Shown here: positions 1 to 64,000 of the stretch, in pieces
Layout of the letters: every line of letters begins with the position of its first letter
Position numbering within the stretch: position 1 is the stretch's first letter
Translations under genes and position numbers: made by a program
The notes under the pieces: model-generated
The model's database searches: none
What the model saw: only the letters and a program-made list of their open reading frames with translations
Told to the model about the DNA's origin: nothing
NCBI GenBank assembly: GCA_017355425.1
Contig: CP070233.1
Span: forward strand, 2,025,501-2,089,500
Length of the DNA: 64,000 nucleotides
Direction: 5' to 3'
From: Dolichospermum sp. DET69
GTDB lineage: Bacteria > Cyanobacteriota > Cyanobacteriia > Cyanobacteriales > Nostocaceae

Positions 1-13
1 ACCACTGACCAAG

Positions 14-2368
<2,355 letters not shown>

Positions 2369-2944
2369 TTAAACCTACTATTCTTCAATATTTCTTAACT
2401 GTTTTGTCGTTCTCATTATACGTTGCAATCCGTTACATTTGCCGATTCTCGTCTGATTGCTTCTGAAAAAAAATTCCCAAAATCTTTCCCTAACTATGTA
2501 ATTTATCCTAATCTTCAGTCCAGGGATGGATACAGATTTTTTGACGTAAAAAATATTTAGTGTGATTTATAGATCAACCTCAATCAGTGTATATTTTTGG
2601 GTAATTGCTGATTACAAATACAAAAAATTGTTTATTTTCTCAGTATTTACACATGAAATGAATAAGTGAGGTAGTAAAGTAAATAGCAAAAAAAATTGTA
2701 GTCATAAGCAAAATAATAGAAATATTAGCAATCCCTCAAAATTAGATTTAAAACTTTTATTTATTTAAATCTCCATTACGGTATATGATGATCCCAGACA
2801 GTTTAATCATAATTAAGTCTGAAACCGGATAGAAATTATGTAATTCAAAAAACCTTTATTTGTTGTTCAATAAAACTCTTTTTTTATTCAACCTAGGGAT
2901 TATTCCTCTAGGCATTGTGCATCTATCTGGAGAATAACTAAACT
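2369..2944. other. AT-rich intergenic region between divergent pds and rlpA-like genes
   Basis: A stretch of 576 bases with no credible reading frame. It must hold the promoters of pds (leftward) and of the RlpA-like gene (rightward). A purine-rich GGAG lies about 10 bases before the ATG at 2945. I see no repeat family member and no convincing operator in it. The base composition is more AT-rich than the flanking genes. Confidence 0.6.
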
Positions 2945-4165
2945 ATGATATTAACAGGAATACTATGGGTGACATCCTTCACAGGTGGTGCTTTGGTGTT
3001 GACGGCAAATTTATCACTGGGTTTAATAGCTAAGGTATATGCAATACAAGTTCCAGCCAATTTAGTTAAGCCACAAGCTCAATTTCTAACCATTGCTCAA
3101 CAACATAAGAGGGCTTGGCAAAAAACCTTAATATCAAAAACTTCCTTCACAGTTGACTGGATAAATAGGCGATTATTATCCTATAGAGATAGGTCTATCA
3201 CAGGTTTAAAGGTAAAAGAAACAAAATTTTGTGCTTCTGTACCAGAAAATATAGCTGCACAACCTCATTTAAAAAATGTTACTAACTTTTTGCCAGTGAA
3301 ATTCACTCAAGTTAGTATTCCCAAGTTGGATTTATCACCTTCTACTGTTGTGCGATCGCTCCAAAGTTTCTTTAATGTCATCAACAATCCAGTTGAGCCA
3401 AATGGGAGTTATGATTACTCGCCAGTATTGATTGTTCAGCGTAATTCATCCAGTTATGAAGTATGGGTTAATAACAGCTTTGTTGCCAGACTACCTGATC
3501 AAATTACAGCTAACGTTTTACAAAAACGCTTACAGCAATTAGTAACATTACCAACTGGACAATTTACGCAATTACAACCAGGTTTAGTTGATCGGACTCC
3601 CTCCCTAATGGTAGGTAATCGGTTACTATTTGCAATTGATCGGCAAATTTCTGATAAACTTGGTCGCAGCGGTGATATTTTAGCTCTGGAATGGACTAAT
3701 AATTTGCGAATAGCCCTTAATACTAAGCCGCTGACATTGCTACAAGGACAAATGGAAATGTATGGATTACAGTCCTCAACCACAAAACTTTCTGGGATAG
3801 CTTCTTGGTATGGTGGCTATTTTCATGGTCGCTTAACAGCAAATGGTGAGATATATAATCAAGATGATTTCACTGTTGCCCATCGAACTCTACCTTTTAA
3901 TACCTTCTTAAAAGTTACAAATCAAGAAAATGGTAAATCCGTGATTGTGCGTGTTAATGATCGCGGTCCTTATATTGCACCAAGAAGCCTGGATTTGTCT
4001 CGAACAGCGGCTCGTTGTCTCGGTAGTGAACATACTGGAGTCGTAGCTTACAAAGCTGTAATTTTACAACAAAATGCGCCACAAATGACTTTGAAACCAT
4101 CTCAACCAAGAACTGAAGACATGGCTAATGCCAAAAGTGAGTTATTAGTTTCTAACTTTTATTAG
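2945..4165 (+). CDS. RlpA-like septal/cell-wall protein with double-psi beta-barrel
   Basis: Rare lipoprotein A family; known members are lytic transglycosylases or septal wall proteins acting on peptidoglycan outside the cytoplasm. Residues 1-35 are hydrophobic and fit a signal sequence. Residues 36-280 are a poorly conserved region. Residues 283-374 are the RlpA double-psi beta-barrel, with SGIASWYGGYFHGRLTANGE, the central TVAHRTLPFNTFLKV and the signature VRVNDRGPY. No SPOR domain is visible after the barrel, unlike enterobacterial RlpA. I see no lipobox cysteine near the N-terminus, so the protein is probably exported or anchored by its N-terminal helix rather than lipidated. It stands alone with a long AT-rich leader. 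The exact enzymatic activity is inferred only from the family. Confidence 0.85.
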   Translation: MILTGILWVTSFTGGALVLTANLSLGLIAKVYAIQVPANLVKPQAQFLTIAQQHKRAWQKTLISKTSFTVDWINRRLLSYRDRSITGLKVKETKFCASVPENIAAQPHLKNVTNFLPVKFTQVSIPKLDLSPSTVVRSLQSFFNVINNPVEPNGSYDYSPVLIVQRNSSSYEVWVNNSFVARLPDQITANVLQKRLQQLVTLPTGQFTQLQPGLVDRTPSLMVGNRLLFAIDRQISDKLGRSGDILALEWTNNLRIALNTKPLTLLQGQMEMYGLQSSTTKLSGIASWYGGYFHGRLTANGEIYNQDDFTVAHRTLPFNTFLKVTNQENGKSVIVRVNDRGPYIAPRSLDLSRTAARCLGSEHTGVVAYKAVILQQNAPQMTLKPSQPRTEDMANAKSELLVSNFY

Positions 4166-4639
4166 TTGTGAAATATAAAGCAATATGTTCATTTAAGCCT
4201 AAAACTCAATCTCTAGGTAGGTTGAGTTGAGCCGAAGAAATCCAACATGATTAGAGGACTCCACAAACAAGATGAACTGCTTACAGCAGAGCTAGTTCCC
4301 TCCGGGACGCTCTCGCGTTCGCTATCCAATCTTGTGGGATGGGCATCCTGCCCGTCCTGATATTATTACTCCTTTCCCACTAGAAGAATATAGATTAAAT
4401 GAACCACGAAGGAGCGAAGAACGCGAAGGAAGAAGGAGAAGGAAGAAGGAGGAAGGAAGAAGATGGTTAATCTTATCCTGGGAAGGGAGTAGCAGGCTGT
4501 TTATGCCTGCACTACAACAAATTTTGGGATATTTTTTATTTGGAAATCTCTTAAGACTTTGTTGGGTTGCGCGATCGCTTAACCCAGCCTACAATTTTCC
4601 TTAACTAAACTGTATGCCTTATATTTAGCTCACCAAATT
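4166..4639. other. intergenic region with purine-rich tract and gttgggtt hairpin
   Basis: No credible gene is present. A reading frame at 4332-4604 is a purine-rich low-complexity tract (gaaggaagaaggag) and I do not accept it. The sequence holds a GC-rich small dispersed repeat near 4299-4325. At about 4561-4590 there is a hairpin of the family gttgggtt...aacccagc, with a HIP1 site in its loop; this family also occurs near 19371, 27600 and 55798. Confidence 0.55.
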
Positions 4640-5725
4640 ATGTCAATATCTCTATCATCACAAAGTTTTGGTAATCATCTGATTCTCGGTATTTCTGGGA
4701 CAAGTTTAAATGATGATGATAAACGGGCGTTAAATGCATTAAAACCCATTGGTGTCATCTTTTTTGCGAAAAACTTCCTCGACAGTGTACCATATCCGGT
4801 CTGGTTAGAAAGGTTTAAAAACCTCATTGATGAAATTCGTCAATATTCTGAACGTGATTGCATATTTACTACTTTAGACCATGAAGGTGGGCGAGTTGTG
4901 CGAACACCTTTACCAATTACTCGCTTTCCTCATGCTTATTTATTGCAATCTCACGCTTATGAAGTCGCAAAAGCCACAGCTTTAGAATTAAAATCTCTGG
5001 GAATTAATCTTTCTTGGGCCCCTGTTGCGGATATTTTCTCTAATCCCCAAAACCCAATTATTGGACCCCGTGCCTTTGGAATTACACCGGAAGCCGCTAG
5101 TCAAGGTGTGCGGGAATATTACCGAGGATTGCGGGAAGAGGGGATTTTAGGTTCTGCTAAACACTTTCCTGGACATGGAGATACTAGCACAGATTCCCAT
5201 TTGGAGTTACCAATATTAAATTTGAGTTTAGAAGATTTGCGAAACCGGGAATTGATTCCTTTTCAAACTTTGATTCAGGCAGAAATCCCCTTAATTATGA
5301 CAGCGCATATTTTGTTTGGGCAAATTGATCCGGAAGTACCAGCAACTTTATCTAGAATCATTTTAAATGATATTTTAAGGAAAGAGTTAGGTTTTCAAGG
5401 TGTGATAGTTTCCGATGATTTAGATATGAAAGCTGTCTCAGAAATGTTTATGCAATCGGGAACTGTTGCGCGGGCTTTTCATGCTGGTTGTGATTTATTT
5501 ATAGTTTCTCGAAATATCAATTCTTCTTCTTTGGAAAGAACATATAAAATTGCTGAAGATTTTTCTGCTAGTTTGAATAATGGTAGTTTAGATGTAGCGG
5601 TGGTAGGGGCTGCGCGGGAGAGGGTGGAAAAGTTGTTGCAGGTAACTCCTCAATATTCAGTTTCTCTTCTTGATCAGGATACGTTGGTGAGAAATGCAGA
5701 ATTAGCAATTAGTTGTTGTTTGTAA
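4640..5725 (+). CDS. nagZ: glycoside hydrolase family 3, beta-N-acetylhexosaminidase (NagZ-like)
   Basis: Predicted to remove N-acetylglucosamine from muropeptide fragments during peptidoglycan recycling in the cytoplasm. At 361 residues it is a single-domain bacterial GH3 enzyme. The NagZ signature KHFPGHGDTSTDSH is at residues 174-187, including the catalytic His/Asp loop. The nucleophile-bearing motif SDDLDM is at 258-263, and TTLDHEGGRV near 78-86 fits the substrate pocket. No signal peptide is seen, consistent with cytoplasmic NagZ. It follows the RlpA-like wall gene on the same strand but 474 bases away, so co-transcription is uncertain. Family confidence is high; the exact substrate is inferred from single-domain NagZ proteins. 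Confidence 0.88.
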   Translation: MSISLSSQSFGNHLILGISGTSLNDDDKRALNALKPIGVIFFAKNFLDSVPYPVWLERFKNLIDEIRQYSERDCIFTTLDHEGGRVVRTPLPITRFPHAYLLQSHAYEVAKATALELKSLGINLSWAPVADIFSNPQNPIIGPRAFGITPEAASQGVREYYRGLREEGILGSAKHFPGHGDTSTDSHLELPILNLSLEDLRNRELIPFQTLIQAEIPLIMTAHILFGQIDPEVPATLSRIILNDILRKELGFQGVIVSDDLDMKAVSEMFMQSGTVARAFHAGCDLFIVSRNINSSSLERTYKIAEDFSASLNNGSLDVAVVGAARERVEKLLQVTPQYSVSLLDQDTLVRNAELAISCCL

Positions 5726-5759
5726 GGGGATTGAATAGAATTTGGGTGTGAATTATTAA

Positions 5760-6737
5760 CTATTCTTCAATTAACCAACCGCGCTGTATTCCATATTCAA
5801 TTCCCCCAGTCCAGTCCATTGTTAAATGCTTTCGCACTTTATAGAATAAATGTTGAACTACAGTTGGATTAATTGGATTTTTAATATATTTTTCTTCATA
5901 CCTAAATTCTCTGTCAGTGTTTTTCTGCTGACGTAGTACATAAATCTGGTCAACTTTGTACTTGCGAAGATTGACATCACTTGTTAACTTGATCCACTCC
6001 ATTAGTACAATATATAAACTATTGGGATTTCTGGCTTTTAAGTCCTCTGCGGCTCGTGATGAACCTTCAAGCATAGTTTTATCAAGATAAGTTTTACATT
6101 CAATGACAATAACGGGAATATCAAAAATATGAGTTTCTATATTACCTGTAATTGTAACTTCTGAGTAATCCTCTGGTTCTTCTTTAAGAAGTGTCAGTAG
6201 TTCACCAGAATTTTCTTCTTCCTCTGGTGGTGTAACTGCTTCAAATGATGCTTCAATAGTTGCACCAATGACAAAATCATGGTCTTTTTTTTCAATACGC
6301 GCATAGGGACGTTTCAACATCTCAGAATATTTTGGAGGAACAAAGAAAATATCTTTGAACGTATGGGATTTTCCAATGAGAGCATTTTCTCCAAATTCTT
6401 TTGCTAAATCTCTAAACAAATAATAAAGAAACTCTTCCAATACACTAGAATGAAGATTAGAACGAGAGTCGAACTTCTCTGCATAATGTTGTTGATCTAA
6501 AAAATCCTTATATGCGGTAAAAAGCTCTACTCGTTTAGAAATAATTTCATTATCATTATCAGCAGGTGTTGATGTCGGACCAATTAATTGAATATCAGCT
6601 AAGTGCCACTTATCATACTCAATTCTAATCTCTTCGAGATATTTTCTACTTTGTGCATCTCTATATTTTTTGCGGTGTTTTTCCTTTTGTTCCAGATTTG
6701 AACCGTGAACTAATGGGTTTCTATCAGTTGTGGACAT
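5760..6737 (-). CDS. type II restriction endonuclease (possibly Bpu10I family)
   Basis: A 325-residue protein directly downstream of, and overlapping by 28 bases, a C5-cytosine methyltransferase gene on the same strand. That arrangement is the main evidence that it is the cognate nuclease. A plausible PD-(D/E)XK core is visible: aspartates in KDHDFVIG at residues 151-158, then VIVIECKTYL with E213 and K215 on a predicted beta strand. The order D...ExK is typical of restriction enzymes. Overall appearance, including SNLHSSVLEEFLYYLF near residue 93, recalls Bpu10I/DdeI-type enzymes, but that specificity assignment is weak. The coupled overlap implies that the methyltransferase is translated first, which protects the host DNA. 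Confidence 0.8.
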   Translation of the reverse strand: MSTTDRNPLVHGSNLEQKEKHRKKYRDAQSRKYLEEIRIEYDKWHLADIQLIGPTSTPADNDNEIISKRVELFTAYKDFLDQQHYAEKFDSRSNLHSSVLEEFLYYLFRDLAKEFGENALIGKSHTFKDIFFVPPKYSEMLKRPYARIEKKDHDFVIGATIEASFEAVTPPEEEENSGELLTLLKEEPEDYSEVTITGNIETHIFDIPVIVIECKTYLDKTMLEGSSRAAEDLKARNPNSLYIVLMEWIKLTSDVNLRKYKVDQIYVLRQQKNTDREFRYEEKYIKNPINPTVVQHLFYKVRKHLTMDWTGGIEYGIQRGWLIEE

Positions 6738-7948
6738 AGTTCTAATTTTTCTTGAAGATGAACTGCGATTGCTTTAGCAAGTAGAGGTGGTACGGCATTA
6801 CCTACCTGATTATACTGGCAAAGAAACTTTTCATTAAATCTATTTTCTCGTTGCAATAACTTATGAGATACAACAGTTTTCTTGCCTAAAAAACGATAAT
6901 TGTCTGGGAAAGATTGAACACGCGCACCTTCACGGGCTGTCAAATTACGATGCTGGAAAGGATGAATAAAATTTGCATAAAAAGAAGCTGCTATGGTGTG
7001 GGCTGGTTTACAGGGATTTAAACGTCGGTTATTTTGATCATAGGTTTTACCAGATAATTCACCATTTCCATTACGACGTTTAGCACCATATTCTTTCGCT
7101 ACATCTGAACTAGATTCACCCCATTTAATTTGTTTAAACCGTTCTACAAGTCTGTCAGAATGTTCCATTGCTACATGATTGTAGAGAGTTTTACTACTAT
7201 TTCTTATCCATTGCTGATAGGAATTTTGAGCTTCCAATATGTAAGATTGTTCTTCTTTACCTTCACGCGCATTAAGTTGTGGTAAATCTGAGATAGCATC
7301 CCATAAACTAATAGCAGGATTTAGATGTATTCCCTCAAGTGATAATTGCCAACTATTAATATTTAATAAATCTAGGAAATGTGTTTTGGGAGGAATACCT
7401 ATTTGCTTACCTAGTTTATTTCCCACAATAAAGACACGCTCTCTAATTTGTGGTATACCATATTCAGCAGAATTAAGTAACCATATTTCTACAAAATAGC
7501 CAATATCTTCAAAAGTTTTCTTAATAATATCTATTACTTTTACACCATCAACATTTTTACGTGATAGTAACCCTTTGACATTCTCCATTATAAATGCTTT
7601 AGGTTCAAGAAAACTTATCCATTGAGCAAAGTTAATGAATAAAGTATTTCTAGGATCATGAGGATCTTTTTGGGCTGGTCCTGCAATACTAAAACCTTGA
7701 CAGGGCGGACCACCAATAATAATATCCGGCTTGAGAAGACAGATTTCTTTAACGCTATTTATATTATTAAAGTCCCGAATATCATTTTGAATTACTGTCA
7801 TTTCTGGGTGATTGTAGCGCAGGGTATCGCACGCCCAAGCATCAATTTCAATAGATAGAGGAACAGAAAAACCGGCTATCTCAAAACCTAAACCAAAGCC
7901 TCCAGCCCCAGCAAACAAGTCAACAGCGACAGGTTGCAGTGTTTTCAT
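6710..7948 (-). CDS. DNA (cytosine-5-)-methyltransferase, type II modification enzyme
   Basis: Transfers methyl from S-adenosylmethionine to C5 of cytosine in a specific site and protects it from the neighbouring nuclease. Ordered C5-MTase motifs are present: motif I VDLFAGAGGFGLGFE at residues 9-23, motif IV PPCQGFS with catalytic Cys83, motif VI ENVKG at 122-126, and motif X QVGNAVPPLLAKAIA from residue 381. Length 412 is typical. The variable region between motifs VIII and IX (about 200-330) would set specificity. Its 3' end overlaps the nuclease gene. A small antitoxin-like gene lies 15 bases upstream on the same strand; I see no controller (C) protein. Confidence 0.93.
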   Translation of the reverse strand: MKTLQPVAVDLFAGAGGFGLGFEIAGFSVPLSIEIDAWACDTLRYNHPEMTVIQNDIRDFNNINSVKEICLLKPDIIIGGPPCQGFSIAGPAQKDPHDPRNTLFINFAQWISFLEPKAFIMENVKGLLSRKNVDGVKVIDIIKKTFEDIGYFVEIWLLNSAEYGIPQIRERVFIVGNKLGKQIGIPPKTHFLDLLNINSWQLSLEGIHLNPAISLWDAISDLPQLNAREGKEEQSYILEAQNSYQQWIRNSSKTLYNHVAMEHSDRLVERFKQIKWGESSSDVAKEYGAKRRNGNGELSGKTYDQNNRRLNPCKPAHTIAASFYANFIHPFQHRNLTAREGARVQSFPDNYRFLGKKTVVSHKLLQRENRFNEKFLCQYNQVGNAVPPLLAKAIAVHLQEKLELCPQLIETH

Positions 7949-7963
7949 AAATTTTTAGTGTAT

Positions 7964-8161
7964 TTACTTGTAGTTTTGAACTTTTAAAGACTCTAATAAG
8001 ATATCTGTACCTTTAGCAATACCCCGCAGTCGGGACAAATTACCTTTCTTTGATGCTGGTTGAGTTTCCTGTTGTAATGATTCTAACAGGGTTTGTACCA
8101 ATTGCCAGCGTTGACTCGTTGGTAATTTCAGCACTTGCTTTTCTAGTTCGTGTAATGTCAT
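7964..8161 (-). CDS. small antitoxin-like protein, no partner toxin
   Basis: A 65-residue protein beginning MTLHELEKQVLKLPTSQRWQ, which resembles the N-terminal segment of cyanobacterial addiction-module antitoxins of the short helical kind. No toxin gene is adjacent: the next gene downstream is the methyltransferase. The gene may be a solitary antitoxin, or a small partner transcribed with the restriction-modification pair. The ATG, intact frame and same-strand position 15 bases upstream of the methyltransferase support it being real. Function is inferred only from general resemblance. Confidence 0.6.
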   Translation of the reverse strand: MTLHELEKQVLKLPTSQRWQLVQTLLESLQQETQPASKKGNLSRLRGIAKGTDILLESLKVQNYK

Positions 8162-8242
8162 AAGAAGACATATAAGTTTATTTCATTTTAATTATACATA
8201 AATTCGGGTATTTAGATTAACCCCACTAACTTTGCTAAATAT

Positions 8243-8334
8243 AGGACTTACGCACGAAGTAATCAAAAACCCAATTCTTTCGTAGGGGTAATTCATGAAT
8301 TACCCCTACTTTTGTGATGTTTTACGTAAGTCCT
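8243..8334. repeat. MITE-like nested palindrome
   Basis: Terminal inverted repeats aggacttacg (8243-8252) and cgtaagtcct (8325-8334) enclose an inner perfect 28-base palindrome at 8282-8309, whose half is gtaggggtaattca. The whole unit is 92 bases, carries no coding capacity and lies between mutL and the small gene at 7964. Its inner half-site resembles the gtaggggttta ends of the elements at 26695 and 36290. Confidence 0.8.
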
Positions 8335-8363
8335 GTAAATATTCAAATCACTTTCTTTATACT

Positions 8364-10022
8364 TCAAATTCCATGACTTTTCCCAATTACCCAACTACGG
8401 CGGAAAAACCGCGCTAATGCCGATTCTTCCAAAGATAAATAAATTGGTCTACCATGAGGACAGGTGCGCGGGTTGCGGGTACGTTGCCAATTATCTAATA
8501 ATGTCTGCATTTCTGGTAAAGTCATTTTTGTACCATTGCGAATTGCACTCCGACAAGCAACAGCAACTTGAGCAGTTTGTAAATCTCCTCCCCAACTTAA
8601 TTCTAAAATTGCTTCTGCACAATCTTCTCGTTGTTTTAAGATAGCTGGGATATTCCGCACTGCCCAAAGTTTATCACCAAAAGGTTCAATATCTAAATTG
8701 ATGCGCTCTAATTGGGAAACCTGCGCTGGTGATAATTGATAAATAATAATTGGCGTTTCCACTGGTACTAATTGCCAATTATCACATAATTGTTCATATA
8801 AAACTCGTTCATGGGCAATATGTTGTTCTACTAACCACATTCCTCCAGAATGTTCAGCGACAATATAAGTATTACTGACTTGAGCAACAGCTTTTAAATA
8901 GTTTTGATTTTCTTGATTTTGTGAACTTTGAGAATTGAAATTATATTCACCTTTAGATTCGGCAACTTTGAGTAAATTACTAACTCTGGTTGTCTGCACA
9001 GATTCTTTAATATTAGTTTCCGAAATCCGCAGAGATTTATTAATAGCTTCGGTAATTTGTTCTTGCCAAAAACTTAGTTCATTTAGATAAATTTCCGTTT
9101 TCGCTGGGTTACGATTCCAGTTAATTTGTTCGGGAGAAATAGTTAAGTGTAAAAAACAAACTGGATAGCGATCGCGTGGTAATGTTTTATGAAAAGCTGA
9201 AAATATAGTTTGTTCTAATTCTGGTGATTTAATCATTCTGCCATTAATTGCCACCTTCACCCAATCAGGACGATGACGATGACATCTATCGGGTAATCCT
9301 ATCACTAAATACAAAGATGAATTTTCCAGATTTGGTATTTCTAAATTCACCTCATGTAAATCATCCTGTCGTACCTGGGGGAGAATTTGCGGAATTAGTT
9401 TTCCTCCACTTGGTGCCGGACAAATCGTAAACCATTCTTTGTCATTTTGCCAAACTTGATAATTAACATGAGGATGACATAAAGCTATTTGGTGAATTAT
9501 CCCTTGTACAGCTTTTAATTGCTGATTTGTAGAGGGTAAACCTTGCCGACGGGCTGCACAATTAGCAAATAAATTATTAACTGTCACCACAGTACCAGGG
9601 GCAATAGCAGCAAAATCTACTTGTTCTACTTCCCCTTCATTATTATAATTAACTCGCCAGCCTTCACTACCCCCCAAAGGACGACTTAATACTTCTAAAT
9701 CTGCCAAGGTTGTTAAACTATGTAGAGCTTCACCACGAAACCCTAAACTATTAATTTTCCATAAGTCTGCACTAGAATGAATTTTGCTGGTACTGTGTGC
9801 TGTTGCGGCTTGTTGCAAATCATCCAAATTCATGCCGTAACCATTATCAGCCACCCGAACTCGCCACACTTGCGGCCATAAAGAAACGACAATGCGCGTT
9901 GCTCCAGCATCTAAGGCATTTTCTACCAACTCCCTGACAACAGATACTAAAGAGTCAATTACTTCTCCTGCCGTAATTAAATATACAACTTCTGTTGGTA
10001 AAGCTTGAATAGTAGATGCCAT
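8364..10022 (-). CDS. mutL: DNA mismatch repair protein MutL
   Basis: Couples MutS mismatch recognition to strand removal. Residues 1-330 form the GHKL ATPase: ELVENALDAG (31-40), DNGYGM (59-64) and SLGFRGEAL (92-100). A linker of about 70 residues follows. The C-terminal dimerisation/endonuclease domain shows VEQHIAHERVLYE (398-410), ACRSA (489-493) and CPHGRP (521-526), so it is the nicking type of MutL expected where MutH is absent. The metal-binding motif is normally DQHAxxExxxxE; here the first Asp is Glu and the Ala is Ile. Length 552 is normal. Tandem attaaga heptamers lie just upstream of the start. Confidence 0.95.
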   Translation of the reverse strand: MASTIQALPTEVVYLITAGEVIDSLVSVVRELVENALDAGATRIVVSLWPQVWRVRVADNGYGMNLDDLQQAATAHSTSKIHSSADLWKINSLGFRGEALHSLTTLADLEVLSRPLGGSEGWRVNYNNEGEVEQVDFAAIAPGTVVTVNNLFANCAARRQGLPSTNQQLKAVQGIIHQIALCHPHVNYQVWQNDKEWFTICPAPSGGKLIPQILPQVRQDDLHEVNLEIPNLENSSLYLVIGLPDRCHRHRPDWVKVAINGRMIKSPELEQTIFSAFHKTLPRDRYPVCFLHLTISPEQINWNRNPAKTEIYLNELSFWQEQITEAINKSLRISETNIKESVQTTRVSNLLKVAESKGEYNFNSQSSQNQENQNYLKAVAQVSNTYIVAEHSGGMWLVEQHIAHERVLYEQLCDNWQLVPVETPIIIYQLSPAQVSQLERINLDIEPFGDKLWAVRNIPAILKQREDCAEAILELSWGGDLQTAQVAVACRSAIRNGTKMTLPEMQTLLDNWQRTRNPRTCPHGRPIYLSLEESALARFFRRSWVIGKSHGI

Positions 10023-10030
10023 AGAAAGAA

Positions 10031-10060
10031 TTAATAATTAAGAATTAAGAATTAAGAATT
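10031..10060. repeat. short tandem heptamer repeat (attaaga)n
   Basis: About four degenerate copies of a seven-base unit immediately upstream of mutL. This is one of several seven-base repeat tracts in the window, a known type of short tandemly repeated repetitive sequence in heterocyst-forming cyanobacteria. Confidence 0.7.
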
Positions 10061-10200
10061 GTGGGACTGTGCAGATAATTAGCTTACAATAGTATGGTTA
10101 CAAAATTATTATTTTTAAATTCTGCTGTCATTCTAAAGAAATACGAATTAAGAAGGGATATTTGGTAGATTTCTGATTAGATTAGCCGCGGAAAAAGCTT

Positions 10201-10536
10201 ATGAGTATTAATTTTGTTGCTGATGTTAATGACTTAAGGACAAGTCTTCTATGGGGTCAACCTGCTTTTACAATTATTGATGTGCGCGATCGCTCAAAAT
10301 ACAATCAAAGTCGGATCACAGGCGCAATTTCTATGCCCCTCAATGACTTGGAATCTCGCGTCCAATATACTCTCCACAGAGAACGCCAAATCTACATTTA
10401 TGGCGAAAATGACAGCCAATCAGCCCAAGGTGTAAGAACCCTACAATTCCTGGGTTTTTCAGCAGTGGCTGAACTTAGCGGTGGTTTACCAGCCTGGAAA
10501 TCCATCGGTGGCGCTACAGAAGGTACAGAAGCTTAA
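10201..10536 (+). CDS. rhodanese-fold protein lacking the catalytic cysteine
   Basis: A single rhodanese homology domain of 111 residues. The CH2A-like motif IIDVRDRSKYNQSRITGAI is at residues 22-40, and the closing ELSGGLPAW is near residue 96. In active sulfurtransferases the loop after the central strand reads like YCxxGxRS. Here the equivalent is IYIYGENDSQSAQG at about residues 66-79, with Gly where the persulfide-carrying Cys should be. The protein is therefore probably not a sulfurtransferase and may instead bind or regulate another protein. It is monocistronic, with three 20-base tandem repeats just after its stop. Confidence 0.85.
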   Translation: MSINFVADVNDLRTSLLWGQPAFTIIDVRDRSKYNQSRITGAISMPLNDLESRVQYTLHRERQIYIYGENDSQSAQGVRTLQFLGFSAVAELSGGLPAWKSIGGATEGTEA

Positions 10537-10565
10537 ATCTTGAGGAGTAGGGGCAATCCCCCTGT

Positions 10566-10625
10566 GGTTGCCCCTCTTGAGGAGTGGTTGCCCCTCTTGA
10601 GGAGTGGTTGCCCCTCTTGAGGAGT
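10566..10625. repeat. three perfect 20-base tandem repeats
   Basis: Units at 10566-10585, 10586-10605 and 10606-10625 are identical and begin ggttgcccctctt. They sit between the rhodanese-fold gene and a heptamer array. No coding function is apparent. Confidence 0.9.
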
Positions 10626-10654
10626 CACCGAGTCAGGAGAAAGAAAAAAATTCC

Positions 10655-10725
10655 TTCCCTGTTCCCTGTTCCCTGTTCCCTATTCCCTATTCCCTATTCC
10701 CTATTCCCTATTCCCTATTCCCTAC
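10655..10725. repeat. heptamer array ttccctg/ttcccta
   Basis: About ten copies of a seven-base unit. The first units end in g and the later ones in a. The last unit supplies the TAG stop codon (minus strand) of the adenosine-deaminase-family gene at 10722-10724, so the array abuts coding sequence directly. Confidence 0.9.
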
Positions 10726-11735
10726 TTCAACAACCCAGTTAATAAAGATGCCGGACGTTGACGACTGTGAGGCCAAGCAAAAGCATGGCGGAAAGCTGCA
10801 TCTTGACAAGCTTGTAATTGTTGAAAATTGATAATGTCGTAAGTCAAAAGATTTTCATATTCAAAGGGTAGACGCATATTATGTAATCCCGCATTGTCCG
10901 TACAAATGGCGATATCAACTCCAGCTTCAAAACATCGGTCAAAAACTAATTTTAGTTCACGGATATCCTGCAAAGTCCCTGTTTTTAAATAAGTTGTCGG
11001 ACAAACTTCTAAACACTGTCCTCTCCTGGCAATTTCTGGCAGTAATTCAGGATATAAAAAAGGAATTTGGATACCGTGACCAATTCGCATTAAATAGGGT
11101 AATAATTCTGGATAACAACCATCTTTTGTTTCATAAAGATGCCCAGTGGTATTAATACCCTGTGAATGAGCATAGTTATATAAACTTATCCATTCTGCCA
11201 TGCGTTCGGCATAATAGCGATCGCCACCAGCCACATCTACCGCACAGACATATTCCCTATTTTGTGCCGCTAAATCAATAATTGCCTTATTTACCTCAAA
11301 AGGTAAACGAGAGTGCATACAGAGAATTTGAGTAGTAACAATGGGATATTCGGGTACATGACTAGATTTACCCACAATATCGACAATTTCTGCCATCTTC
11401 TCAATTCTTTCGTTTTGACTTAGATGTTCAGGAGTTCGTAAATAGGGAGTATAACGTAATTCCAAATAAGCCAAATTCTCAAAAATATAAGCGCCACGTA
11501 ATAAGCGGTAAATAAAGTATGGTAAAGTTTCCACAGTTTGCACACTTTCAACCAGAGTATGCAGTTCTAGATATTCATCTAAAGTATTACGGGGACGAGT
11601 ATAAAAGTCTTCAAATTCTGAATATTCACTAAAGCGAGAAATCAACTCAGTATTATGACGCTGGAAATATCGCCACAATACACGAGGAACAACCGAACCA
11701 CCTAGATGCCGATGCAATTCTGCGTATAAAGCCAT
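10722..11735 (-). CDS. adenosine deaminase-family metal hydrolase
   Basis: Member of the adenosine/AMP deaminase branch of the amidohydrolase superfamily, with a TIM barrel and one metal ion. Visible motifs are the metal-binding HRHLGGS at residues 8-14 (canonical HxHLDGS), the RIGHGI strand, CPTTYLKTG (canonical CPxSN) and ICTDNAGL (canonical TDDP). The motif normally HAGE reads TTGHLYETKDG here, so the catalytic Glu is shifted or replaced. The substrate may thus differ from adenosine. I start at the internal ATG, which gives 337 residues opening on the barrel strand. The longer frame from 11783 adds 16 residues without support. It stands convergent to the rhodanese-fold gene. Confidence 0.8.
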   Translation of the reverse strand: MALYAELHRHLGGSVVPRVLWRYFQRHNTELISRFSEYSEFEDFYTRPRNTLDEYLELHTLVESVQTVETLPYFIYRLLRGAYIFENLAYLELRYTPYLRTPEHLSQNERIEKMAEIVDIVGKSSHVPEYPIVTTQILCMHSRLPFEVNKAIIDLAAQNREYVCAVDVAGGDRYYAERMAEWISLYNYAHSQGINTTGHLYETKDGCYPELLPYLMRIGHGIQIPFLYPELLPEIARRGQCLEVCPTTYLKTGTLQDIRELKLVFDRCFEAGVDIAICTDNAGLHNMRLPFEYENLLTYDIINFQQLQACQDAAFRHAFAWPHSRQRPASLLTGLLK

Positions 11736-11857
11736 AGGGGTATTTTGCCAGGAAAATTTCCCTGATTTTAACAAAAACCTCAATAAAAAAAATGGTCCTG
11801 CTGAAATTGAGCGAGAATAATAATTTTAATACAACTAACTTGACCCAGATGCCTATA

Positions 11858-12289
11858 TTATTGGGCTTCATTTCTCCTTTGCCAAAATTGCTGGAGAATC
11901 TCCCCTGGTTTTCTATCCCAGGTGTCAATATGCTCATATATCAAACCATCTGGATTTAATTTGTAAGTTGAATAACCATTAAAAAGTAACCTTGCTTGCC
12001 AAGGAACACGTAAAACACCGCGAACTGTCCATGTGGCTAGAATTGTGTCATTATCAGACTCAGATACATGATGTAAATCAAAAGCAATTTCGGTAAAAAA
12101 CAACCGAGCATGAAATCGTAAAGTCCAAAAAATTAACCGATAGTTAAATTTACCTTTAAATTTATTAACTGGGTCACGAAAATAGATATCATTTGTATAT
12201 ATTTCATAAGAAATATCCCGCTCAAATAGTGGAGGCAAATCCTGTTGCAGGGTTGTAATTAACTGTTTCATCTGTAATTGAGATTTCAT
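11858..12289 (-). CDS. DUF2358 family protein
   Basis: A 143-residue cytoplasmic protein conserved in cyanobacteria and plastid-bearing plants, with an NTF2-like cone fold inferred for this family. Characteristic stretches are DLPPLFERDISYEIYTNDIYF near residue 15-35, FKGKFNYRLIFWTLRF, and TWTVRGVLRVPWQ in the middle. No catalytic residues are established. It lies upstream of the adenosine-deaminase-family gene on the same strand with about 120 bases between them. A second ATG at residue 7 (MKQLITTLQQ) is an alternative start. Confidence 0.8.
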   Translation of the reverse strand: MKSQLQMKQLITTLQQDLPPLFERDISYEIYTNDIYFRDPVNKFKGKFNYRLIFWTLRFHARLFFTEIAFDLHHVSESDNDTILATWTVRGVLRVPWQARLLFNGYSTYKLNPDGLIYEHIDTWDRKPGEILQQFWQRRNEAQ

Positions 12290-12513
12290 GTAATGTATAT
12301 TTAGTAATCTGGATTACAAAACTTACGAAAAAAGCCATACAGCACTCTTAACATAAATTATTATCTATTGCGTATTGCCTATTCCTTATTACTGATCTAT
12401 GAAAAGAAATATCAAACTTGTGATTTAAATCAACATTTTTTAGCCAATTGGTGGGATAATGAATTTGTGAGGCAAAGAACAGATATAACTCCATTGTGAG
12501 AGGGGGAAATTTT

Positions 12514-12972
12514 ATGAAACTTCAACTATTAGCCATTATGGCCTTGATAACTCCCCTGTTTCTAGCTAATTCAGTTCAAGCTGGAAGCCAAAAAGATTTA
12601 CAGAAACTTTTGTCAACTAGAGAATGTATTCAGTGTAATCTATCAGGACTTAATCTCAGTGGTACTCATCTAATTGGTGCAGACTTGCGAGGCGCAAATC
12701 TTCAGGGTGCTAACCTTACAAATGCTAACTTAGAAGGTGCTGACTTGACTGGAGCAAACTTAGCAGGTGCTAATTTAACATCAGCTTTTGTTACTAACGT
12801 CAATTTGAAAAAAGCCAATTTAAACGGCGCAAACCTTACCCGGGCCACAATTAATGATTCCAACGTCTATCAAGCATCAATGGAGAATATGAACATTTCC
12901 GATGCTGGTATATTTAACACAGGAATTGGTATTGGTGGGGAAGATGGAGCTATGTTTCCTGATTGGGAGTAG
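12514..12972 (+). CDS. exported pentapeptide-repeat protein
   Basis: A signal peptide (MKLQLLAIMALITPLFLANS, cleavage near VQAGS) is followed by a CxxC-containing segment (ECIQCNLSG) and then tandem pentapeptides of the A(D/N)LxX type from about residue 40 to 120, including LRGANLQGANLTNANLEGAD. Such repeats build a right-handed quadrilateral beta-helix. The pairing of ECIQCNLSGxNLSG with the repeats is common in cyanobacterial exported pentapeptide proteins of unknown role. I start at ATG 12514 because a strong Shine-Dalgarno (gagaggggg) lies just upstream; the upstream GTG at 12496 lies before that site. No partner gene is apparent. Confidence 0.88.
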   Translation: MKLQLLAIMALITPLFLANSVQAGSQKDLQKLLSTRECIQCNLSGLNLSGTHLIGADLRGANLQGANLTNANLEGADLTGANLAGANLTSAFVTNVNLKKANLNGANLTRATINDSNVYQASMENMNISDAGIFNTGIGIGGEDGAMFPDWE

Positions 12973-13087
12973 GCTCGTCTTAAGATGGTGCTGAATTAGT
13001 GTATGAATTACAGCAGCTTTCAGCACTTCTGCACGACTTTTACACATTGAAGAACCTCAGCAAAACTGTGAATTAATGTCAATAAAC

Positions 13088-13191
13088 TAAGCTGTTACGC
13101 ATTTAAATTGTATAACCTGTTAGGAGTCTAAATATTGTGGGGTGGGCATCCCTGCCCGCCCGAATATTTAAATTAGCTGCGTTTTAGCTTA
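13088..13191. mobile_element. MITE-like element, copy 1 (ends taagct..acgca)
   Basis: Imperfect terminal inverted repeats (taagctgttacgca at the left, tgcgttttagctta at the right) enclose a core containing ttgtggggtgggcatccctg. A related, degenerate copy lies at 32796-32880. The right end stops six bases from the metK stop codon, so it may provide the 3' end of that transcript. Confidence 0.65.
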
Positions 13192-13196
13192 ACTGA

Positions 13197-14459
13197 TTAA
13201 GCAATTGTCGCTGAACTAGCTTCAGTTGCAGCTTGCTTTAACACATCCACTTTGTCAATGTGTTCCCAAGGTAAATCCAAATCCGTTCTCCCAAAATGAC
13301 CATAAGCTGCAACGTCCTGATAAAAACGTCCGCCTCTTTCACTTGGTAAGTTACGTAAATTGAACACATGGATAATTCCTGCTGGCCGGAGTTCAAAGTT
13401 ATCCTTGACTAAGTTCAACAGAATCTCATCATCTATTTTACCCGTGCCGAAAGTATCAACAAAGATACTCACAGGACGAGCTACACCAATGGCGTAACTT
13501 AGCTGTACTTCACATTTATCTGCCAACCCAGCCGCAACAATATTTTTTGCTGCATAACGAGCCGCATAAGCTGCTGAACGGTCTACTTTCGTGGGATCTT
13601 TACCAGAAAAAGCCCCGCCACCATGTCGAGAATAACCACCGTAGGTATCAACAATGATTTTCCGTCCTGTTAACCCGGAATCTCCTTGGGGTCCACCAAT
13701 GACAAACTTACCGGTGGGGTTAACCAAAAACTTAGTCTCTTGACTTGGCTTGATAGTAATATCCCCAAATATAGGTTCTACTACTTCTTTCCACAGGTCA
13801 GCTTTAATCTTGGCCTGTACCCCAGCATCATCAATAATCTCCCCAATGGTAGCTGTATGTTGGGTGGAAATTAAGATGGTGTCAATACCTACAGGTTTTC
13901 CATCTTCATAAACTACGGTAACTTGGGTTTTACCGTCAGGACGCAGATAAGGGAGAATACCAGCTTTGCGAACTCCTGCCAATCTCCGAGCAATGCGGTG
14001 CGCTAAACTGATGGGTAAAGGCATAAGTTCTGGGGTTTCGTTGCAAGCAAAACCAAACATGATACCTTGATCACCAGCACCGATTTTATCGAATAGTTCT
14101 TCACTATCCTCAGTTCGGGCTTCTTTGGCAGAATTTACACCTTGAGCAATATCGGCTGATTGTTCATCCAAAGCGATTAAGACACTGGCACTATCCGCAG
14201 AAAAGCCATTACCAGCGTCAGTATAGCCAATTTCCGCAATTTTTTTACGGGCAAGATTGACATAATTAACATGACCTTTGGTGGTAATTTCTCCAGTAAT
14301 TAGCACCAAACCAGTATTAACTACAACTTCTGCTGCTACACGGCTATTTGGGTCTTCTGCTAATAGCGCGTCAATGATGGTATCCGAGATTTGATCACAG
14401 ATTTTATCTGGATGACCTTCTGTAACTGACTCGGAAGTAAATAAATAGCGTCGAGACAA
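13197..14459 (-). CDS. metK: S-adenosylmethionine synthetase, TTG start
   Basis: Makes S-adenosylmethionine from ATP and methionine; it supplies, among others, the methyltransferase at 6710. Motifs seen: [12 protein letters not shown] near the N-terminus, the ATP-binding [12 protein letters not shown], and the P-loop-like [17 protein letters not shown] place the start at TTG 14459 ([11 protein letters not shown]), giving 420 residues, the family length. A perfect AGGAGG lies 8 bases upstream of that TTG, and homologues begin at this SRRYLF segment. The ATG at 14489 would put the Shine-Dalgarno inside the gene and add ten unconserved residues. No SAM riboswitch is recognisable in the leader. 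Confidence 0.93.
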
Positions 14460-14467
14460 AGGAATTT

Positions 14468-14473
14468 CCTCCT
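14468..14473 (-). promoter_or_regulatory. Shine-Dalgarno site deciding the metK TTG start
   Basis: AGGAGG on the minus strand with 8 bases to the TTG at 14459. It lies inside the longer ATG-initiated reading frame, which argues against that frame's start. Confidence 0.8.
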
Positions 14474-14603
14474 GATAGAATGTGTTCACTGATGAAATAC
14501 ATCAGTTACTAATTTCTGAAATCATAACAATATTTACAGTTTTTGTAATAAGTATCTTTTATCTCAGTGTCTAAATGCTTGTATGTATAACAAGAGGCAC
14601 TCA

Positions 14604-14634
14604 GATCCCCGACTTCTTTGAGAAGTCGGGGATC
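14604..14634. repeat. dispersed hairpin repeat (gatccccgacttctt family)
   Basis: A perfect 14-base stem gatccccgacttct with a short loop. Relatives with sequence changes, some compensated on both arms, are at 26484-26512, 27659-27689, 31633-31663 and 32902-32932. No T-run follows this copy, so it is not a standard terminator on either strand. Confidence 0.85.
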
Positions 14635-14683
14635 TTGTTGTTGAGAGTATCTACCAGAAAAGTCCTCAGTAACCTGAGATTTG

Positions 14684-14771
14684 ATCACCGTGACGGTTTT
14701 GGTAACTATAAAGGATACAATACTTCAAATACACGGTAGTGGTAACTATATCTTTATAAAACGACGGTGAT
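14684..14771 (+). promoter_or_regulatory. candidate operator region of the CHAT/AAA gene
   Basis: Two perfect direct repeats of ggtaactata at 14701-14710 and 14741-14750, exactly 40 bases apart. They are framed by an inverted repeat: atcaccgt at 14684-14691 and acggtgat at 14764-14771, the latter overlapping the start codon. A related taactatatc lies at about 20048-20057, upstream of the Trypco1-like gene. Operator function is inference. Confidence 0.4.
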
Positions 14772-16422
14772 GAAAAAAATTCTTATTTTAACCGCTAACC
14801 CCACCAACACAAAACCGTTGCGTTTAAGTGAAGAAGTCAGGGAAATCAAAAGTGCTTGGGAGCGTTCCCAAAACCGTGAACAATTTATAATTATTGTGGA
14901 AGAAGCAGTCCGTCTTCAAGAATTTCGTCGTACCCTATTAGATCATAAGCCAGATATTGTGCATTTCTCAGGACATGGTGGAGGAGAACAGGGTTTAGCT
15001 TTAATGGCAGATAATGGAGAAGCCTTTTTAGTCAAAGTTGCTCCTTTAGCTAAATTGTTTAAAGCATTACAAGAAATCTTTTTTATTGATTGTGTTTTTC
15101 TCAATGCTTGTTATTCAGATGTACAAGCAGAAGATATTTATCCTTATGTTAATTATGTCGTCGGGATGAATCAAAAAATTGGTGATGAAGCCGCTAAACA
15201 ATTTGCTATTGGTTTCTACGATACTTTATTTGCAGGACAATCAATTAAAAGTGCTTTTGATTTAGGATGTAATGCGATTGAAATGGAAAATATTCCAGAG
15301 CATTTAACTCCGGTTTTGAGGACAAAAGATTCAACAACTAAAAAAGCTATTATTCAGGGTGTACCTGAGTCGAAATCTGAACCTATTCAACTAAGAGATA
15401 TTAATATTCCTTTTGAAAATTTAGATGGTCAAGTCCCCCTAAATTCTCCCTTTTATGTTGAACGTCCTCCCATTGAAGCTACCTGTTATACTGCTATTGT
15501 AAAACCTGGGGCATTAATTAGGATTAAAGCACCTCGACAAATGGGGAAAACTTCATTAATGAGTAGGATTTTAGATCAAGGAGAAAAGCAAGGTTATCGA
15601 ACAGGATTTATTAATTTATGGAGTCGAGAATTATTTAAAAATCTGGATAGTTTTTTAGAGTCTTTTTGTGCCAATGTCAGTTTAGAATTAGGGATTGAAG
15701 AAAAGATAGATCAATATTGGAAACCTCAGCGTTATAGCAGTCAAACTAATTGTACAAATTACTTCCAATCCTATCTTTTAAAAGAATTGCAACAGCCTGT
15801 AATTCTAGGATTAGATGAGGTAGATAGAATCTTTCAATATAGTGAAATCGCTGATGAATTTTTCACTATGTTACGTTCATGGCATGAAAAAGGCAAAAAT
15901 AATGAAACTTGGCAAAAACTGAGATTAGTTATTTCCCATTCTCAAGAAGTTTATATTTCTTTGGATGTGAATAAATCTCCTTTTAATGTGGGTTTACCAA
16001 TTGATTTAAATAAGTTTAGTTTAGCACAGGTTCAGGATTTAGTTAAACGACATGGGTTGCAATGGTCAGATACAGAAATTAATCAATTAATGGGGATGAT
16101 TGACGGTCATACTTATTTGGTGAGAACAGCATTATATCATATTGCCACTAACGACTTAACTTTAAAGCAATTTTTAGCAATTGCTCCCACTGAAGAAGGA
16201 TTATATGAAGACCATTTGTATCGTCATCTTTTAATTTTGGAAGAAAATAAACAACTAAAATCAGCCATGTTAAAATTAGTGAATAGTGATGATGCAGTTA
16301 CATTAGAACCAATTTATGCTTTTAAATTAAAAAGTATGGGATTAGCAGAATCAAAAGGTAATAAGGTAATTCCCCTGTGTAATTTGTATCGTATTTATTT
16401 TAGCGATCGCTTGCAAGATTAA
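14770..16422 (+). CDS. CHAT-domain (caspase-like) protease fused to an AAA-like NTPase
   Basis: Residues 1-180 form a CHAT (caspase HetF associated with TPR) domain with the expected dyad: His69 in VHFSGHGG and Cys114 in FLNACYSD. Residues about 205-550 are a cyanobacterial AAA-like/STAND-type NTPase, with a P-loop-like KAPRQMGKTSLM (252-263), a Walker-B-like ILGLDEVDRIF (344-354) and a winged-helix-like C-terminus. CHAT proteases are known effectors of regulated proteolysis or abortive-infection responses when fused to NTPase switches. Both CHAT active-site residues are present. GTG 14767 directly precedes the ATG and is an alternative start. It is followed, 148 bases on, by a second AAA-like gene on the same strand. 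Substrate and trigger are unknown. Confidence 0.85.
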   Translation: MKKILILTANPTNTKPLRLSEEVREIKSAWERSQNREQFIIIVEEAVRLQEFRRTLLDHKPDIVHFSGHGGGEQGLALMADNGEAFLVKVAPLAKLFKALQEIFFIDCVFLNACYSDVQAEDIYPYVNYVVGMNQKIGDEAAKQFAIGFYDTLFAGQSIKSAFDLGCNAIEMENIPEHLTPVLRTKDSTTKKAIIQGVPESKSEPIQLRDINIPFENLDGQVPLNSPFYVERPPIEATCYTAIVKPGALIRIKAPRQMGKTSLMSRILDQGEKQGYRTGFINLWSRELFKNLDSFLESFCANVSLELGIEEKIDQYWKPQRYSSQTNCTNYFQSYLLKELQQPVILGLDEVDRIFQYSEIADEFFTMLRSWHEKGKNNETWQKLRLVISHSQEVYISLDVNKSPFNVGLPIDLNKFSLAQVQDLVKRHGLQWSDTEINQLMGMIDGHTYLVRTALYHIATNDLTLKQFLAIAPTEEGLYEDHLYRHLLILEENKQLKSAMLKLVNSDDAVTLEPIYAFKLKSMGLAESKGNKVIPLCNLYRIYFSDRLQD

Positions 16423-16470
16423 TTGATGTCATTTAAAATAATGACAATTAACTAAATTTAACCACTGATA

Positions 16471-16557
16471 ATTGGTAATTGGTAATTGGTAATTGGTGAT
16501 AAAATCCCCATTCTCATCCTGTTTATCCTTTAATCCTGGAAATCCTGATTCAGACAG
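16471..16557. repeat. composite repeat: aattggt heptamers plus 'cctgattcagaca' core
   Basis: Four aattggt heptamers run into a degenerate segment ending aatcctgattcagacag. The same composite occurs in inverse orientation at 32991-33082. The open frame of the next gene extends through this repeat from TTG 16493, which shows that the extension is not real coding sequence. Confidence 0.8.
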
Positions 16558-16570
16558 TTTAGACATAAAA

Positions 16571-19318
16571 ATGGAAAATTTAAACTCAGTTAATTATGAA
16601 TATCAAGTAGGTGGTTCGCTCCCAGCTTCTGCTCCTACTTATGTTACCAGAAAAGCCGATAATGAACTATATCAAGCCATAAAAAAGGGAGAATTTTGTT
16701 ATGTTTTAAAAAACTCCCGACAAATGGGTAAATCTTCTTTAAGAGTTCAAACAATGAAACGGCTTAAAGAAGTAGATGGATTTGCTTGTGCTGCTATTGA
16801 TTTAACTGATATTGGTTCAGCCAATATTACTCCTTTACAATGGTATGCAGGAATTATTAATGAATTAATTAATACCTTTGAATTAAATGAAAAATGTGAT
16901 ATAGATAGTTGGTGGGATAAATATGACCAAGAATCTTTGTCTGCGGTTAATTTCTTTGGTAATTTTCTCCGAGATATTCTTTTAAAATATGTTGAATCAA
17001 ATATCGTTATTTTTATAGATGAAATTGATAGTATCATCAGTTTACAGTTTAATGTTGATGATTTTTTTGCTCTAATTCGCTCTTTTTATAATCGTCGAGT
17101 TGATAATATTGAATATAATCGTCTGAGTTTTGTATTATTAGGTGTAGCTACTCCCAGCGATTTAATTCAAGATAAAACTCGAACTCCTTTTAATATTGGT
17201 TATGGCGTAGAATTAACAGGTTTTACCTTTGCAGAATCTCAAGCATTAGCAAAGGGATTAAGTGTTAAAACAAATCAACCAGAAAAGTTATTAGAATTAA
17301 TTTTAAACTGGACTGGGGGACAACCTTTTTTAACGCAGAAAGTCTGTAATTTAGTTTTAAATTCTTCTGATTTATCTGAAGGAAATGAAGAAGCATGGTT
17401 AGAAAATTTAATCAGAACTAACATTATTGAAAATTGGCAAGCAAAAGATGAACCGGAACATTTACGCACCATTGAAAGACGGATTTTATTTGATGAACAA
17501 ATGGCAGGTGAATTATTAGATATTTATCAAAAGATTTATCAACAAGGGGAAGTAGTTACTCAGAATACTGGAGAGGAAGCAAAGTTACCGTTATCGGGTT
17601 TGGTGGTGAAAATAAATAATTATTTACAGATTTATAATCCCATTTATCGAGAAGTTTTTAATCAACAATGGATTGATAATCAATTAGCTGATTTACGTCC
17701 CTATTTTGAGTCTTTCAATGATTGGGTAAAATCAGATTATTCGCATAAGCACCTGTTAAAAGGTAAGATGTTAAAAGAAGCTACAGTTTGGGCAAAAGAT
17801 AAAAGATTAAGCTCTTTAGATAAACAGTATTTAGATGATTCTCAAAAATTAGAATATAAAAGAAATATTAAGAATATATTTGTGGTTTTCGCAATCGCAA
17901 GTGTTGCCACAGGGGTGGTAGTTGGACTTATCGGTGCATTTAGTTGGTATCAGTATAAATATGCTTTTTGTCCTATTGGAGAAAGAATAGAAGGGAGTGA
18001 TAGATGTGTTAGAAACATCAAAACTAGTGGTGAACAATCTAAAATATTTATCGATGATATAAATTTCCATCTGGATAAGGGAAGCGAATATTTTAAAAAA
18101 GGAGATTATCAAAATGCAGAGAAATTTTTTTATTTAGCTAAAGAGGCTAATCGTACTGACCCAATTCCCCAAATATATTTGAATAATACTAAAGCTAGGT
18201 TAGCAAGTCAAGCAGGGAAAGGAAAACCTTTAAAGCTGGCAGTTGTAGCTGGAATTGATTTTTACAAATCTACGTCTGAAGAAATTTTTATGGGTGTAGC
18301 TGATGCTCAAGATGAATTTAATAAGATTGGAGGAAAAAATGGCAGATTGCTAGAGATAGTTATTGCGAATGATGCTAATCAACCAGAAACATCAAAAAAA
18401 GTAGCAGAAAAGTTAGTTAATGAGTCAGATATTTTAGGAATTATTGGACATCATGCAAGTGAGAGTAGTGAGGTAGCAATACCTATTTACAGACGAAAAG
18501 GATTAGCAATAGTATCTCCTTCAAGTTCTAGCAGCAAATTGAAGGACGATGTATTTTTTCGAGTTATCCAAACTACAACAGAAGCAGCCAAACTTTATGC
18601 AAAGTATATCAAAAATACTTTACATTCAGATAGTATAGCAATTTTTTACGATCAGAAAGGTGTTTATAGTCAAAGTTTGCAAGAAGATTTTATAAAAGCT
18701 TTTGATGATTTAGGAGGAAAAGTTGATATTAATGATACTTCTGTTTTTGATCGGGAACAAACAAGTCCACCAGATGTTGATGCAGAAATTGATATAATGA
18801 TCTCAAACCAAATAAAAACAGTTTTTTTAATACCTGGTGTAAAAACAAATTCAATATTAAGAGCTTTTGCAAGAGCGAGTCAGGAAAAAACAAAAAAACT
18901 GAACATAGAAAACCTAAACATAATATTCCCTACGTCTGTTTTTGAACAGCCAACTTTAGATATAGGGGGTGATGCTGTTGAGGGTGCAAGTTTGGCCATA
19001 CCTTGTGTAAACAAAACATCTTTATATATGAAAGGTGCAATAAAAAGATGGCAACAAAAAAATATTTATTGGCGTACCATGACTGGATATGATGCAACCC
19101 AAGCATTTATAGGAGCTATTAATAAATCATCGAATGAACCGACAAGATCAGAAATTCTCAAGAATTTGAAAACTCTGACACTCCCTGTTGAAAAAACCTC
19201 TGGCTATGGATTAAATTGGTCAAAGGAAAATGGCTATTTGTATCAATCTAATATTAATAGTTCATATTGTATGTATAAGATTGAAAATGGTCAATTTAAA
19301 GAAGTTTTGGTTAAGTAG
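16571..19318 (+). CDS. membrane receptor: AAA-like NTPase, one TM helix, TPR-like linker, type-1 solute-binding domain
   Basis: 915 residues from ATG 16571. Residues 1-375 are an AAA-like domain of the same kind as the preceding gene, with [12 protein letters not shown] (47-58) and [11 protein letters not shown] (145-155). Residues 435-458 form a single transmembrane helix. A cysteine-containing segment (CPIGER) and a short TPR-like stretch ([20 protein letters not shown]) follow, then residues 554-915 resemble branched-chain-amino-acid-type periplasmic binding proteins ([40 protein letters not shown]). The architecture suggests a cytoplasmic NTPase controlled by an external ligand. The upstream in-frame TTG at 16493 lies within a dispersed repeat and is rejected. 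It probably works with the CHAT protease encoded just before it. Confidence 0.83.
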
Positions 19319-19370
19319 TCTACCAGAAACTTATCCAATTTATTCCACATTAGCGACAATCATTGATTTT

Positions 19371-19397
19371 GTTGGGTTTCACTGCGTTCAACCCAAC
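19371..19397. repeat. dispersed hairpin gttgggtt...aacccaac
   Basis: An imperfect hairpin with gttgggtt and aacccaac arms, at the 3' ends of two converging genes. Relatives occur near 4561, 27600 and 55798. It may terminate transcription from either side but lacks a T-run. Confidence 0.65.
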
Positions 19398-19694
19398 CTA
19401 CTGATCTGAAAATTGATTTTCTATATCTCTAGATTGATGAAAAATCCTCACAATTTCTAAACTTGCAGAATTTTGAGTATAGAATATAATATATGGCTTA
19501 ACAGGAAAACTACGAAGTCCTGTTTGTAGTTCGTCTCTTTTTGTTCCCATATTAGGAAATTGAGCTAACATCGGAAATTTATCAAGAATTTGTGCAATTT
19601 TTTGGTCTGCTAATATTTCATTTTGTTGAGCGAGATAAATCCAAATATCTTCTAAATCTTTCTCTGCTAGTTTGGAAATCCGAAAGTGATTCAT
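19398..19694 (-). CDS. RelE/ParE-family toxin
   Basis: A 98-residue ParE-type toxin: N-terminal FRISKLAEKDLEDIWIYLAQ, central FPNMGTKRDELQTGLRSFPV and the final strand VRIFHQSRDIEN. The family poisons gyrase or cleaves ribosome-bound mRNA; the central MGTKRDEL segment is typical of ParE-like members. Its start overlaps the stop of the antitoxin gene by 4 bases, the usual antitoxin-first coupled order. It lies between the AAA/solute-binding receptor and the Trypco1-like gene, on the opposite strand, so it is a separate transcription unit. Confidence 0.9.
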   Translation of the reverse strand: MNHFRISKLAEKDLEDIWIYLAQQNEILADQKIAQILDKFPMLAQFPNMGTKRDELQTGLRSFPVKPYIIFYTQNSASLEIVRIFHQSRDIENQFSDQ

Positions 19695-19984
19695 TCAGAT
19701 ATTTCTCCTTGTAGACGTTCCCGACCTCGTGCTTTAATTGAAGTTATGAGAGTAGATAAATTATTTTCATCGTATTCTGTGTATTCACCGTTTTGGAGTT
19801 GTTGAATACCTGCGGCTATATCCTGTTTTAAGGATTCAATATTTTGTGTTTTCTGGTGTTCAATTAGTCGAGAGTGTTGAATTTTTTCTACTAAGATTTG
19901 ATATTCTTCTTGAGAAAGTGAAAGGATAATTTGAGTGAGAGAGTCAAGAAGTCGAGTATTAATTGTAGAAATGAGTTGGTTCAT
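19691..19984 (-). CDS. antitoxin of the ParE-family toxin
   Basis: A 97-residue protein whose C-terminal part (DIAAGIQQLQNGEYTEYDENNL) matches the toxin-wrapping segment common in cyanobacterial ParD-like antitoxins. The N-terminal half is helical and may form the dimer/DNA-binding region, although no clear ribbon-helix-helix is seen. The next gene overlaps its stop by 4 bases. Autoregulation at its promoter, between 19985 and 20125, is likely for the family but not shown by the sequence. Confidence 0.82.
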   Translation of the reverse strand: MNQLISTINTRLLDSLTQIILSLSQEEYQILVEKIQHSRLIEHQKTQNIESLKQDIAAGIQQLQNGEYTEYDENNLSTLITSIKARGRERLQGEISE

Positions 19985-20125
19985 AAGGCAATAATGTTAA
20001 CAATTAGGTAATTGGTAGAATTATAACACAATCTCGTGGTAATATAATAACTATATCCTGGTATTGAGTCGCGCTTTGGTCGTGGTATTAGATGACTGCT
20101 ACATTTTAAAAGATAATTTACCTTT

Positions 20126-20521
20126 ATGTCACAACTAACACCAATTCAATTAGAAGACGGAACAATTATTTATATTGAAGCATCAGAAAACGTTGCTGTA
20201 TCTATTCCCCAACCTCCAAAAAATGAGAACCTAGATTTTCTAATTCCCACCCCTGAACAAGCAGACCGCAGTTTTGGCTTAGAAAAACTAAACGAAAAAC
20301 TGAATATTAAAGAACAGGGAGACAAACTCCAAAAAACTATTCAATCCTATTCAAAACATATTATTCAATCCTTCAAAGATTTAGCTTTAGCAGAAGTTTC
20401 TGAAGTTACCTTAGAATTTGGGGTGAATGTCGGAGGAATGACAGGAATCCCTTATATTGTTACAGGAGAAACAAGCAGTAATATTAAAATTACCGTTAAA
20501 TGTAAATTTAATCAGAAATAA
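20126..20521 (+). CDS. Trypco1 / CU044_2847-like protein
   Basis: A 131-residue protein with a beta-rich N-terminus (TPIQLEDGTIIYIEASE), a helical middle (about 60-90) and a C-terminal beta unit (VTLEFGVNVGGMTGIPYIV and NIKITVKC). This pattern, especially the EFGV strand, fits the trypsin-co-occurring domain 1 (Trypco1). In published surveys of bacterial NTP-dependent conflict systems, Trypco domains accompany trypsin-like or caspase-like proteases and STAND NTPases. Here it lies 0.8 kb past the AAA/solute-binding receptor and 3.7 kb past the CHAT protease, on the same strand. A shared taactatatc motif upstream hints at common control. Assignment by eye; no catalytic residues expected. Confidence 0.68.
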   Translation: MSQLTPIQLEDGTIIYIEASENVAVSIPQPPKNENLDFLIPTPEQADRSFGLEKLNEKLNIKEQGDKLQKTIQSYSKHIIQSFKDLALAEVSEVTLEFGVNVGGMTGIPYIVTGETSSNIKITVKCKFNQK

Positions 20522-20526
20522 ATTTT

Positions 20527-20569
20527 GTCAGAATCAGGATATCCACCGATTAAAGGATGTACAGGATGT
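20527..20569. repeat. single copy of the 'gattcagac' core repeat
   Basis: Reads gtcagaatcaggatatcc followed by a ggat-rich segment, the reverse orientation of the core that builds the nearby 87-base array. It begins five bases after the Trypco1-like stop codon. Confidence 0.75.
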
Positions 20570-20689
20570 TATTGTTGAATTAGTCTAGGAATTTTCGGTA
20601 TTATAGTGTTTAGAGAATGTTGTTTATTTTAGGCATTTACAAAATATTCTTTTTCACTTATCATCATAATCCTTATAATCCTTAATTCT

Positions 20690-21620
20690 GCCACAATCAA
20701 ATAATATGCCAATAACAATCCTGCAAATCCTCAAATCTTGGACATCCTGATTCAGACAAAATATTCACTTAATTATGCCACAATCAAATAATATGCCAAT
20801 AACAATCCTGCAAATCCTCAAATCCTGGACATCCTGATTCAGACAAAATATTCACTTAATTCTGCCACAATCAAATAATATGCCAATAACAATCCTGCAA
20901 ATCCTCAAATCCTGGAAATCCTGATTCAGACAAAATATTCACTTAATTCTGCCACAATCAAATAATATGCCAATAACAATCCTGCAAATCCTCAAATCCT
21001 GGAAATCCTGATTCAGACAAAATATTCACTTAATTCTGCCACAATCAAATAATATGCCAATAACAATCCTGCAAATCCTCAAATCCTGGAAATCCTGATT
21101 CAGACAAAATATTCACTTAATTCTGCCACAATCAAATAATATGCCAATAACAATCCTGCAAATCCTCAAATCCTGGAAATCCTGATTCAGACAAAATATT
21201 CACTTAATTCTGCCACAATCAAATAATATGCCAATAACAATCCTGCAAATCCTCAAATCCTGGAAATCCTGATTCAGACAAAATATTCACTTAATTCTGT
21301 CACAATCAAACAATACAGCAATTCTCGCTCTAATGAAATACAATGGAGGGCGCAGTCCCTGCGCCCCTACGTGCCACAATCAAACAATATCCAAATAACA
21401 ATCCTGCAAATCCTCAAATCCTGGACATCCTGATTCAGACAAAATATTCACTTAATTCTGCCACAATCAAACAATATCCCAATAACAATCCTGCAAATCC
21501 TCAAATCCTGGACATCCTGATTCAGACAAAATATCCACTTAATTCTGTCACAATCAAACAATATCCCAATAAAAATCCTGCAAATCCTCAAATCCCGGAC
21601 ATCCTGATTCAGACAAAAAA
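20690..21620. repeat. tandem array of 87-base repeats, about ten units
   Basis: Units begin gccacaatcaaa at 20690, 20777, 20864, 20951, 21038, 21125 and 21212, then a disrupted unit at 21299, then 21373, 21460 and 21547. The spacing is exactly 87 bases wherever the unit is complete. Each unit ends with the dispersed core cctgattcagacaaaat. Units are nearly identical, without CRISPR-like variable spacers. One unit is interrupted by a 57-base element (21315-21371). The reading frame across the right half (21343-21690) is an artefact of the repeats. The array ends at the prk terminator. Confidence 0.95.
21315..21371. mobile_element. 57-base MITE-like element, copy 1
   Basis: This 57-base block matches 28592-28648 in reverse orientation with a single difference, in the loop of its gggcgcag...ctgcgccc hairpin. 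Here it interrupts one unit of the 87-base array, so it inserted after the array formed or was captured during array turnover. It has no coding capacity. Confidence 0.85.
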
Positions 21621-21645
21621 AAAGGGAACATCTGCTCTGTTCCCT
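21615..21645 (-). terminator. Rho-independent terminator of prk
   Basis: On the minus strand, the stem agggaaca / tgttccct with a seven-base loop is followed by a run of eight or more T. It lies 28 bases after the prk stop codon. It also marks the edge of the 87-base repeat array. Confidence 0.88.
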
Positions 21646-21672
21646 CTGATCTTTGACACAACTACTGCTGTT

Positions 21673-22674
21673 TTAGACTTGAACTGCTAGTTTTGCTTCT
21701 GTAGCTGTCAACCGCTCATAAGCGGCACGCATTTTCAAACCTGTCAATACTTGGAATAAACCAGTACCATTGTTAGAACCTGGATATTCACGGTGTTGTA
21801 GTAACAAGTGAGTCATCTCACCTTGATATTTGGTGGATGTTTTGCTTAAATGAGTTTCGATGTAAATTACTTCATCGAGATTATCAAATTGACCGTCTAC
21901 TTCTAAAACTGTGACGTAACGACCATAGTAAACATCAGAACCGTAGTAAAGCTGCATACCGGGGTAAGAACAGGTTAATTTGCGACCGCAAGGAGTCCAC
22001 TGAATTGTTGAACCTTCATCAAACAGGTAACTTGGCTCAAAGCCTTCTTTATCTTCCCGTTGTAACATCCGTACCCGCAAAACTTTACGTTCTGTATCGT
22101 TTTTAATTAAGTTTGTAGGTAATACTTGCAGAACTACGTCAGCAAATTCTCTTTGGGGTTCGATGAATTTTTCAAAATCAGGTTTACGAGAATTGATTTG
22201 TGCGAGAACATCTTCATAGCGATGGCCTCTTTCAGCCATATCTCGTTGAATTTTCCAAGCAATTTTGACTTCATCACTGATATCAAAATAAACGCTGAAA
22301 TCTAGCAATTCTCTTACTCGCTCATCATATAAAGGATGCAGTCCTTCTACTACGACAATATGATTTGGTTCAATCCACTCTGGTGGATCAATCATGCCAG
22401 TTTCGTGGTTATAAATCGGCTTACTTACTCCATGACCTTCTTTAAGAGCTTTAATTTGCTCATACATTAGGTCAAAATTATTGGCTCTAGGATCAAGTGC
22501 AGTTATCCCTGTTTCTTTACGTTGTATACGATCTAAACAATGATAGTCATCTAAACAGATAACTGTCATAAATTCTTCACCAAATAAATCAATCAACCGA
22601 CGTAAAAACGTAGACTTACCGCACCCAGAGTCTCCAGCTACTCCAATTAGTACCACGCGTTCCGGCTTACTCAT
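21673..22674 (-). CDS. prk: phosphoribulokinase
   Basis: Calvin-cycle kinase that makes ribulose-1,5-bisphosphate for Rubisco. The P-loop GVAGDSGCGKSTFLRRL is at residues 12-28. CLDDYHCLDR near 40 and VVEGLHPLYDERVRELLDFS near 128-147 are typical of the family. The length of 333 residues matches cyanobacterial Prk. The family's redox control uses an N-terminal cysteine pair; Cys18 in the P-loop and Cys40 in CLDDYH fit it, so thioredoxin/CP12 regulation is likely. It is monocistronic, with its own strong terminator, and its promoter lies in the long region before petH. Confidence 0.96.
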   Translation of the reverse strand: MSKPERVVLIGVAGDSGCGKSTFLRRLIDLFGEEFMTVICLDDYHCLDRIQRKETGITALDPRANNFDLMYEQIKALKEGHGVSKPIYNHETGMIDPPEWIEPNHIVVVEGLHPLYDERVRELLDFSVYFDISDEVKIAWKIQRDMAERGHRYEDVLAQINSRKPDFEKFIEPQREFADVVLQVLPTNLIKNDTERKVLRVRMLQREDKEGFEPSYLFDEGSTIQWTPCGRKLTCSYPGMQLYYGSDVYYGRYVTVLEVDGQFDNLDEVIYIETHLSKTSTKYQGEMTHLLLQHREYPGSNNGTGLFQVLTGLKMRAAYERLTATEAKLAVQV

Positions 22675-25032
<2,358 letters not shown>

Positions 25033-25099
25033 TTGGTCATTAGTCATTAGTCATTGGTCATTGGTCATTGGTTATTGGTCATTGGTCATTGGTTATTGG
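25033..25099. repeat. heptamer array (attggtc/attagtc) after petH
   Basis: About nine seven-base units starting at the petH stop codon. It is the same repeat unit as 22995-23079 upstream of petH. Confidence 0.93.
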
Positions 25100-25167
25100 A
25101 CAAATAACATAGGATAATCAGTAGGTAGGGCTTTGGCTCTGCCTACAATTGTTTTATTGAACTTAAT

Positions 25168-26472
25168 GTGGGTGCAAAATCTGTGGCTGTCAAATTAGGA
25201 ATACTTGGATTAGGTACAGTAGGAACGGGGACAGTACAACTGTTGCAAGACAAGGTAGGCCGTCATCCACTGTTACAGGAAATTGAAATCTATCGGGTGG
25301 GTGTGCGATCGCTCACTAAACCCCGGTCTGTAGAATTATCCTCAGAGGTGATAACTACAGATTTAGAAGCTATTGTTAATGATCCAGCCGTAGATATAGT
25401 TGTCGAGTTGTTGGGGGGATTAGAACCTGCAAAAACACTAATCCTAACAGCCCTAAAAAATGGTAAGCACGTTGTCACGGCTAATAAAGCCGTAATTTCT
25501 CGGTTTGGTGCAGAAATATTTACCGCTGCTAATGAAGCAGGTGTTTATGTGTTGCTAGAAGCAGCCGTTGGTGGTGGTATCCCTGTGATTCAACCCCTAA
25601 AGCAATCTTTAAGCGTTAATCGCATTAATGCTATAATAGGTATTGTCAATGGCACAACTAACTACATCCTTACTAGGATGCAAACAGAAGGTAGTGAATT
25701 TGATGATGTCCTAGCAGATGCTCAGAAATTAGGTTATGCTGAAGCTGACCCGACAGCAGATGTTGATGGTTTAGATGCAGGTGATAAAATTGCTATTTTG
25801 GCATCTTTAGGATTTGATGGGCGAATTAATCGTGAAGATGTTTATTGTGAAGGAATTAGCCAAGTTACAAAAACAGATATTACCTATGCTGCTAAATTAG
25901 GATTTGTCATTAAATTACTAGGCATAGCTCAACATTTAGATATAGATAACTCCCAGCTTTCCGTCAGAGTTCATCCTACCCTAGTCCCCCAAAATCATCC
26001 TTTAGCTAGTATCAATGGTGTTTATAATGCCATTCTGGTAGAGGGAGAACCCATTGGCCAGGTGATGTTATTCGGTCCTGGGGCTGGTGCGGGTGCTACC
26101 GCTAGTGCTGTATCATCAGATATATTAAATCTTGTCGCCACCCTAAAAACCAATACAACTAAACCAAATCCTCTCTTAGCTTGTAGACATCAACATTATT
26201 CGCAAATTACCCCCATTTCCGAGTTAGTAACCCGGTTTTATACCCGTTTCCTCAGCAAAGATCAAGCGGGAGTCATTGGCAGATTGGGAACTTGTTTTGG
26301 TAATTATGGCGTGAGTTTAGAGTCAGTAGTACAAACTGGCTTTCAGGGAGAACTCGCAGAAATTGTAGTTGTCACTCACAATGTCCGAGAAGGGGACTTT
26401 AGACAAGCTTTGGCAGAAATTCAAGCTATGGCATCAATAGACAGTATCCCCAGCGTTTTACGAGTGTTATAA
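25168..26472 (+). CDS. hom: homoserine dehydrogenase
   Basis: Reduces aspartate semialdehyde to homoserine, the branch to threonine and methionine. The NAD(P)-binding motif GILGLGTVGTG is near residue 11-21. The catalytic/substrate region shows EAAVGGGIPVIQPLKQSL, NGTTNYILTRM and the conserved GLDAGDKIAILASLGF. The C-terminal 80 residues are an ACT domain (AGVIGRLGTCFGNYGVSLESV), implying allosteric feedback, typically by threonine. Length 434 is standard. The start is a GTG; a second GTG five codons later (VAVKLGI) is also possible. A hairpin repeat follows 12 bases after the stop. Confidence 0.95.
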   Translation: MGAKSVAVKLGILGLGTVGTGTVQLLQDKVGRHPLLQEIEIYRVGVRSLTKPRSVELSSEVITTDLEAIVNDPAVDIVVELLGGLEPAKTLILTALKNGKHVVTANKAVISRFGAEIFTAANEAGVYVLLEAAVGGGIPVIQPLKQSLSVNRINAIIGIVNGTTNYILTRMQTEGSEFDDVLADAQKLGYAEADPTADVDGLDAGDKIAILASLGFDGRINREDVYCEGISQVTKTDITYAAKLGFVIKLLGIAQHLDIDNSQLSVRVHPTLVPQNHPLASINGVYNAILVEGEPIGQVMLFGPGAGAGATASAVSSDILNLVATLKTNTTKPNPLLACRHQHYSQITPISELVTRFYTRFLSKDQAGVIGRLGTCFGNYGVSLESVVQTGFQGELAEIVVVTHNVREGDFRQALAEIQAMASIDSIPSVLRVL

Positions 26473-26483
26473 ACAAGCAAAAT

Positions 26484-26512
26484 ATCCCCGATTTCTTGAA
26501 GAAGTCGGGGAT
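26484..26512 (+). repeat. hairpin repeat after hom (atccccgatttctt family)
   Basis: A member of the family seen at 14604, with one mismatch in the stem. It may act as a transcription stop for hom, but only a weak T-rich stretch follows. Confidence 0.7.
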
Positions 26513-26694
26513 TTGTCATTCTATTATTAATTGACAACAAGATAGTTCTTCCTTATCAATTTTATGATAACATTTTTAAAATTGTTTGTCAATACCATAA
26601 ATCTCTTTTTTCGGTTGGCGTTTTTGCGTTTTTTAGCGATACATCATGGGGTGATGATGTATACTTAACACGGCTTAATAATTTGATTCTGTGG

Positions 26695-26958
26695 GTAGGG
26701 GTTTAGCAGTGCTCATTGGTGTCAACTTAAGTTAAAAATGGCTTATCTGTTGGCTTCTACACCCGACAGGGAATCAATTCCCTGTCTAATAGCTCAAGTC
26801 TACTGAAGTAGACTAAAGATTTTCGAGTATTTAGTCATCTTTAGATGACTTTACCTATTAGACTGGGAATATGGCTTACGTCACGCTACCCTATCATTCC
26901 CAGACGGGATATAGGTTTTACGTTAAGTTGATACTTATGAGCAGTGCTAAACCCCTAC
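26695..26958. mobile_element. multi-hairpin element with terminal inverted repeats
   Basis: Ends gtaggggtttagcagtgctc and its reverse complement (from 26937) define a 264-base non-coding element. Inside are successive small hairpins: gtctactgaagtagac, agtcatctttagatgact and gggaatcaattccc. A small dispersed repeat (tggcttacgtcacgcta) is inserted. Relatives: 27000-27310, 28681-28875, 33792-34017 and 55919-56098. A bare end-to-end palindrome occurs at 36290-36318. Confidence 0.75.
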
Positions 26959-26999
26959 AAATCTAGGTTTTTCGTAATTTTGTAAAAGTCCATGTCTCA

Positions 27000-27310
27000 A
27001 CCGTGTTTAAATAAATCAGGAATACAGAGAATTTATTCCCTGTCTTCTAGCTAAAGTTCGTTTTAATTGAACAGGAAAGCACCACCAAAGAGGTTGCTAC
27101 TTAGTCGGTTTTAACCGATTTGAGCTATTAGACAGGGAATTTATTCCCTGGCTCAAGTCTCTGATGACATCGAAATCAGAAATTATCCTATTTATAGAAT
27201 AAATACCGCCAAAATAGTCGTTTTTAACCGACTTGAGCTATTAGACAGGGAATTAATTCCCTGGCTTGAAGGTATTTGACACTGTTGAGCAATGCTAAAC
27301 CTTTACAAGT
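27000..27310. repeat. multi-hairpin repeat region, degenerate copies
   Basis: Contains two or three units of a hairpin gtcggttttaaccgac followed by ttgagctattagacagg and a second hairpin gggaatttattccc. The right end (gagcaatgctaaacc, near 27288) matches the terminal repeat of the 26695 element. No gene is present in 26473-27711; the rest of that interval holds only a gttgggtt-type hairpin at 27600-27627. Confidence 0.7.
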
Positions 27311-27652
27311 TCTTATCCAAACAGGTCAAGTATGTATATGATGGTAAGATGTGTTATTTATAAACACAACCGTGATCTTTAAGTTATAAATAATCTTTTT
27401 GTAACACATACTTTAACTCACGTATGTGACATATTCTAAATTCACAAAAAAACAACTAACTCTTGGCTTTATAAGAGACTAGGCTGAAAACGACCCAGGT
27501 TGGGACAGTCTACCACTTCTTCTAACATACCTCTAAGATACAAGGTTGGATTGTTCGCGTTAGCGTTGCGGAGCAATTAGCATGAAACCCAACATAAGCG
27601 TTGGGTTGCGCTGTCGCTTAACCCAACAAAGCAGGAAATGGACAAGGTATTG

Positions 27653-27689
27653 AAAAAAGATACCCGACTCTTGAAAGAAATCGGGTATC
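27653..27689 (-). terminator. terminator of the CAAD gene
   Basis: On the minus strand, the stem gatacccgattt / gagtcgggtatc is followed by six T (27653-27658 on + are A). The stem is a member of the dispersed 'cccgacttctt' hairpin family, recruited here with a T-run 22 bases after the stop codon. Confidence 0.8.
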
Positions 27690-27711
27690 TAAAATGATCT
27701 AAATTTGTGAG

Positions 27712-28161
27712 TTAAGATTTAGAAGTGTCCTTACCCACAACTTGAGATTTGAGGGTGGTAATTTCCCCAGATAACTCTTGTCTGCTGGAGGCTTTGAGTA
27801 AATAGCGATAGACAAACCACACAGAATAACCAATCCCAATTAATTCAAAGGTAGGTGCTACCAAAGGAACATCATTCAGAGCATCTAATACAGCCAATAG
27901 TACCTTAACTGTGACTACTGCTGTCACAACTAAGCCAATACTAACGATAGGCTGCTGATATTGACCAAATACTTTACCTACATAGTCTGGTAATGTACCC
28001 AAAAAACCAGAAATTTGTTGTCCATATTTCAGCCATTGTTCTTGAGACTGCACAGGGGGCTGAAGTTTGGTCATATTCCCGGGTTGGGTGTTAATTTCGG
28101 GGATGATTGTTTCTTTTGCGGGGGTTTCTTGAAATTCTGGTTCTTGCATTTTCGCTTCCAT
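27712..28161 (-). CDS. CAAD domain (CURT1-like) membrane protein
   Basis: A 149-residue protein with a hydrophilic N-terminus (about 1-75) and the CAAD domain (about 76-140): an amphipathic stretch near FLGTLPDYVGKVFGQYQQP, two transmembrane helices (VSIGLVVTAVVTVKVLLAVL and FELIGIGYSVWFVYRYLL) and the conserved RQEL near the end. CAAD domains occur free, or attached to some cyanobacterial aminoacyl-tRNA synthetases, and are related to plant CURT1 thylakoid-curvature proteins. A thylakoid membrane location is thus likely. ATG 28161 is chosen; Met5 is an alternative. It is monocistronic, with its own terminator. Confidence 0.87.
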   Translation of the reverse strand: MEAKMQEPEFQETPAKETIIPEINTQPGNMTKLQPPVQSQEQWLKYGQQISGFLGTLPDYVGKVFGQYQQPIVSIGLVVTAVVTVKVLLAVLDALNDVPLVAPTFELIGIGYSVWFVYRYLLKASSRQELSGEITTLKSQVVGKDTSKS

Positions 28162-28361
28162 AATTTTGAAAGTTGAGTTTCTTACTTAGATATTTACAAC
28201 CAAAAGGCTGTTAAATGACACATCTATCACTAACAAGAGTGAGAGATTAGAGATTATTGGTTTATCTTACATCTAGACTTCTTCTCAAGTATGACAAAAC
28301 TTGACGCGAAACCTAGTAACATAAGTTGCTATAGCACTCTTATTTGATTTTGGAAATATCT

Positions 28362-28416
28362 GTAGGGTGGACAATGCCCACAAAATGAGGGTTTTGGTGG
28401 GCATTGCCCACCCTAC
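28362..28416. repeat. inverted repeat gtagggtgg...ccaccctac
   Basis: Two 20-base near-perfect arms, starting gtagggtggacaatgccca and ending tgggcattgcccaccctac, with a short loop. This is a common cyanobacterial intergenic hairpin, not followed by a T-run. It lies in the 28162-29292 region, which contains no credible gene. Confidence 0.8.
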
Positions 28417-28591
28417 GTACAGTCCAGAAATCAATGAGAATTTTTATAGTTAGGGAACCAGTCAGGATAAAACTAAATAGCCTGACACCTGATCAAATTT
28501 CCGCAAAATTTAGGAATTTAAGTAAATTTTTATTGTTTGCCCCGTTACAGCACTTCCTGATGTTATGAGGTACAGTTTTTATTGCCAAACC

Positions 28592-28648
28592 CGTAGGGGC
28601 GCAGGGCCTGCGCCCTCCATTGTATTTCATTAGAGCGAGAATTGCTGT
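28592..28648. mobile_element. 57-base MITE-like element, copy 2
   Basis: 56 of 57 bases match 21315-21371 in the opposite orientation. Here it sits in plain intergenic DNA, which lets the element's ends be read as cgtaggggc and gaattgctgt. Confidence 0.85.
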
Positions 28649-28680
28649 ATGCTGCTTTCGTTTTATTCTTTGTACTGAGT

Positions 28681-28875
28681 TTGATACTGACCACAAGTAT
28701 CAACTTAACATAAAACCTACATCCCGCAAGGAACTCAAGTTCCTTGCTAATAGCCAAAGTCATCTGAAGATGACTAAACACTGGAAAAATTCCTTAGTCC
28801 ACAAAGCGTGGACTTGAGCTATTAGACAGGGAATTTATTCCCTGACGGGTGTGGAAGCCAACAGATAAGCCATTT
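28681..28875. repeat. multi-hairpin repeat, another copy
   Basis: Contains the series aaggaactcaagttcctt, agtcatctgaagatgact, agtccacaaagcgtggact and gggaatttattccc, joined by taatagc / gagctattagac linkers. Flanked by tatcaacttaa and tggaagccaacagataag, both also found in the 26695 element. Confidence 0.7.
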
Positions 28876-29292
28876 TTGACACTCTCACTGTCTTTAGACA
28901 CTGAGATTCTTTAATCAATGAGCCGACTTGTTTAAGCAGGATTACTCCAACAAAAATAGAGGTCAATTCTCCTAAAGCGTTAATTCCGGTATGCCCTACC
29001 GTACTCGATATTGACATTTTATCTTTTACCAAATCTAGCTTTCCTAAACTGCAATACCGTTAGGTATGACTACGCACTTAACAAATCTAGTTAAGTTTTT
29101 ACGCTGTTTAGTTATACTTAAATTATGGATTTGCATTCTATTATATCACATCTACTGCGACCAGTTAATTTCTTACGTGACTAAAGTCACTCGAGTCGCT
29201 TATATCTCAGCCCTAAAGGGACTGAGCTTTACGCTTACCGGATATTCTTGTAACCCTATAACAAATTGTCCTTTTTATCATTTTTATAGTTT

Positions 29293-31623
29293 ATGACCAC
29301 AAATATTGATTTCCTGAGTCATCTTAACCCTAGTCAACGTCAGGCAGTAGAACATTACTGTGGACCATTATTGGTTGTCGCAGGTGCTGGTTCTGGAAAA
29401 ACCCGGGCCCTGACTTACCGCATTGCCAACTTGATTCTTAAACATCGTGTTAATCCTGAAAATATCCTCGCGGTGACATTTACTAACAAAGCCGCTAGAG
29501 AAATGAAGGAAAGAATTCAAAAGATATTTGCCGAACAATTAGCGATATCGCAATATGGTAAAAAGTTTGATTTATTAACAGAATATGAAAAAAGCTTACT
29601 AAAATCACAGGTTTACCGCAATACTATCAAAGATATGTGGTGTGGAACTTTTCACAGTTTATTCTCTCGGATTCTGCGCTATGATATCGAAAAATATCAA
29701 GATGAGAAAGGCAGAAAATGGAATAAAAACTTTTCTATTTTTGATGAATCTGATGTGCAAACTGTGATTAAAGAAATAGTTACTAAAGATTTGAATTTAG
29801 ATAGTAAAAAGTTTGAACCTAAATCTGTGCGTTACGCTATTAGTAATGCCAAAAATCAAGGCTTATCACCCCAACAATTTGAAAGCGAACAACCCAATTA
29901 TCGCGGTAGAGTCATAGCTGATGTCTATAATCGCTACCAGGATAAACTTTCCCAAAATAACGCTTTAGATTTTGATGATTTAATTTTAATTCCTACGAGA
30001 TTATTTCAACAAAATGAGCAGGTTTTAAATTATTGGCATCGGAAATTCTGTCATATTCTGGTTGATGAATATCAAGATACCAACCGGACTCAATATGATT
30101 TAATTCAGCTTTTGGTGACGAATGACGAAAAACGTAAAAGTGAATGGCAATGGCAAAATCGGTCTGTGTTTGTTGTTGGTGATGCTGACCAGTCAATTTA
30201 TAGTTTTAGAATGGCAGATTTTACCATCTTACTCGAATTTCAGGAGAATTTTGGTGATGGTTTAGCAGATGATGATACTCGTTCTATGGTGAAATTAGAG
30301 GAAAATTATCGCTCTTGTGAAAACATTCTCCAAGCTGCTAATGAACTAATTGAAAATAACACCCAACGCATTGATAAAGTTCTCAAAGCTACTAGAGAAC
30401 CAGGAGAAGAAATTTATTGTCATCAAGCTGATGAAGAAATGGCAGAAGCGGCTTTTGTTATTAATCAAATTCGTACTTTAGAACATCAAAATCCAGAGTT
30501 AAATTGGGGTAACTTTGCGATTTTATATCGAACTAATGCCCAATCTCGACCTTTTGAAGAATTGTTAGTTAAATATCAAATTCCTTATACGGTTGTGGGA
30601 GGAATGAAGTTTTATGATCGTAAAGAAATTAAAGATGCTGTTGCTTATTTAAGAGCGATTAATAATTCAGCGGATACTGTGAGTTTATTACGAGTTATCA
30701 ACACACCTCGGAGAGGAATTGGTAAGGCTACTATTGATGCTTTGGTGAATGCTTCCCAGCAATTAGGCACAACTTTATGGGAAATATTAAGTGATGAAAC
30801 ATCTGTAAATACTTTAGCAGGACGTTCGGCAAAAGCTGTAAATAATTTTGCAGCGATGATTCACAATCGTCAAGAACAAATCAAAGTAATTCCCGGTTCG
30901 GAAATCTTACAAGGGATTTTAGAAGATTCTGGTTATATTAAGGAATTGCAAGATCAAGCTACAGAGGAATCTGATAATAGAATCAGTAATGTGAATGAAT
31001 TGCATAATGCTATGTTGCAATTTCAAGAAGAAAATGCAGGGGAAGATATTTCCTTACAGGCATTTTTGCAAAGTGCGGCTTTGAGTTCTGATTTAGATAA
31101 TTTAAAAGAGGGACAAACCGCAGTTTCGTTAATGACTTTACACGCTTCTAAGGGTTTGGAATTTCCTGTTGTCTTTTTGGTGGGATTAGAACAGGGATTA
31201 TTTCCGGGATATCGTTCTTTACAAGATCCTTCATTATTGGAAGAAGAACGGCGTTTATGTTATGTTGGCATTACTCGCGCTCAAGAAAGATTGTTTTTAT
31301 CTCATGCCAGGGAACGGCGTTTATATGGGTCTAGAGAACGGGCAATGCGATCGCAATTTTTGGATGAATTACCAGCAGAATTATTAAGTACCCAAAATAA
31401 AGTTACCCGTAGTTTTACTAAAGCCACATCTGCAAATACTAGTAAAGAAAGCACTCCTGGAACTTGGCTAGTAGGTGATAGAGTATTACATAAATCCTTT
31501 GGACTTGGGGAAATTACCCACGTTTTCGGAGAAGGAAATAAGGTTTCTGTAGCGATTAAATTCCTGAGTTTAGGACAAAAAATCGTAGATCCTAGAGTAG
31601 CACAATTACAGAAAGTTGGTTAA
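29293..31623 (+). CDS. pcrA: UvrD/PcrA-type superfamily 1 DNA helicase
   Basis: 3'-5' DNA helicase for excision repair, replication restart and removal of RecA filaments. Ordered SF1 motifs: LNPSQRQAVEH (Q motif), VAGAGSGKTRALTYR (I), VTFTNKAAREMKERI (Ia), VDEYQDTNRTQYDL (II), VFVVGDADQSIYSFR (III), the SLMTLHASKGLEFPVVFLVG segment (V) and CYVGITRAQERLFL (VI). The length of 776 is typical. The C-terminus (GDRVLHKSFGLGEITHVFGEG) matches the Tudor-like RNA-polymerase-binding domain found in PcrA. The stop codon lies inside a dispersed 48-base repeat that recurs at 32886. Confidence 0.93.
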   Translation: MTTNIDFLSHLNPSQRQAVEHYCGPLLVVAGAGSGKTRALTYRIANLILKHRVNPENILAVTFTNKAAREMKERIQKIFAEQLAISQYGKKFDLLTEYEKSLLKSQVYRNTIKDMWCGTFHSLFSRILRYDIEKYQDEKGRKWNKNFSIFDESDVQTVIKEIVTKDLNLDSKKFEPKSVRYAISNAKNQGLSPQQFESEQPNYRGRVIADVYNRYQDKLSQNNALDFDDLILIPTRLFQQNEQVLNYWHRKFCHILVDEYQDTNRTQYDLIQLLVTNDEKRKSEWQWQNRSVFVVGDADQSIYSFRMADFTILLEFQENFGDGLADDDTRSMVKLEENYRSCENILQAANELIENNTQRIDKVLKATREPGEEIYCHQADEEMAEAAFVINQIRTLEHQNPELNWGNFAILYRTNAQSRPFEELLVKYQIPYTVVGGMKFYDRKEIKDAVAYLRAINNSADTVSLLRVINTPRRGIGKATIDALVNASQQLGTTLWEILSDETSVNTLAGRSAKAVNNFAAMIHNRQEQIKVIPGSEILQGILEDSGYIKELQDQATEESDNRISNVNELHNAMLQFQEENAGEDISLQAFLQSAALSSDLDNLKEGQTAVSLMTLHASKGLEFPVVFLVGLEQGLFPGYRSLQDPSLLEEERRLCYVGITRAQERLFLSHARERRLYGSRERAMRSQFLDELPAELLSTQNKVTRSFTKATSANTSKESTPGTWLVGDRVLHKSFGLGEITHVFGEGNKVSVAIKFLSLGQKIVDPRVAQLQKVG

Positions 31624-31664
31624 AACCGACAAGATTCCCGACTTCTTTGAGAAGTCGGGAATCT
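31617..31664. repeat. 48-base dispersed repeat overlapping the pcrA stop (copy 1)
   Basis: Starts ggttaaaaccgacaagattc and includes the hairpin at 31633-31663. The same 48 bases, with one difference in the loop (g/a), recur at 32886-32933. The first six bases are the last codon and stop of pcrA, so copy 2 probably carries a captured gene end. Confidence 0.85.
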
Positions 31665-31680
31665 GAATTCATATTGTCTC

Positions 31681-31833
31681 AGAGGTTGTTTGAAAACTTT
31701 TTTCTGTGAGATCTGACACCCATAGATCCCCCTAAATCCCCCTTAAAAAGGGGGACTTTGAGGAATTTAGCCCCCCTTTTTAAGGGGGGTTGGGGGGATC
31801 TCGATTAATTCTGATACTTTTCAAACATCCTCT
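31681..31833. mobile_element. MITE with ends agaggttgtttgaaaa
   Basis: Terminal inverted repeats agaggttgtttgaaaa and ttttcaaacatcctct bound a 153-base element. Its core is a strong hairpin (ccccctaaatccccctta ... taaggggggttgggggg). The same ends occur at 50342-50528 and a half-copy at about 43866. The core recurs inside the 165-base elements at 47193 and 47407. Its last base is the first base of the stop codon (minus strand) of the DUF4351 gene. Confidence 0.85.
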
Positions 31834-32789
31834 CAAGACTCTGGTTTATTTTCTAACCATTGTTCTAAATCTGTGACAGAGGAGAAATCTAAAAGCGCTT
31901 CACCAAGTAATTCTAATTGCTCAATTGTTAATGTCCGAATTGTGTCAATTAATGACGATTCAATTTCACCAATTCGCCGATTTAGTTGTCGGATAATTAG
32001 CTGTTTTTCTCGTTGTATTCCTTTTTGCTCACCCCGTTCCATAGCTAATTCTTCTGTTGGGCTAATAAAAGGCATTTGCTGTTCCTCCTCAAAATGTTTG
32101 ATTTTAGCGACTAATCCTGCTTGTAACTGTTTAGGTAAGGTCATCATTTTATCAATGATTTTAAAGAGTTTAACAATTTGCTCCTTTGTTAAACCGCGTT
32201 CATAGAGTCCACGAATTAATTGCCATTTCCATTCTTCGCGCTCTGAAAAATTACCAGTAGTGGCTTTAGTTTTCAAATGCGCCATAACTATGATAGCAAA
32301 AGGATTAGGATTAGATTCTAATTCATGCCAACGCGATTCATAGTCCAGGAGTTTAGCAATGGGAAATTTTAGCCTCAATTCGCAATCTAACATAGCTTGA
32401 TTATAACTGTTAGGTCGCCATGTAGGGCTAGTATCACCTAAAATTGCCAGACTAACCACAAATTTATGATAAAGGTCAAAGGCTCGATAATTGTAAATGT
32501 AAATCCGTTCTTCAAAGTCAACATCATATTGACTCTGAATTTCAATATGAATTAAAATCCATATTTGTTGTTTATCCAACAACCACACCTTATAAAGCTT
32601 ATCGGCAATTCGTCTTTCGGTTTTTGCTGAAGCCGTAATTTCTTGCAGTTCTTTATCGAGAGATTCAGGCTTTTGTGTCCAATCAATTGCTTCATGAGCC
32701 AAAGGAAAGAAAAAGCATAAGAAGCTTTCAAAATATTCGTTTAATGCTTCTTTCCATGATTCGTCATAATTTGCTGTAACTTCACTCAT
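31833..32789 (-). CDS. Rpn/transposase_31-like putative nuclease with DUF4351 C-terminus
   Basis: A 318-residue cyanobacterial protein of the PD-(D/E)XK-like 'Rpn/DUF4351' group. The N-terminal part (SFLCFFFPLAHEAIDW, VWLLDKQQIWILIHIEIQSQ) carries the nuclease-like core, with E in HIEIQ on a strand. The C-terminal 60 residues (REKQLIIRQLNRRIGEIE ... LEQLGEAL-like) are the DUF4351 helical domain. Such genes are present in many copies in cyanobacterial genomes and are often linked with mobile DNA; Rpn relatives in E. coli promote RecA-independent recombination. Activity here is inference. It is flanked on both sides by MITEs. Confidence 0.8.
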   Translation of the reverse strand: MSEVTANYDESWKEALNEYFESFLCFFFPLAHEAIDWTQKPESLDKELQEITASAKTERRIADKLYKVWLLDKQQIWILIHIEIQSQYDVDFEERIYIYNYRAFDLYHKFVVSLAILGDTSPTWRPNSYNQAMLDCELRLKFPIAKLLDYESRWHELESNPNPFAIIVMAHLKTKATTGNFSEREEWKWQLIRGLYERGLTKEQIVKLFKIIDKMMTLPKQLQAGLVAKIKHFEEEQQMPFISPTEELAMERGEQKGIQREKQLIIRQLNRRIGEIESSLIDTIRTLTIEQLELLGEALLDFSSVTDLEQWLENKPES

Positions 32790-32795
32790 TTTAAT

Positions 32796-32880
32796 TAAGC
32801 TGTTGAGTATTTAAATTGTATAACCTCTTAGCAGTTTACATATTGTGGGGTGTATCCCTGCTCATTAAATTCGCTAGTTT
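32796..32880. mobile_element. MITE-like element, copy 2 (family of 13088)
   Basis: Shares taagctgtt, tttaaattgtataacct and attgtggggtg with 13088-13191, but is shorter and more degenerate. It lies directly upstream of the DUF4351 start and so may contain its promoter. Confidence 0.55.
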
Positions 32881-32885
32881 AGGAC

Positions 32886-32933
32886 TGGTTAAAACCGACA
32901 AGATTCCCGACTTCTTTGAAAAGTCGGGAATCT
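32886..32933. repeat. 48-base dispersed repeat (copy 2)
   Basis: 47 of 48 bases match 31617-31664, including a copy of the last codon and stop of pcrA. On the + strand the hairpin at 32902-32932 is followed by gtattttttt, so it could terminate transcription here. Confidence 0.8.
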
Positions 32934-32971
32934 GTATTTTTTTGGATGCTTGATGTTAAGTGTATTAACGT

Positions 32972-33107
32972 AAGTTGCTAGTTAGAGAAACTGTCTGAAT
33001 CAGGATGTCCAGGATTTAAGGATTAACAGGATTAAAACTGGGATTTTATTACCAATTACCAATTACCAATTACCAATTACCAGCCTCAACTAGATAACTA
33101 GCAACTT
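32972..33107. mobile_element. 136-base element with ends aagttgctagtta, carrying the 'gattcagac' composite repeat
   Basis: Inverted ends aagttgctagtta (32972-32984) and taactagcaactt (33095-33107) enclose the composite at 32991-33082: the gattcagac core (here gtctgaatcagg) followed by accaatt heptamers. The same composite, inverted, lies at 16471-16557. This suggests that the core repeat can travel as cargo. Confidence 0.7.
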
Positions 33108-33175
33108 GGGTTATTACCCCCTACTATTTATGTTACTATAAAGTAGGAAAAATATAATTACCTTTTGGTAATACT

Positions 33176-33400
33176 ATGCAAGCTGAAAAACTTTCCATTT
33201 CCTTACCATCTTCTTTGGTGCAGTTTATTGAAAATTATAAATTGATTAAAGGCTGTAAATCTCGTTCTCAAGTAATTGAGTTAGCCATAGAATTACTGCG
33301 TTATCAGGAGCTAGAACAAGCTTACCGGGAAGCTGCGCTGGAATTCAATCCAGAATGGGATTTAACTGTAGGGGATGGGTTAACAGATGAAACGTGGTGA
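33176..33400 (+). CDS. MazE/CopG-like antitoxin
   Basis: A 74-residue protein with an N-terminal ribbon-helix-helix pattern (EKLSISLPSSLVQFIENYK ... KSRSQVIELAIELL) for DNA binding, and an acidic C-terminus (REAALEFNPEWDLTVGDGL) that should wrap the toxin. Its 3' end overlaps the toxin gene by 14 bases. By analogy it represses its own promoter, upstream of 33176 (a GTAATA-rich stretch), and neutralises the downstream RNase. Confidence 0.88.
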   Translation: MQAEKLSISLPSSLVQFIENYKLIKGCKSRSQVIELAIELLRYQELEQAYREAALEFNPEWDLTVGDGLTDETW

Positions 33401-33725
33401 AATATACTTTGCAAATCTCAGTCCCGCAGTGGGGTCAGAAATGGATAAACGCCGTCCTGTACTCATTGTCAGCAATGATGCTAATAATAATGCCTCTACT
33501 ACGGTGACCATTTTGCCGATTACATCTAATATGACTCGTGTGTATCCTTTTGAAGTGTTATTAAATTCAGAAGATTCGGGTTTATCTAAAACTTCTAAGG
33601 TACAAGCGCAACAAATACGGACAATTTCTAAACAGCGCATTTTAGGGGACGCGCTAGGGTATTTAAGTCAAAATGTGATTGATTTGGTAAATGATGCTAT
33701 TAAGCTACATTTAGGTTTGGAGTAG
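33387..33725 (+). CDS. MazF/PemK-family mRNA interferase toxin
   Basis: A 112-residue SH3-like toxin: MKRGEIYFANLSPAVGSEMD at the N-terminus, with the usual KRRPVLIVSND substrate-binding loop at about residues 21-31, TTVTILPITSN, and the final QIRTISKQRIL strand with catalytic-region residues. It is expected to cleave mRNA at short motifs. Translationally coupled to the antitoxin by a 14-base overlap. The module is bracketed by MITE-like elements (32972-33107 and 33792-34017). Confidence 0.92.
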   Translation: MKRGEIYFANLSPAVGSEMDKRRPVLIVSNDANNNASTTVTILPITSNMTRVYPFEVLLNSEDSGLSKTSKVQAQQIRTISKQRILGDALGYLSQNVIDLVNDAIKLHLGLE

Positions 33726-33791
33726 TTGGTTAGGAGTTACGCATTGACAAAAAACACCCAGTATGAATAAACGAGAAAATAACATTTATCG

Positions 33792-34017
33792 TAGGGATTT
33801 AGCATTGCTCATTGGTGTCAACTTAAGTTAAAAATACCTTATTTGTTGACTTCCACACCGCCCGGAAATCAATTTCCGGTCTAATAGCTAAAGTGCGTTA
33901 AAACGCACTCGAATTAAATAAAAATTAACCTTTATTTTCTAAATACAACAAATAAACTCAAACTAGTCGGTTTTAACCGACTTTAGCTATAAGACAGGGA
34001 ATTTATTCCCTGGATTC
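33792..34017. mobile_element. multi-hairpin element, copy related to 26695
   Basis: Begins gtagggatttagcattgctc and continues attggtgtcaacttaagtt as in the 26695 element. It contains the hairpins gtgcgttaaaacgcac and gtcggttttaaccgac, then gacagggaatttattccctg. The right inverted end is missing. It lies between mazF and the pseudopilin operon. Confidence 0.72.
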
Positions 34018-34040
34018 TGGAACTGGAAGAAATCGTTCAA

Positions 34041-34700
34041 TTATTTAGCTCTAGTAACAGCAGTAGCACTTACTGAGTCTGTCGCTGTGCTTGGTTTTCC
34101 AGGTAAAGTTGCAGGTAAAGTTCCAACTAAAGTCAAAACAACCTGACGACTAGAAGTAACAGGAGCAGTGAAACTGTCAACCCCATCTACCAATATAGCA
34201 TCGGTTGGACTACCACTAGCTGGAATTAGCCGTCTATAAATTACATTATTACACGCCCAAAGAGTAGTACTGATATTATTAGTAGAGCAATTAGTAGAAG
34301 TAGAAATTATATAGTATTCGTGATTAGGAAATGCAGTATCACTAGGAATAGCTAAACGTAGCTTGCCTATAGCACCTGTAGGTAACGTGGAAGTTGTAGT
34401 CGCTGAAATACTATTAGCCGTTCTCACTTCATTGGCAATATAATCTAAAGCCCGATTCAAATTAGCACGTCTGTCACTTTCCGATGCTGCGGTTTTGCTT
34501 TGTGAGAGCATTGTTACAACACCAAAACCAGCTAAAGTAACAACAATGCTCATAATTGCTGTTGCTACTAATAACTCTATCAAAGTAAATCCCTCATTCG
34601 CATGATGAGAAGATGGACGAGTTTTAGTAGCTTGAAGATAAAATTGGATATTTTTTTTGATATTAAAAGCATTGTTTAACATATTTTTTAAGGGGTACAA
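34041..34700 (-). CDS. PilW-like minor pseudopilin
   Basis: A 219-residue type IV pilin-like protein with a long leader. The prepilin peptidase site is NEG|FTLIELLVATAIMSI (cleavage after Gly37, Glu at +5), followed by the usual hydrophobic helix. The globular part is small and Ser/Thr-rich, with a Cys pair around ISTSTNCSTNN and LWACNNV. PilW-type proteins prime pilus assembly with PilV, PilX and FimT/U. It is last of three overlapping genes on this strand and shares 13 bases with the upstream one. Confidence 0.82.
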   Translation of the reverse strand: MYPLKNMLNNAFNIKKNIQFYLQATKTRPSSHHANEGFTLIELLVATAIMSIVVTLAGFGVVTMLSQSKTAASESDRRANLNRALDYIANEVRTANSISATTTSTLPTGAIGKLRLAIPSDTAFPNHEYYIISTSTNCSTNNISTTLWACNNVIYRRLIPASGSPTDAILVDGVDSFTAPVTSSRQVVLTLVGTLPATLPGKPSTATDSVSATAVTRAK

Positions 34701-35230
34701 TTAGATGAATAAGTGTCACTAGCACCAGTATATTTACCAGTTGCAATCAATCCTAGTGGTTGAGATATAACTATACATTTTCTATCCCCAGAATTGCTGT
34801 TATGTCGCAATACAATTGTTATAGGTGCTGTTTCATTAAGATTACCAAGAAAATCAAATGTCAAACTAGAGACAGATATGGAAGCTGAACCTGTGACATC
34901 TTTATATGCGTTCATGGAAACGTTAGATAAAGTTCGCGTTCCCGTAGATAGACAGTTATTAGCAGTAGTAGGAGTAGGATTACTAATTTCTGGTGGTGTA
35001 CCAGTAGACAAAGAAATTGTACAGGTTTTACCAATACGCATAGCATCTCTTTGTGATTCCAGTAAAGCACTTTTAGCACTCGCCAAATCATTATTAAGTT
35101 GATTATTTCGATTTGAAGCTAAGAAACTAGGAACAGAAACAGCAGCTAAGATTCCAGAAACAATTATGACTATGATTAATTCTAGTAAGGTAAATCCATC
35201 TTCATTGTGATGGGCATTGTAATGACGCAT
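34688..35230 (-). CDS. FimT/GspH-like minor pseudopilin
   Basis: A 180-residue protein with the cleavage site EDG|FTLLELIIVIIVSGILAAV at Gly12, then a GspH/FimT pattern: NNQLNNDLASAKSALLESQRDAMRIG, and a C-terminal GDRKCIVISQPLGLIATGKY. FimT-type pilins can bind DNA during competence, or initiate assembly of the pilus tip. Middle gene of the three-gene operon, overlapping both neighbours (29 bases upstream, 13 downstream), so translation is coupled. Confidence 0.85.
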   Translation of the reverse strand: MRHYNAHHNEDGFTLLELIIVIIVSGILAAVSVPSFLASNRNNQLNNDLASAKSALLESQRDAMRIGKTCTISLSTGTPPEISNPTPTTANNCLSTGTRTLSNVSMNAYKDVTGSASISVSSLTFDFLGNLNETAPITIVLRHNSNSGDRKCIVISQPLGLIATGKYTGASDTYSSNCTP

Positions 35231-35804
35231 AGGGTATTACCTCAGTATAAGATGTGGATAATGGAGTTCTTACAAGCAGATCAATAGCAGTACTCGCATC
35301 AGTATACGGACTAGTAGCAGTACCTGCTTGAACTACATAGTTGAGCTTCAAAACATTATAAGGGGCATCAGTAGAGACAGTTTGATTTCTCAATAACCAA
35401 TAATATTGACTTTTTAGCAGTGTGGGAGTACCTATAACAGCATTATATATAATAGCATTTCCATTTACTGTTACTGTGTAAGCTGTATTACTTATACCTG
35501 TTGCGGTAGTTGGTAAAGAATTCATGAAATAAGTTGCCATACCGCTGGAACTAGTGGTAGGGTTACATGAAGTATTTGTTAAAGCAGTAGTTAATGAATA
35601 GGTATCAGCAGCACTCTTGATTTTTTCCATATCTTGCTGAATCAAGTTAATGGCAGTTGTGTACTGAGTAGCTTGCTTTTTGAAAAAGCTGGAAACTACA
35701 AGCATTTGCAAAGCAGTAGTTGTAAAGAAAAATATCATCAAAATGGCAACTACAACTTCTAGTAAGCTGAAACCTTCATCGGGATTATCTTTGAGGTTTT
35801 TCAT
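35202..35804 (-). CDS. PilV-like minor pseudopilin
   Basis: A 200-residue protein whose N-terminus DEG|FSLLEVVVAILMIFFFTT (cleavage after Gly11, Glu at +5) is PilV/GspI-like. The rest is Ser/Thr-rich and includes NLIQQDMEKIKSAADTY. First gene of the overlapping minor-pilin operon, transcribed away from the PilX-like gene at 36715. Together these four would provide a full minor-pilin set. The promoter must lie in 35805-36000. Confidence 0.82.
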   Translation of the reverse strand: MKNLKDNPDEGFSLLEVVVAILMIFFFTTTALQMLVVSSFFKKQATQYTTAINLIQQDMEKIKSAADTYSLTTALTNTSCNPTTSSSGMATYFMNSLPTTATGISNTAYTVTVNGNAIIYNAVIGTPTLLKSQYYWLLRNQTVSTDAPYNVLKLNYVVQAGTATSPYTDASTAIDLLVRTPLSTSYTEVIPYASLQCPSQ

Positions 35805-36714
35805 ATATACATAAATTCGGTTTTGTTTTGATAAAGTTTGTATAAAAAATGTGTAATTACGTTCTCATCACCTTGCTTCCTCATGGGAGCATCACAGATA
35901 TCCAATAAGTAATTATGTTTATTTCACAAACCACTCTTAGTCGTGTCTTGGGACGAAATAGAGGCTTTTAAAGAGTGCGTACATAGAGAATCAAAACAAA
36001 AATACCCCTCAAAAAGACTATTTTCTCACTAAGTATTTATGTTCAGTGTAAAAGTGGGATGCCCTCCTTCCTAATTGGGTAAATTGCCAGGAAGAGGCTA
36101 AAAGTGGGTTTAAATTATCACTGTACTGGATAGAGAATTACTATAACCATAGTATATGATAATTGTTGGTAGTGATACTGATGAAACTACTGAATTTGGT
36201 AAAAATTCACGAAAAATTATATTTGTTGAAGTCTGATTCAGGACTTACGGTTACTGAGCGACTTGTACTGAGCGAGGCACAGGATTCAAGTAGGGGTTTA
36301 GCACTGCTAAACCCCTACTGTACTTTAATTAATGATTATATTAATCGTACACAAACCAGTATTTTAGACAGCCCCTAACCCTTTTGAAAACTCATTTATA
36401 GCTGATTTTCTGACATCGAACTCACGTGGTATCCTAAAATTCTTGAATTTCAGTATAAATACTATCGTTAAAAAAAGATATAAAGAATATGTTGAATAAA
36501 AGCAATCTAGTTAAGTAGCTATACTAAATTCTTTTTATATCTCATTTGCTTCTATTACTCCTGATCCAATAAAGAACACAGGATTTAACAGCATATAATT
36601 TTTTAAAATACTCTTAATAAACCATTTAATTAGTTAATACCTTTAACACTAATTATTTCCATCTTTACATCACAACAAAATGTTTTTTTACTATTTTTAA
36701 CCCAATTAATCACT
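35805..36714. other. intergenic region between divergent minor-pilin genes
   Basis: 910 AT-rich bases. The 71-codon frame at 36163-36378 runs over repeats and is not accepted. Contains a perfect palindrome at 36290-36318 and next to it ggacttacgg, an end like that of the 8243 element. Both minor-pilin promoters must be here; no obvious operator was recognised. Confidence 0.6.
36290..36318. repeat. 29-base perfect palindrome gtaggggtttagca-c-tgctaaacccctac
   Basis: Two 14-base arms around one base. Each arm equals the outer end of the multi-hairpin element at 26695-26958, as if its two ends had been joined with the interior lost. Confidence 0.88.
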
Positions 36715-38253
36715 ATGAAAAGAAAAATGTTGATGAATAAAAAACTCAAGCTCGCTCGCATGTATCTCTCTAGCGAAGAAGGTTTTGCCATGCCAATTGC
36801 TGTGGGATTGGGATTAGTTATGATCATAACTGGTCTGACAATGATTGTGAGATCTCAGAGCGATACACAAAATGCATCATCTCAAAAATCCACAAAAAAG
36901 GCGTTGTCAGTAGCAGAGGTAGGTATTACTCGTTATCAACAGTTCATCAACAATAATAGAGTTCTTTCGGTTTACAATGATTGTGTAGGGACTCGTTCAA
37001 ATGGGACTTGTCCAGATACTACTCAAAAGAGTTGGTCAAACGCCTCGGTGATCACCCAATTGGATAGTGGTTGTGGTGTCAGTGCAACCACCACCAGTAC
37101 AATATCAGATAATTCGAATACAGCCTGGAAAGATATCTCATCAACAGATTCAAGTCTAGGACAATACAAACTTGTTAAGTATGAGTACATACCCAATACA
37201 GGTGTATCAGACAATACCGCTCCAGGAGTTGGCAAGCTGACAGTTCAAGGTCGAGTTAAGCAACAAGGTAGTGGTAGTACAGCTACATCTGGATTTATGA
37301 CAGCTACTAGCCAACTCGCAGTAACTTTTCCCGTATCAACTTCACCTAGTACAGCAGGAGTAGCAGGTTTATGGTCTAGTAGTTTTTCTATGGTTGGTAA
37401 TGCAACGTCAAATGCAGATGTTTTCGATTCTAGTTGTAACTCTTCCACAGCTTTTAACTCAGCTAATCTGGGACCGTGGCTACCTAGTCCTCCCTATACA
37501 TCTCAGACTGCACCTAAAGTTACTAAAAGTGTTAAACAATTTCCCTCGCTACCTAATAATAATGTTTATACAGTTCCAAGTAGCAATATTAACACCATTT
37601 CCAGTATTAGCTTAGGTGCCAATAACACGATGACACTGCCACGTGCGAATGATGTTAATGCAAGTGGAGGTTCATTTAGCACTGGTGCATCAACGGACAA
37701 TGGTACTTATGTATATAATTTAACTGGTAGCTCTTCTCTTTCATTAACTGGTAATGGTACATTGAATCTTGGCACTACAAATGGTAGTTGCAACCAAACA
37801 ATAATAATCTATGCAGATGGTAATCTTGATTTAACTGGTAACGGTACAGTTAACCCAACTCAATGTGGCACTGTAGTTAACGGTAGGGCACCGAACTCAA
37901 CAAAGGTTATTTTTTATCTAGGATCTAATGCTAGTCTAACAATGACAGGTAATGGGACAACTAACCCAAGCAGTTTTCAATTTTATGTCTATAGCCAGGC
38001 CGCAAACGCAGTAACTTTTACTGGTAATGGTACATCGAACGCTTTCATATTTGCACCTTTCACTGAGACAAGAATGGTAGGAAATGGTACTATTAATGGT
38101 GCTTTATGGTCAAAAAGTTTGACAGCTACTGGTAATGGCACTATAAATCAATATCCAATTGCAGCCAACACTCTACAAGTTCCAATATCCTCCAATGACC
38201 AGAATCAGCTTAACTCTTTGAGTTCATGGACAGTTAATCCTGTAAGTCCTTAA
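36715..38253 (+). CDS. PilX-like pilus protein with GNGT-repeat passenger
   Basis: A 512-residue protein. The N-terminus EEGFAMPIAVGLGLVMIITGLTMIV (hydrophobic helix from about residue 24) is PilX-like, without Glu at +5. Residues 60-215 are Ser/Thr-rich. From about 340 to 480 the motif GNGT recurs six times (346, 375, 412, 437, 456, 473), each followed by a short beta-prone segment, suggesting a beta-solenoid passenger. A related GNAT occurs at 228. It is divergent from the PilV/FimT/PilW operon, so it would be the fourth member of that set. The passenger may be an adhesive or carbohydrate-facing domain; that is inference. Confidence 0.75.
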   Translation: MKRKMLMNKKLKLARMYLSSEEGFAMPIAVGLGLVMIITGLTMIVRSQSDTQNASSQKSTKKALSVAEVGITRYQQFINNNRVLSVYNDCVGTRSNGTCPDTTQKSWSNASVITQLDSGCGVSATTTSTISDNSNTAWKDISSTDSSLGQYKLVKYEYIPNTGVSDNTAPGVGKLTVQGRVKQQGSGSTATSGFMTATSQLAVTFPVSTSPSTAGVAGLWSSSFSMVGNATSNADVFDSSCNSSTAFNSANLGPWLPSPPYTSQTAPKVTKSVKQFPSLPNNNVYTVPSSNINTISSISLGANNTMTLPRANDVNASGGSFSTGASTDNGTYVYNLTGSSSLSLTGNGTLNLGTTNGSCNQTIIIYADGNLDLTGNGTVNPTQCGTVVNGRAPNSTKVIFYLGSNASLTMTGNGTTNPSSFQFYVYSQAANAVTFTGNGTSNAFIFAPFTETRMVGNGTINGALWSKSLTATGNGTINQYPIAANTLQVPISSNDQNQLNSLSSWTVNPVSP

Positions 38254-38726
38254 ATCCTGATAGCCAAACGTGCCGTAAGCCATACAGAAGATTTGCTTTA
38301 CCCCTAGTAAAGATTTGATTTTTGCTCATTATCTCGTTCCCATACTCTGTATGGGAATGAATTTTAGAAGGCTCGGCCTTCCATGACATTAGAGGCAGAG
38401 CCTATATGATAGTATTCCCAGTCAAAGACATACCATGTACACACAAGTCTTATTCACATTAAATCGGCGGTTAGAAACCGCATCTACACAGGCAAAACCC
38501 ACCTCCGTGGGTTAAAACTCTACATTTTTCTTAGTCCACGAAGGTGGACTTTGTTTGTGTAGCTGCGGTTTCCAACCGCCAGGTCTTGTTACAATATTTA
38601 CTATATATATCCATTCCCTAATCCATTAGATAGATATTTAAACAAGCGATTATAAAACTGCCGCTATAGGAATATGATATTCATCGTGGTGATAATTCCC
38701 ATCTCCCACGTTATATCATCTTCTCA
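38254..38726. other. intergenic region upstream of hpsA with two structured repeats
   Basis: No gene. It holds a small dispersed repeat near 38268-38284, a hairpin pair (ttcccatactctgtatggga and aaggctcggcctt) at about 38329-38405, and a large folded repeat at 38466-38584. The hpsA promoter is probably in the last 140 bases. Confidence 0.6.
38466..38584. repeat. folded repeat, outer stem ggcggttagaaaccgc (copy 1)
   Basis: An outer hairpin ggcggttagaaaccgc and a closing hairpin gcggtttccaaccgcc flank long-range pairing arms (tctacac / gtgtagc) and two inner hairpins (acccacctccgtgggt and agtccacgaaggtggact). The copy at 43891-44090 has the same design, but with stems ggcgactagaagtcgc and gcgacttctagtcgcc. 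Confidence 0.8.
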
Positions 38727-41700
38727 ATGCCTCGAAAGCGTCGGCCAAACACAAAAAAACAAAGATTGAACTGGTTATTACGGACTGTTTTTGGCACTCC
38801 AAAAAAACAAAAAGTAGCAACCGCTGGTTTCGTGTTACCCACAGTCGCAATGGTATCAGTAGTAGTGGTTTTACTGACTACTACCATTATGTTACGTTCC
38901 TTTCACAGAGCGCAAAATGCCAGCAACGTCCGCATTAGCGAAGCTGTTCTGAGTGCTGCTACCCCAGCAATAGATCGCAGTAGAGCGAAAATCAATAAAC
39001 TATTTCAGGATATATCATTACCAAAAGTCACACCGACAAACGAAGAATTATCTAAAGTTGTTGTGAACAACATAGAAAAATATACCTTTGGTGACGAAAC
39101 CAAACTGCAAATAAGTTTTGATATTAGTGGTAATGGTGCAATTGATCAACCAACTGCAAATACATCATTATTTGATCAGGAAACGGTGAATACAGCCTGG
39201 AAATTTCCTGTTGATACTGACAACAATGGCAAATTTGATAGTTATACTCTCTATGAGATTTTATTAAGAACTCCCAGGAATAGTAGTGGTAAATATGCAC
39301 GAGCTAGAACCCCTTTAGAAACCAGAACATCCCCAATGGCAAAAGGAATTTTAGATGCTGGTTGTACCACAAATACCAACCCGACATTAGTAGGGAATAC
39401 AGGTTGGATTAAACAAAATAATGAGCTAAAGAAATCTTTTTTTGTGCATACAGCTACAGTACCAATCACAACCGTACCTAGTGACAGTACCAATTATGAA
39501 AAATATCAAGGTAGTAAAGGTTTTGCTGCCTTAGAGTATCAACAAGACCGCATCCAAGTACCACCTAGCAATGTTGTTGTTTATAACGATGATCTAGAAA
39601 TTAATCCCGATACAGCCCTAAATCTTAACGGGGGAATTTTTACTAATAGTAATTTTTTAACTGGGGGTTCTGGTCAAGTTCAATTATATCAAATTAGTAG
39701 CAAAAAATCCTGTTACTACAAATCTCAAAATTCTAAAATTATAGTGGGAGGAAATTTAGGATCTGGTGGTTTCAAAATTGCAGGGACAACAACCACTAAA
39801 GTTGATTTATTCAAAGGTAAAAATACTAATCCTACTGCTTTGACATGGGAGGCATCAGTTACTGACAGTTCCAGTAACCTCATGTACAATAACCTCGCTT
39901 ATGTGAATCGGATCAATAAACTGATTGCAACTCAATTTGCTAATGCTATCAGTAGTGATCCAACAGAAGTTAAAACAGGTATTGAACAGAGAAAACAAGA
40001 TTTAGGTTTATCCAGTTTCACAACAGCAGAACTTGATGCAATTCGTCACCAACAATTACAGCTTTATTTCCAGAAACTGACTCGTCACGTCCCTAATCAA
40101 GAAGTTAATTTTGGTGTGACAGAAACATTTCCTAGCCCAGTAATTCAAGGTAGTGATGAGACATTGCGTCCCATTGATAAATGGATATATGCTACAGATC
40201 CTAGTGATGGCAAAACAGGAATAGGTTACAGTACATTAGCTCTGAATATTAGTGGTACATCCCTACAACCACAAGCCACAGAACCACAAGCACTCAAAAA
40301 TACTAGTGGTGTAGAATCTATGTTAGGTGACAGAGTTTTAGTTAGTCACAACTTATCGGAAATATGGTGGGATACAACGCCAGCAGCATCTCCAGGAAAT
40401 AATGTTCCCGAACTATGGTGGAATAGCAGTAACCAGCCAAAGGGATTTTTAGGTAATGAGATTACTGATACACAAGAGATTAGCGGCATTAAGTGGAATG
40501 CAGGAGACACAAGCAAAACTCGGACAAGGCGATCGCTAGTGCAAACAGCAGCATTAGCGAATTTAGGAGATATAAGCAGAGACGGAGCATGGGAAATAGA
40601 CGCAGCTAAAATCCCCCCAGATATTACAGCAGGGGTTGGTGGTTTACGAGTTGTTACAGGTGCAGGAGTTTATCTGAGTGCAAGTGATACGACAACCACA
40701 GTCAACAGCACAGTTAAAGAAATATGGCCAGATACTCTGCCATTTCCTGGTACTGCACCCATGAAAAAAACCATTACACCATATTCTCTGTATGATCCCT
40801 CAATCACATACCAATGGCGGGAGATTGCCAATGCTAACACACCATATTTGAAAATGCGGGCTACAGCAGTTTATCACTACAAATCTACTAACTACAACGC
40901 CCAAACCCCCATTCCCATAGCCTGTGTGAGTAGTTTTTATATTCCTACCAACAGCGCTACTGCCAAAAATATCACCGGACTGCCTTGGAATAGTGCCACC
41001 GATGGTTTATCTAATAGTGGCATAGTCTACCCTGCACCCACATCTGCTAAAGGTGAGAGTTATTATGCCACAGTCTTAAACTATCTATCTCAATTAACCT
41101 ATCCCAACGGACGATTAATAGATGATGGATTATTAGCCAAAGCATTAGCAAAAACAGCCAACCGAACCATTTCTGAACAGTCGGCAATTGATGCTCAAAT
41201 CTGCGCTCTACAGATTCTGGATAGTAGTATTAGTCCCAGTAATTCCGTGATTTCTCATGGTGCGATTTACGAAACATCATTATTGGACTCCAGAGAAATT
41301 GTTCGTAACAGTTTATCAAACAACACCACCTATGATTATCCAATCATAGACAGACAACCCCTAGAAATTCGGGTTACTGTTTTAGACCTGAACCAACTGC
41401 GGACAAAAACCATCGGGACTGCCTCTCCATCTCAAGAATATTTGTTACCCAATAGCGGGATTATTTACGCAACCCGTGATGATGCTTTACCAGATGCCAG
41501 TGCGGGTACTTTAGGGGTACAAACAGAGGCACAAAAATCAGTTAGTCCTGTGGACTACATCCTAGATTCTACCCGTCGTCCCAATGCGATTATGCTCATC
41601 CATGGCAGTAAGTTAGGAAGGGGAACAACAAACACTTACCGCGAACAAGAAAAAGGTTTAATTTTAGCCAGTGATTTACCCGTGTATGTTAAAGGTGACT

Positions 41701-43127
41701 TTAATCTCCACACTCAAGGGGAATTTACTGACGTTGCCAGCACTGTCTTCTATAATCGAACTACTGTCAATGCTAACTTTGGCTGTCAGAATGGTGATCC
41801 TAGTGTATCTTGTCCCACAGGGGATGAATGGCGACCTGCGACAGTGTTGGGTGATGCTGTCACCTTGCTTTCTGGTAACTTTCGAGAGGGTTTCCGTGAG
41901 GAAGGGGACTATGACTGGAATAATAGCTTAGTTGGTACGCCCCCATCAGGATTTTCAGCAGTTAATTTCTTGGGTGCAAATGGTACATGGGTGGATAAGA
42001 GTATAAGTAATGCAGGGTTTCCGAAAGATTTTGATCCAGTAAAAACAGGATATCAGGGTAGTTCTTATGTGAATAACTTTGTGACCCCGCTGGTGAGAAT
42101 GATACCAGCCAGAGAATATGCCTATGAAATTTGTACTTTTACAGTTAAAGATGAATGCTTTTGTAGCGCCACAGATACTGCTGCTCAATGCGCTGTCAAG
42201 ACTAAGCGCTGGTCAATGACTAATGTGGCTCTCAATGAATACAAATTTAATGAACAGAACAGTTGGAGAGAAGATGGTATCGGTTCAGAAACTAATTCTA
42301 TTAAAACAGGATTTATTGGTACAAACCCTGACAATGCTTGGAACGCATTACCATTTAAGAGACTGGCTTTTAAAAGGGATATAAATACGACTTTGCTGAT
42401 TACTCCCCTGACTCTTTACGGCAAAGGTAGTAGTAACAAACTAGAGGAATTTCCCATAGGTGGAGCAACTTTAGCCAACCAAGTCACCCCTACATTGCTC
42501 ATACCTTGGTTACTACCTAATAGTAGTGGAGTATTTGAACCTGTTTTACAAATCCAAAAACCCTTTGCTACTGAGACTGACCCCAGTAACACCACAGTCA
42601 TTAGCAATACAAATGATACTAAAAATTGGTTGCAACCAGTATTAGCAGACACAACTTTTAACTTAATTATCGCTGCTGGGGATAGTCCAGCCCGACCAAC
42701 AGAAGATAATGGTGGTTTACAAAACTTTACCCGATTTATGGAAAATTGGGCATCCTCTATTGGTCAAAAGACAGCAAAGATATTTGGCTCTTTTATCCAG
42801 TTGAAAAAGAGTGCTTATGCGACAGGAACATATAACGTTAATGTCGGAGCTAGTAGCATTACCTATCCTATTGACAATGATAGTGGTGCAGCTACTGGTT
42901 ATCTTCCTCCTACTAGAAACTGGGGTTATGATGTCGCACTGTTATCAAAATCTCCTGATAGATTCGCTAGTAAATTGGTACTCACATCACCCGATTTACC
43001 AGATGAGTATTTCCGGGAAGTTGGCAAAGATGACAAATGGTTACAGACTTTGTTATGTGCTAAAACTACCCCTACTGATTATGCCATAGACGATAAAACT
43101 CAACGTCCTTCTACCTGTCAATCATGA
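38727..43127 (+). CDS. hpsA: hormogonium polysaccharide biosynthesis protein HpsA
   Basis: A 1466-residue surface/secretion protein. The Lys/Arg-rich N-terminus (MPRKRRPNTKKQRLNWLL) is followed by a PilX-like hydrophobic helix at about 30-58 (TAGFVLPTVAMVSVVVVLL), then LRSFHRAQNASNVRISEAVL and a very long exported region rich in Ser/Thr/Asn with few Cys. In Nostoc punctiforme hpsA heads a locus with pseudopilins and glycosyltransferases needed for hormogonium motility slime. Here it is followed, with a 4-base overlap, by the pseudopilin hpsB. The giant exported part may form a tip or secretion gate; the mechanism is unknown. Assignment rests on the N-terminus, size and gene order. Confidence 0.85.
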   Translation: MPRKRRPNTKKQRLNWLLRTVFGTPKKQKVATAGFVLPTVAMVSVVVVLLTTTIMLRSFHRAQNASNVRISEAVLSAATPAIDRSRAKINKLFQDISLPKVTPTNEELSKVVVNNIEKYTFGDETKLQISFDISGNGAIDQPTANTSLFDQETVNTAWKFPVDTDNNGKFDSYTLYEILLRTPRNSSGKYARARTPLETRTSPMAKGILDAGCTTNTNPTLVGNTGWIKQNNELKKSFFVHTATVPITTVPSDSTNYEKYQGSKGFAALEYQQDRIQVPPSNVVVYNDDLEINPDTALNLNGGIFTNSNFLTGGSGQVQLYQISSKKSCYYKSQNSKIIVGGNLGSGGFKIAGTTTTKVDLFKGKNTNPTALTWEASVTDSSSNLMYNNLAYVNRINKLIATQFANAISSDPTEVKTGIEQRKQDLGLSSFTTAELDAIRHQQLQLYFQKLTRHVPNQEVNFGVTETFPSPVIQGSDETLRPIDKWIYATDPSDGKTGIGYSTLALNISGTSLQPQATEPQALKNTSGVESMLGDRVLVSHNLSEIWWDTTPAASPGNNVPELWWNSSNQPKGFLGNEITDTQEISGIKWNAGDTSKTRTRRSLVQTAALANLGDISRDGAWEIDAAKIPPDITAGVGGLRVVTGAGVYLSASDTTTTVNSTVKEIWPDTLPFPGTAPMKKTITPYSLYDPSITYQWREIANANTPYLKMRATAVYHYKSTNYNAQTPIPIACVSSFYIPTNSATAKNITGLPWNSATDGLSNSGIVYPAPTSAKGESYYATVLNYLSQLTYPNGRLIDDGLLAKALAKTANRTISEQSAIDAQICALQILDSSISPSNSVISHGAIYETSLLDSREIVRNSLSNNTTYDYPIIDRQPLEIRVTVLDLNQLRTKTIGTASPSQEYLLPNSGIIYATRDDALPDASAGTLGVQTEAQKSVSPVDYILDSTRRPNAIMLIHGSKLGRGTTNTYREQEKGLILASDLPVYVKGDFNLHTQGEFTDVASTVFYNRTTVNANFGCQNGDPSVSCPTGDEWRPATVLGDAVTLLSGNFREGFREEGDYDWNNSLVGTPPSGFSAVNFLGANGTWVDKSISNAGFPKDFDPVKTGYQGSSYVNNFVTPLVRMIPAREYAYEICTFTVKDECFCSATDTAAQCAVKTKRWSMTNVALNEYKFNEQNSWREDGIGSETNSIKTGFIGTNPDNAWNALPFKRLAFKRDINTTLLITPLTLYGKGSSNKLEEFPIGGATLANQVTPTLLIPWLLPNSSGVFEPVLQIQKPFATETDPSNTTVISNTNDTKNWLQPVLADTTFNLIIAAGDSPARPTEDNGGLQNFTRFMENWASSIGQKTAKIFGSFIQLKKSAYATGTYNVNVGASSITYPIDNDSGAATGYLPPTRNWGYDVALLSKSPDRFASKLVLTSPDLPDEYFREVGKDDKWLQTLLCAKTTPTDYAIDDKTQRPSTCQS

Positions 43128-43846
43128 AACCCAAACCACAAGTAAAAACATCATCTTTCAGTGATTCTGGTTTTACGATTATTGAGTCACTCATGGCCAT
43201 AGTTGTCGTTGGCATTCTTTTAATATCTATAACACCCATTCTAGTCATGGCAACATCAATTCGTGTCCAATCCCGGCGGATAGAAAAAGCAACTCAGGCT
43301 GCTAATACTTTTATTGATGGTGTCAAAACTGGTTCAATTCTAACTGGTTCTAGTGCCGCACCAAGTAAAAAAATTTCTTTAGACCCAGCAACGCTGAGAA
43401 CGTCAGCAGACTATTTAATTAGTATTACACAAATGCCAGTTCCTACCAGTAAAACCGATGCAGATGTGAATTTGTATCTCTTAAAAAAAGATGGAAATAT
43501 TTGTATAGCTAGTGATTCAGCTTGTCAAACAGACTCCACAAATCCATTTGACGAGTTTTATATTCAAGCTATGCCCATCATAGTTGCCGGTATTCACACA
43601 AAAGCTAGTGGTTATCGTCTAGCAGTGCGGGTATATCGGTCAGATGTTAATTTTAGTAAACCCCTTTTAGCTAGTACAAGTGATGTTAAAAAAGTAGTTT
43701 CTCCTCTTGTTGCTGGCATAGGTAATCGGCAAGCACCATTAATAGAAAGAACCGTTGATATCGGCCACAATAGCACTAGATTTCAGGCTCTATGTTACCG
43801 TCTGGGCATGACAAAAGATCAGGATGGTAATCACCAAATTTGTTAA
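43124..43846 (+). CDS. hpsB: hormogonium polysaccharide secretion pseudopilin HpsB
   Basis: A 240-residue pseudopilin with cleavage site SDSG|FTIIESLMAIVVVGILLIS (Gly16, Glu at +5), a PilV/GspI-like helix and a small globular domain with one Cys pair (ICIASDSACQTD). Overlaps hpsA by 4 bases (ATGA), so translation is coupled. In the known locus HpsB-D are thought to form a type II secretion-like pseudopilus for slime export. Confidence 0.83.
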   Translation: MKPKPQVKTSSFSDSGFTIIESLMAIVVVGILLISITPILVMATSIRVQSRRIEKATQAANTFIDGVKTGSILTGSSAAPSKKISLDPATLRTSADYLISITQMPVPTSKTDADVNLYLLKKDGNICIASDSACQTDSTNPFDEFYIQAMPIIVAGIHTKASGYRLAVRVYRSDVNFSKPLLASTSDVKKVVSPLVAGIGNRQAPLIERTVDIGHNSTRFQALCYRLGMTKDQDGNHQIC

Positions 43847-43890
43847 TAAATTGCTTTGTCGGTTAAGAGGATGTTTGAAAAGAAGTTTTG

Positions 43891-44090
43891 GGCGACTAGA
43901 AGTCGCTACTACACAAACAAAGTCCACCTTCGTGGACTAAGAAAAATTAAGGTTTTTTAACCCACGTATCCCTTACGGGACCGAAAAAATAGGTGGGTTT
44001 TGTCTGTGTAGCTGCGACTAAGAAAAATTAAGGTTTTTTAACCCACGAAGGTGGGTTTTGTCTGTGTAGCCGCGACTTCTAGTCGCCAGG
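43891..44090. repeat. folded repeat, outer stem ggcgactagaagtcgc (copy 2), with internal duplication
   Basis: Same design as 38466-38584 with compensated stem changes. The block taagaaaaattaaggttttt occurs twice inside (near 43939 and 44019). One inner hairpin is cccacgaaggtggg; in the other, a GC-rich insert tatcccttacgggaccg lies in the loop. It lies between hpsB and hpsC, and a half-copy of the agaggatgtttgaaaag end precedes it at 43866. Confidence 0.8.
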
Positions 44091-44140
44091 TGAGTTATAA
44101 ATTAGACTAAAATTTGTAAAATTAAAAAGCAAATTATCTG

Positions 44141-45100
44141 ATGATGAAGATACTTGAATTTATCCTCAAAAGTCAAATCAAACTCTCTAAAGTTATTCAT
44201 GAATGTGACGGTTTTACTCTTATTGAATTGCTGGTAGCTTTAGTGATTTCATTTTTAATTATCACACCACTATTCAGCTTGATGATTAGTGTAATGACTA
44301 CAGATAGAGATGAACAAGCTAAAGCAAATTCTGAAGCAGAAATTCAACTTGCGCTTAATTATATTTCCCGTGATTTACAACAAGCTGTATATATCTATGA
44401 TGCGACTGGCATTAATACTATAAAACCTCAACTAGCTTACCAAAGTGATAATACTAAAATTCCTTTACTAGTTTTGTGGAAACGAGAATTAGTTAGTGCT
44501 ATAGTTCCCACAGCATCAGGAAATGATGATACTTTTGTCTATTCCTTAGTTGTCTACTATTTAATCAAAGATAGTGATACAACTTGGTCAAAAGCTGCTC
44601 GTATTGCTAGATGGCAAATTAAAGATGGTGTAGAATTTAGCAGTGGTGTAACTTGTGGAGGAACTAAAAAGTATGTAAATATTAATAATTGTCCTAGTCC
44701 AGGTTTTGCTCCATTTAATAATTATTTTGAAGACTCTGATAGTTTAGATATTGGGATGAAAAAATGGCGGAAATCTGGAATTTATACTGCTGATGCTATA
44801 GTGCTGATTGATTATGTAGATCAAACCACAGATTCGCCACCAGCAGCCACTTGTTCTGCTGACATCGCAGCTACAACTACAACAGATGGAATTATTTGGT
44901 CAGTAATTAAACCACCGAGTATGACGGGTTTTTATGTCTGTGTAGATAGAGCTAATACAACAGCACAGGTATTTATTCGGGGTAATGCCCTAGCTCGGAT
45001 TGATGATAATGCAAATGCAATCAAATATACAGCTAGTAAAAAAACTTTTTTTCCTACAACCAGTGTGAGAGTCCAAGGACGGGGCTTCTTGTCTAAATAA
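44141..45100 (+). CDS. hpsC: hormogonium polysaccharide secretion pseudopilin HpsC
   Basis: A 319-residue pseudopilin: leader of 24 residues, cleavage ECDG|FTLIELLVALVISFLIIT, Glu at +5, then a PilW/GspJ-like body with EIQLALNYISRDLQQAVYIYD and four Cys in the C-terminal half. Third gene of the hps cluster, separated from hpsB by 294 bases that are largely a folded repeat, which could weaken co-transcription. The tandem ATGATG start leaves a one-codon ambiguity. Confidence 0.82.
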   Translation: MMKILEFILKSQIKLSKVIHECDGFTLIELLVALVISFLIITPLFSLMISVMTTDRDEQAKANSEAEIQLALNYISRDLQQAVYIYDATGINTIKPQLAYQSDNTKIPLLVLWKRELVSAIVPTASGNDDTFVYSLVVYYLIKDSDTTWSKAARIARWQIKDGVEFSSGVTCGGTKKYVNINNCPSPGFAPFNNYFEDSDSLDIGMKKWRKSGIYTADAIVLIDYVDQTTDSPPAATCSADIAATTTTDGIIWSVIKPPSMTGFYVCVDRANTTAQVFIRGNALARIDDNANAIKYTASKKTFFPTTSVRVQGRGFLSK

Positions 45101-45203
45101 TTTCATCAGTATCCATAAAAAATAAAATACTCGTAAAAAACGGTATATTTCAAGGTGCTGTCCATAGTAATATATATATATACATATATTTGGTTTATAA
45201 ATA

Positions 45204-45731
45204 ATGAATTACTTACTGAATAATCGCTCTAGTAGCGGTTTTACTTTGATAGAAATGATTGCAGTGGTGTTAATAATTGGGATATTATCAGCAATAGTTG
45301 CACCAAGCTGGTTAGCTTTTATCAAAAATCGCCATTTAAATATTTCTCAAGATCAAGTTTATCGAGCCATGCGTGAAGCCCAAAGCCAAGCCAAAAAAGA
45401 AAAGTTGACTTATCATGCTAGTTTCCGGGAACAAAATAATATTGTGCAATGGGCAATTCATCCGTCTACAATTGATGCCTCTAATGCTAAATGGAATGAC
45501 TTAGATGGCAGTGTGCAGTTAGATGCAGAAACTACATTAGAATTGTCTAATGGTGTAAGACGAGTCCCATTTGATTACATAGGTAGTGTGAAAGTCCCAC
45601 TAGGACGAATCACCTTATCTAGTAAATTTGGCGGGAACACAAAGCGTTGTATCATTGTTTCCACTATATTGGGCGCGATGAGAACCGCTAAGGAAAACCC
45701 TACGCCTAATAATGGTAAATATTGCGATTGA
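45204..45731 (+). CDS. GspH/FimT-like pseudopilin (probable HpsD)
   Basis: A 175-residue pseudopilin with cleavage SSG|FTLIEMIAVVLIIGILSAI (Gly12, Glu at +5), NRHLNISQDQVYRAMREAQSQAKKE and the GspH-like end GNTKRCIIVSTILGAMRTA. Its position after hpsC suggests HpsD, but the family name is less certain than the fold. A short run of alternating ta (about 45171-45186) lies upstream. No glycosyltransferase genes (hpsE-G) follow; instead a TPR protein does. Confidence 0.75.
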   Translation: MNYLLNNRSSSGFTLIEMIAVVLIIGILSAIVAPSWLAFIKNRHLNISQDQVYRAMREAQSQAKKEKLTYHASFREQNNIVQWAIHPSTIDASNAKWNDLDGSVQLDAETTLELSNGVRRVPFDYIGSVKVPLGRITLSSKFGGNTKRCIIVSTILGAMRTAKENPTPNNGKYCD

Positions 45732-45761
45732 ATCGTCTGGAACTAAAGTTCTGAGTTGATA

Positions 45762-45802
45762 GGTGACGTACTCCACACACTCCCTTTCAGGTGAGTGTGG
45801 GC
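45762..45802 (-). mobile_element. IS605-like right-end hairpin, copy 2
   Basis: 40 of 41 bases match 62803-62843 in reverse orientation (gcccacactcacctgaaagg ... ggtgac). That segment looks like the terminal hairpin of the 3' end of IS200/IS605-type tnpB elements. No transposase or tnpB frame is adjacent, so it is a solo remnant. The rest of 45732-46022 contains only a palindrome, ggggcgtattgcaatacgcccc, near 45841. Confidence 0.6.
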
Positions 45803-46022
45803 AACGAGCGTGACCCCTAATCCGGACATTAACTGACTTGGGGCGTATTGCAATACGCCCCTACACCGTGCGTCCCACGGTTCTTTGGTTTTAAGATTTG
45901 TTTTTTGTTTTGTAGGCTGCATTTGGAGCATTTAATTGGACTACACCTACTCTGGTCATAATCACATAAAATTAGAATAAATTTTTTGATTGTATTTTAC
46001 TTAATTAATTATAAACTCTTAT

Positions 46023-47111
46023 ATGCTTGATCAAGTTATTACGGCTTTTGAACATAAAGATTATCAAACAGCAGCCAAATTACTCCAACAACTGTTGGTA
46101 GAATCACCGGAAAATCCTTGGGTTCAACTGTATTTTGGTCGGTTGCAGGAAGTTTCCAATCAACTCCAAGACGCTGAAAAAGTATATCGGCAATTACTCC
46201 GCAGGACGAGTCATAGCAAGATAATATCCCAAGCCCGTCAAGGTTTACAGCGATTAGAGGAATTTAAGCAAGAAGAAAAACAAAGAGCTATAGCTAAAGC
46301 CACAGTCGCACCTGATAGCAACGAACTGGGCATATTAGTGTTAGAACCCATTAGTAACGAACTTAAAACCAGCGCAGTTAGCAATTTTGCCCAAATCATG
46401 CAGGTAGATGCTTATACAGCCAGAATCACAATACCGAGTCAGAATTGGCGAGTTTACCGCATGGGGAAAGTGGGAGAATTAGCATTTTATGGAACACAAT
46501 TACAACAGGCTGGTATTCCCTGTTTCTGGGTCAAAATTCCCCAAATTCAACAAATTAAAGTATTTCAAGTTAAACATTTATCAATAGATAATTCTCAAAT
46601 CAAAGCAGTTTGTCAAAACGAAGCAAATCAAACTGGTTCTATGAGATTCGATAAATCAGAAATTACCGATAGAGTTGTGGGAGCTTTACCAATTTTTGAA
46701 CAAGTTGTAGATGTTAACAATAGAGGTAAACTAGAGTGGAAAACTCAAACTCAAGATTATGCTCAATTTTGTGATTTACATTTACCAAAAAGACGGAGTA
46801 TTTTGCGAATTTATGATCAAGGCTATGAATTTCAGCAAGGTATAGAAACTAAACAAACTACAATTAGGATTAACTGGAATAATTTAATAAATTGGATTGA
46901 TCAACAGTTGCCTCAAATTAAGGTATGGTCAGATTTTAACCTCTTTGCACAAACAGTTATAGACCAAACAGAAACCCTCAATCAAATTCCATCTCATATT
47001 AATTTATTTCGTAAAGAAAACAGTTATTGGGATGCAGCTTTTCATTTATATAGTGGGATTATCTTTACTAAAAATACTGCTGTGCAAATAGCTCAAAAAG
47101 ATCATAAATAA
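46023..47111 (+). CDS. cyanobacterial TPR protein
   Basis: A 362-residue protein. Residues 1-85 hold about two TPR units (FEHKDYQTAAKLLQQLLVES, NPWVQLYFGRLQEVSNQLQD). Residues 100-362 are an uncharacterised conserved region (FAQIMQVDAYTARITIPSQNW, LQQAGIPCFWVKIPQIQ, FCDLHLPKRRSILRIYDQGYEF) that seems to contain an internal beta-rich domain. No signal peptide or membrane helix is seen. It follows the pseudopilin cluster at 290 bases, on the same strand; a role in pilus or polysaccharide function is only suggested by that position. Confidence 0.75.
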   Translation: MLDQVITAFEHKDYQTAAKLLQQLLVESPENPWVQLYFGRLQEVSNQLQDAEKVYRQLLRRTSHSKIISQARQGLQRLEEFKQEEKQRAIAKATVAPDSNELGILVLEPISNELKTSAVSNFAQIMQVDAYTARITIPSQNWRVYRMGKVGELAFYGTQLQQAGIPCFWVKIPQIQQIKVFQVKHLSIDNSQIKAVCQNEANQTGSMRFDKSEITDRVVGALPIFEQVVDVNNRGKLEWKTQTQDYAQFCDLHLPKRRSILRIYDQGYEFQQGIETKQTTIRINWNNLINWIDQQLPQIKVWSDFNLFAQTVIDQTETLNQIPSHINLFRKENSYWDAAFHLYSGIIFTKNTAVQIAQKDHK

Positions 47112-47192
47112 ATATATTATAAATAATATAACGGTTCTTTTGTTGAGTGAGATACAAGAACCCCACCCCCAACCCCCTCCCCGCTCTTCGAG

Positions 47193-47357
47193 CTACGGTG
47201 TACACACATCTCTAGACAGGATGCTAAACGTGATCCGATCCCCCTAAATCCCCCTTAAAAAGGGGGACTTTGAAGAATTTAGCCCCCCTTTTTAAGGGGG
47301 GGTGGGGGGATCTAAACGTTGTGGGGCAACTCTAGAAGACTTGTGTGTACACCGTAG
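47193..47357. mobile_element. 165-base MITE, copy 1
   Basis: Terminal inverted repeats ctacggtgtacacaca / tgtgtgtacaccgtag. A core hairpin (ccccctaaatcccccttaaa) is shared with the 31681 element. The second copy starts 214 bases later in the same orientation and has the same length, so the pair is a very recent duplication. Confidence 0.9.
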
Positions 47358-47406
47358 CCTTCACAAGGGGGGAAATAAGAAAATCTAGTCCCCTCCCCAA
47401 CACATC

Positions 47407-47571
47407 CTACGGTGTACACACATCTCTAGACAGGATGCTAAACGTGATCCGATCCCCCTAAATCCCCCTTAAAAAGGGGGACTTTGAAGAATTTAGCCCC
47501 CCTTTTTAAGGGGGGTTGGGGGGATCTAAATGTTGTGGGGCAACTCTAGAAGACTTGTGTATACACCGTAG
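47407..47571. mobile_element. 165-base MITE, copy 2
   Basis: Differs from copy 1 at only a few positions (for example, tatacaccgtag at its right end). Between the copies is the G-rich fragment acaaggggggaaataag. The rest of 47112-47756 holds no gene, only G/C-homopolymer-rich intergenic sequence (47161-47190, 47572-47610). Confidence 0.9.
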
Positions 47572-47756
47572 CCCCAACACATCGGGGAGGATTAGGGTGG
47601 GGTATAACTGTGATAAAAATTACAGAATAATACTTTTAAAACAACCTCTGAGGATGTATCTCATTCAAGTGCATACCGCTATAATGTAAATACGTTCCAT
47701 TGAAAAAGATCATAAATAATAATATAGAGACGTTCCAGGGAACGTCTCTACAATAC

Positions 47757-48092
47757 TTATCCAGGAGTTTTGACTTGACGTGCCATATCTAAAAAGGTAC
47801 TCATATTTACCCCAGGACGACGACGAGGATTATTAGTAGGAATGAGATATTTAGTAGCAAAATTGGTTTCAGTTGGAACTGCTATTTTAACGGGTTCAGT
47901 CTTAGTAACTTTTGCCGCTACTGGTGCAGCTTTTGGTTCAGCTTTTGGTTCAGCTTTTGGTGCTACTGTTGCTGGTACTGGAGTAACATTAGCTTCTTCC
48001 TTTAATTCTAAATAGTAGCTATTGCCTTTTTTACTAAACAATCCAGTAATAAAACCCACAATGCCCGCAATGATATTTTTGATAAATCCCAT
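47757..48092 (-). CDS. conserved small cyanobacterial protein, membrane-anchored
   Basis: A 111-residue protein: amphipathic/hydrophobic N-terminus MGFIKNIIAGIVGFITGLFS (1-20), the short element SYYLELKE, an Ala/Lys/Pro/Glu-rich linker with KAEPKAEPKA repeats (about 45-70), and a conserved C-terminus NPRRRPGVNMSTFLDMARQV. I recognise the layout from other cyanobacteria but no function. The N-terminus suggests peripheral attachment to a membrane. The linker repeat is coded by tandem 15-base units. Confidence 0.72.
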   Translation of the reverse strand: MGFIKNIIAGIVGFITGLFSKKGNSYYLELKEEANVTPVPATVAPKAEPKAEPKAAPVAAKVTKTEPVKIAVPTETNFATKYLIPTNNPRRRPGVNMSTFLDMARQVKTPG

Positions 48093-48417
48093 AAAAAATG
48101 CTCCTGGTTTGAATAGTTGGAAACGTGACCGAAATTGTTAAAAATTACGGTGTAATATTACATTTGATTGCGCTACTTACTGTCAATTATTAGACTTACT
48201 TTTTGCTGATTAAAAGCCTATGATTACTTCTGGTAAGTATTTTTAAGTCTTTTTGCTCTACAACAGTATTCGGTAAATAAGGCAAATTATTAAATTTTAT
48301 TATAACTATAAGATTATGAGAACTTATTTAATAAATCTTAATAATTTATGTTCACGCCCCTATCTGTTTTATTGTAATACTGAGTTAAATTCTTAACAAG
48401 AATAAAAAATTAAGATC
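48093..48417. other. AT-rich intergenic region, nothing recognised
   Basis: 325 bases between divergent genes. It must contain both promoters. I see no repeat family member, no operator and no RNA structure I can support. Confidence 0.55.
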
Positions 48418-49017
48418 ATGGCAACAAAACAGCAAAATCCCGTTTTATTAGTGCATGGTATTAACGATACTGGGGCGGTTTTCAATACAATGGCTCTTTA
48501 TCTCAGACAAAAAGGTTTGTCCGTGCATACAGTAGATTTACTCCCTAATAATGGTACTGAGGTTCTAGATAAATTAGCCCAGCAGGTAGCTAATTATGCA
48601 AGTGCTACCTTTGAACCAGAACAACCATTGGATTTAGTTGGTTTTAGTATGGGGGGAATTGTCAGTCGTTATTATCTTCAGCGTTTGGGGGGAATAGAGA
48701 GAGTACAGCGATTCATTACTATTTCTTCTCCCCATAAAGGAACTGTAATTGCTTATGGTTCGTGGCAGCCTGGATGTGTACAAATGCGTCCTAATAGTTC
48801 TTTTTTGGAAGATTTAAATTCTGATGTGCAGATGTTAAAACAACTAGATTTTACATCTATTTGGACACCTTATGATTTAATGATTGTTCCCGCAGCAAGT
48901 TCACAACTAGGGATAGGAAAAGAAATAACTTTACCAGTGTTATTACATCCTTTAATGGTAACAGATATTAGAACTTTAGAAATAGTAGCAGAAACTTTGA
49001 TAAGATCAGTTAATTGA
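48418..49017 (+). CDS. lipase-like alpha/beta hydrolase
   Basis: A 199-residue hydrolase of the triacylglycerol-lipase/acylglycerol type. PVLLVHGINDTGAVF gives the oxyanion-hole HG at residues 13-14. The nucleophile elbow is GFSMGG with Ser77. SSPHKGT near 104-110 is typical of bacterial lipases (compare SPHRG). The acid and His would lie near the C-terminus (ASSQLGIGKEITLPVLLHPLMV, with a His in LLHP). No signal peptide is visible. It converges with the oxygenase gene at 49029, only 12 bases away. Confidence 0.82.
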   Translation: MATKQQNPVLLVHGINDTGAVFNTMALYLRQKGLSVHTVDLLPNNGTEVLDKLAQQVANYASATFEPEQPLDLVGFSMGGIVSRYYLQRLGGIERVQRFITISSPHKGTVIAYGSWQPGCVQMRPNSSFLEDLNSDVQMLKQLDFTSIWTPYDLMIVPAASSQLGIGKEITLPVLLHPLMVTDIRTLEIVAETLIRSVN

Positions 49018-49028
49018 TAAATTTTCAA

Positions 49029-49907
49029 TCACCAAAAAATACACTTCTTTTGTGTTTCTGAAAGATGTTGGCTCAATACAAGTAAATCTTTTTTTGATAG
49101 CGTAGATGTACCATACAATACTTGTTTATATCGTCTAGTTGTGTAATCAAAAAATATGGTAAATCTATTTGAGGTTATAGGTGGCTTACCTCGATGAAAA
49201 ATACTAGCAGTATCAGCAATAATGACTGTGCTGCTAATTCCTGTACATGATTTATAAAATTCTGAAGATACAAACTTTTGCATAATTTTATCTGGGATAT
49301 AGCCAGATGTGTATTTTAAAGATTGAGCTATTTTTGAGGTTAAAGATTTGGAAATATATTCAAAAGGACCGTCATCTTCGCTAACATCATTTAAGTAAAT
49401 GATGACTTTTAAAATTTTTCTGTCTTCTTTATCTATATGCCATAATCTTGAACCTGCTTCCAATTGATTGGCAATATCTCGACGAAGATATACACCTTGA
49501 TAAGCGACTGGTAAGCCAAGAAAATTTTCAACGATATTCAGTAACCGTTGTTCAAGTCCCCACAAAAATATTTTTGGATACTCCATTATTTGTTGAGGAC
49601 TAGCATAAATAGTAATTTCATTTGAGTGAGACAATATATTTTGTGATATTTTTGGCATGATAATTTGTGCAGATTGCACCAAATCAGGAGTAGATGTAAT
49701 TCCCAATTTGTCTAAGGTAGTAATGACAACTCCTTCTTTTTTGACAAGATTAACTAAATCTATATCTTCTGGTGAAAGAGGAGGTAGATTTTGAAGATTT
49801 TTTTCTATGGCTTTTTGATAAAAGCAGTCAGATTGATATTTTGTTAATGGGTGTTGATCAATTTTTCTTAATATTTTTTGGCGAATTTTTAGCAAAATTT
49901 TATCCAT
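49029..49907 (-). CDS. phytanoyl-CoA dioxygenase-like 2OG-Fe(II) oxygenase
   Basis: A 292-residue protein with the facial triad of 2-oxoglutarate/Fe(II) oxygenases: His157 and Asp159 in LWHIDKED, and His238 in IFHRGKPP. An Arg at 248 (SNRFTIFF) suits 2-oxoglutarate binding. Conserved supporting strands are VIIYLNDVSEDDGPFEYI and VIIADTASIF. This fits the PhyH family, whose members hydroxylate lipids or natural products. The N-terminal 60 residues are charged and helical. It ends 12 bases from the lipase stop, tail to tail. The substrate is unknown. Confidence 0.78.
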   Translation of the reverse strand: MDKILLKIRQKILRKIDQHPLTKYQSDCFYQKAIEKNLQNLPPLSPEDIDLVNLVKKEGVVITTLDKLGITSTPDLVQSAQIIMPKISQNILSHSNEITIYASPQQIMEYPKIFLWGLEQRLLNIVENFLGLPVAYQGVYLRRDIANQLEAGSRLWHIDKEDRKILKVIIYLNDVSEDDGPFEYISKSLTSKIAQSLKYTSGYIPDKIMQKFVSSEFYKSCTGISSTVIIADTASIFHRGKPPITSNRFTIFFDYTTRRYKQVLYGTSTLSKKDLLVLSQHLSETQKKCIFW

Positions 49908-50713
49908 AAATTTTTGTCCTTGTGTTATTGGAAATTAGTTTGCATTCCATAGATTTATATTAATTTGAGAATCATGAATGCTTATCAATGGAATTGAGAT
50001 TAAGGTATCTATTTTAATGATCACAAACATCATTCTAATGATACTTGTTATAAAAAAATGTACTTTAATGGCTAATAATTTACATAAAAAAAGTGAGTAA
50101 GAATATCTAACTCACAATATTGGTAAGTAATTAGACAGAATTAATTACAAAAATAAATAATATAAAATGTTAGAATATAATGGTTGTACTTTAATACAAA
50201 TCACAATAATATTTATTCGAGAAATAAATTCTCTTTCAGCTAAATTACTAGAGCGAATTTATCACTAAAGCCGACATTACAGCGGTTCTTGTATGTCTCT
50301 ACAAATAAAAATAAAGCACATCTTCATCCAGAAATGGTATAAGAGGGTGTTTGAAAAGTATTAAATAAAACCAATAATCTCCAAAAACCTAACCCCCCTA
50401 CCCCCCTTCCCTACGTTAGCGCAGCGTGCCGAAGGCTGGGAAGGGGGGTTTCAAAGCCTCACCCCGCTTCGGGGAGAGGTTTACAAGAGGGGTTAATTTA
50501 TACCTTGAAAACTTTTAAAACATCCTCTAAGTTCCAAGACAATTTATAACTGGTTTGATAGATAGGAATTAAATAAGTTGGATTATTTGGATTGTTTTCT
50601 TTTAAATCTTATAGCAGTATGTACTGGAATGAGATATATTATAAGCCCCCTCTCAAAGAGCGGGGAGGGGGCTAAGATGTACCTCATAAGAGCGAAAACC
50701 GCTGTATTATTTT
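49908..50713. other. intergenic region with a MITE
   Basis: 806 bases without a credible gene. It includes the MITE at 50342-50528 and a C/G-rich hairpin (ccccctctcaaagagcgggg) at about 50644-50672. The remainder is very AT-rich. Confidence 0.55.
50342..50528. mobile_element. MITE with ends agagggtgtttgaaaag, second family member
   Basis: Ends agagggtgtttgaaaag and cttttaaaacatcctct match the 31681 element, but the interior is different (accccccctacccccc ... ggaagggggg, with a small dispersed repeat gttagcgcagcgtgccgaag inserted). The ends are conserved and the cargo differs. Confidence 0.82.
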
Positions 50714-53700
50714 TTAAACTTCATCTTCTTCAATAACTGCATTTCTATCTAATATTAATAAATTGCGAAGTTGGTCTGTATCCATTTCCGTTAACCAATC
50801 TTCTCCTGCACCTACAACTTGTTCAGCTAGTTGTTTTTTACTTTCAATCATATCATTAATTTTTTCTTCTAAAGTTCCAGTACACACGAATTTATGGACT
50901 TGGACATTGCGAGTTTGACCAATTCTAAATACTCGGTCTGTGGCTTGGTTTTCGACTGCGGGATTCCACCATCTATCAAAGTGAAAAACATGATTTGCCC
51001 TGGTTAAATTCAAACCTACACCACCAGCTTTTAATGATAAAATCATAATTGGTGGTCCTTGAGGGTCATGTTGGAATCTATCAATCATTTCCTCTCTTTG
51101 TTTTTTACTGGTACTACCATATAAAAAGAATATTTCCCGTCCTAGTTGTTTTTCTAAATGAGGCTTGAGTAACTTACCCCATTCGGCAAATTGTGTGAAA
51201 ATTAAAGCCCGGTCTCCTTCTGCAATTACCTCATCTAACATTTCTTCTAATCGTTGTAATTTAGCTGAATGATGTTTTTCTAAAGTTGCTAATTTCAAAT
51301 ATTGAGAAGGATGATTACAGATTTGTTTTAACTTAACTAATAATCCTAAAATCATGCCCCGACGTTGCAAACCTTCCGCAGATTCAATTGCTACTAAAGA
51401 TTCATCTACTAATTGTTGATACATTGTCGCTTGTTCGGCAGTTAATCCACAAAATACTGTCATTTCTTGCTTTTCTGGCAAGTCTTGAATAATGTCTTTA
51501 TCACTTTTCAAGCGTCGCAAAATAAAAGGTTGAACTAAAGAACGTAATTGATTTAAAGAAGCACTATCACCATATTTTTCAATCGGCATAGCAAACCGTC
51601 TTTGAAAAAATTGTTTACTCCCTAAATAACCCGGATTGAGAAAATCTAAAATAGACCATAATTCCTGTAATCTATTTTCTACAGGTGTACCAGTTAAAGC
51701 AATCCGAAAAGTGGTTTCTAATTGTCGGACTGCTTGTGATTGTTTCGATTCTGAATTTTTAACATTTTGGGCTTCGTCTAAAACAATTATCTGCCATTCA
51801 ACTGCTTTTAATAACTTAATATCGCGGTGAATCAGTGCATAGCTAGTAATTACTATATCGTGTTTATTAACTGCTTCTGTAAATGCTTTACCTTTAGGGC
51901 GTTTATCACCGTGATATTCTAAAACTTTGATTGTGGGGGCAAATTTATTTACTTCTTTTTGCCAATTACCCATAACCGAAGTTGGACAAACTAATAAAGT
52001 TGGTTTTTCTAGGACATTTTCTTCTTTGAGGTGGAGTAGAAAAGCGATGAATTGGATGGTTTTACCTAATCCCATATCGTCTGCAAGACAAGCACCTAAA
52101 CCCCATCTTTCTAAAAACGCTAACCAAGCTACACCACGTTCTTGATAAGGTCTTAATTGTCCGGTAAAATTGCCAGGAGTTGGTAAAGTTTGAATTTCTT
52201 GATTATTAGTTAATGTCCCAATTAATTCTTCCAATGCACCAGAAGCTTCAAAACTGACAACAGGTAATTTCTCAATTACTTGGGTATCTCCTTTACTAAT
52301 GCGTAAAGCATCCTCTAAAGAAAGAGACATTTGCTCTTTCCGGGAAGCAAAAAAGGTTTGAGCAGTTTTAATATCTTGGGGACGTAATTCCACCCATTCA
52401 CCATTAATTTCTACCAACGGACTATTTAATTTTACCAGTTTATCAAACGCAGCTTTAGAGATTGTTTGTCCACCAATTGCTAAATGCCATTGGAAATTTA
52501 ATAAACTTTGTAAACCCAAGCGTCCCGATTTTTGTTGAGGAGTTTCGGCACTAATTTTCAACCCTAAACGATTTGCCCAACCTTCCCGATTAGCTAAACT
52601 AGGAGGTAAAATTACTCCTAAACCACTATCTTCAAATTTCCAAGTTACAGCTTTGATAAATTCATAAGCTTGCATGGGGGTGAGGTGACAAAATTCGGGA
52701 GATGCGGTTTCTAAACTGGGGGTAATTATCGGATACAATCGAGAAGCTAAACCCAATCCTCGCAAAAATGTTTCTTGAGGTTGTTCAATTATCCGATTTT
52801 GATAAACTAATTTTTCTACAGATTGATGCCAAATTGTCGCTGCGTCTATTAACAATTCTGGGTTATCTGCTGCTTGGAGAAAATATTTTAAAGTCCAATT
52901 TGGTTCTTCATTTTCTGGAGGCAGCAATTGAAAACAAGTTCTAAATAAAGCTTTACCTGTAAGTTGATATTGTAAAGGTAAAGTCCAAGCTTTTAATATA
53001 GTTTCTAAACGTTCTCCTCCTGCTGCATCAATTATATTATTTTCATTAATTAATCCTTGTAACCATTGCTGTAATGCCGCAGGTAAAGACATCATGATTC
53101 TAGGTTCAAGAGGAGATTGAGAACCAACCATTAACCGCAATTGATTATCTGTAATATTATTGAGAAATGATAATATAATTTCTTGAGGTAATAATGGTAA
53201 ATCAATTGCTATATTTTCGGTAGTTTGTTGATATGTTCGACAAGCTAAGGGCATTTGTGAGGCGAATTTTTCTAACCTAGTGACATCTACAGCACTATCT
53301 AAAAGTACCTGCCATTTGGCAATTAAATTACTATCTTGTTTCTCTACAGTTGGTAAAAATTTACAACGAGAAATTAAGTCTAAATGCCATCTATAAATAT
53401 GTACCCAAAAATGAATATCTGCACCTAATAAAGCTGCTTTACTATCATTTGCACTCAAAGGTAAAGATGTGAGAAATTGAATTGCTAATGCCGGAGTGAG
53501 ACAAAAACCATCAATTTGCCAAGGATGTAAATATTGCGAAGATGGAGAATCTATATCTACGCTGACAGAATGAACTGGAGAAATTGTGGTTAACCCTGAT
53601 TTCTTATTTTCTAAAAAATAAGTTGGTAAAGAAACAATTTGAGAATGAAGAGGTAATTTTATTTCTGTTGGTGGTTTACTTTTAAGTTTTTGTTTAGTAG

Positions 53701-53905
53701 TAGGAGATGGCTGAATTACATTAGCAATTGATAAATTAGATGCTTCTAACCATTCATTTAATTCCACTGATGTCATAGCCAATGGATGTAAAGGAATTTC
53801 CGCAGATACCTCAGTATGTACCTGCGAAGAACGCCAAGTTTCCCCCCAAATAAAGAAATAACTACTTTGATTATTTATTATCCAAGTTCCGTGTAAAATT
53901 GCCAT
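50714..53905 (-). CDS. SNF2-family DNA translocase/helicase
   Basis: A 1063-residue Swi2/Snf2 ATPase. The first 570 residues are a bacterial N-terminal region. The ATPase core has ADDMGLGKTIQFI (608-620), VCPTSVMGNWQKEV (639-652), VLDEAQNVKN (708-717), ALTGTPVENRLQELWSI and the second RecA-like half ILSLKAGGVGLNLTRA, VFHFDRWWNPAVENQATDR and RIGQTRNVQVHKFVCTGTLE. Such proteins remodel protein-DNA complexes such as RNA polymerase or recombination intermediates; cyanobacteria usually carry one of this length. It is divergent from a Ser/Thr kinase gene. Confidence 0.92.
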   Translation of the reverse strand: MAILHGTWIINNQSSYFFIWGETWRSSQVHTEVSAEIPLHPLAMTSVELNEWLEASNLSIANVIQPSPTTKQKLKSKPPTEIKLPLHSQIVSLPTYFLENKKSGLTTISPVHSVSVDIDSPSSQYLHPWQIDGFCLTPALAIQFLTSLPLSANDSKAALLGADIHFWVHIYRWHLDLISRCKFLPTVEKQDSNLIAKWQVLLDSAVDVTRLEKFASQMPLACRTYQQTTENIAIDLPLLPQEIILSFLNNITDNQLRLMVGSQSPLEPRIMMSLPAALQQWLQGLINENNIIDAAGGERLETILKAWTLPLQYQLTGKALFRTCFQLLPPENEEPNWTLKYFLQAADNPELLIDAATIWHQSVEKLVYQNRIIEQPQETFLRGLGLASRLYPIITPSLETASPEFCHLTPMQAYEFIKAVTWKFEDSGLGVILPPSLANREGWANRLGLKISAETPQQKSGRLGLQSLLNFQWHLAIGGQTISKAAFDKLVKLNSPLVEINGEWVELRPQDIKTAQTFFASRKEQMSLSLEDALRISKGDTQVIEKLPVVSFEASGALEELIGTLTNNQEIQTLPTPGNFTGQLRPYQERGVAWLAFLERWGLGACLADDMGLGKTIQFIAFLLHLKEENVLEKPTLLVCPTSVMGNWQKEVNKFAPTIKVLEYHGDKRPKGKAFTEAVNKHDIVITSYALIHRDIKLLKAVEWQIIVLDEAQNVKNSESKQSQAVRQLETTFRIALTGTPVENRLQELWSILDFLNPGYLGSKQFFQRRFAMPIEKYGDSASLNQLRSLVQPFILRRLKSDKDIIQDLPEKQEMTVFCGLTAEQATMYQQLVDESLVAIESAEGLQRRGMILGLLVKLKQICNHPSQYLKLATLEKHHSAKLQRLEEMLDEVIAEGDRALIFTQFAEWGKLLKPHLEKQLGREIFFLYGSTSKKQREEMIDRFQHDPQGPPIMILSLKAGGVGLNLTRANHVFHFDRWWNPAVENQATDRVFRIGQTRNVQVHKFVCTGTLEEKINDMIESKKQLAEQVVGAGEDWLTEMDTDQLRNLLILDRNAVIEEDEV

Positions 53906-54098
53906 GTTTAAATAGACTAATTATTTTTTTAATTGTTCTGTCGCATCTTTAGCTAGAGCGGAAGATACTGAATCTGTTCCTCCAACTTCAATAATAACAA
54001 ACGTTGGACTGAAACAAAACTTTTACGGTCTGATTTTCAACAATCCCTACTTATAGTAAAATCAAAATATACTGTTATACTTATTCCCTCTTAAAAAT

Positions 54099-55781
54099 AT
54101 GAGCAGCTACCCGGATTTCCAAGAACAAGGCTATCAGGTTACTAGAGAATTAGGCCGCAACCGGGAAGGTGGTAGAATTACTTGGTTAGCAACAAATATT
54201 AACACAGGGCAACCGGAGGTAATCAAACAGTTTTGTTTTGCTCAAGCGGGTTCAAGTTGGTCTGGTTCAGAAGCCCACGAACGAGAAATACAGGTACTCA
54301 AAGGATTAGATCATCCTGGTATTCCCAGTTACTTGCATTCCTTTGAAACCTCTGATGGTTTTTGTTTAGTTCAAGAGTATATTCATGCTTCCACTTTAGC
54401 AGAGCCTCGCAGTTTTTCACCAGAAGAAATTAAACAAATTGCTGTTAAGGTTTTAGAAATTCTTGTATATTTACAAAATCGAATTCCGTCGGTAATTCAT
54501 CGAGATATCAAACCCGAAAACATTTTAGTAGATGAACAAATCAATGTCTATTTAATTGACTTTGGTTTTGCTCGTATTGGTAGTCAAGAAGTTGCTGCTA
54601 GTAGTGTTTTTAAAGGTACTCCTGGTTTTATTCCCCCAGAGCAAATGTTTAAACCCACAAATGCTACAGATTTGTATGCTTTGGGTGCAACTTTGATATG
54701 TTTATTAACAGGAATTAAATCAACAAAAATAGATCAATTACAAGATGAAAATGATCCTTATTTGATTAAATTTCGTCATCTTTTATCCCAGTTAAGTTTG
54801 CGGTTTATCGGTTGGTTGGAAAAAATGGTACAACCGAAACAAAAAGAACGCTTTACTAATGCAGAATTAGCTTTAGAATCACTCAAAACACTTGATGTTA
54901 TTCGTGTAGCGGGAGTTGATTTTAGTGAAACTGTTTTGGAGTTTAAAGCGAAGTGGTTGGGGGAAAAACTAACGCAAAGTATTACTATTGAAAACCCCAT
55001 ACCAGATACTTTATTAGAAGGTAGATGGGAAGTTGCAACGCATCCTCAAGATCCTCCCCATACTCCAGATAATCATGCTTGGATTTCGGTTATACCTGCT
55101 CAGTTTAGCAGGAATAATATTCGTTGTCAGGTTGAGGTGGATACAAGTAAATTGATGGCAGATAAGCAGTATAAACGTCAACTTATTTTCCATAGTAATG
55201 CTTATCCAACGAGTCATATTTTGATGGTGAAGGTGCTGACTGCGGGTTTACCAATTGAGAAGAGAGAATTTAATTGGGAATTTTTAATTGTGATGTTTTT
55301 ACTGGTTGTGGTGGTAGCCATGTCCATAACTTGGAGTATACCTTATGTGACAATATCTCATTATCTATTCGGCGTGGTGTGTGGCTGTATAACGTTTATT
55401 TACTGTCGAAATGAGGCTATGGCTGCGGCTTTGGGTCGGGCTGTGGGTGTGGCTGTGGGTGTGGCTGTGGGTGTGGCTGTGGGTGGGGATGTGGCTGTTG
55501 TGGCTATGGCTGTGGGTTGGGCTGTATATATGGCTGTGGGTCGGGCTGAGGACATGGCTAAAGAGGCTAAAAACTTGTTTACTAGTATACTAATACTACT
55601 CATATTAGGATTGGGAATTAGTGTAGGAACGGGAATAATAATAGGCTTTAACACATTTATTTTATTAGCACTAAATGGAACAGGTTTACCGGCACTTTTC
55701 ATGCTGCTTTATCCACCCCTAAAAAGACGTAAATTAATTGCTAAATATCGTCAATCAGAGGAATCTTTAATTAAGCCGTGA
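54099..55781 (+). CDS. membrane serine/threonine protein kinase
   Basis: A Hanks-type kinase domain at residues 10-275: Lys43 in EVIKQF, catalytic loop HRDIKPEN (134-141), DFGFARI (154-160), GTPGFIPPE (173-181). The P-loop region LGRNREGGRITW is short. Residues 280-380 are an uncharacterised beta-rich domain. The C-terminal 170 residues contain hydrophobic segments (FLIVMFLLVVVVAMSITW, HYLFGVVCGCITFIY) around an AVGV-repeat stretch (about 448-475), then ILILLILGLGISVGTGIIIG and LALNGTGLPALFMLLY. The repeat is coded by a 12-base tandem repeat. The kinase should be cytoplasmic and tethered to the membrane. Signal and substrate are unknown. Confidence 0.88.
   Translation: MSSYPDFQEQGYQVTRELGRNREGGRITWLATNINTGQPEVIKQFCFAQAGSSWSGSEAHEREIQVLKGLDHPGIPSYLHSFETSDGFCLVQEYIHASTLAEPRSFSPEEIKQIAVKVLEILVYLQNRIPSVIHRDIKPENILVDEQINVYLIDFGFARIGSQEVAASSVFKGTPGFIPPEQMFKPTNATDLYALGATLICLLTGIKSTKIDQLQDENDPYLIKFRHLLSQLSLRFIGWLEKMVQPKQKERFTNAELALESLKTLDVIRVAGVDFSETVLEFKAKWLGEKLTQSITIENPIPDTLLEGRWEVATHPQDPPHTPDNHAWISVIPAQFSRNNIRCQVEVDTSKLMADKQYKRQLIFHSNAYPTSHILMVKVLTAGLPIEKREFNWEFLIVMFLLVVVVAMSITWSIPYVTISHYLFGVVCGCITFIYCRNEAMAAALGRAVGVAVGVAVGVAVGGDVAVVAMAVGWAVYMAVGRAEDMAKEAKNLFTSILILLILGLGISVGTGIIIGFNTFILLALNGTGLPALFMLLYPPLKRRKLIAKYRQSEESLIKP
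55440..55487 (+). repeat. coding tandem repeat gctgtgggtgtg in the kinase gene
   Basis: Four 12-base units in frame, each coding AVGV, followed by decayed copies to about 55545. It inserts a pliable hydrophobic stretch in the membrane part of the kinase, whose length could vary between strains. Confidence 0.9.
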
Positions 55782-55797
55782 AATTGTCAGTCATGTA

Positions 55798-55888
55798 GGT
55801 TGGGTTAAGCGACAGCCCAACCCAACAAAAGATATAATGAAAATATCAGAATCAGGATATCCAGGATTTAAGGATTTACAGGATGAAT
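55798..55888. repeat. gttgggtt hairpin and single 'gattcagac' core after the kinase gene
   Basis: At 55798-55826 gttgggttaagcg and cccaacccaac pair as a hairpin. At 55845-55888 is a reverse-orientation core copy (tatcagaatcaggatatcc). Both are dispersed repeat families described elsewhere in this window. Confidence 0.75.
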
Positions 55889-55918
55889 GATTTTTTCTGA
55901 ATAGGATAGATATTATTG

Positions 55919-56098
55919 GTATCAACTTAACGTAAAACCTTTAACCCGCCTGCGAATGAATTCCCAGTCTCACAGCAAAAGTCATCTAAAGATGACTGAA
56001 ATAATCCGAAAATTTTTTAGTAAACTTTAGTTTACTTTGGTTATTAGCCCTGATAGCGAAGCGTGGCGTAAGGCATAATTCATTTCTGGGCGGATTAG
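55919..56098. repeat. multi-hairpin repeat, last copy
   Basis: Begins ggtatcaacttaacgtaaaa, contains the hairpins agtcatctaaagatgact and agtaaactttagtttact, and carries a small dispersed repeat (agcgaagcgtggcgtaagg). It ends just before the orphan antitoxin start. Same family as 26695 and 28681; no other gene is present in 55782-56133. Confidence 0.7.
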
Positions 56099-56133
56099 GT
56101 CAGCCAATAAATAAGCCTTCTGTAGCTGAAGTT

Positions 56134-56316
56134 ATGAACGAAAAAAATTTTAACAATATCTCACGGACTAATTGGCAAGCATTAAGTTCAATGTCAGATG
56201 AGGACATTGACTATTCTGATATTCCGCCATTAACTGATGAGTTTTTTGAAAAAGCAACTTTGCAAATTCCCGCAGCACAGGAAAAAAAGCCGAAGATTTC
56301 TTTAATGAACGAATGA
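56134..56316 (+). CDS. solitary BrnA-like antitoxin
   Basis: A 60-residue acidic protein: TNWQALSSMSDEDIDYSDIPPLTDEFFEKATLQIP. The D-E-D-I-D-x-S-D-I-P-x-L segment is typical of cyanobacterial antitoxins of the BrnA/CopG-like sort that partner BrnT-like toxins. No toxin frame is present on either side: upstream is a hairpin repeat, downstream the repeat array. It is probably a leftover antitoxin whose toxin was lost, or one that acts in trans. Confidence 0.68.
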   Translation: MNEKNFNNISRTNWQALSSMSDEDIDYSDIPPLTDEFFEKATLQIPAAQEKKPKISLMNE

Positions 56317-56322
56317 TGAAAA

Positions 56323-56850
56323 TGTCTGAATCAGGATATCCAGGATTTAAGGATTTAGAGGATGAAGAGATTAAATATTTTTAATTATCACCAAATTCTG
56401 TGAATATGAAAATTCTGTGAATGATGATAAAAATATCTGAATCAGCATGAATAGAATTATATTACTTTCACTATCAAATATTTTATTCAGCAATTCCATA
56501 CTCTGCAAATCTGTCCATATAAATCCAAATCCAAACAAAAATCCTGTCAGAATCAGGATATCCACCGATTTAAGGATTTACAGGATGAAGGGACTAAATA
56601 TTCATTGTCAGAATCAGGATATCCACCGATTTAAGGATTTACAGGATGAAGGGACTAAATATTCATTGTCTGAATCAGGATATCCACCGATTTAAGGATT
56701 TACAGGATGAAGAGATTAAATATTCATTGTCTGAATCAGGATATCCACCGATTTAAGGATTTACAGGATGAAGAGATTAAATATTCATTGTCTGAATCAG
56801 GATATCCACCGATTTAAGGATTTACAGGATGAAGAGATTAAATATTTTTA
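56323..56850. repeat. reverse-orientation core repeats; five 61-base tandem units
   Basis: A first unit at 56323-56385 and a degenerate gap are followed by five 61-base units starting gtcagaatc/gtctgaatc at 56546, 56607, 56668, 56729 and 56790. Each reads the core in the opposite direction to the array at 56994. Units end in aggatgaagagattaaatat. The frames at 56371 and 56447 across this region are not accepted. Confidence 0.93.
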
Positions 56851-56993
56851 ATAATCACCAAATTATGTTGTTATACCAATTTTGTCAATGATGATAACGA
56901 AGCCTGATAGCGTGGCATATTCATATCAGAATGTATAGTATTCAATTATTTTTTGGATTAACTATTTTTGAGAAACACACAATTATTGAAATC

Positions 56994-57768
56994 TTCAATT
57001 CCGAAAATCCAAATTCAAACAAAAATCCTGTAAATCCTTAAATCTTGGACATCCTGATTCAGACAAAAATATTTAATTATTCAATTCCGAAAATCCAAAT
57101 TCAAACAAAAATTCTGTAAATCCTTAAATCGGTGGACATCCTGATTCAGACAAAAATATTTAATTATTCAATTCCGAAAATCCCAATCCAAACAAAAATC
57201 CTGTAAATCCTTAAATCGGTGGATATCCTGATTCAGACAAAAATATTTAATTATTCAATTCCGAAAATCCCAATCCAAACAAAAATCCTGTAAATCCTTA
57301 AATCGGTGGATATCCTGATTCAGACAAAAATATTTAATTATTCAATTCCGAAAATCCCAATCCAAACAAAAATCCTGTAAATCCTTAAATCGGTGGATAT
57401 CCTGATTCAGACAAAAATATTTAATTATTCAATTCCGAAAATCCCAATCCAAACAAAAATCCTGTAAATCCTTAAATCGGTGGATATCCTGATTCAGACA
57501 AAAATATTTAATTATTCAATTCCGAAAATCCAAATCCAAACAAAAATCCTGTAAATCCTTAAATCGGTGGACATCCTGATTCAGACAAAAATATTTAATT
57601 ATTCAATTCCGAAAATCCAAATCCCAACAAAAATCCTGTACATCCTTAAATCTTGGATATCCTGATTCAGACAAAAATATTTAATTATTCAATTCCGAAA
57701 ATCCAAATCCCAACAAAAATCCTGTACATCCTTAAATCCTGAAAATCCTGTTCAGACAATAAATGACC
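56994..57768. repeat. tandem array of 86-87-base repeats, nine units
   Basis: Units start ttcaattccgaaaa at 56994, 57080, 57167, 57254, 57341, 57428, 57515, 57602 and 57688; six of the eight intervals are exactly 87 and two are 86. Each carries the core cctgattcagacaaaaat. It is the opposite orientation to the array at 56323, so the two together form a long inverted repeat around about 56,920. It ends at the xisI stop. Confidence 0.95.
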
Positions 57769-57772
57769 TTCT

Positions 57773-58108
57773 TTAAGCCACTCCATAATCTGTATATGGA
57801 CGTTTATAAGGAGGATGTAAACCCAACACGATATCTTCTCTGGGAACACCCATTTTTACTAAATCTTCAGCGGGATTTTCTTCTGTTAAATTCTGTTGTA
57901 ACCAAATTTTGCCGTTTTTAATATCGAAGTGAATCACCGTCATATAAACGCGATTTAAATGTTCCCAACCAACATTCATCCACTGATAATGGTCGCGTTC
58001 TGTATCAAAGATGAGTTCCACATCTACTTCGTCTGTGCAAATATCATCTTTGGCATAATCTGTTAGTAAGGTTTGAATATATTTTCGATATTTGGCTATG
58101 TTATCCAT
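57773..58108 (-). CDS. xisI: XisI, fdxN-element excision controlling factor
   Basis: A 111-residue protein with the XisI pattern: KYRKYIQTLL at the start, EVDVELIFDTERDHYQWMNVGWE in the middle, and the characteristic C-terminus GVPREDIVLGLHPPYKRPYTDYGVA. In Anabaena, XisH and XisI are needed with the recombinase XisF to excise the fdxN element during heterocyst development. Here no recombinase or nif gene is near. Its start overlaps the end of xisH by 13 bases. Free-standing xisHI pairs are frequent in cyanobacteria and may have a different role. Confidence 0.93.
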   Translation of the reverse strand: MDNIAKYRKYIQTLLTDYAKDDICTDEVDVELIFDTERDHYQWMNVGWEHLNRVYMTVIHFDIKNGKIWLQQNLTEENPAEDLVKMGVPREDIVLGLHPPYKRPYTDYGVA

Positions 58109-58512
58109 TCTATAATCACCTCATTATCTGGTTCATATACTACTAATAGCACTTGATATCTTTTTAGTGCCACTTGTGTAAACTCAAGCTGAAAAAAGGT
58201 TCGATAAACTTCCAATGGAATTGCCATATATAGTATACGATCTGGTTCAAGAGCTTCTAAAGCCAGACGATAGCTGAGAAACTGACCTAAAGCAGCATAA
58301 AAGTCTGTAATAGCGGAAGGATTAATAAAACTTTTGATTTCTACTGCTATTTTCTCACTTTCTCTTTCAGCCGCAATTAATTTCTCAGCACCTAAATCTA
58401 TATTGAATTTGACGTTGCCAAATTTAAATTTTAGTGGATCATCTGTAATCACCCACTGCTCTTTTTGTAAAGCTTTCTTTACTGCGTCGTGAAATATATC
58501 TTTTGCAGACAC
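58096..58512 (-). CDS. xisH: XisH, endonuclease-like partner of XisI
   Basis: A 138-residue PD-(D/E)XK-like protein: AKDIFHDAVKKALQKEQW at the N-terminus, Asp39 in FNIDLGAEKLIAAER, and Glu58/Lys60 in IAVEIKSF. The order D-x18-E-x-K is that of Holliday-junction/restriction-type nucleases. It then has DFYAALGQFLSYRLAL and LYMAIPLEVYRTFF. Needed for fdxN element excision in Anabaena; catalytic residues are visible, but activity is not established here. First of the xisH-xisI pair. Confidence 0.93.
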   Translation of the reverse strand: MSAKDIFHDAVKKALQKEQWVITDDPLKFKFGNVKFNIDLGAEKLIAAERESEKIAVEIKSFINPSAITDFYAALGQFLSYRLALEALEPDRILYMAIPLEVYRTFFQLEFTQVALKRYQVLLVVYEPDNEVIIEWIT

Positions 58513-58526
58513 TAATTGCTATTACC

Positions 58527-58850
58527 TCACGAATCAACTTTAAGTTTTGCTAATATCTCTAAGCGTTTAAGATAATTTTGCATATCTTCCGAACTTTTTG
58601 TTGGAAAACAGCCATCGTTGTACAGATAAATTATGTCTGTATTTGAATCACAATTCCAAGATAGTTTTGCTGCCGTTGCTGAACCTATACCTTTCAATTT
58701 AACACAAATAGGATAGTCTTCATACTCTATATGTTCTCTGGTATTAAAACCCAGTGGCTTATATCGCCTATTAAGAACTGCATATCTCTCATCAGGTTGT
58801 TTCTGAAGGCAATAGGGAAGAAATACTGCTCTGAAATCGTTAAGTGACAT
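58527..58850 (-). CDS. hypothetical protein upstream of xisH
   Basis: A 107-residue protein, MSLNDFRAVFLPYCLQKQPD ... VLNRRYKPLGFNTREHIEYEDYP ... YLYNDGCFPTKSSEDMQNYLKRLEIL. No domain is recognised. It is soluble, with a few Cys. It lies 14 bases upstream of xisH on the same strand, so it is probably co-transcribed with xisHI. The close spacing suggests a third component of an xisH-linked unit. Confidence 0.62.
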   Translation of the reverse strand: MSLNDFRAVFLPYCLQKQPDERYAVLNRRYKPLGFNTREHIEYEDYPICVKLKGIGSATAAKLSWNCDSNTDIIYLYNDGCFPTKSSEDMQNYLKRLEILAKLKVDS

Positions 58851-58975
58851 ATTGTTTTTACTGTCATTAATTTATACTATTTAAATTTATTATATCAAGT
58901 AATTAACAAAATGTTATTGACAAACACAACCAAGTTAAATTAACATCGAATTAGATGCTAATTAAATTATTTACC

Positions 58976-59266
58976 ATGATTAACCTTGCTAAAGATATAC
59001 ATTCTCTTACTGACTTTAAGCGTAACACTACTGAATTTGTACAACGGATTAAACAAACAAAACACCCTTTAGTTCTCACTGTCAACGGAAAAGCCGAGTT
59101 GGTGGTTCAAGATGCAGAATCTTATCAAGAACTTTTAGATGCTGCTGAGTTAGTAGAAACTTTAAAAGGTATTAAACTAGGCTTAGAACAAATGCAGCAA
59201 AGTAAAGGTAAAAAAGCCGAAGAATTCTTTAATGAATTGTTTAATAAATTAGATAATTCCCAATGA
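58976..59266 (+). CDS. Phd/YefM-type antitoxin
   Basis: A 96-residue antitoxin from ATG 58976 (MINLAKDIHSLTDFKRNTTE). It shows the Phd/YefM fold: HSLTDFKRNTTEFVQRIKQTKHPLVLTVNGKAELVVQDAESYQELLD. The C-terminal helix EFFNELFNKL should embrace the toxin. An upstream ATG at 58955 adds seven hydrophobic residues and is less likely. The stop overlaps the toxin start by 4 bases. The N-terminal domain normally binds the operon promoter. Confidence 0.9.
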   Translation: MINLAKDIHSLTDFKRNTTEFVQRIKQTKHPLVLTVNGKAELVVQDAESYQELLDAAELVETLKGIKLGLEQMQQSKGKKAEEFFNELFNKLDNSQ

Positions 59267-59586
59267 ATGAGAAATATCAAATTATCATCCAACCAGAAGC
59301 ACAAAAAACCATAGAAGACGCTTATTTCTGGTTTAGTAATATTTCTCACCAAAAGGGTAGAACATGGTTAGAGGGATTATATAAATCTATATTATCCCTA
59401 GAAAAAATGCCTTCTCGTTGTTCTCTAGCATTTGAAAATGATTTTTTTGACCAGGAAATTCGACAACTTATATATGGAAAGGGACGAAACACCTATCGGA
59501 TTATTTTTACAATTGTTGATGATGATGTTCAAATTCTTTTTGTGCGACATTCTGCTCAAAAACCAATGAGCGACGAATCTGAATAA
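59263..59586 (+). CDS. RelE/ParE-family toxin
   Basis: A 107-residue RelE/ParE-type protein: YQIIIQPEAQKTIEDAYFWF at the N-terminus, KMPSRCSLAFEND in the middle, RQLIYGKGRNTYRIIFTI and the final VQILFVRHSAQ strand. It is translationally coupled to the Phd-like antitoxin. A core-repeat copy begins right after the stop codon. Likely an mRNA interferase or gyrase poison; the target cannot be read from sequence. Confidence 0.88.
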   Translation: MNEKYQIIIQPEAQKTIEDAYFWFSNISHQKGRTWLEGLYKSILSLEKMPSRCSLAFENDFFDQEIRQLIYGKGRNTYRIIFTIVDDDVQILFVRHSAQKPMSDESE

Positions 59587-59633
59587 ATCCAAAGAAAAAT
59601 CCTGTAAATCCTGATTCAGACAAAAATATTCAA
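59587..59633. repeat. truncated 'gattcagac' core after the toxin gene
   Basis: Reads aatcctgtaaatcctgattc then agacaaaaatatt, i.e. the core of the 87-base array with its middle missing. The rest of 59634-59883 holds the pnp promoter region; I see no other feature. Confidence 0.75.
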
Positions 59634-59883
59634 ATCATAAAATTCCTTTTTAATGACAGGGGTAATTGCAATACAGTTACTTACCTCTTAATTGATTGAT
59701 GAAATATTATGAAATCGTTCAGCAAAAATATAACTTAGACGACAAACCCAGATATCAAGCCTGTTGTACAGATAACTTAACAAATTTTGTTTTATGTTTG
59801 CTCATTACAGAAGCCGTCTAGAGTGCATAAATGTTAAGATTGCCACAGAGTGAGAATCGCGTAAGAGAAGGAAAAAAAACTGA

Positions 59884-62040
59884 ATGGCAGAATTTGAAAA
59901 GTCAATATCCTTTGATGGACGGGATATTCGACTAACGGTTGGCCTACTAGCCCCCCAAGCAGGTGGGTCGGTTTTGATACAGTCGGGGGATACAACTGTT
60001 TTAGTAACGGCTACAAGGTCAGCAGCGAGGGAAGGCATTGATTTTTTGCCACTGACCGTAGACTACGAAGAAAGATTGTATGCGGCAGGGAGAATTCCAG
60101 GAGGAATTATGCGCCGGGAAGGTCGTCCACCGGAAAAGGCCATTCTTACCAGTCGTCTGATTGACCGTCCACTCCGTCCTTTATTCCCTTCATGGTTACG
60201 GGATGACTTGCAAGTCATGGCAATAACTATGTCAATGGATGAGGAAGTTCCCCCTGATGTGTTAGCGGTGACAGGTGCTTCAATTGCTACCCTCATTGCT
60301 GGAATTCCTTTTAACGGACCAATGGCAGCAGTGCGAGTAGGTTTAGTGGGTGATGATTTTATTATTAACCCTACCTACGCAGAAATTGAAGGCAGTGATT
60401 TGGATTTAATCGTAGCTGGTTCACCTGATGGTGTGATCATGGTGGAAGCGGGTGCAAATCAGTTGCCAGAGCAAGATATTATTGAGGCGATTGATTTTGG
60501 TTACGAAGCTGTCCGGGATTTAATTCAGGCACAGCTAGATTTACTGGATGAACTAGGTCTTAAACTGGTGCAAGAAGCACCACCGGAAGTAGATCAGACC
60601 TTAGAAAACTATATCCGCGATCGCGCTAATGGAGAGATTAAAAAAATCTTGGCGCAATTTGAGTTAACTAAAACTGATCGTGATATAGCTTTAGATGCAG
60701 TTAAAGATAGTATCGCTGCTGAAATCAAAGCTTTACCAGAAGAAGACCCCATTCGCATTGCTGCTACATCAAACTCCAAAGCCCTTGGTAATACATTCAA
60801 AAGCATTACCAAATACTTCATGCGTCTGCAAATTGTCGAAGACAATGTGCGCGTTGATGGACGCAAACTTGATGAAGTCCGCCCTATATCTTGTCGAGTT
60901 GGGATAATACCCAAACGAGTCCATGGCAGCGGGTTATTTAACCGAGGACTCACCCAGGTACTATCAATGTGTACCCTTGGTACTCCCGGAGATGCTCAAA
61001 ATCTCAACGATGACTTGCAACTAGAAAAAACCAAACGTTACCTGCATCACTATAACTTCCCACCCTTCTCCGTCGGCGAAACCAAACCATTACGCGCCCC
61101 TGGTAGACGGGAAATCGGACATGGTGCATTAGCAGAACGGGCATTGTTACCTGTATTACCATCAAAAGAAAAATTTCCCTACGTAATTCGCGTAGTTTCG
61201 GAAGTGCTTTCTTCCAACGGTTCTACTTCCATGGGTTCAGTTTGCGGTTCTAGCCTATCCTTGATGGATGCCGGTGTCCCCATTCTCAAACCTGTGAGTG
61301 GTGCAGCAATGGGCTTGATTAAGGAAGGGGACGAAGTGCGAATCCTCACCGATATTCAAGGCATTGAAGACTTTTTAGGTGACATGGACTTTAAAGTTGC
61401 CGGTACAGATACTGGGATTACTGCTTTGCAAATGGATATGAAAATATCTGGTTTGCCTTTAGAGGTAATTGCCCAAGCTGTCAACCAAGCCAAACCTGCC
61501 CGGTTGCATATTCTGGAAAAAATGCTCCAGACTATTGACACACCTAGGGAAGAAACTTCACCCTATGCCCCACGTCTGTTGACGATCAAAATTGATCCTG
61601 ACATGATTGGTCTGGTTATTGGACCAGGTGGTAAAACCATTAAGGGCATTACTGAAGAAACTGGTGCAAAAATTGACATCCAAGATGATGGAACTGTCAC
61701 CATTTCCGCAGTTGATGAAAACAGGGCTAAGAGAGCGCGGAACATCGTTCAAGGCATGACTCGTAAACTTCATGAAGGTGATGTTTACATAGGTCGTGTA
61801 ACACGGGTTATACCCATTGGTGCTTTTGTCGAATTCTTGCCCGGCAAAGAAGGCATGATTCACATTTCTCAACTCGCTGACTACCGCGTTGGTAAAGTTG
61901 AAGATGAAGTAGCTGTTGGTGATGAGGTGATTGTCAAAGTGCGAGAAATTGACAATAAGGGTCGAATTAACCTGACACGCTTAGGTATTCATCCAGATCA
62001 AGCAGCAGCAGCACGGGAAGCAGCAGCCGTAAACAATTAA
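59884..62040 (+). CDS. pnp: polyribonucleotide nucleotidyltransferase (PNPase)
   Basis: Phosphorolytic 3'-5' exoribonuclease, and in cyanobacteria also the likely maker of heteropolymeric RNA tails. 718 residues with the standard order: two RNase PH-like domains ([20 protein letters not shown] and the second with [15 protein letters not shown]), a helical linker, a KH domain ([20 protein letters not shown] at about 575-594) and an S1 domain ([20 protein letters not shown]). The ATG follows an agagaagg Shine-Dalgarno. Cytoplasmic trimer. Monocistronic with a downstream terminator. Confidence 0.96.
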
Positions 62041-62088
62041 ATCGCTGACTGGATTTTAGATTACGAACGAATCGCAAATCTAAAATCC

Positions 62089-62126
62089 GCGATGCCTTGC
62101 TAGTAGGCATCGCTGCCGAATTTTTT
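62089..62126 (+). terminator. terminator of pnp
   Basis: Stem gcgatgcc / ggcatcgc (62089-62096 and 62106-62113) with a nine-base loop, followed after a few bases by a T-run at 62120-62126. It lies about 50 bases after the pnp stop. Confidence 0.75.
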
Positions 62127-62173
62127 ATAATTATTTGCAGTTTACCAATTACTAATTACCAGCCTAAATTAAG

Positions 62174-62203
62174 TTGACATTAGACTTTTTATTACGATAT
62201 AAT
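62174..62203 (+). promoter_or_regulatory. strong sigma-70-type promoter for the small basic protein
   Basis: TTGACA at 62174-62179 and TATAAT at 62198-62203 with an 18-base spacer: both hexamers are perfect consensus. The expected transcript start near 62210 gives a leader of about 115 bases before ATG 62326. Confidence 0.8.
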
Positions 62204-62209
62204 GGTATG

Positions 62210-62303
62210 CTATTTAAAGTGTATTGATTGCTGCACTAGGCTAGAAAAGTATATCATATCGGTAGCTGATATGGCCTAAGTAACGCCTAGATGCCAGTTT
62301 TTT
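62210..62303 (+). promoter_or_regulatory. structured leader, possible attenuator
   Basis: Nested pairings: outer ctaggc (62236-62241) with gcctag (62285-62290), and inner catatc (62255-62260) with gatatg (62268-62273). A T-run (tttttt, about 62298-62303) follows the outer stem by a few bases. The leader could fold as a transcription attenuator or a protein-binding site. Inference from pairing only. Confidence 0.45.
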
Positions 62304-62325
62304 GTTGTTTATTAACGAGGTGAAT

Positions 62326-62499
62326 ATGGCAAAGCGCCGTAACCCCAAAAAAGAAAAGGCGCTACGAAACCAGGCCTACGCCAGAAAGTTTCGTAAACGG
62401 ACCACCACAGGTAGAATGGGCAGAAGATTCCAACAAAGACCGCCCAAGAGTGAAGAGGAAGAAGGAACAGGAGCAGCAGCAATGGACGCTGCTGATTAA
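62326..62499 (+). CDS. small basic conserved cyanobacterial protein
   Basis: A 57-residue protein MAKRRNPKKEKALRNQAYAR ... KFRKRTTTGRMGRRFQQRP with a basic first two-thirds and an acidic tail (KSEEEEGTGAAAMDAAD). Composition suggests RNA or ribosome binding. I recognise it as a conserved cyanobacterial small protein without a known function. The ATG at 62326 has a gaggtg Shine-Dalgarno 5 bases upstream; the ATG at 62302 lies on the T-run side and lacks one. It has a consensus promoter and long leader, features more typical of a highly expressed gene. Confidence 0.75.
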   Translation: MAKRRNPKKEKALRNQAYARKFRKRTTTGRMGRRFQQRPPKSEEEEGTGAAAMDAAD

Positions 62500-62640
62500 T
62501 TTAGCTTAAACAGTAGAAGCCTCTCACCTACCCGATAGGGAGGTGATGAGATGAATACGCATAAGTGACGAATTGACCAACGAGCAAAATTGAGTGTGAG
62601 CGAAATTAGCAATGTTGGTCGGTGAGGAATGAACACTTTC

Positions 62641-62668
62641 TTGACTTTTTCCAAATATTTGATATAAT
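62641..62668 (+). promoter_or_regulatory. promoter inside the IS-like remnant
   Basis: TTGACT at 62641-62646 and TATAAT at 62663-62668, 16-base spacer. In intact relatives this position would drive tnpB. Here it would transcribe the mini-frame and the omega-RNA-like segment. Confidence 0.65.
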
Positions 62669-62749
62669 TTTCGACAGTAGGTGTAACTCAATTAAATGCT
62701 GAAAAGCAGCCTATCAAAAAAGTTAAAAATTATCTCAAAAAGTCCCTAG

Positions 62750-62843
62750 GGCATAGGGCTTTAAAGCTCGGTCAATGTCTTCATAGAAGAGTCGCAAAAG
62801 AAGCCCACACTCACCTGAAAGGGAGTGTGTGGAGTATGTCACC
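62750..62843 (+). ncRNA. orphan omega-RNA-like segment
   Basis: The segment runs from gcatagggctttaaagctcg through gtcaatgtcttcatagaag to the terminal hairpin (cccacactcacctgaaaggg with gagtgtgtgg) ending tatgtcacc. This resembles the 3' scaffold of the guide RNA made from the right end of IS200/IS605 tnpB elements, where the adjoining flank serves as guide. No TnpB is encoded next to it. Assignment is from memory of such ends, so moderate to low confidence. Confidence 0.42.
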
Positions 62844-62875
62844 TGTTTAAATTTTACTTTTTCATATTTTGAATT

Positions 62876-62903
62876 ATAAGGGTGTACTCATGTACACCCT
62901 TAT
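62876..62903. terminator. bidirectional hairpin between the IS remnant and argH
   Basis: Perfect palindrome with arms ataagggtgtac / gtacacccttat and a four-base loop, 43 bases beyond the argH stop codon (minus strand). On the minus strand the descending arm is followed by a T-poor, A-rich stretch (aattcaaaatatg), so termination would be weak; cagttgt repeats lie on the argH side. Confidence 0.55.
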
Positions 62904-62945
62904 TTGTGTCAGTTGTCAGTTGTCAAAAAAAAGAAAGTTTCTTGC

Positions 62946-64000
62946 CTATTTCCCATTGAGTTGAGTCCGGGCATTGAGAATGGCTTGTCTGACTTGTTCA
63001 AAGCCTGTACCACCATAACTGTTGCGGGCTGCAACTACTTGACGTGGAGTTATGGCTTCATAAATATCAGCGGCAAATGCGGGATGGATTTGTTGCCACT
63101 CTTCTAAGTGCAAATCTTTCAGAAGTTTACCAGCGGCAATACTGGTTTTTACCACTTTACCAACGATGTTATAAGCTTCTCGGAAGGGTACACCACGGGC
63201 TGCAAGATAATCTGCGACATCAGTAGCGTTAGCAAAGTCTTCTGTAACTGCTGTGGCCAATCGCTGATAACGAAATTCTAACCCTTCTTGCAGCAAAATT
63301 GTCATTGCTTCTAAACAGGCTTTGACTGTATTCACACTGTCAAATATGCATTCTTTGTCTTCCTGGAGGTCTTTGTTATAAGCCAGAGGTAAACCCTTCA
63401 TAATTACTAACATAGCTTGAAGATGACCAAAGACTCGCCCTGTTTTACCTCTAACTAATTCTGGTACGTCGGGATTTTTCTTTTGGGGCATGATGCTAGA
63501 ACCTGTAGCACAACTATCTTTGAGTGTGACGAAGCGAAATTCTTCTGATGCCCACAGAATTACTTCTTCAGAAAGACGGCTGAGGTGAACCATGATAATA
63601 CTAGCAGCACAGAGGAATTCTATGGCAAAGTCGCGATCGCTAACTCCGTCCAAACTGTTAGCATAAACATGATCGAAATGCAATAATTTGGCTGTATAGT
63701 GGCGGTCAATGGGAAAAGTTGTTCCCGCTAAAGCACCACAACCCAAGGGAGAGATATTCACTCGGCTACAAACATCCTCCAGGCGTTCCCAGTCCCGTTG
63801 TGCCATCTGAAAGTATGCCAGCAAATGATGAGCTAAACTCACAGGCTGGGCGCGTTGCAGGTGGGTATAGCCAGGAATTAGGGTTTCGACATTTTTTTCA
63901 GCTATATCAACTAAGACTGTCTGAAAGTCCCGTAATTGCTGGCGGATTTGGTGAATTTGATCGCGGAGGTACAATCTCGTATCAGTACCTACTTGGTCAT
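62946..64000 (-). CDS. argH: argininosuccinate lyase, 5' end beyond the window
   Basis: Last step of arginine synthesis: argininosuccinate to arginine and fumarate. The frame is open to the window edge; from position 63998 it reads [14 protein letters not shown], the conserved segment following the N-terminal part, so roughly the first 110 residues are missing. The signature [16 protein letters not shown] is at about 63495-63450 and the catalytic-region [20 protein letters not shown] near 63880. An apparent TTG start at 63974 is internal. The C-terminus [20 protein letters not shown] is normal. Confidence 0.93.

What the first reader, a model, noticed from the sequence alone, without database searches (positions are those of the whole stretch)
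14684..20521. Candidate receptor-protease conflict/signalling island: CHAT-AAA, AAA-TM-solute-binding receptor, Trypco1-like protein
Two adjacent genes share an AAA-like NTPase domain with the same P-loop style ([16 protein letters not shown]). One NTPase is fused to a CHAT protease with an intact His69/Cys114 dyad. The other is tethered by a single membrane helix to a periplasmic type-1 solute-binding domain. A Trypco1-like protein, a domain reported with proteases and NTPase switches in bacterial conflict systems, follows on the same strand. An attractive model is that an extracellular ligand is sensed by the binding domain, the AAA domains co-assemble, and the caspase-like protease is released. 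The combination of an ABC-type binding domain with a CHAT effector through matched AAA domains is not one I know as a described system.
Basis: partly seen in the sequence, partly recalled or inferred. Interest (0 to 1): 0.78.

Follow-up and report, generated by a model that had tools for sequence, protein, structure and literature searches.

The report
Two-gene AAA receptor-protease pair
Two neighbouring cyanobacterial genes encode a membrane sensor and a protease that carry related but distinct ATPase domains, and the same two-part layout, with sensors and effectors exchanged, recurs in many cyanobacteria, which points to a modular signalling or self-defence system that I have not found described.

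Summary
Gene A (14770-16422) is CHAT protease + AAA_35; gene B (16571-19318) is AAA_35 + membrane helix + type-1 binding domain; a Trypco1 gene follows. An unmentioned toxin-antitoxin pair lies between.

The grouping is not chance. AAA_35 proteins here split into two clades, A (soluble, interchangeable effectors) and B (mostly membrane-anchored, interchangeable sensors), usually encoded together. Outside the own order, 41 of 72 genomes have both, 28 neither, 3 only one; 76 of 97 B genes have an A within 2.5 kb. Cognate A and B domains co-diverge even among paralogues within genomes; one natural protein fuses B, a cyclase and A. Effectors include CHAT, TIR, trypsin, patatin, cyclases, kinase and EAD domains; sensors include binding proteins, CHASE2, GUN4, WD40 and CAP. 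At this very locus two relatives carry GUN4 instead of the binding domain. CHAT-A with a binding-domain B recurs in two other genera. Trypco1 shares the island's gain and loss within the genus.

Best reading: a bipartite transmembrane receptor-effector system in which ligand binding outside licenses the protease inside. Pairing is well supported; contact, ligand, activation and a conflict role are inferred. No structure could be computed.

The parts
14770..16422 (+). Gene A: CHAT protease + AAA_35 (clade A), soluble effector subunit
   Evidence: at a hydropathy threshold of 1.8, 0 of 81 A proteins have a helix-like window
14791..15255 (+). CHAT domain; His69 codon 14974-14976, Cys114 codon 15109-15111
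   Evidence: Pfam PF12770 41.2 bits; both residues in 29/29 CHAT-type A
15424..16404 (+). AAA_35 domain of A (Walker A APRQMGKTS, Walker B LGLDEVD)
   Evidence: PF14516 456 bits; Walker-B Glu in 48/77 and Asp in 57/77 A domains
16571..19318 (+). Gene B: AAA_35 (clade B) + membrane helix + TPR-like linker + type-1 solute-binding domain, receptor subunit
16613..17662 (+). AAA_35 domain of B (Walker [10 protein letters not shown], Walker B FIDEID)
   Evidence: PF14516 118 bits; Walker-B Asp 114/115, Glu 115/115
17876..17932 (+). transmembrane helix
   Evidence: hydropathy; at threshold 1.8, 90 of 106 B proteins have such a window after AAA_35, against 1 of 106 inside the AAA domain; of the 97 found at 1.5, 78 have more K/R on the AAA side, 13 equal, 6 fewer
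18287..19192 (+). Peripla_BP_6 (LivJ-like) ligand-binding domain
   Evidence: PF13458 97 bits; nearest solved chain 1z15, Leu/Ile/Val-binding protein, 8.3e-12
20126..20521 (+). Trypco1 / CU044_2847 family protein, probable island member
   Evidence: PF19493 59.8 bits; the only match in this genome
19398..19694 (-). ParE-family toxin, probable passenger (found at this locus in L017, not in L018-L020)
   Evidence: PF05016 73 bits
19691..19984 (-). presumed antitoxin of the ParE toxin
   Evidence: overlaps the ParE start; only a weak RelB/ParD hit, 14 bits against 60
14700..14750 (+). two copies of TGGTAACTATA upstream of gene A, possible control element, unproven
   Evidence: 2 exact copies 40 bp apart; GGTAACTATA twice also in L018, once in L017 and L019, none in L020; not significant over the window

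Best explanation
The island encodes one member of a bipartite, transmembrane AAA_35 receptor-effector system. B sits in the inner membrane: its LivJ-like domain samples a small (probably amino-acid-like) ligand in the periplasm, and its cytoplasmic AAA_35 domain keeps all ATPase motifs. A is soluble and binds B through its own, distinct AAA_35 domain. A ligand-induced change in B alters the nucleotide-dependent A-B complex and switches on the CHAT protease, which then cleaves cell proteins. Trypco1 probably acts as an accessory or regulator of the caspase-like enzyme. Shown here: the domains, the recurrent pairing, co-divergence of cognate A and B, modular exchange of sensors and effectors, a topology signal, and shared gain and loss of the island in the genus. 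Inferred: physical contact, direction of signalling, ligand class, proteolysis, and the outcome for the cell (regulated cell death, dormancy or regulated cleavage).
For: Two clades without overlap in score: A proteins score at least 196 with the A profile and at most 96 with the B profile; B at least 443 and at most 112 (196 proteins). Co-occurrence outside the own order: 72 genomes, 41 both, 1 A only, 2 B only, 28 neither; counts r 0.96, 0.93 after removing genome size. Adjacency: 76 of 97 B there (66 in the order A then B), with no overlap between A and B matches; 69 of 108 B in the relatives set against 3.4 expected under a generous null. Order is A then B in 61 of 74 close pairs of the collected set; 10 of those 61 gaps are 0 or negative. 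Co-divergence: Mantel r 0.83 over 72 pairs; shuffling partners only within genomes gives mean 0.40, maximum 0.65, 0 of 2000 reach it. Natural fusion B-AAA_35 + cyclase + A-AAA_35 in one 904-aa chain. Sensor exchange at this locus: SBP in window, L017, L018; GUN4 in L019, L020, with A (92-97%) and the AAA part of B conserved. Chimera L021: first 200 aa of B 92-98% like L023, SBP part 82-100% like the window; its A carries a hydrolase-like domain. Domains known as extracytoplasmic elsewhere (CHASE2, PBP_like_2, CAP, SBP) occur at the C-terminal, sensor end of B.
Against: No interaction, activity or ligand was measured, and no structure was obtained. In the collected set 41 of 115 B genes have no A within 2.5 kb; 37 of 108 have none on the same strand in the fetched stretch. 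In the class-level set 21 of 97 B and 25 of 101 A genes are unpartnered, and 10 of the 76 partnered B are on the opposite strand to their A. So partners can be distant or dispensable, apart from contig ends. The SBP-like receptor L159 has no A nearby. Many A proteins carry DNA-binding-like or GGDEF domains, which fits ordinary signalling better than conflict. Linkage alone can contribute to co-divergence. WD40 and GUN4 are usually regarded as intracellular, which sits uneasily with a place after the helix. In the window A and B are 148 bp apart from stop to likely start, so translational coupling is not seen here.
Confidence: 0.6

Rival explanations
1. The pair is a real receptor-effector unit but a house-keeping signalling device: it reads nutrient or metabolite levels and the CHAT domain makes limited, non-lethal regulatory cuts.
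For: Other A outputs are GGDEF (10), cyclase, kinase and DNA-binding-like domains; GUN4, GAF and CHASE2 sensors read metabolic or environmental cues; the SBP is LivJ-like. The own-genome paralogue is AAA_35-GGDEF next to AAA_35-TM-WD40.
Against: CHAT, TIR, trypsin, patatin and EAD modules overlap with the effector set of conflict systems (PMC7159879 passages, in part recalled); the island is patchy in the genus, with intact, decayed and empty sites, more like a dispensable defence locus.
Confidence: 0.4
2. B restrains A: the membrane ATPase holds the protease inactive and loss or damage of B, rather than ligand binding, releases it (a guard or toxin-antitoxin-like arrangement).
For: Near one-to-one gene numbers (34 of 44 genomes with any have equal A and B counts); joint decay of A and B in L170.
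Against: Unpartnered A genes exist: 25 of 101, and L168 keeps fragments of A without B. Interchangeable ligand-binding sensors suggest positive sensing.
Confidence: 0.2
3. The genes are adjacent by chance or only because of an old tandem duplication, without joint function.
For: A and B are homologous AAA_35 domains; two B genes share a stretch in 6 of the 102 loci examined.
Against:: pairing, co-divergence, presence-absence match and a natural fusion. Two A genes without matching B genes share a stretch only in L076, where one is a 119-aa fragment.
Confidence: 0.03
4. Trypco1 is only a chromosomal neighbour and not part of the system.
For: It is separated from B by the toxin-antitoxin pair; of 65 Trypco1 matches in the relatives set only those at the window locus (5 intact genomes, plus the decayed G009 copy) and 3 others lie beside A or B genes listed, lists that are capped.
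Against: Intact in 5 of 5 genomes with the intact pair; partial in G009 and G002 and not found at the decayed G010 site or the three empty sites. Trypco1 directly precedes A in L026, L037 and the Nostoc plasmid L163; Trypco1 genes also lie beside C14-nSTAND1 genes in L151, L157 and L162.
Confidence: 0.3

Closest known systems
NTP-dependent ternary conflict systems (VMAP/vWA-MoxR, iSTAND) of Kaur et al. 2020, PMC7159879
   Same: NTPase switch core with exchangeable effectors (trypsin, caspase, TIR, cyclases, EADs), Trypco1 neighbours, presence in cyanobacteria (passages read).
   Different: No vWA, MoxR or VMAP among the proteins scanned. Here the core is two AAA_35 clades, one of them membrane-anchored. 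A term search for AAA_35 in that paper's main text finds none.
Single-chain nSTAND1 proteins of cyanobacteria (caspase or trypsin - nSTAND1 - WD40 or pentapeptide)
   Same: Same effectors and sensors and a Trypco1 neighbour (L142, L151, L157); Gloeothece PCC 7822 has C14-nSTAND1 overlapping a SBP gene, and the two together match B from just before the helix onward at 41.8%.
   Different: Effector, NTPase and sensor lie on one chain, or on what looks like one gene split in two, whereas here two different NTPases share the work.
Single-chain cyanobacterial metacaspases with ANF-receptor, CHASE2, GUN4 or WD40 (PMC2853523, PMC3501461; passages)
   Same: Caspase-fold enzyme linked to an extracellular ligand-binding domain.
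   Different: No AAA_35 pair mentioned in the passages seen; one polypeptide; metacaspase (C14) rather than CHAT.
Histidine kinase - response regulator two-component systems (recalled)
   Same: Two genes, one membrane sensor with variable input, one soluble partner with variable output.
   Different: The coupling modules are paired AAA domains, not a phosphorelay; no histidine kinase or receiver domain in A or B of the window.

Membership tests
AAA_35 (PF14516) | match over the curated cut-off of 27 bits | tested here: met
   456 and 118 bits
CHAT proteases (PF12770) | match over cut-off and His/Cys dyad | tested here: met
   41.2 against 24 bits; His69/Cys114, 29 of 29 CHAT-type A
CHAT proteases (PF12770) | proteolytic activity | not tested
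   needs experiment
Type-1 solute-binding proteins | Peripla_BP_6 match over cut-off | tested here: met
   97 against 31.7 bits; LivJ nearest in PDB
ABC importer component | permease and ATPase genes next door | tested here: not met
   none among the 8 proteins scanned with Pfam (A, B, Trypco1, the toxin-antitoxin pair and 3 flanking genes); the rest of the window was not scanned
VMAP/vWA-MoxR ternary system | MoxR, vWA and VMAP genes together | tested here: not met
   none among the same 8 proteins; more distant genes not scanned
STAND NTPases | match to an nSTAND/NACHT/NB-ARC family over cut-off | tested here: not met
   the NTPase parts of A and B match only AAA_35 over cut-off; AAA_22, ATPase_2 and others stay below
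STAND NTPases | C-terminal winged helix in the fold | not testable with these tools
   structure prediction was interrupted and then switched off; no solved AAA_35 relative found by sequence
Trypco1 (PF19493) | match over cut-off 24.6 bits | tested here: met
   59.8 bits
Trypco1 (PF19493) | trypsin-like gene next door | tested here: not met
   the protease here is CHAT; 11 of 20 Trypco1 loci fetched elsewhere have a trypsin-like neighbour (10, L159)
Known anti-phage system (PADLOC-DB 2.0.0) | complete set of models of one system | tested here: not met
   model 'chat' (3.3e-16) for A; all other hits weaker than 0.007; none for Trypco1
Proposed AAA_35 A+B pair (this report) | clade A gene and clade B gene within 2.5 kb | tested here: met
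Proposed AAA_35 A+B pair (this report) | physical A-B complex with ligand-dependent effector | not tested
   needs experiment

The most novel reading that the evidence does not exclude
AAA_35 pairs are a previously unrecognised, widespread class of bacterial transmembrane signalling: two-part receptors in which paired AAA ATPases, instead of a phosphorelay, couple any extracytoplasmic or metabolic sensor to any effector, including caspase-like, TIR, trypsin and patatin death effectors. The window is a ligand-gated protease receptor of this class.
Probability: 0.5. Interest if true: 0.87.

Novelty: new variant of a known kind. Interest (0 to 1): 0.74.

Why it matters
If true, it gives a function to a large, little-described cyanobacterial family (AAA_35) and a simple rule for reading it: find the pair, then read the sensor from B and the output from A. 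It would supply a bacterial parallel to cell-surface death receptors, because an extracytoplasmic ligand-binding domain would control a caspase-fold enzyme through a separate NTPase partner. Natural sensor swaps at one locus make the logic directly testable by domain exchange in laboratory strains.

Tried and rejected
Chance adjacency: rejected. Toxin-antitoxin as part of the unit: rejected as unnecessary; at this locus it is seen in the window and L017 and not in L018-L020, while a near-identical copy lies beside B at another locus in L030 and L021. Transporter component: rejected, no permease or ATPase among the proteins scanned. Reading the shared P-loop as a sign of a close match: rejected, the two domains are about 25% identical and of different clades. 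L058 was flagged as a possible A-B fusion by script; I rejected it because that protein is B-type overall and runs to a contig end. My working label 'GerE-like' for the roughly 110-aa N-terminus of A proteins of the L059/L031 type is not supported by Pfam; of those scanned only L092 has a GerE hit over cut-off, and L071 resembles it by eye. I call the others an unassigned HTH-like N-terminus. 'Hydrolase' on the L021 type rests on sub-threshold Pfam hits (Abhydrolase_6 24.7 bits, cut-off 26.3), and the HTH of L097 is also below cut-off. My first statement that no A protein has a helix used a stricter threshold (1.8) than for B (1.5); at 1.5 it is 11 of 81 A, 97 of 106 B and 12 of 106 B inside the AAA domain; at 1.8 it is 0, 90 and 1. 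The genome-contig scan with the whole receptor gave only 5 loci. The SBP search over 388 genomes scored at most 3 candidates per genome, so SBP receptors are undercounted. TGGTAACTATA as a control element: not significant in the window (4 matches, mean 1.7 expected, 10 of 100 shuffles reach 4).
Full report
What is there. A ParE-type toxin and its presumed antitoxin lie on the other strand between B and Trypco1. The CHAT dyad His69/Cys114 is intact, and is present in all 29 CHAT-type A proteins collected.

A second pair in the same genome. AAA_35 has four proteins over the cut-off in this genome and they form two adjacent pairs (of six listed matches two are pieces of one protein and one is below the cut-off). 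The second pair is AAA_35-GGDEF followed by AAA_35-TM-WD40. That suggested a rule: one gene carries an output, the other a membrane sensor.

Testing the rule in relatives. In the 108 B genes of 300 aa or more, 42 have an A directly upstream within 300 bp and 37 have no A on the same strand in the stretch. After adding loci L120-L141 the set holds 81 A and 115 B proteins, whose scores with the two profiles do not overlap. Of the 115 B genes, 74 have an A within 2.5 kb, 61 of them in the order A then B, 7 in the order B then A, 5 divergent and 1 convergent. For the relatives the count is 69 of 108 against 3.4 expected when the family count is doubled. The 8 B genes with a large N-terminal fusion and nothing after the AAA domain all lack an A.

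Independent replicate. In 77 genomes drawn from the class I searched A and B domains separately at E <= 1e-40 and dropped the 5 genomes of the own order, the own genome included, before counting. Of the remaining 72, 41 have both, 1 only A, 2 only B and 28 neither. Counts correlate at 0.96, and 0.93 with genome size removed; in the 38 genomes of 4-6 Mb the table is 26, 1, 1, 10. 76 of 97 B genes have an A within 2.5 kb: 66 in the order A then B, 10 on opposite strands. No A match overlaps a B match.

Co-divergence and fusion. Across 72 pairs, distances between A domains and between B domains correlate at 0.83. Shuffling partners only among pairs of the same genome gives a mean of 0.40 and a maximum of 0.65 in 2000 trials. 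One natural protein of 904 aa (L176:3218-5932) holds a B-type AAA_35, a nucleotide cyclase and an A-type AAA_35. Together these make joint function very likely, although linkage can contribute to the first.

Modular inputs and outputs. A proteins carry CHAT (29 of 81), CHAT with TIR or cyclase, trypsin, a hydrolase-like domain (below Pfam cut-offs), GGDEF, Ser/Thr kinase, patatin, EAD1, EAD4, TIR with or without GerE, and HTH-like N-termini. By profiles built here, B proteins carry WD40 (55 of 115), GUN4 (16), SBP (10), CHASE2 (6), GAF (2) and CHAT (1); Pfam adds PBP_like_2 (L058) and CAP (L121), and class-level or plasmid cases add FGE-sulfatase, TPR and amidase. CHAT-bearing A genes are partners of 6 of 9 SBP, 12 of 15 GUN4 and 9 of 34 WD40 receptors (not corrected for relatedness). 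A helix-like window follows AAA_35 in 90 of 106 B at a threshold of 1.8, against 0 of 81 A proteins anywhere and 1 of 106 B inside the AAA domain; at 1.5 the numbers are 97, 11 and 12. Of the 97, positive charge is higher on the AAA side in 78, equal in 13 and lower in 6. B keeps Walker B in nearly all cases, while A keeps the Glu in 48 of 77, so B is probably the working ATPase and A a nucleotide-binding responder; this is inference.

Exchange at one locus. In L017-L020 the flanking metK and prk genes, A (92-97%) and Trypco1 (87-99%) are conserved, but B ends in SBP in the window, L017 and L018 and in GUN4 in L019 and L020; identity falls just after the AAA domain. In L021 (D. circinale) the first 200 aa of B match L023, a GUN4 receptor at another locus, at 92-98%, while the SBP part matches the window at 82-100%; its A carries the hydrolase-like domain.

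Ten AAA_35-SBP receptors were collected. Nine have an A within 2.5 kb, six of these with CHAT: the window, L017 and L018 (one locus), L127 and L128 (one other genus) and L132 (another genus). L021 has the hydrolase-like A, L097 an HTH-like A, L130 an EAD4-bearing A, and L131 is on a 4.2-kb contig. L159 ends in an SBP-like domain that my profile finds (77 bits) but Pfam does not; it has no A in the stretch, but Trypco1 and a stand-alone trypsin-like gene directly upstream.

The island comes and goes. Of 16 genus members (loci read), 5 have intact A, B and Trypco1; G009 has remnants of all three; G010 has fragments of A and no hit to B or Trypco1; G002 has a partial Trypco1 near metK with no A or B hit between; G013, G014 and G012 have metK and prk about 180, 220 and 1,080 bp apart with none of the three; in G003, G007, G011 and G015 metK was not found beside prk in the stretch taken; G001 ends at a contig edge. 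Trypco1 therefore shares the fate of the pair at this locus. Of 20 Trypco1 loci fetched from the relatives (of 65 matches), 11 have a trypsin-like neighbour. Trypco1 directly precedes A in L026, L037 and the Nostoc ATCC 53789 plasmid, where A is trypsin-TIR-AAA_35 and B ends in WD40 and amidase, and it lies beside C14-nSTAND1 genes in L151, L157 and Gloeothece PCC 7822.

Independent collection. In PLSDB plasmids, tblastn with B and with A lists adjacent pairs in named strains such as Nostoc sp. ATCC 53789, Tolypothrix PCC 7601 and Crinalium epipsammum (25 of 92 and 25 of 99 records listed).

Mechanism. The anatomy supports a membrane receptor (B) coupled through paired AAA domains to a soluble effector (A). 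The ligand is unknown; LivJ is the nearest solved relative, so an amino-acid-like compound is a reasonable guess. Whether activation kills the cell, arrests it or makes regulatory cuts is open. No structure was obtained and no solved AAA_35 relative was found by sequence.

Literature. Searches of the held library gave no description of paired AAA_35 proteins in their listings. I read passages found by term, not whole texts, of PMC7159879, PMC10907252, PMC8195603, PMC2853523, PMC3501461 and PMC7517822. They describe ternary NTPase conflict systems, Trypco1, GUN4 as a cyanobacterial sensor, and single-chain metacaspases with ANF-receptor or CHASE2. Most subscription papers are not held, so absence is not proof.

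Noticed in passing
window 19398-19984 (-): ParE toxin with presumed antitoxin between B and Trypco1; near-identical copies lie beside B at another locus in L030 and L021.
   Followed up: partly
window 20681-21618; similar unit at about 16515-16560: Tandem array of an 87-bp unit, 10.9 copies; part of a similar unit lies just before the start of B (by eye).
   Followed up: no
window 23809-24001: Four copies of a 48-bp in-frame repeat in the 491-aa reading frame 23557-25032, which looks like ferredoxin-NADP reductase (name recalled); the syntenic relatives are 36-43 aa shorter.
   Followed up: no
window 14604-14634: Inverted repeat GATCCCCGACTTCTTTGAGAAGTCGGGGATC between metK and A; also upstream of A in L019, not in the 260 bp shown for L017.
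   Followed up: no
L015:6395-11469 (own genome G000:C1, about 1.60 Mb): Second AAA_35 pair: AAA_35-GGDEF followed by AAA_35-TM-WD40, with TnpB-like and serine-recombinase-like genes next to it (names by eye).
   Followed up: partly
L176:3218-5932: Natural fusion of B-type AAA_35, nucleotide cyclase and A-type AAA_35 in one 904-aa protein.
   Followed up: yes
L122-L125, L129, L134: Parallel arrays of other STAND/ATPase_2-like NTPases fused to Peripla_BP_6, as tandem pairs or with two further NTPase genes.
   Followed up: partly
L121:7994-12106: Patatin-AAA_35 directly followed by AAA_35 with a CAP/SCP domain.
   Followed up: partly
L159:3980-7690: Trypco1, a stand-alone trypsin-like gene and an AAA_35 receptor with SBP-like end in a row, without an A gene.
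   Followed up: partly
L162:2015-5604 (Gloeothece verrucosa PCC 7822 plasmid): C14 caspase-nSTAND1 overlapping a SBP gene, with a divergent Trypco1 gene; looks like one gene split in two.
   Followed up: partly
L184:986-17896: Four B genes behind one HTH-type A gene on one strand in a genome of the own order.
   Followed up: no
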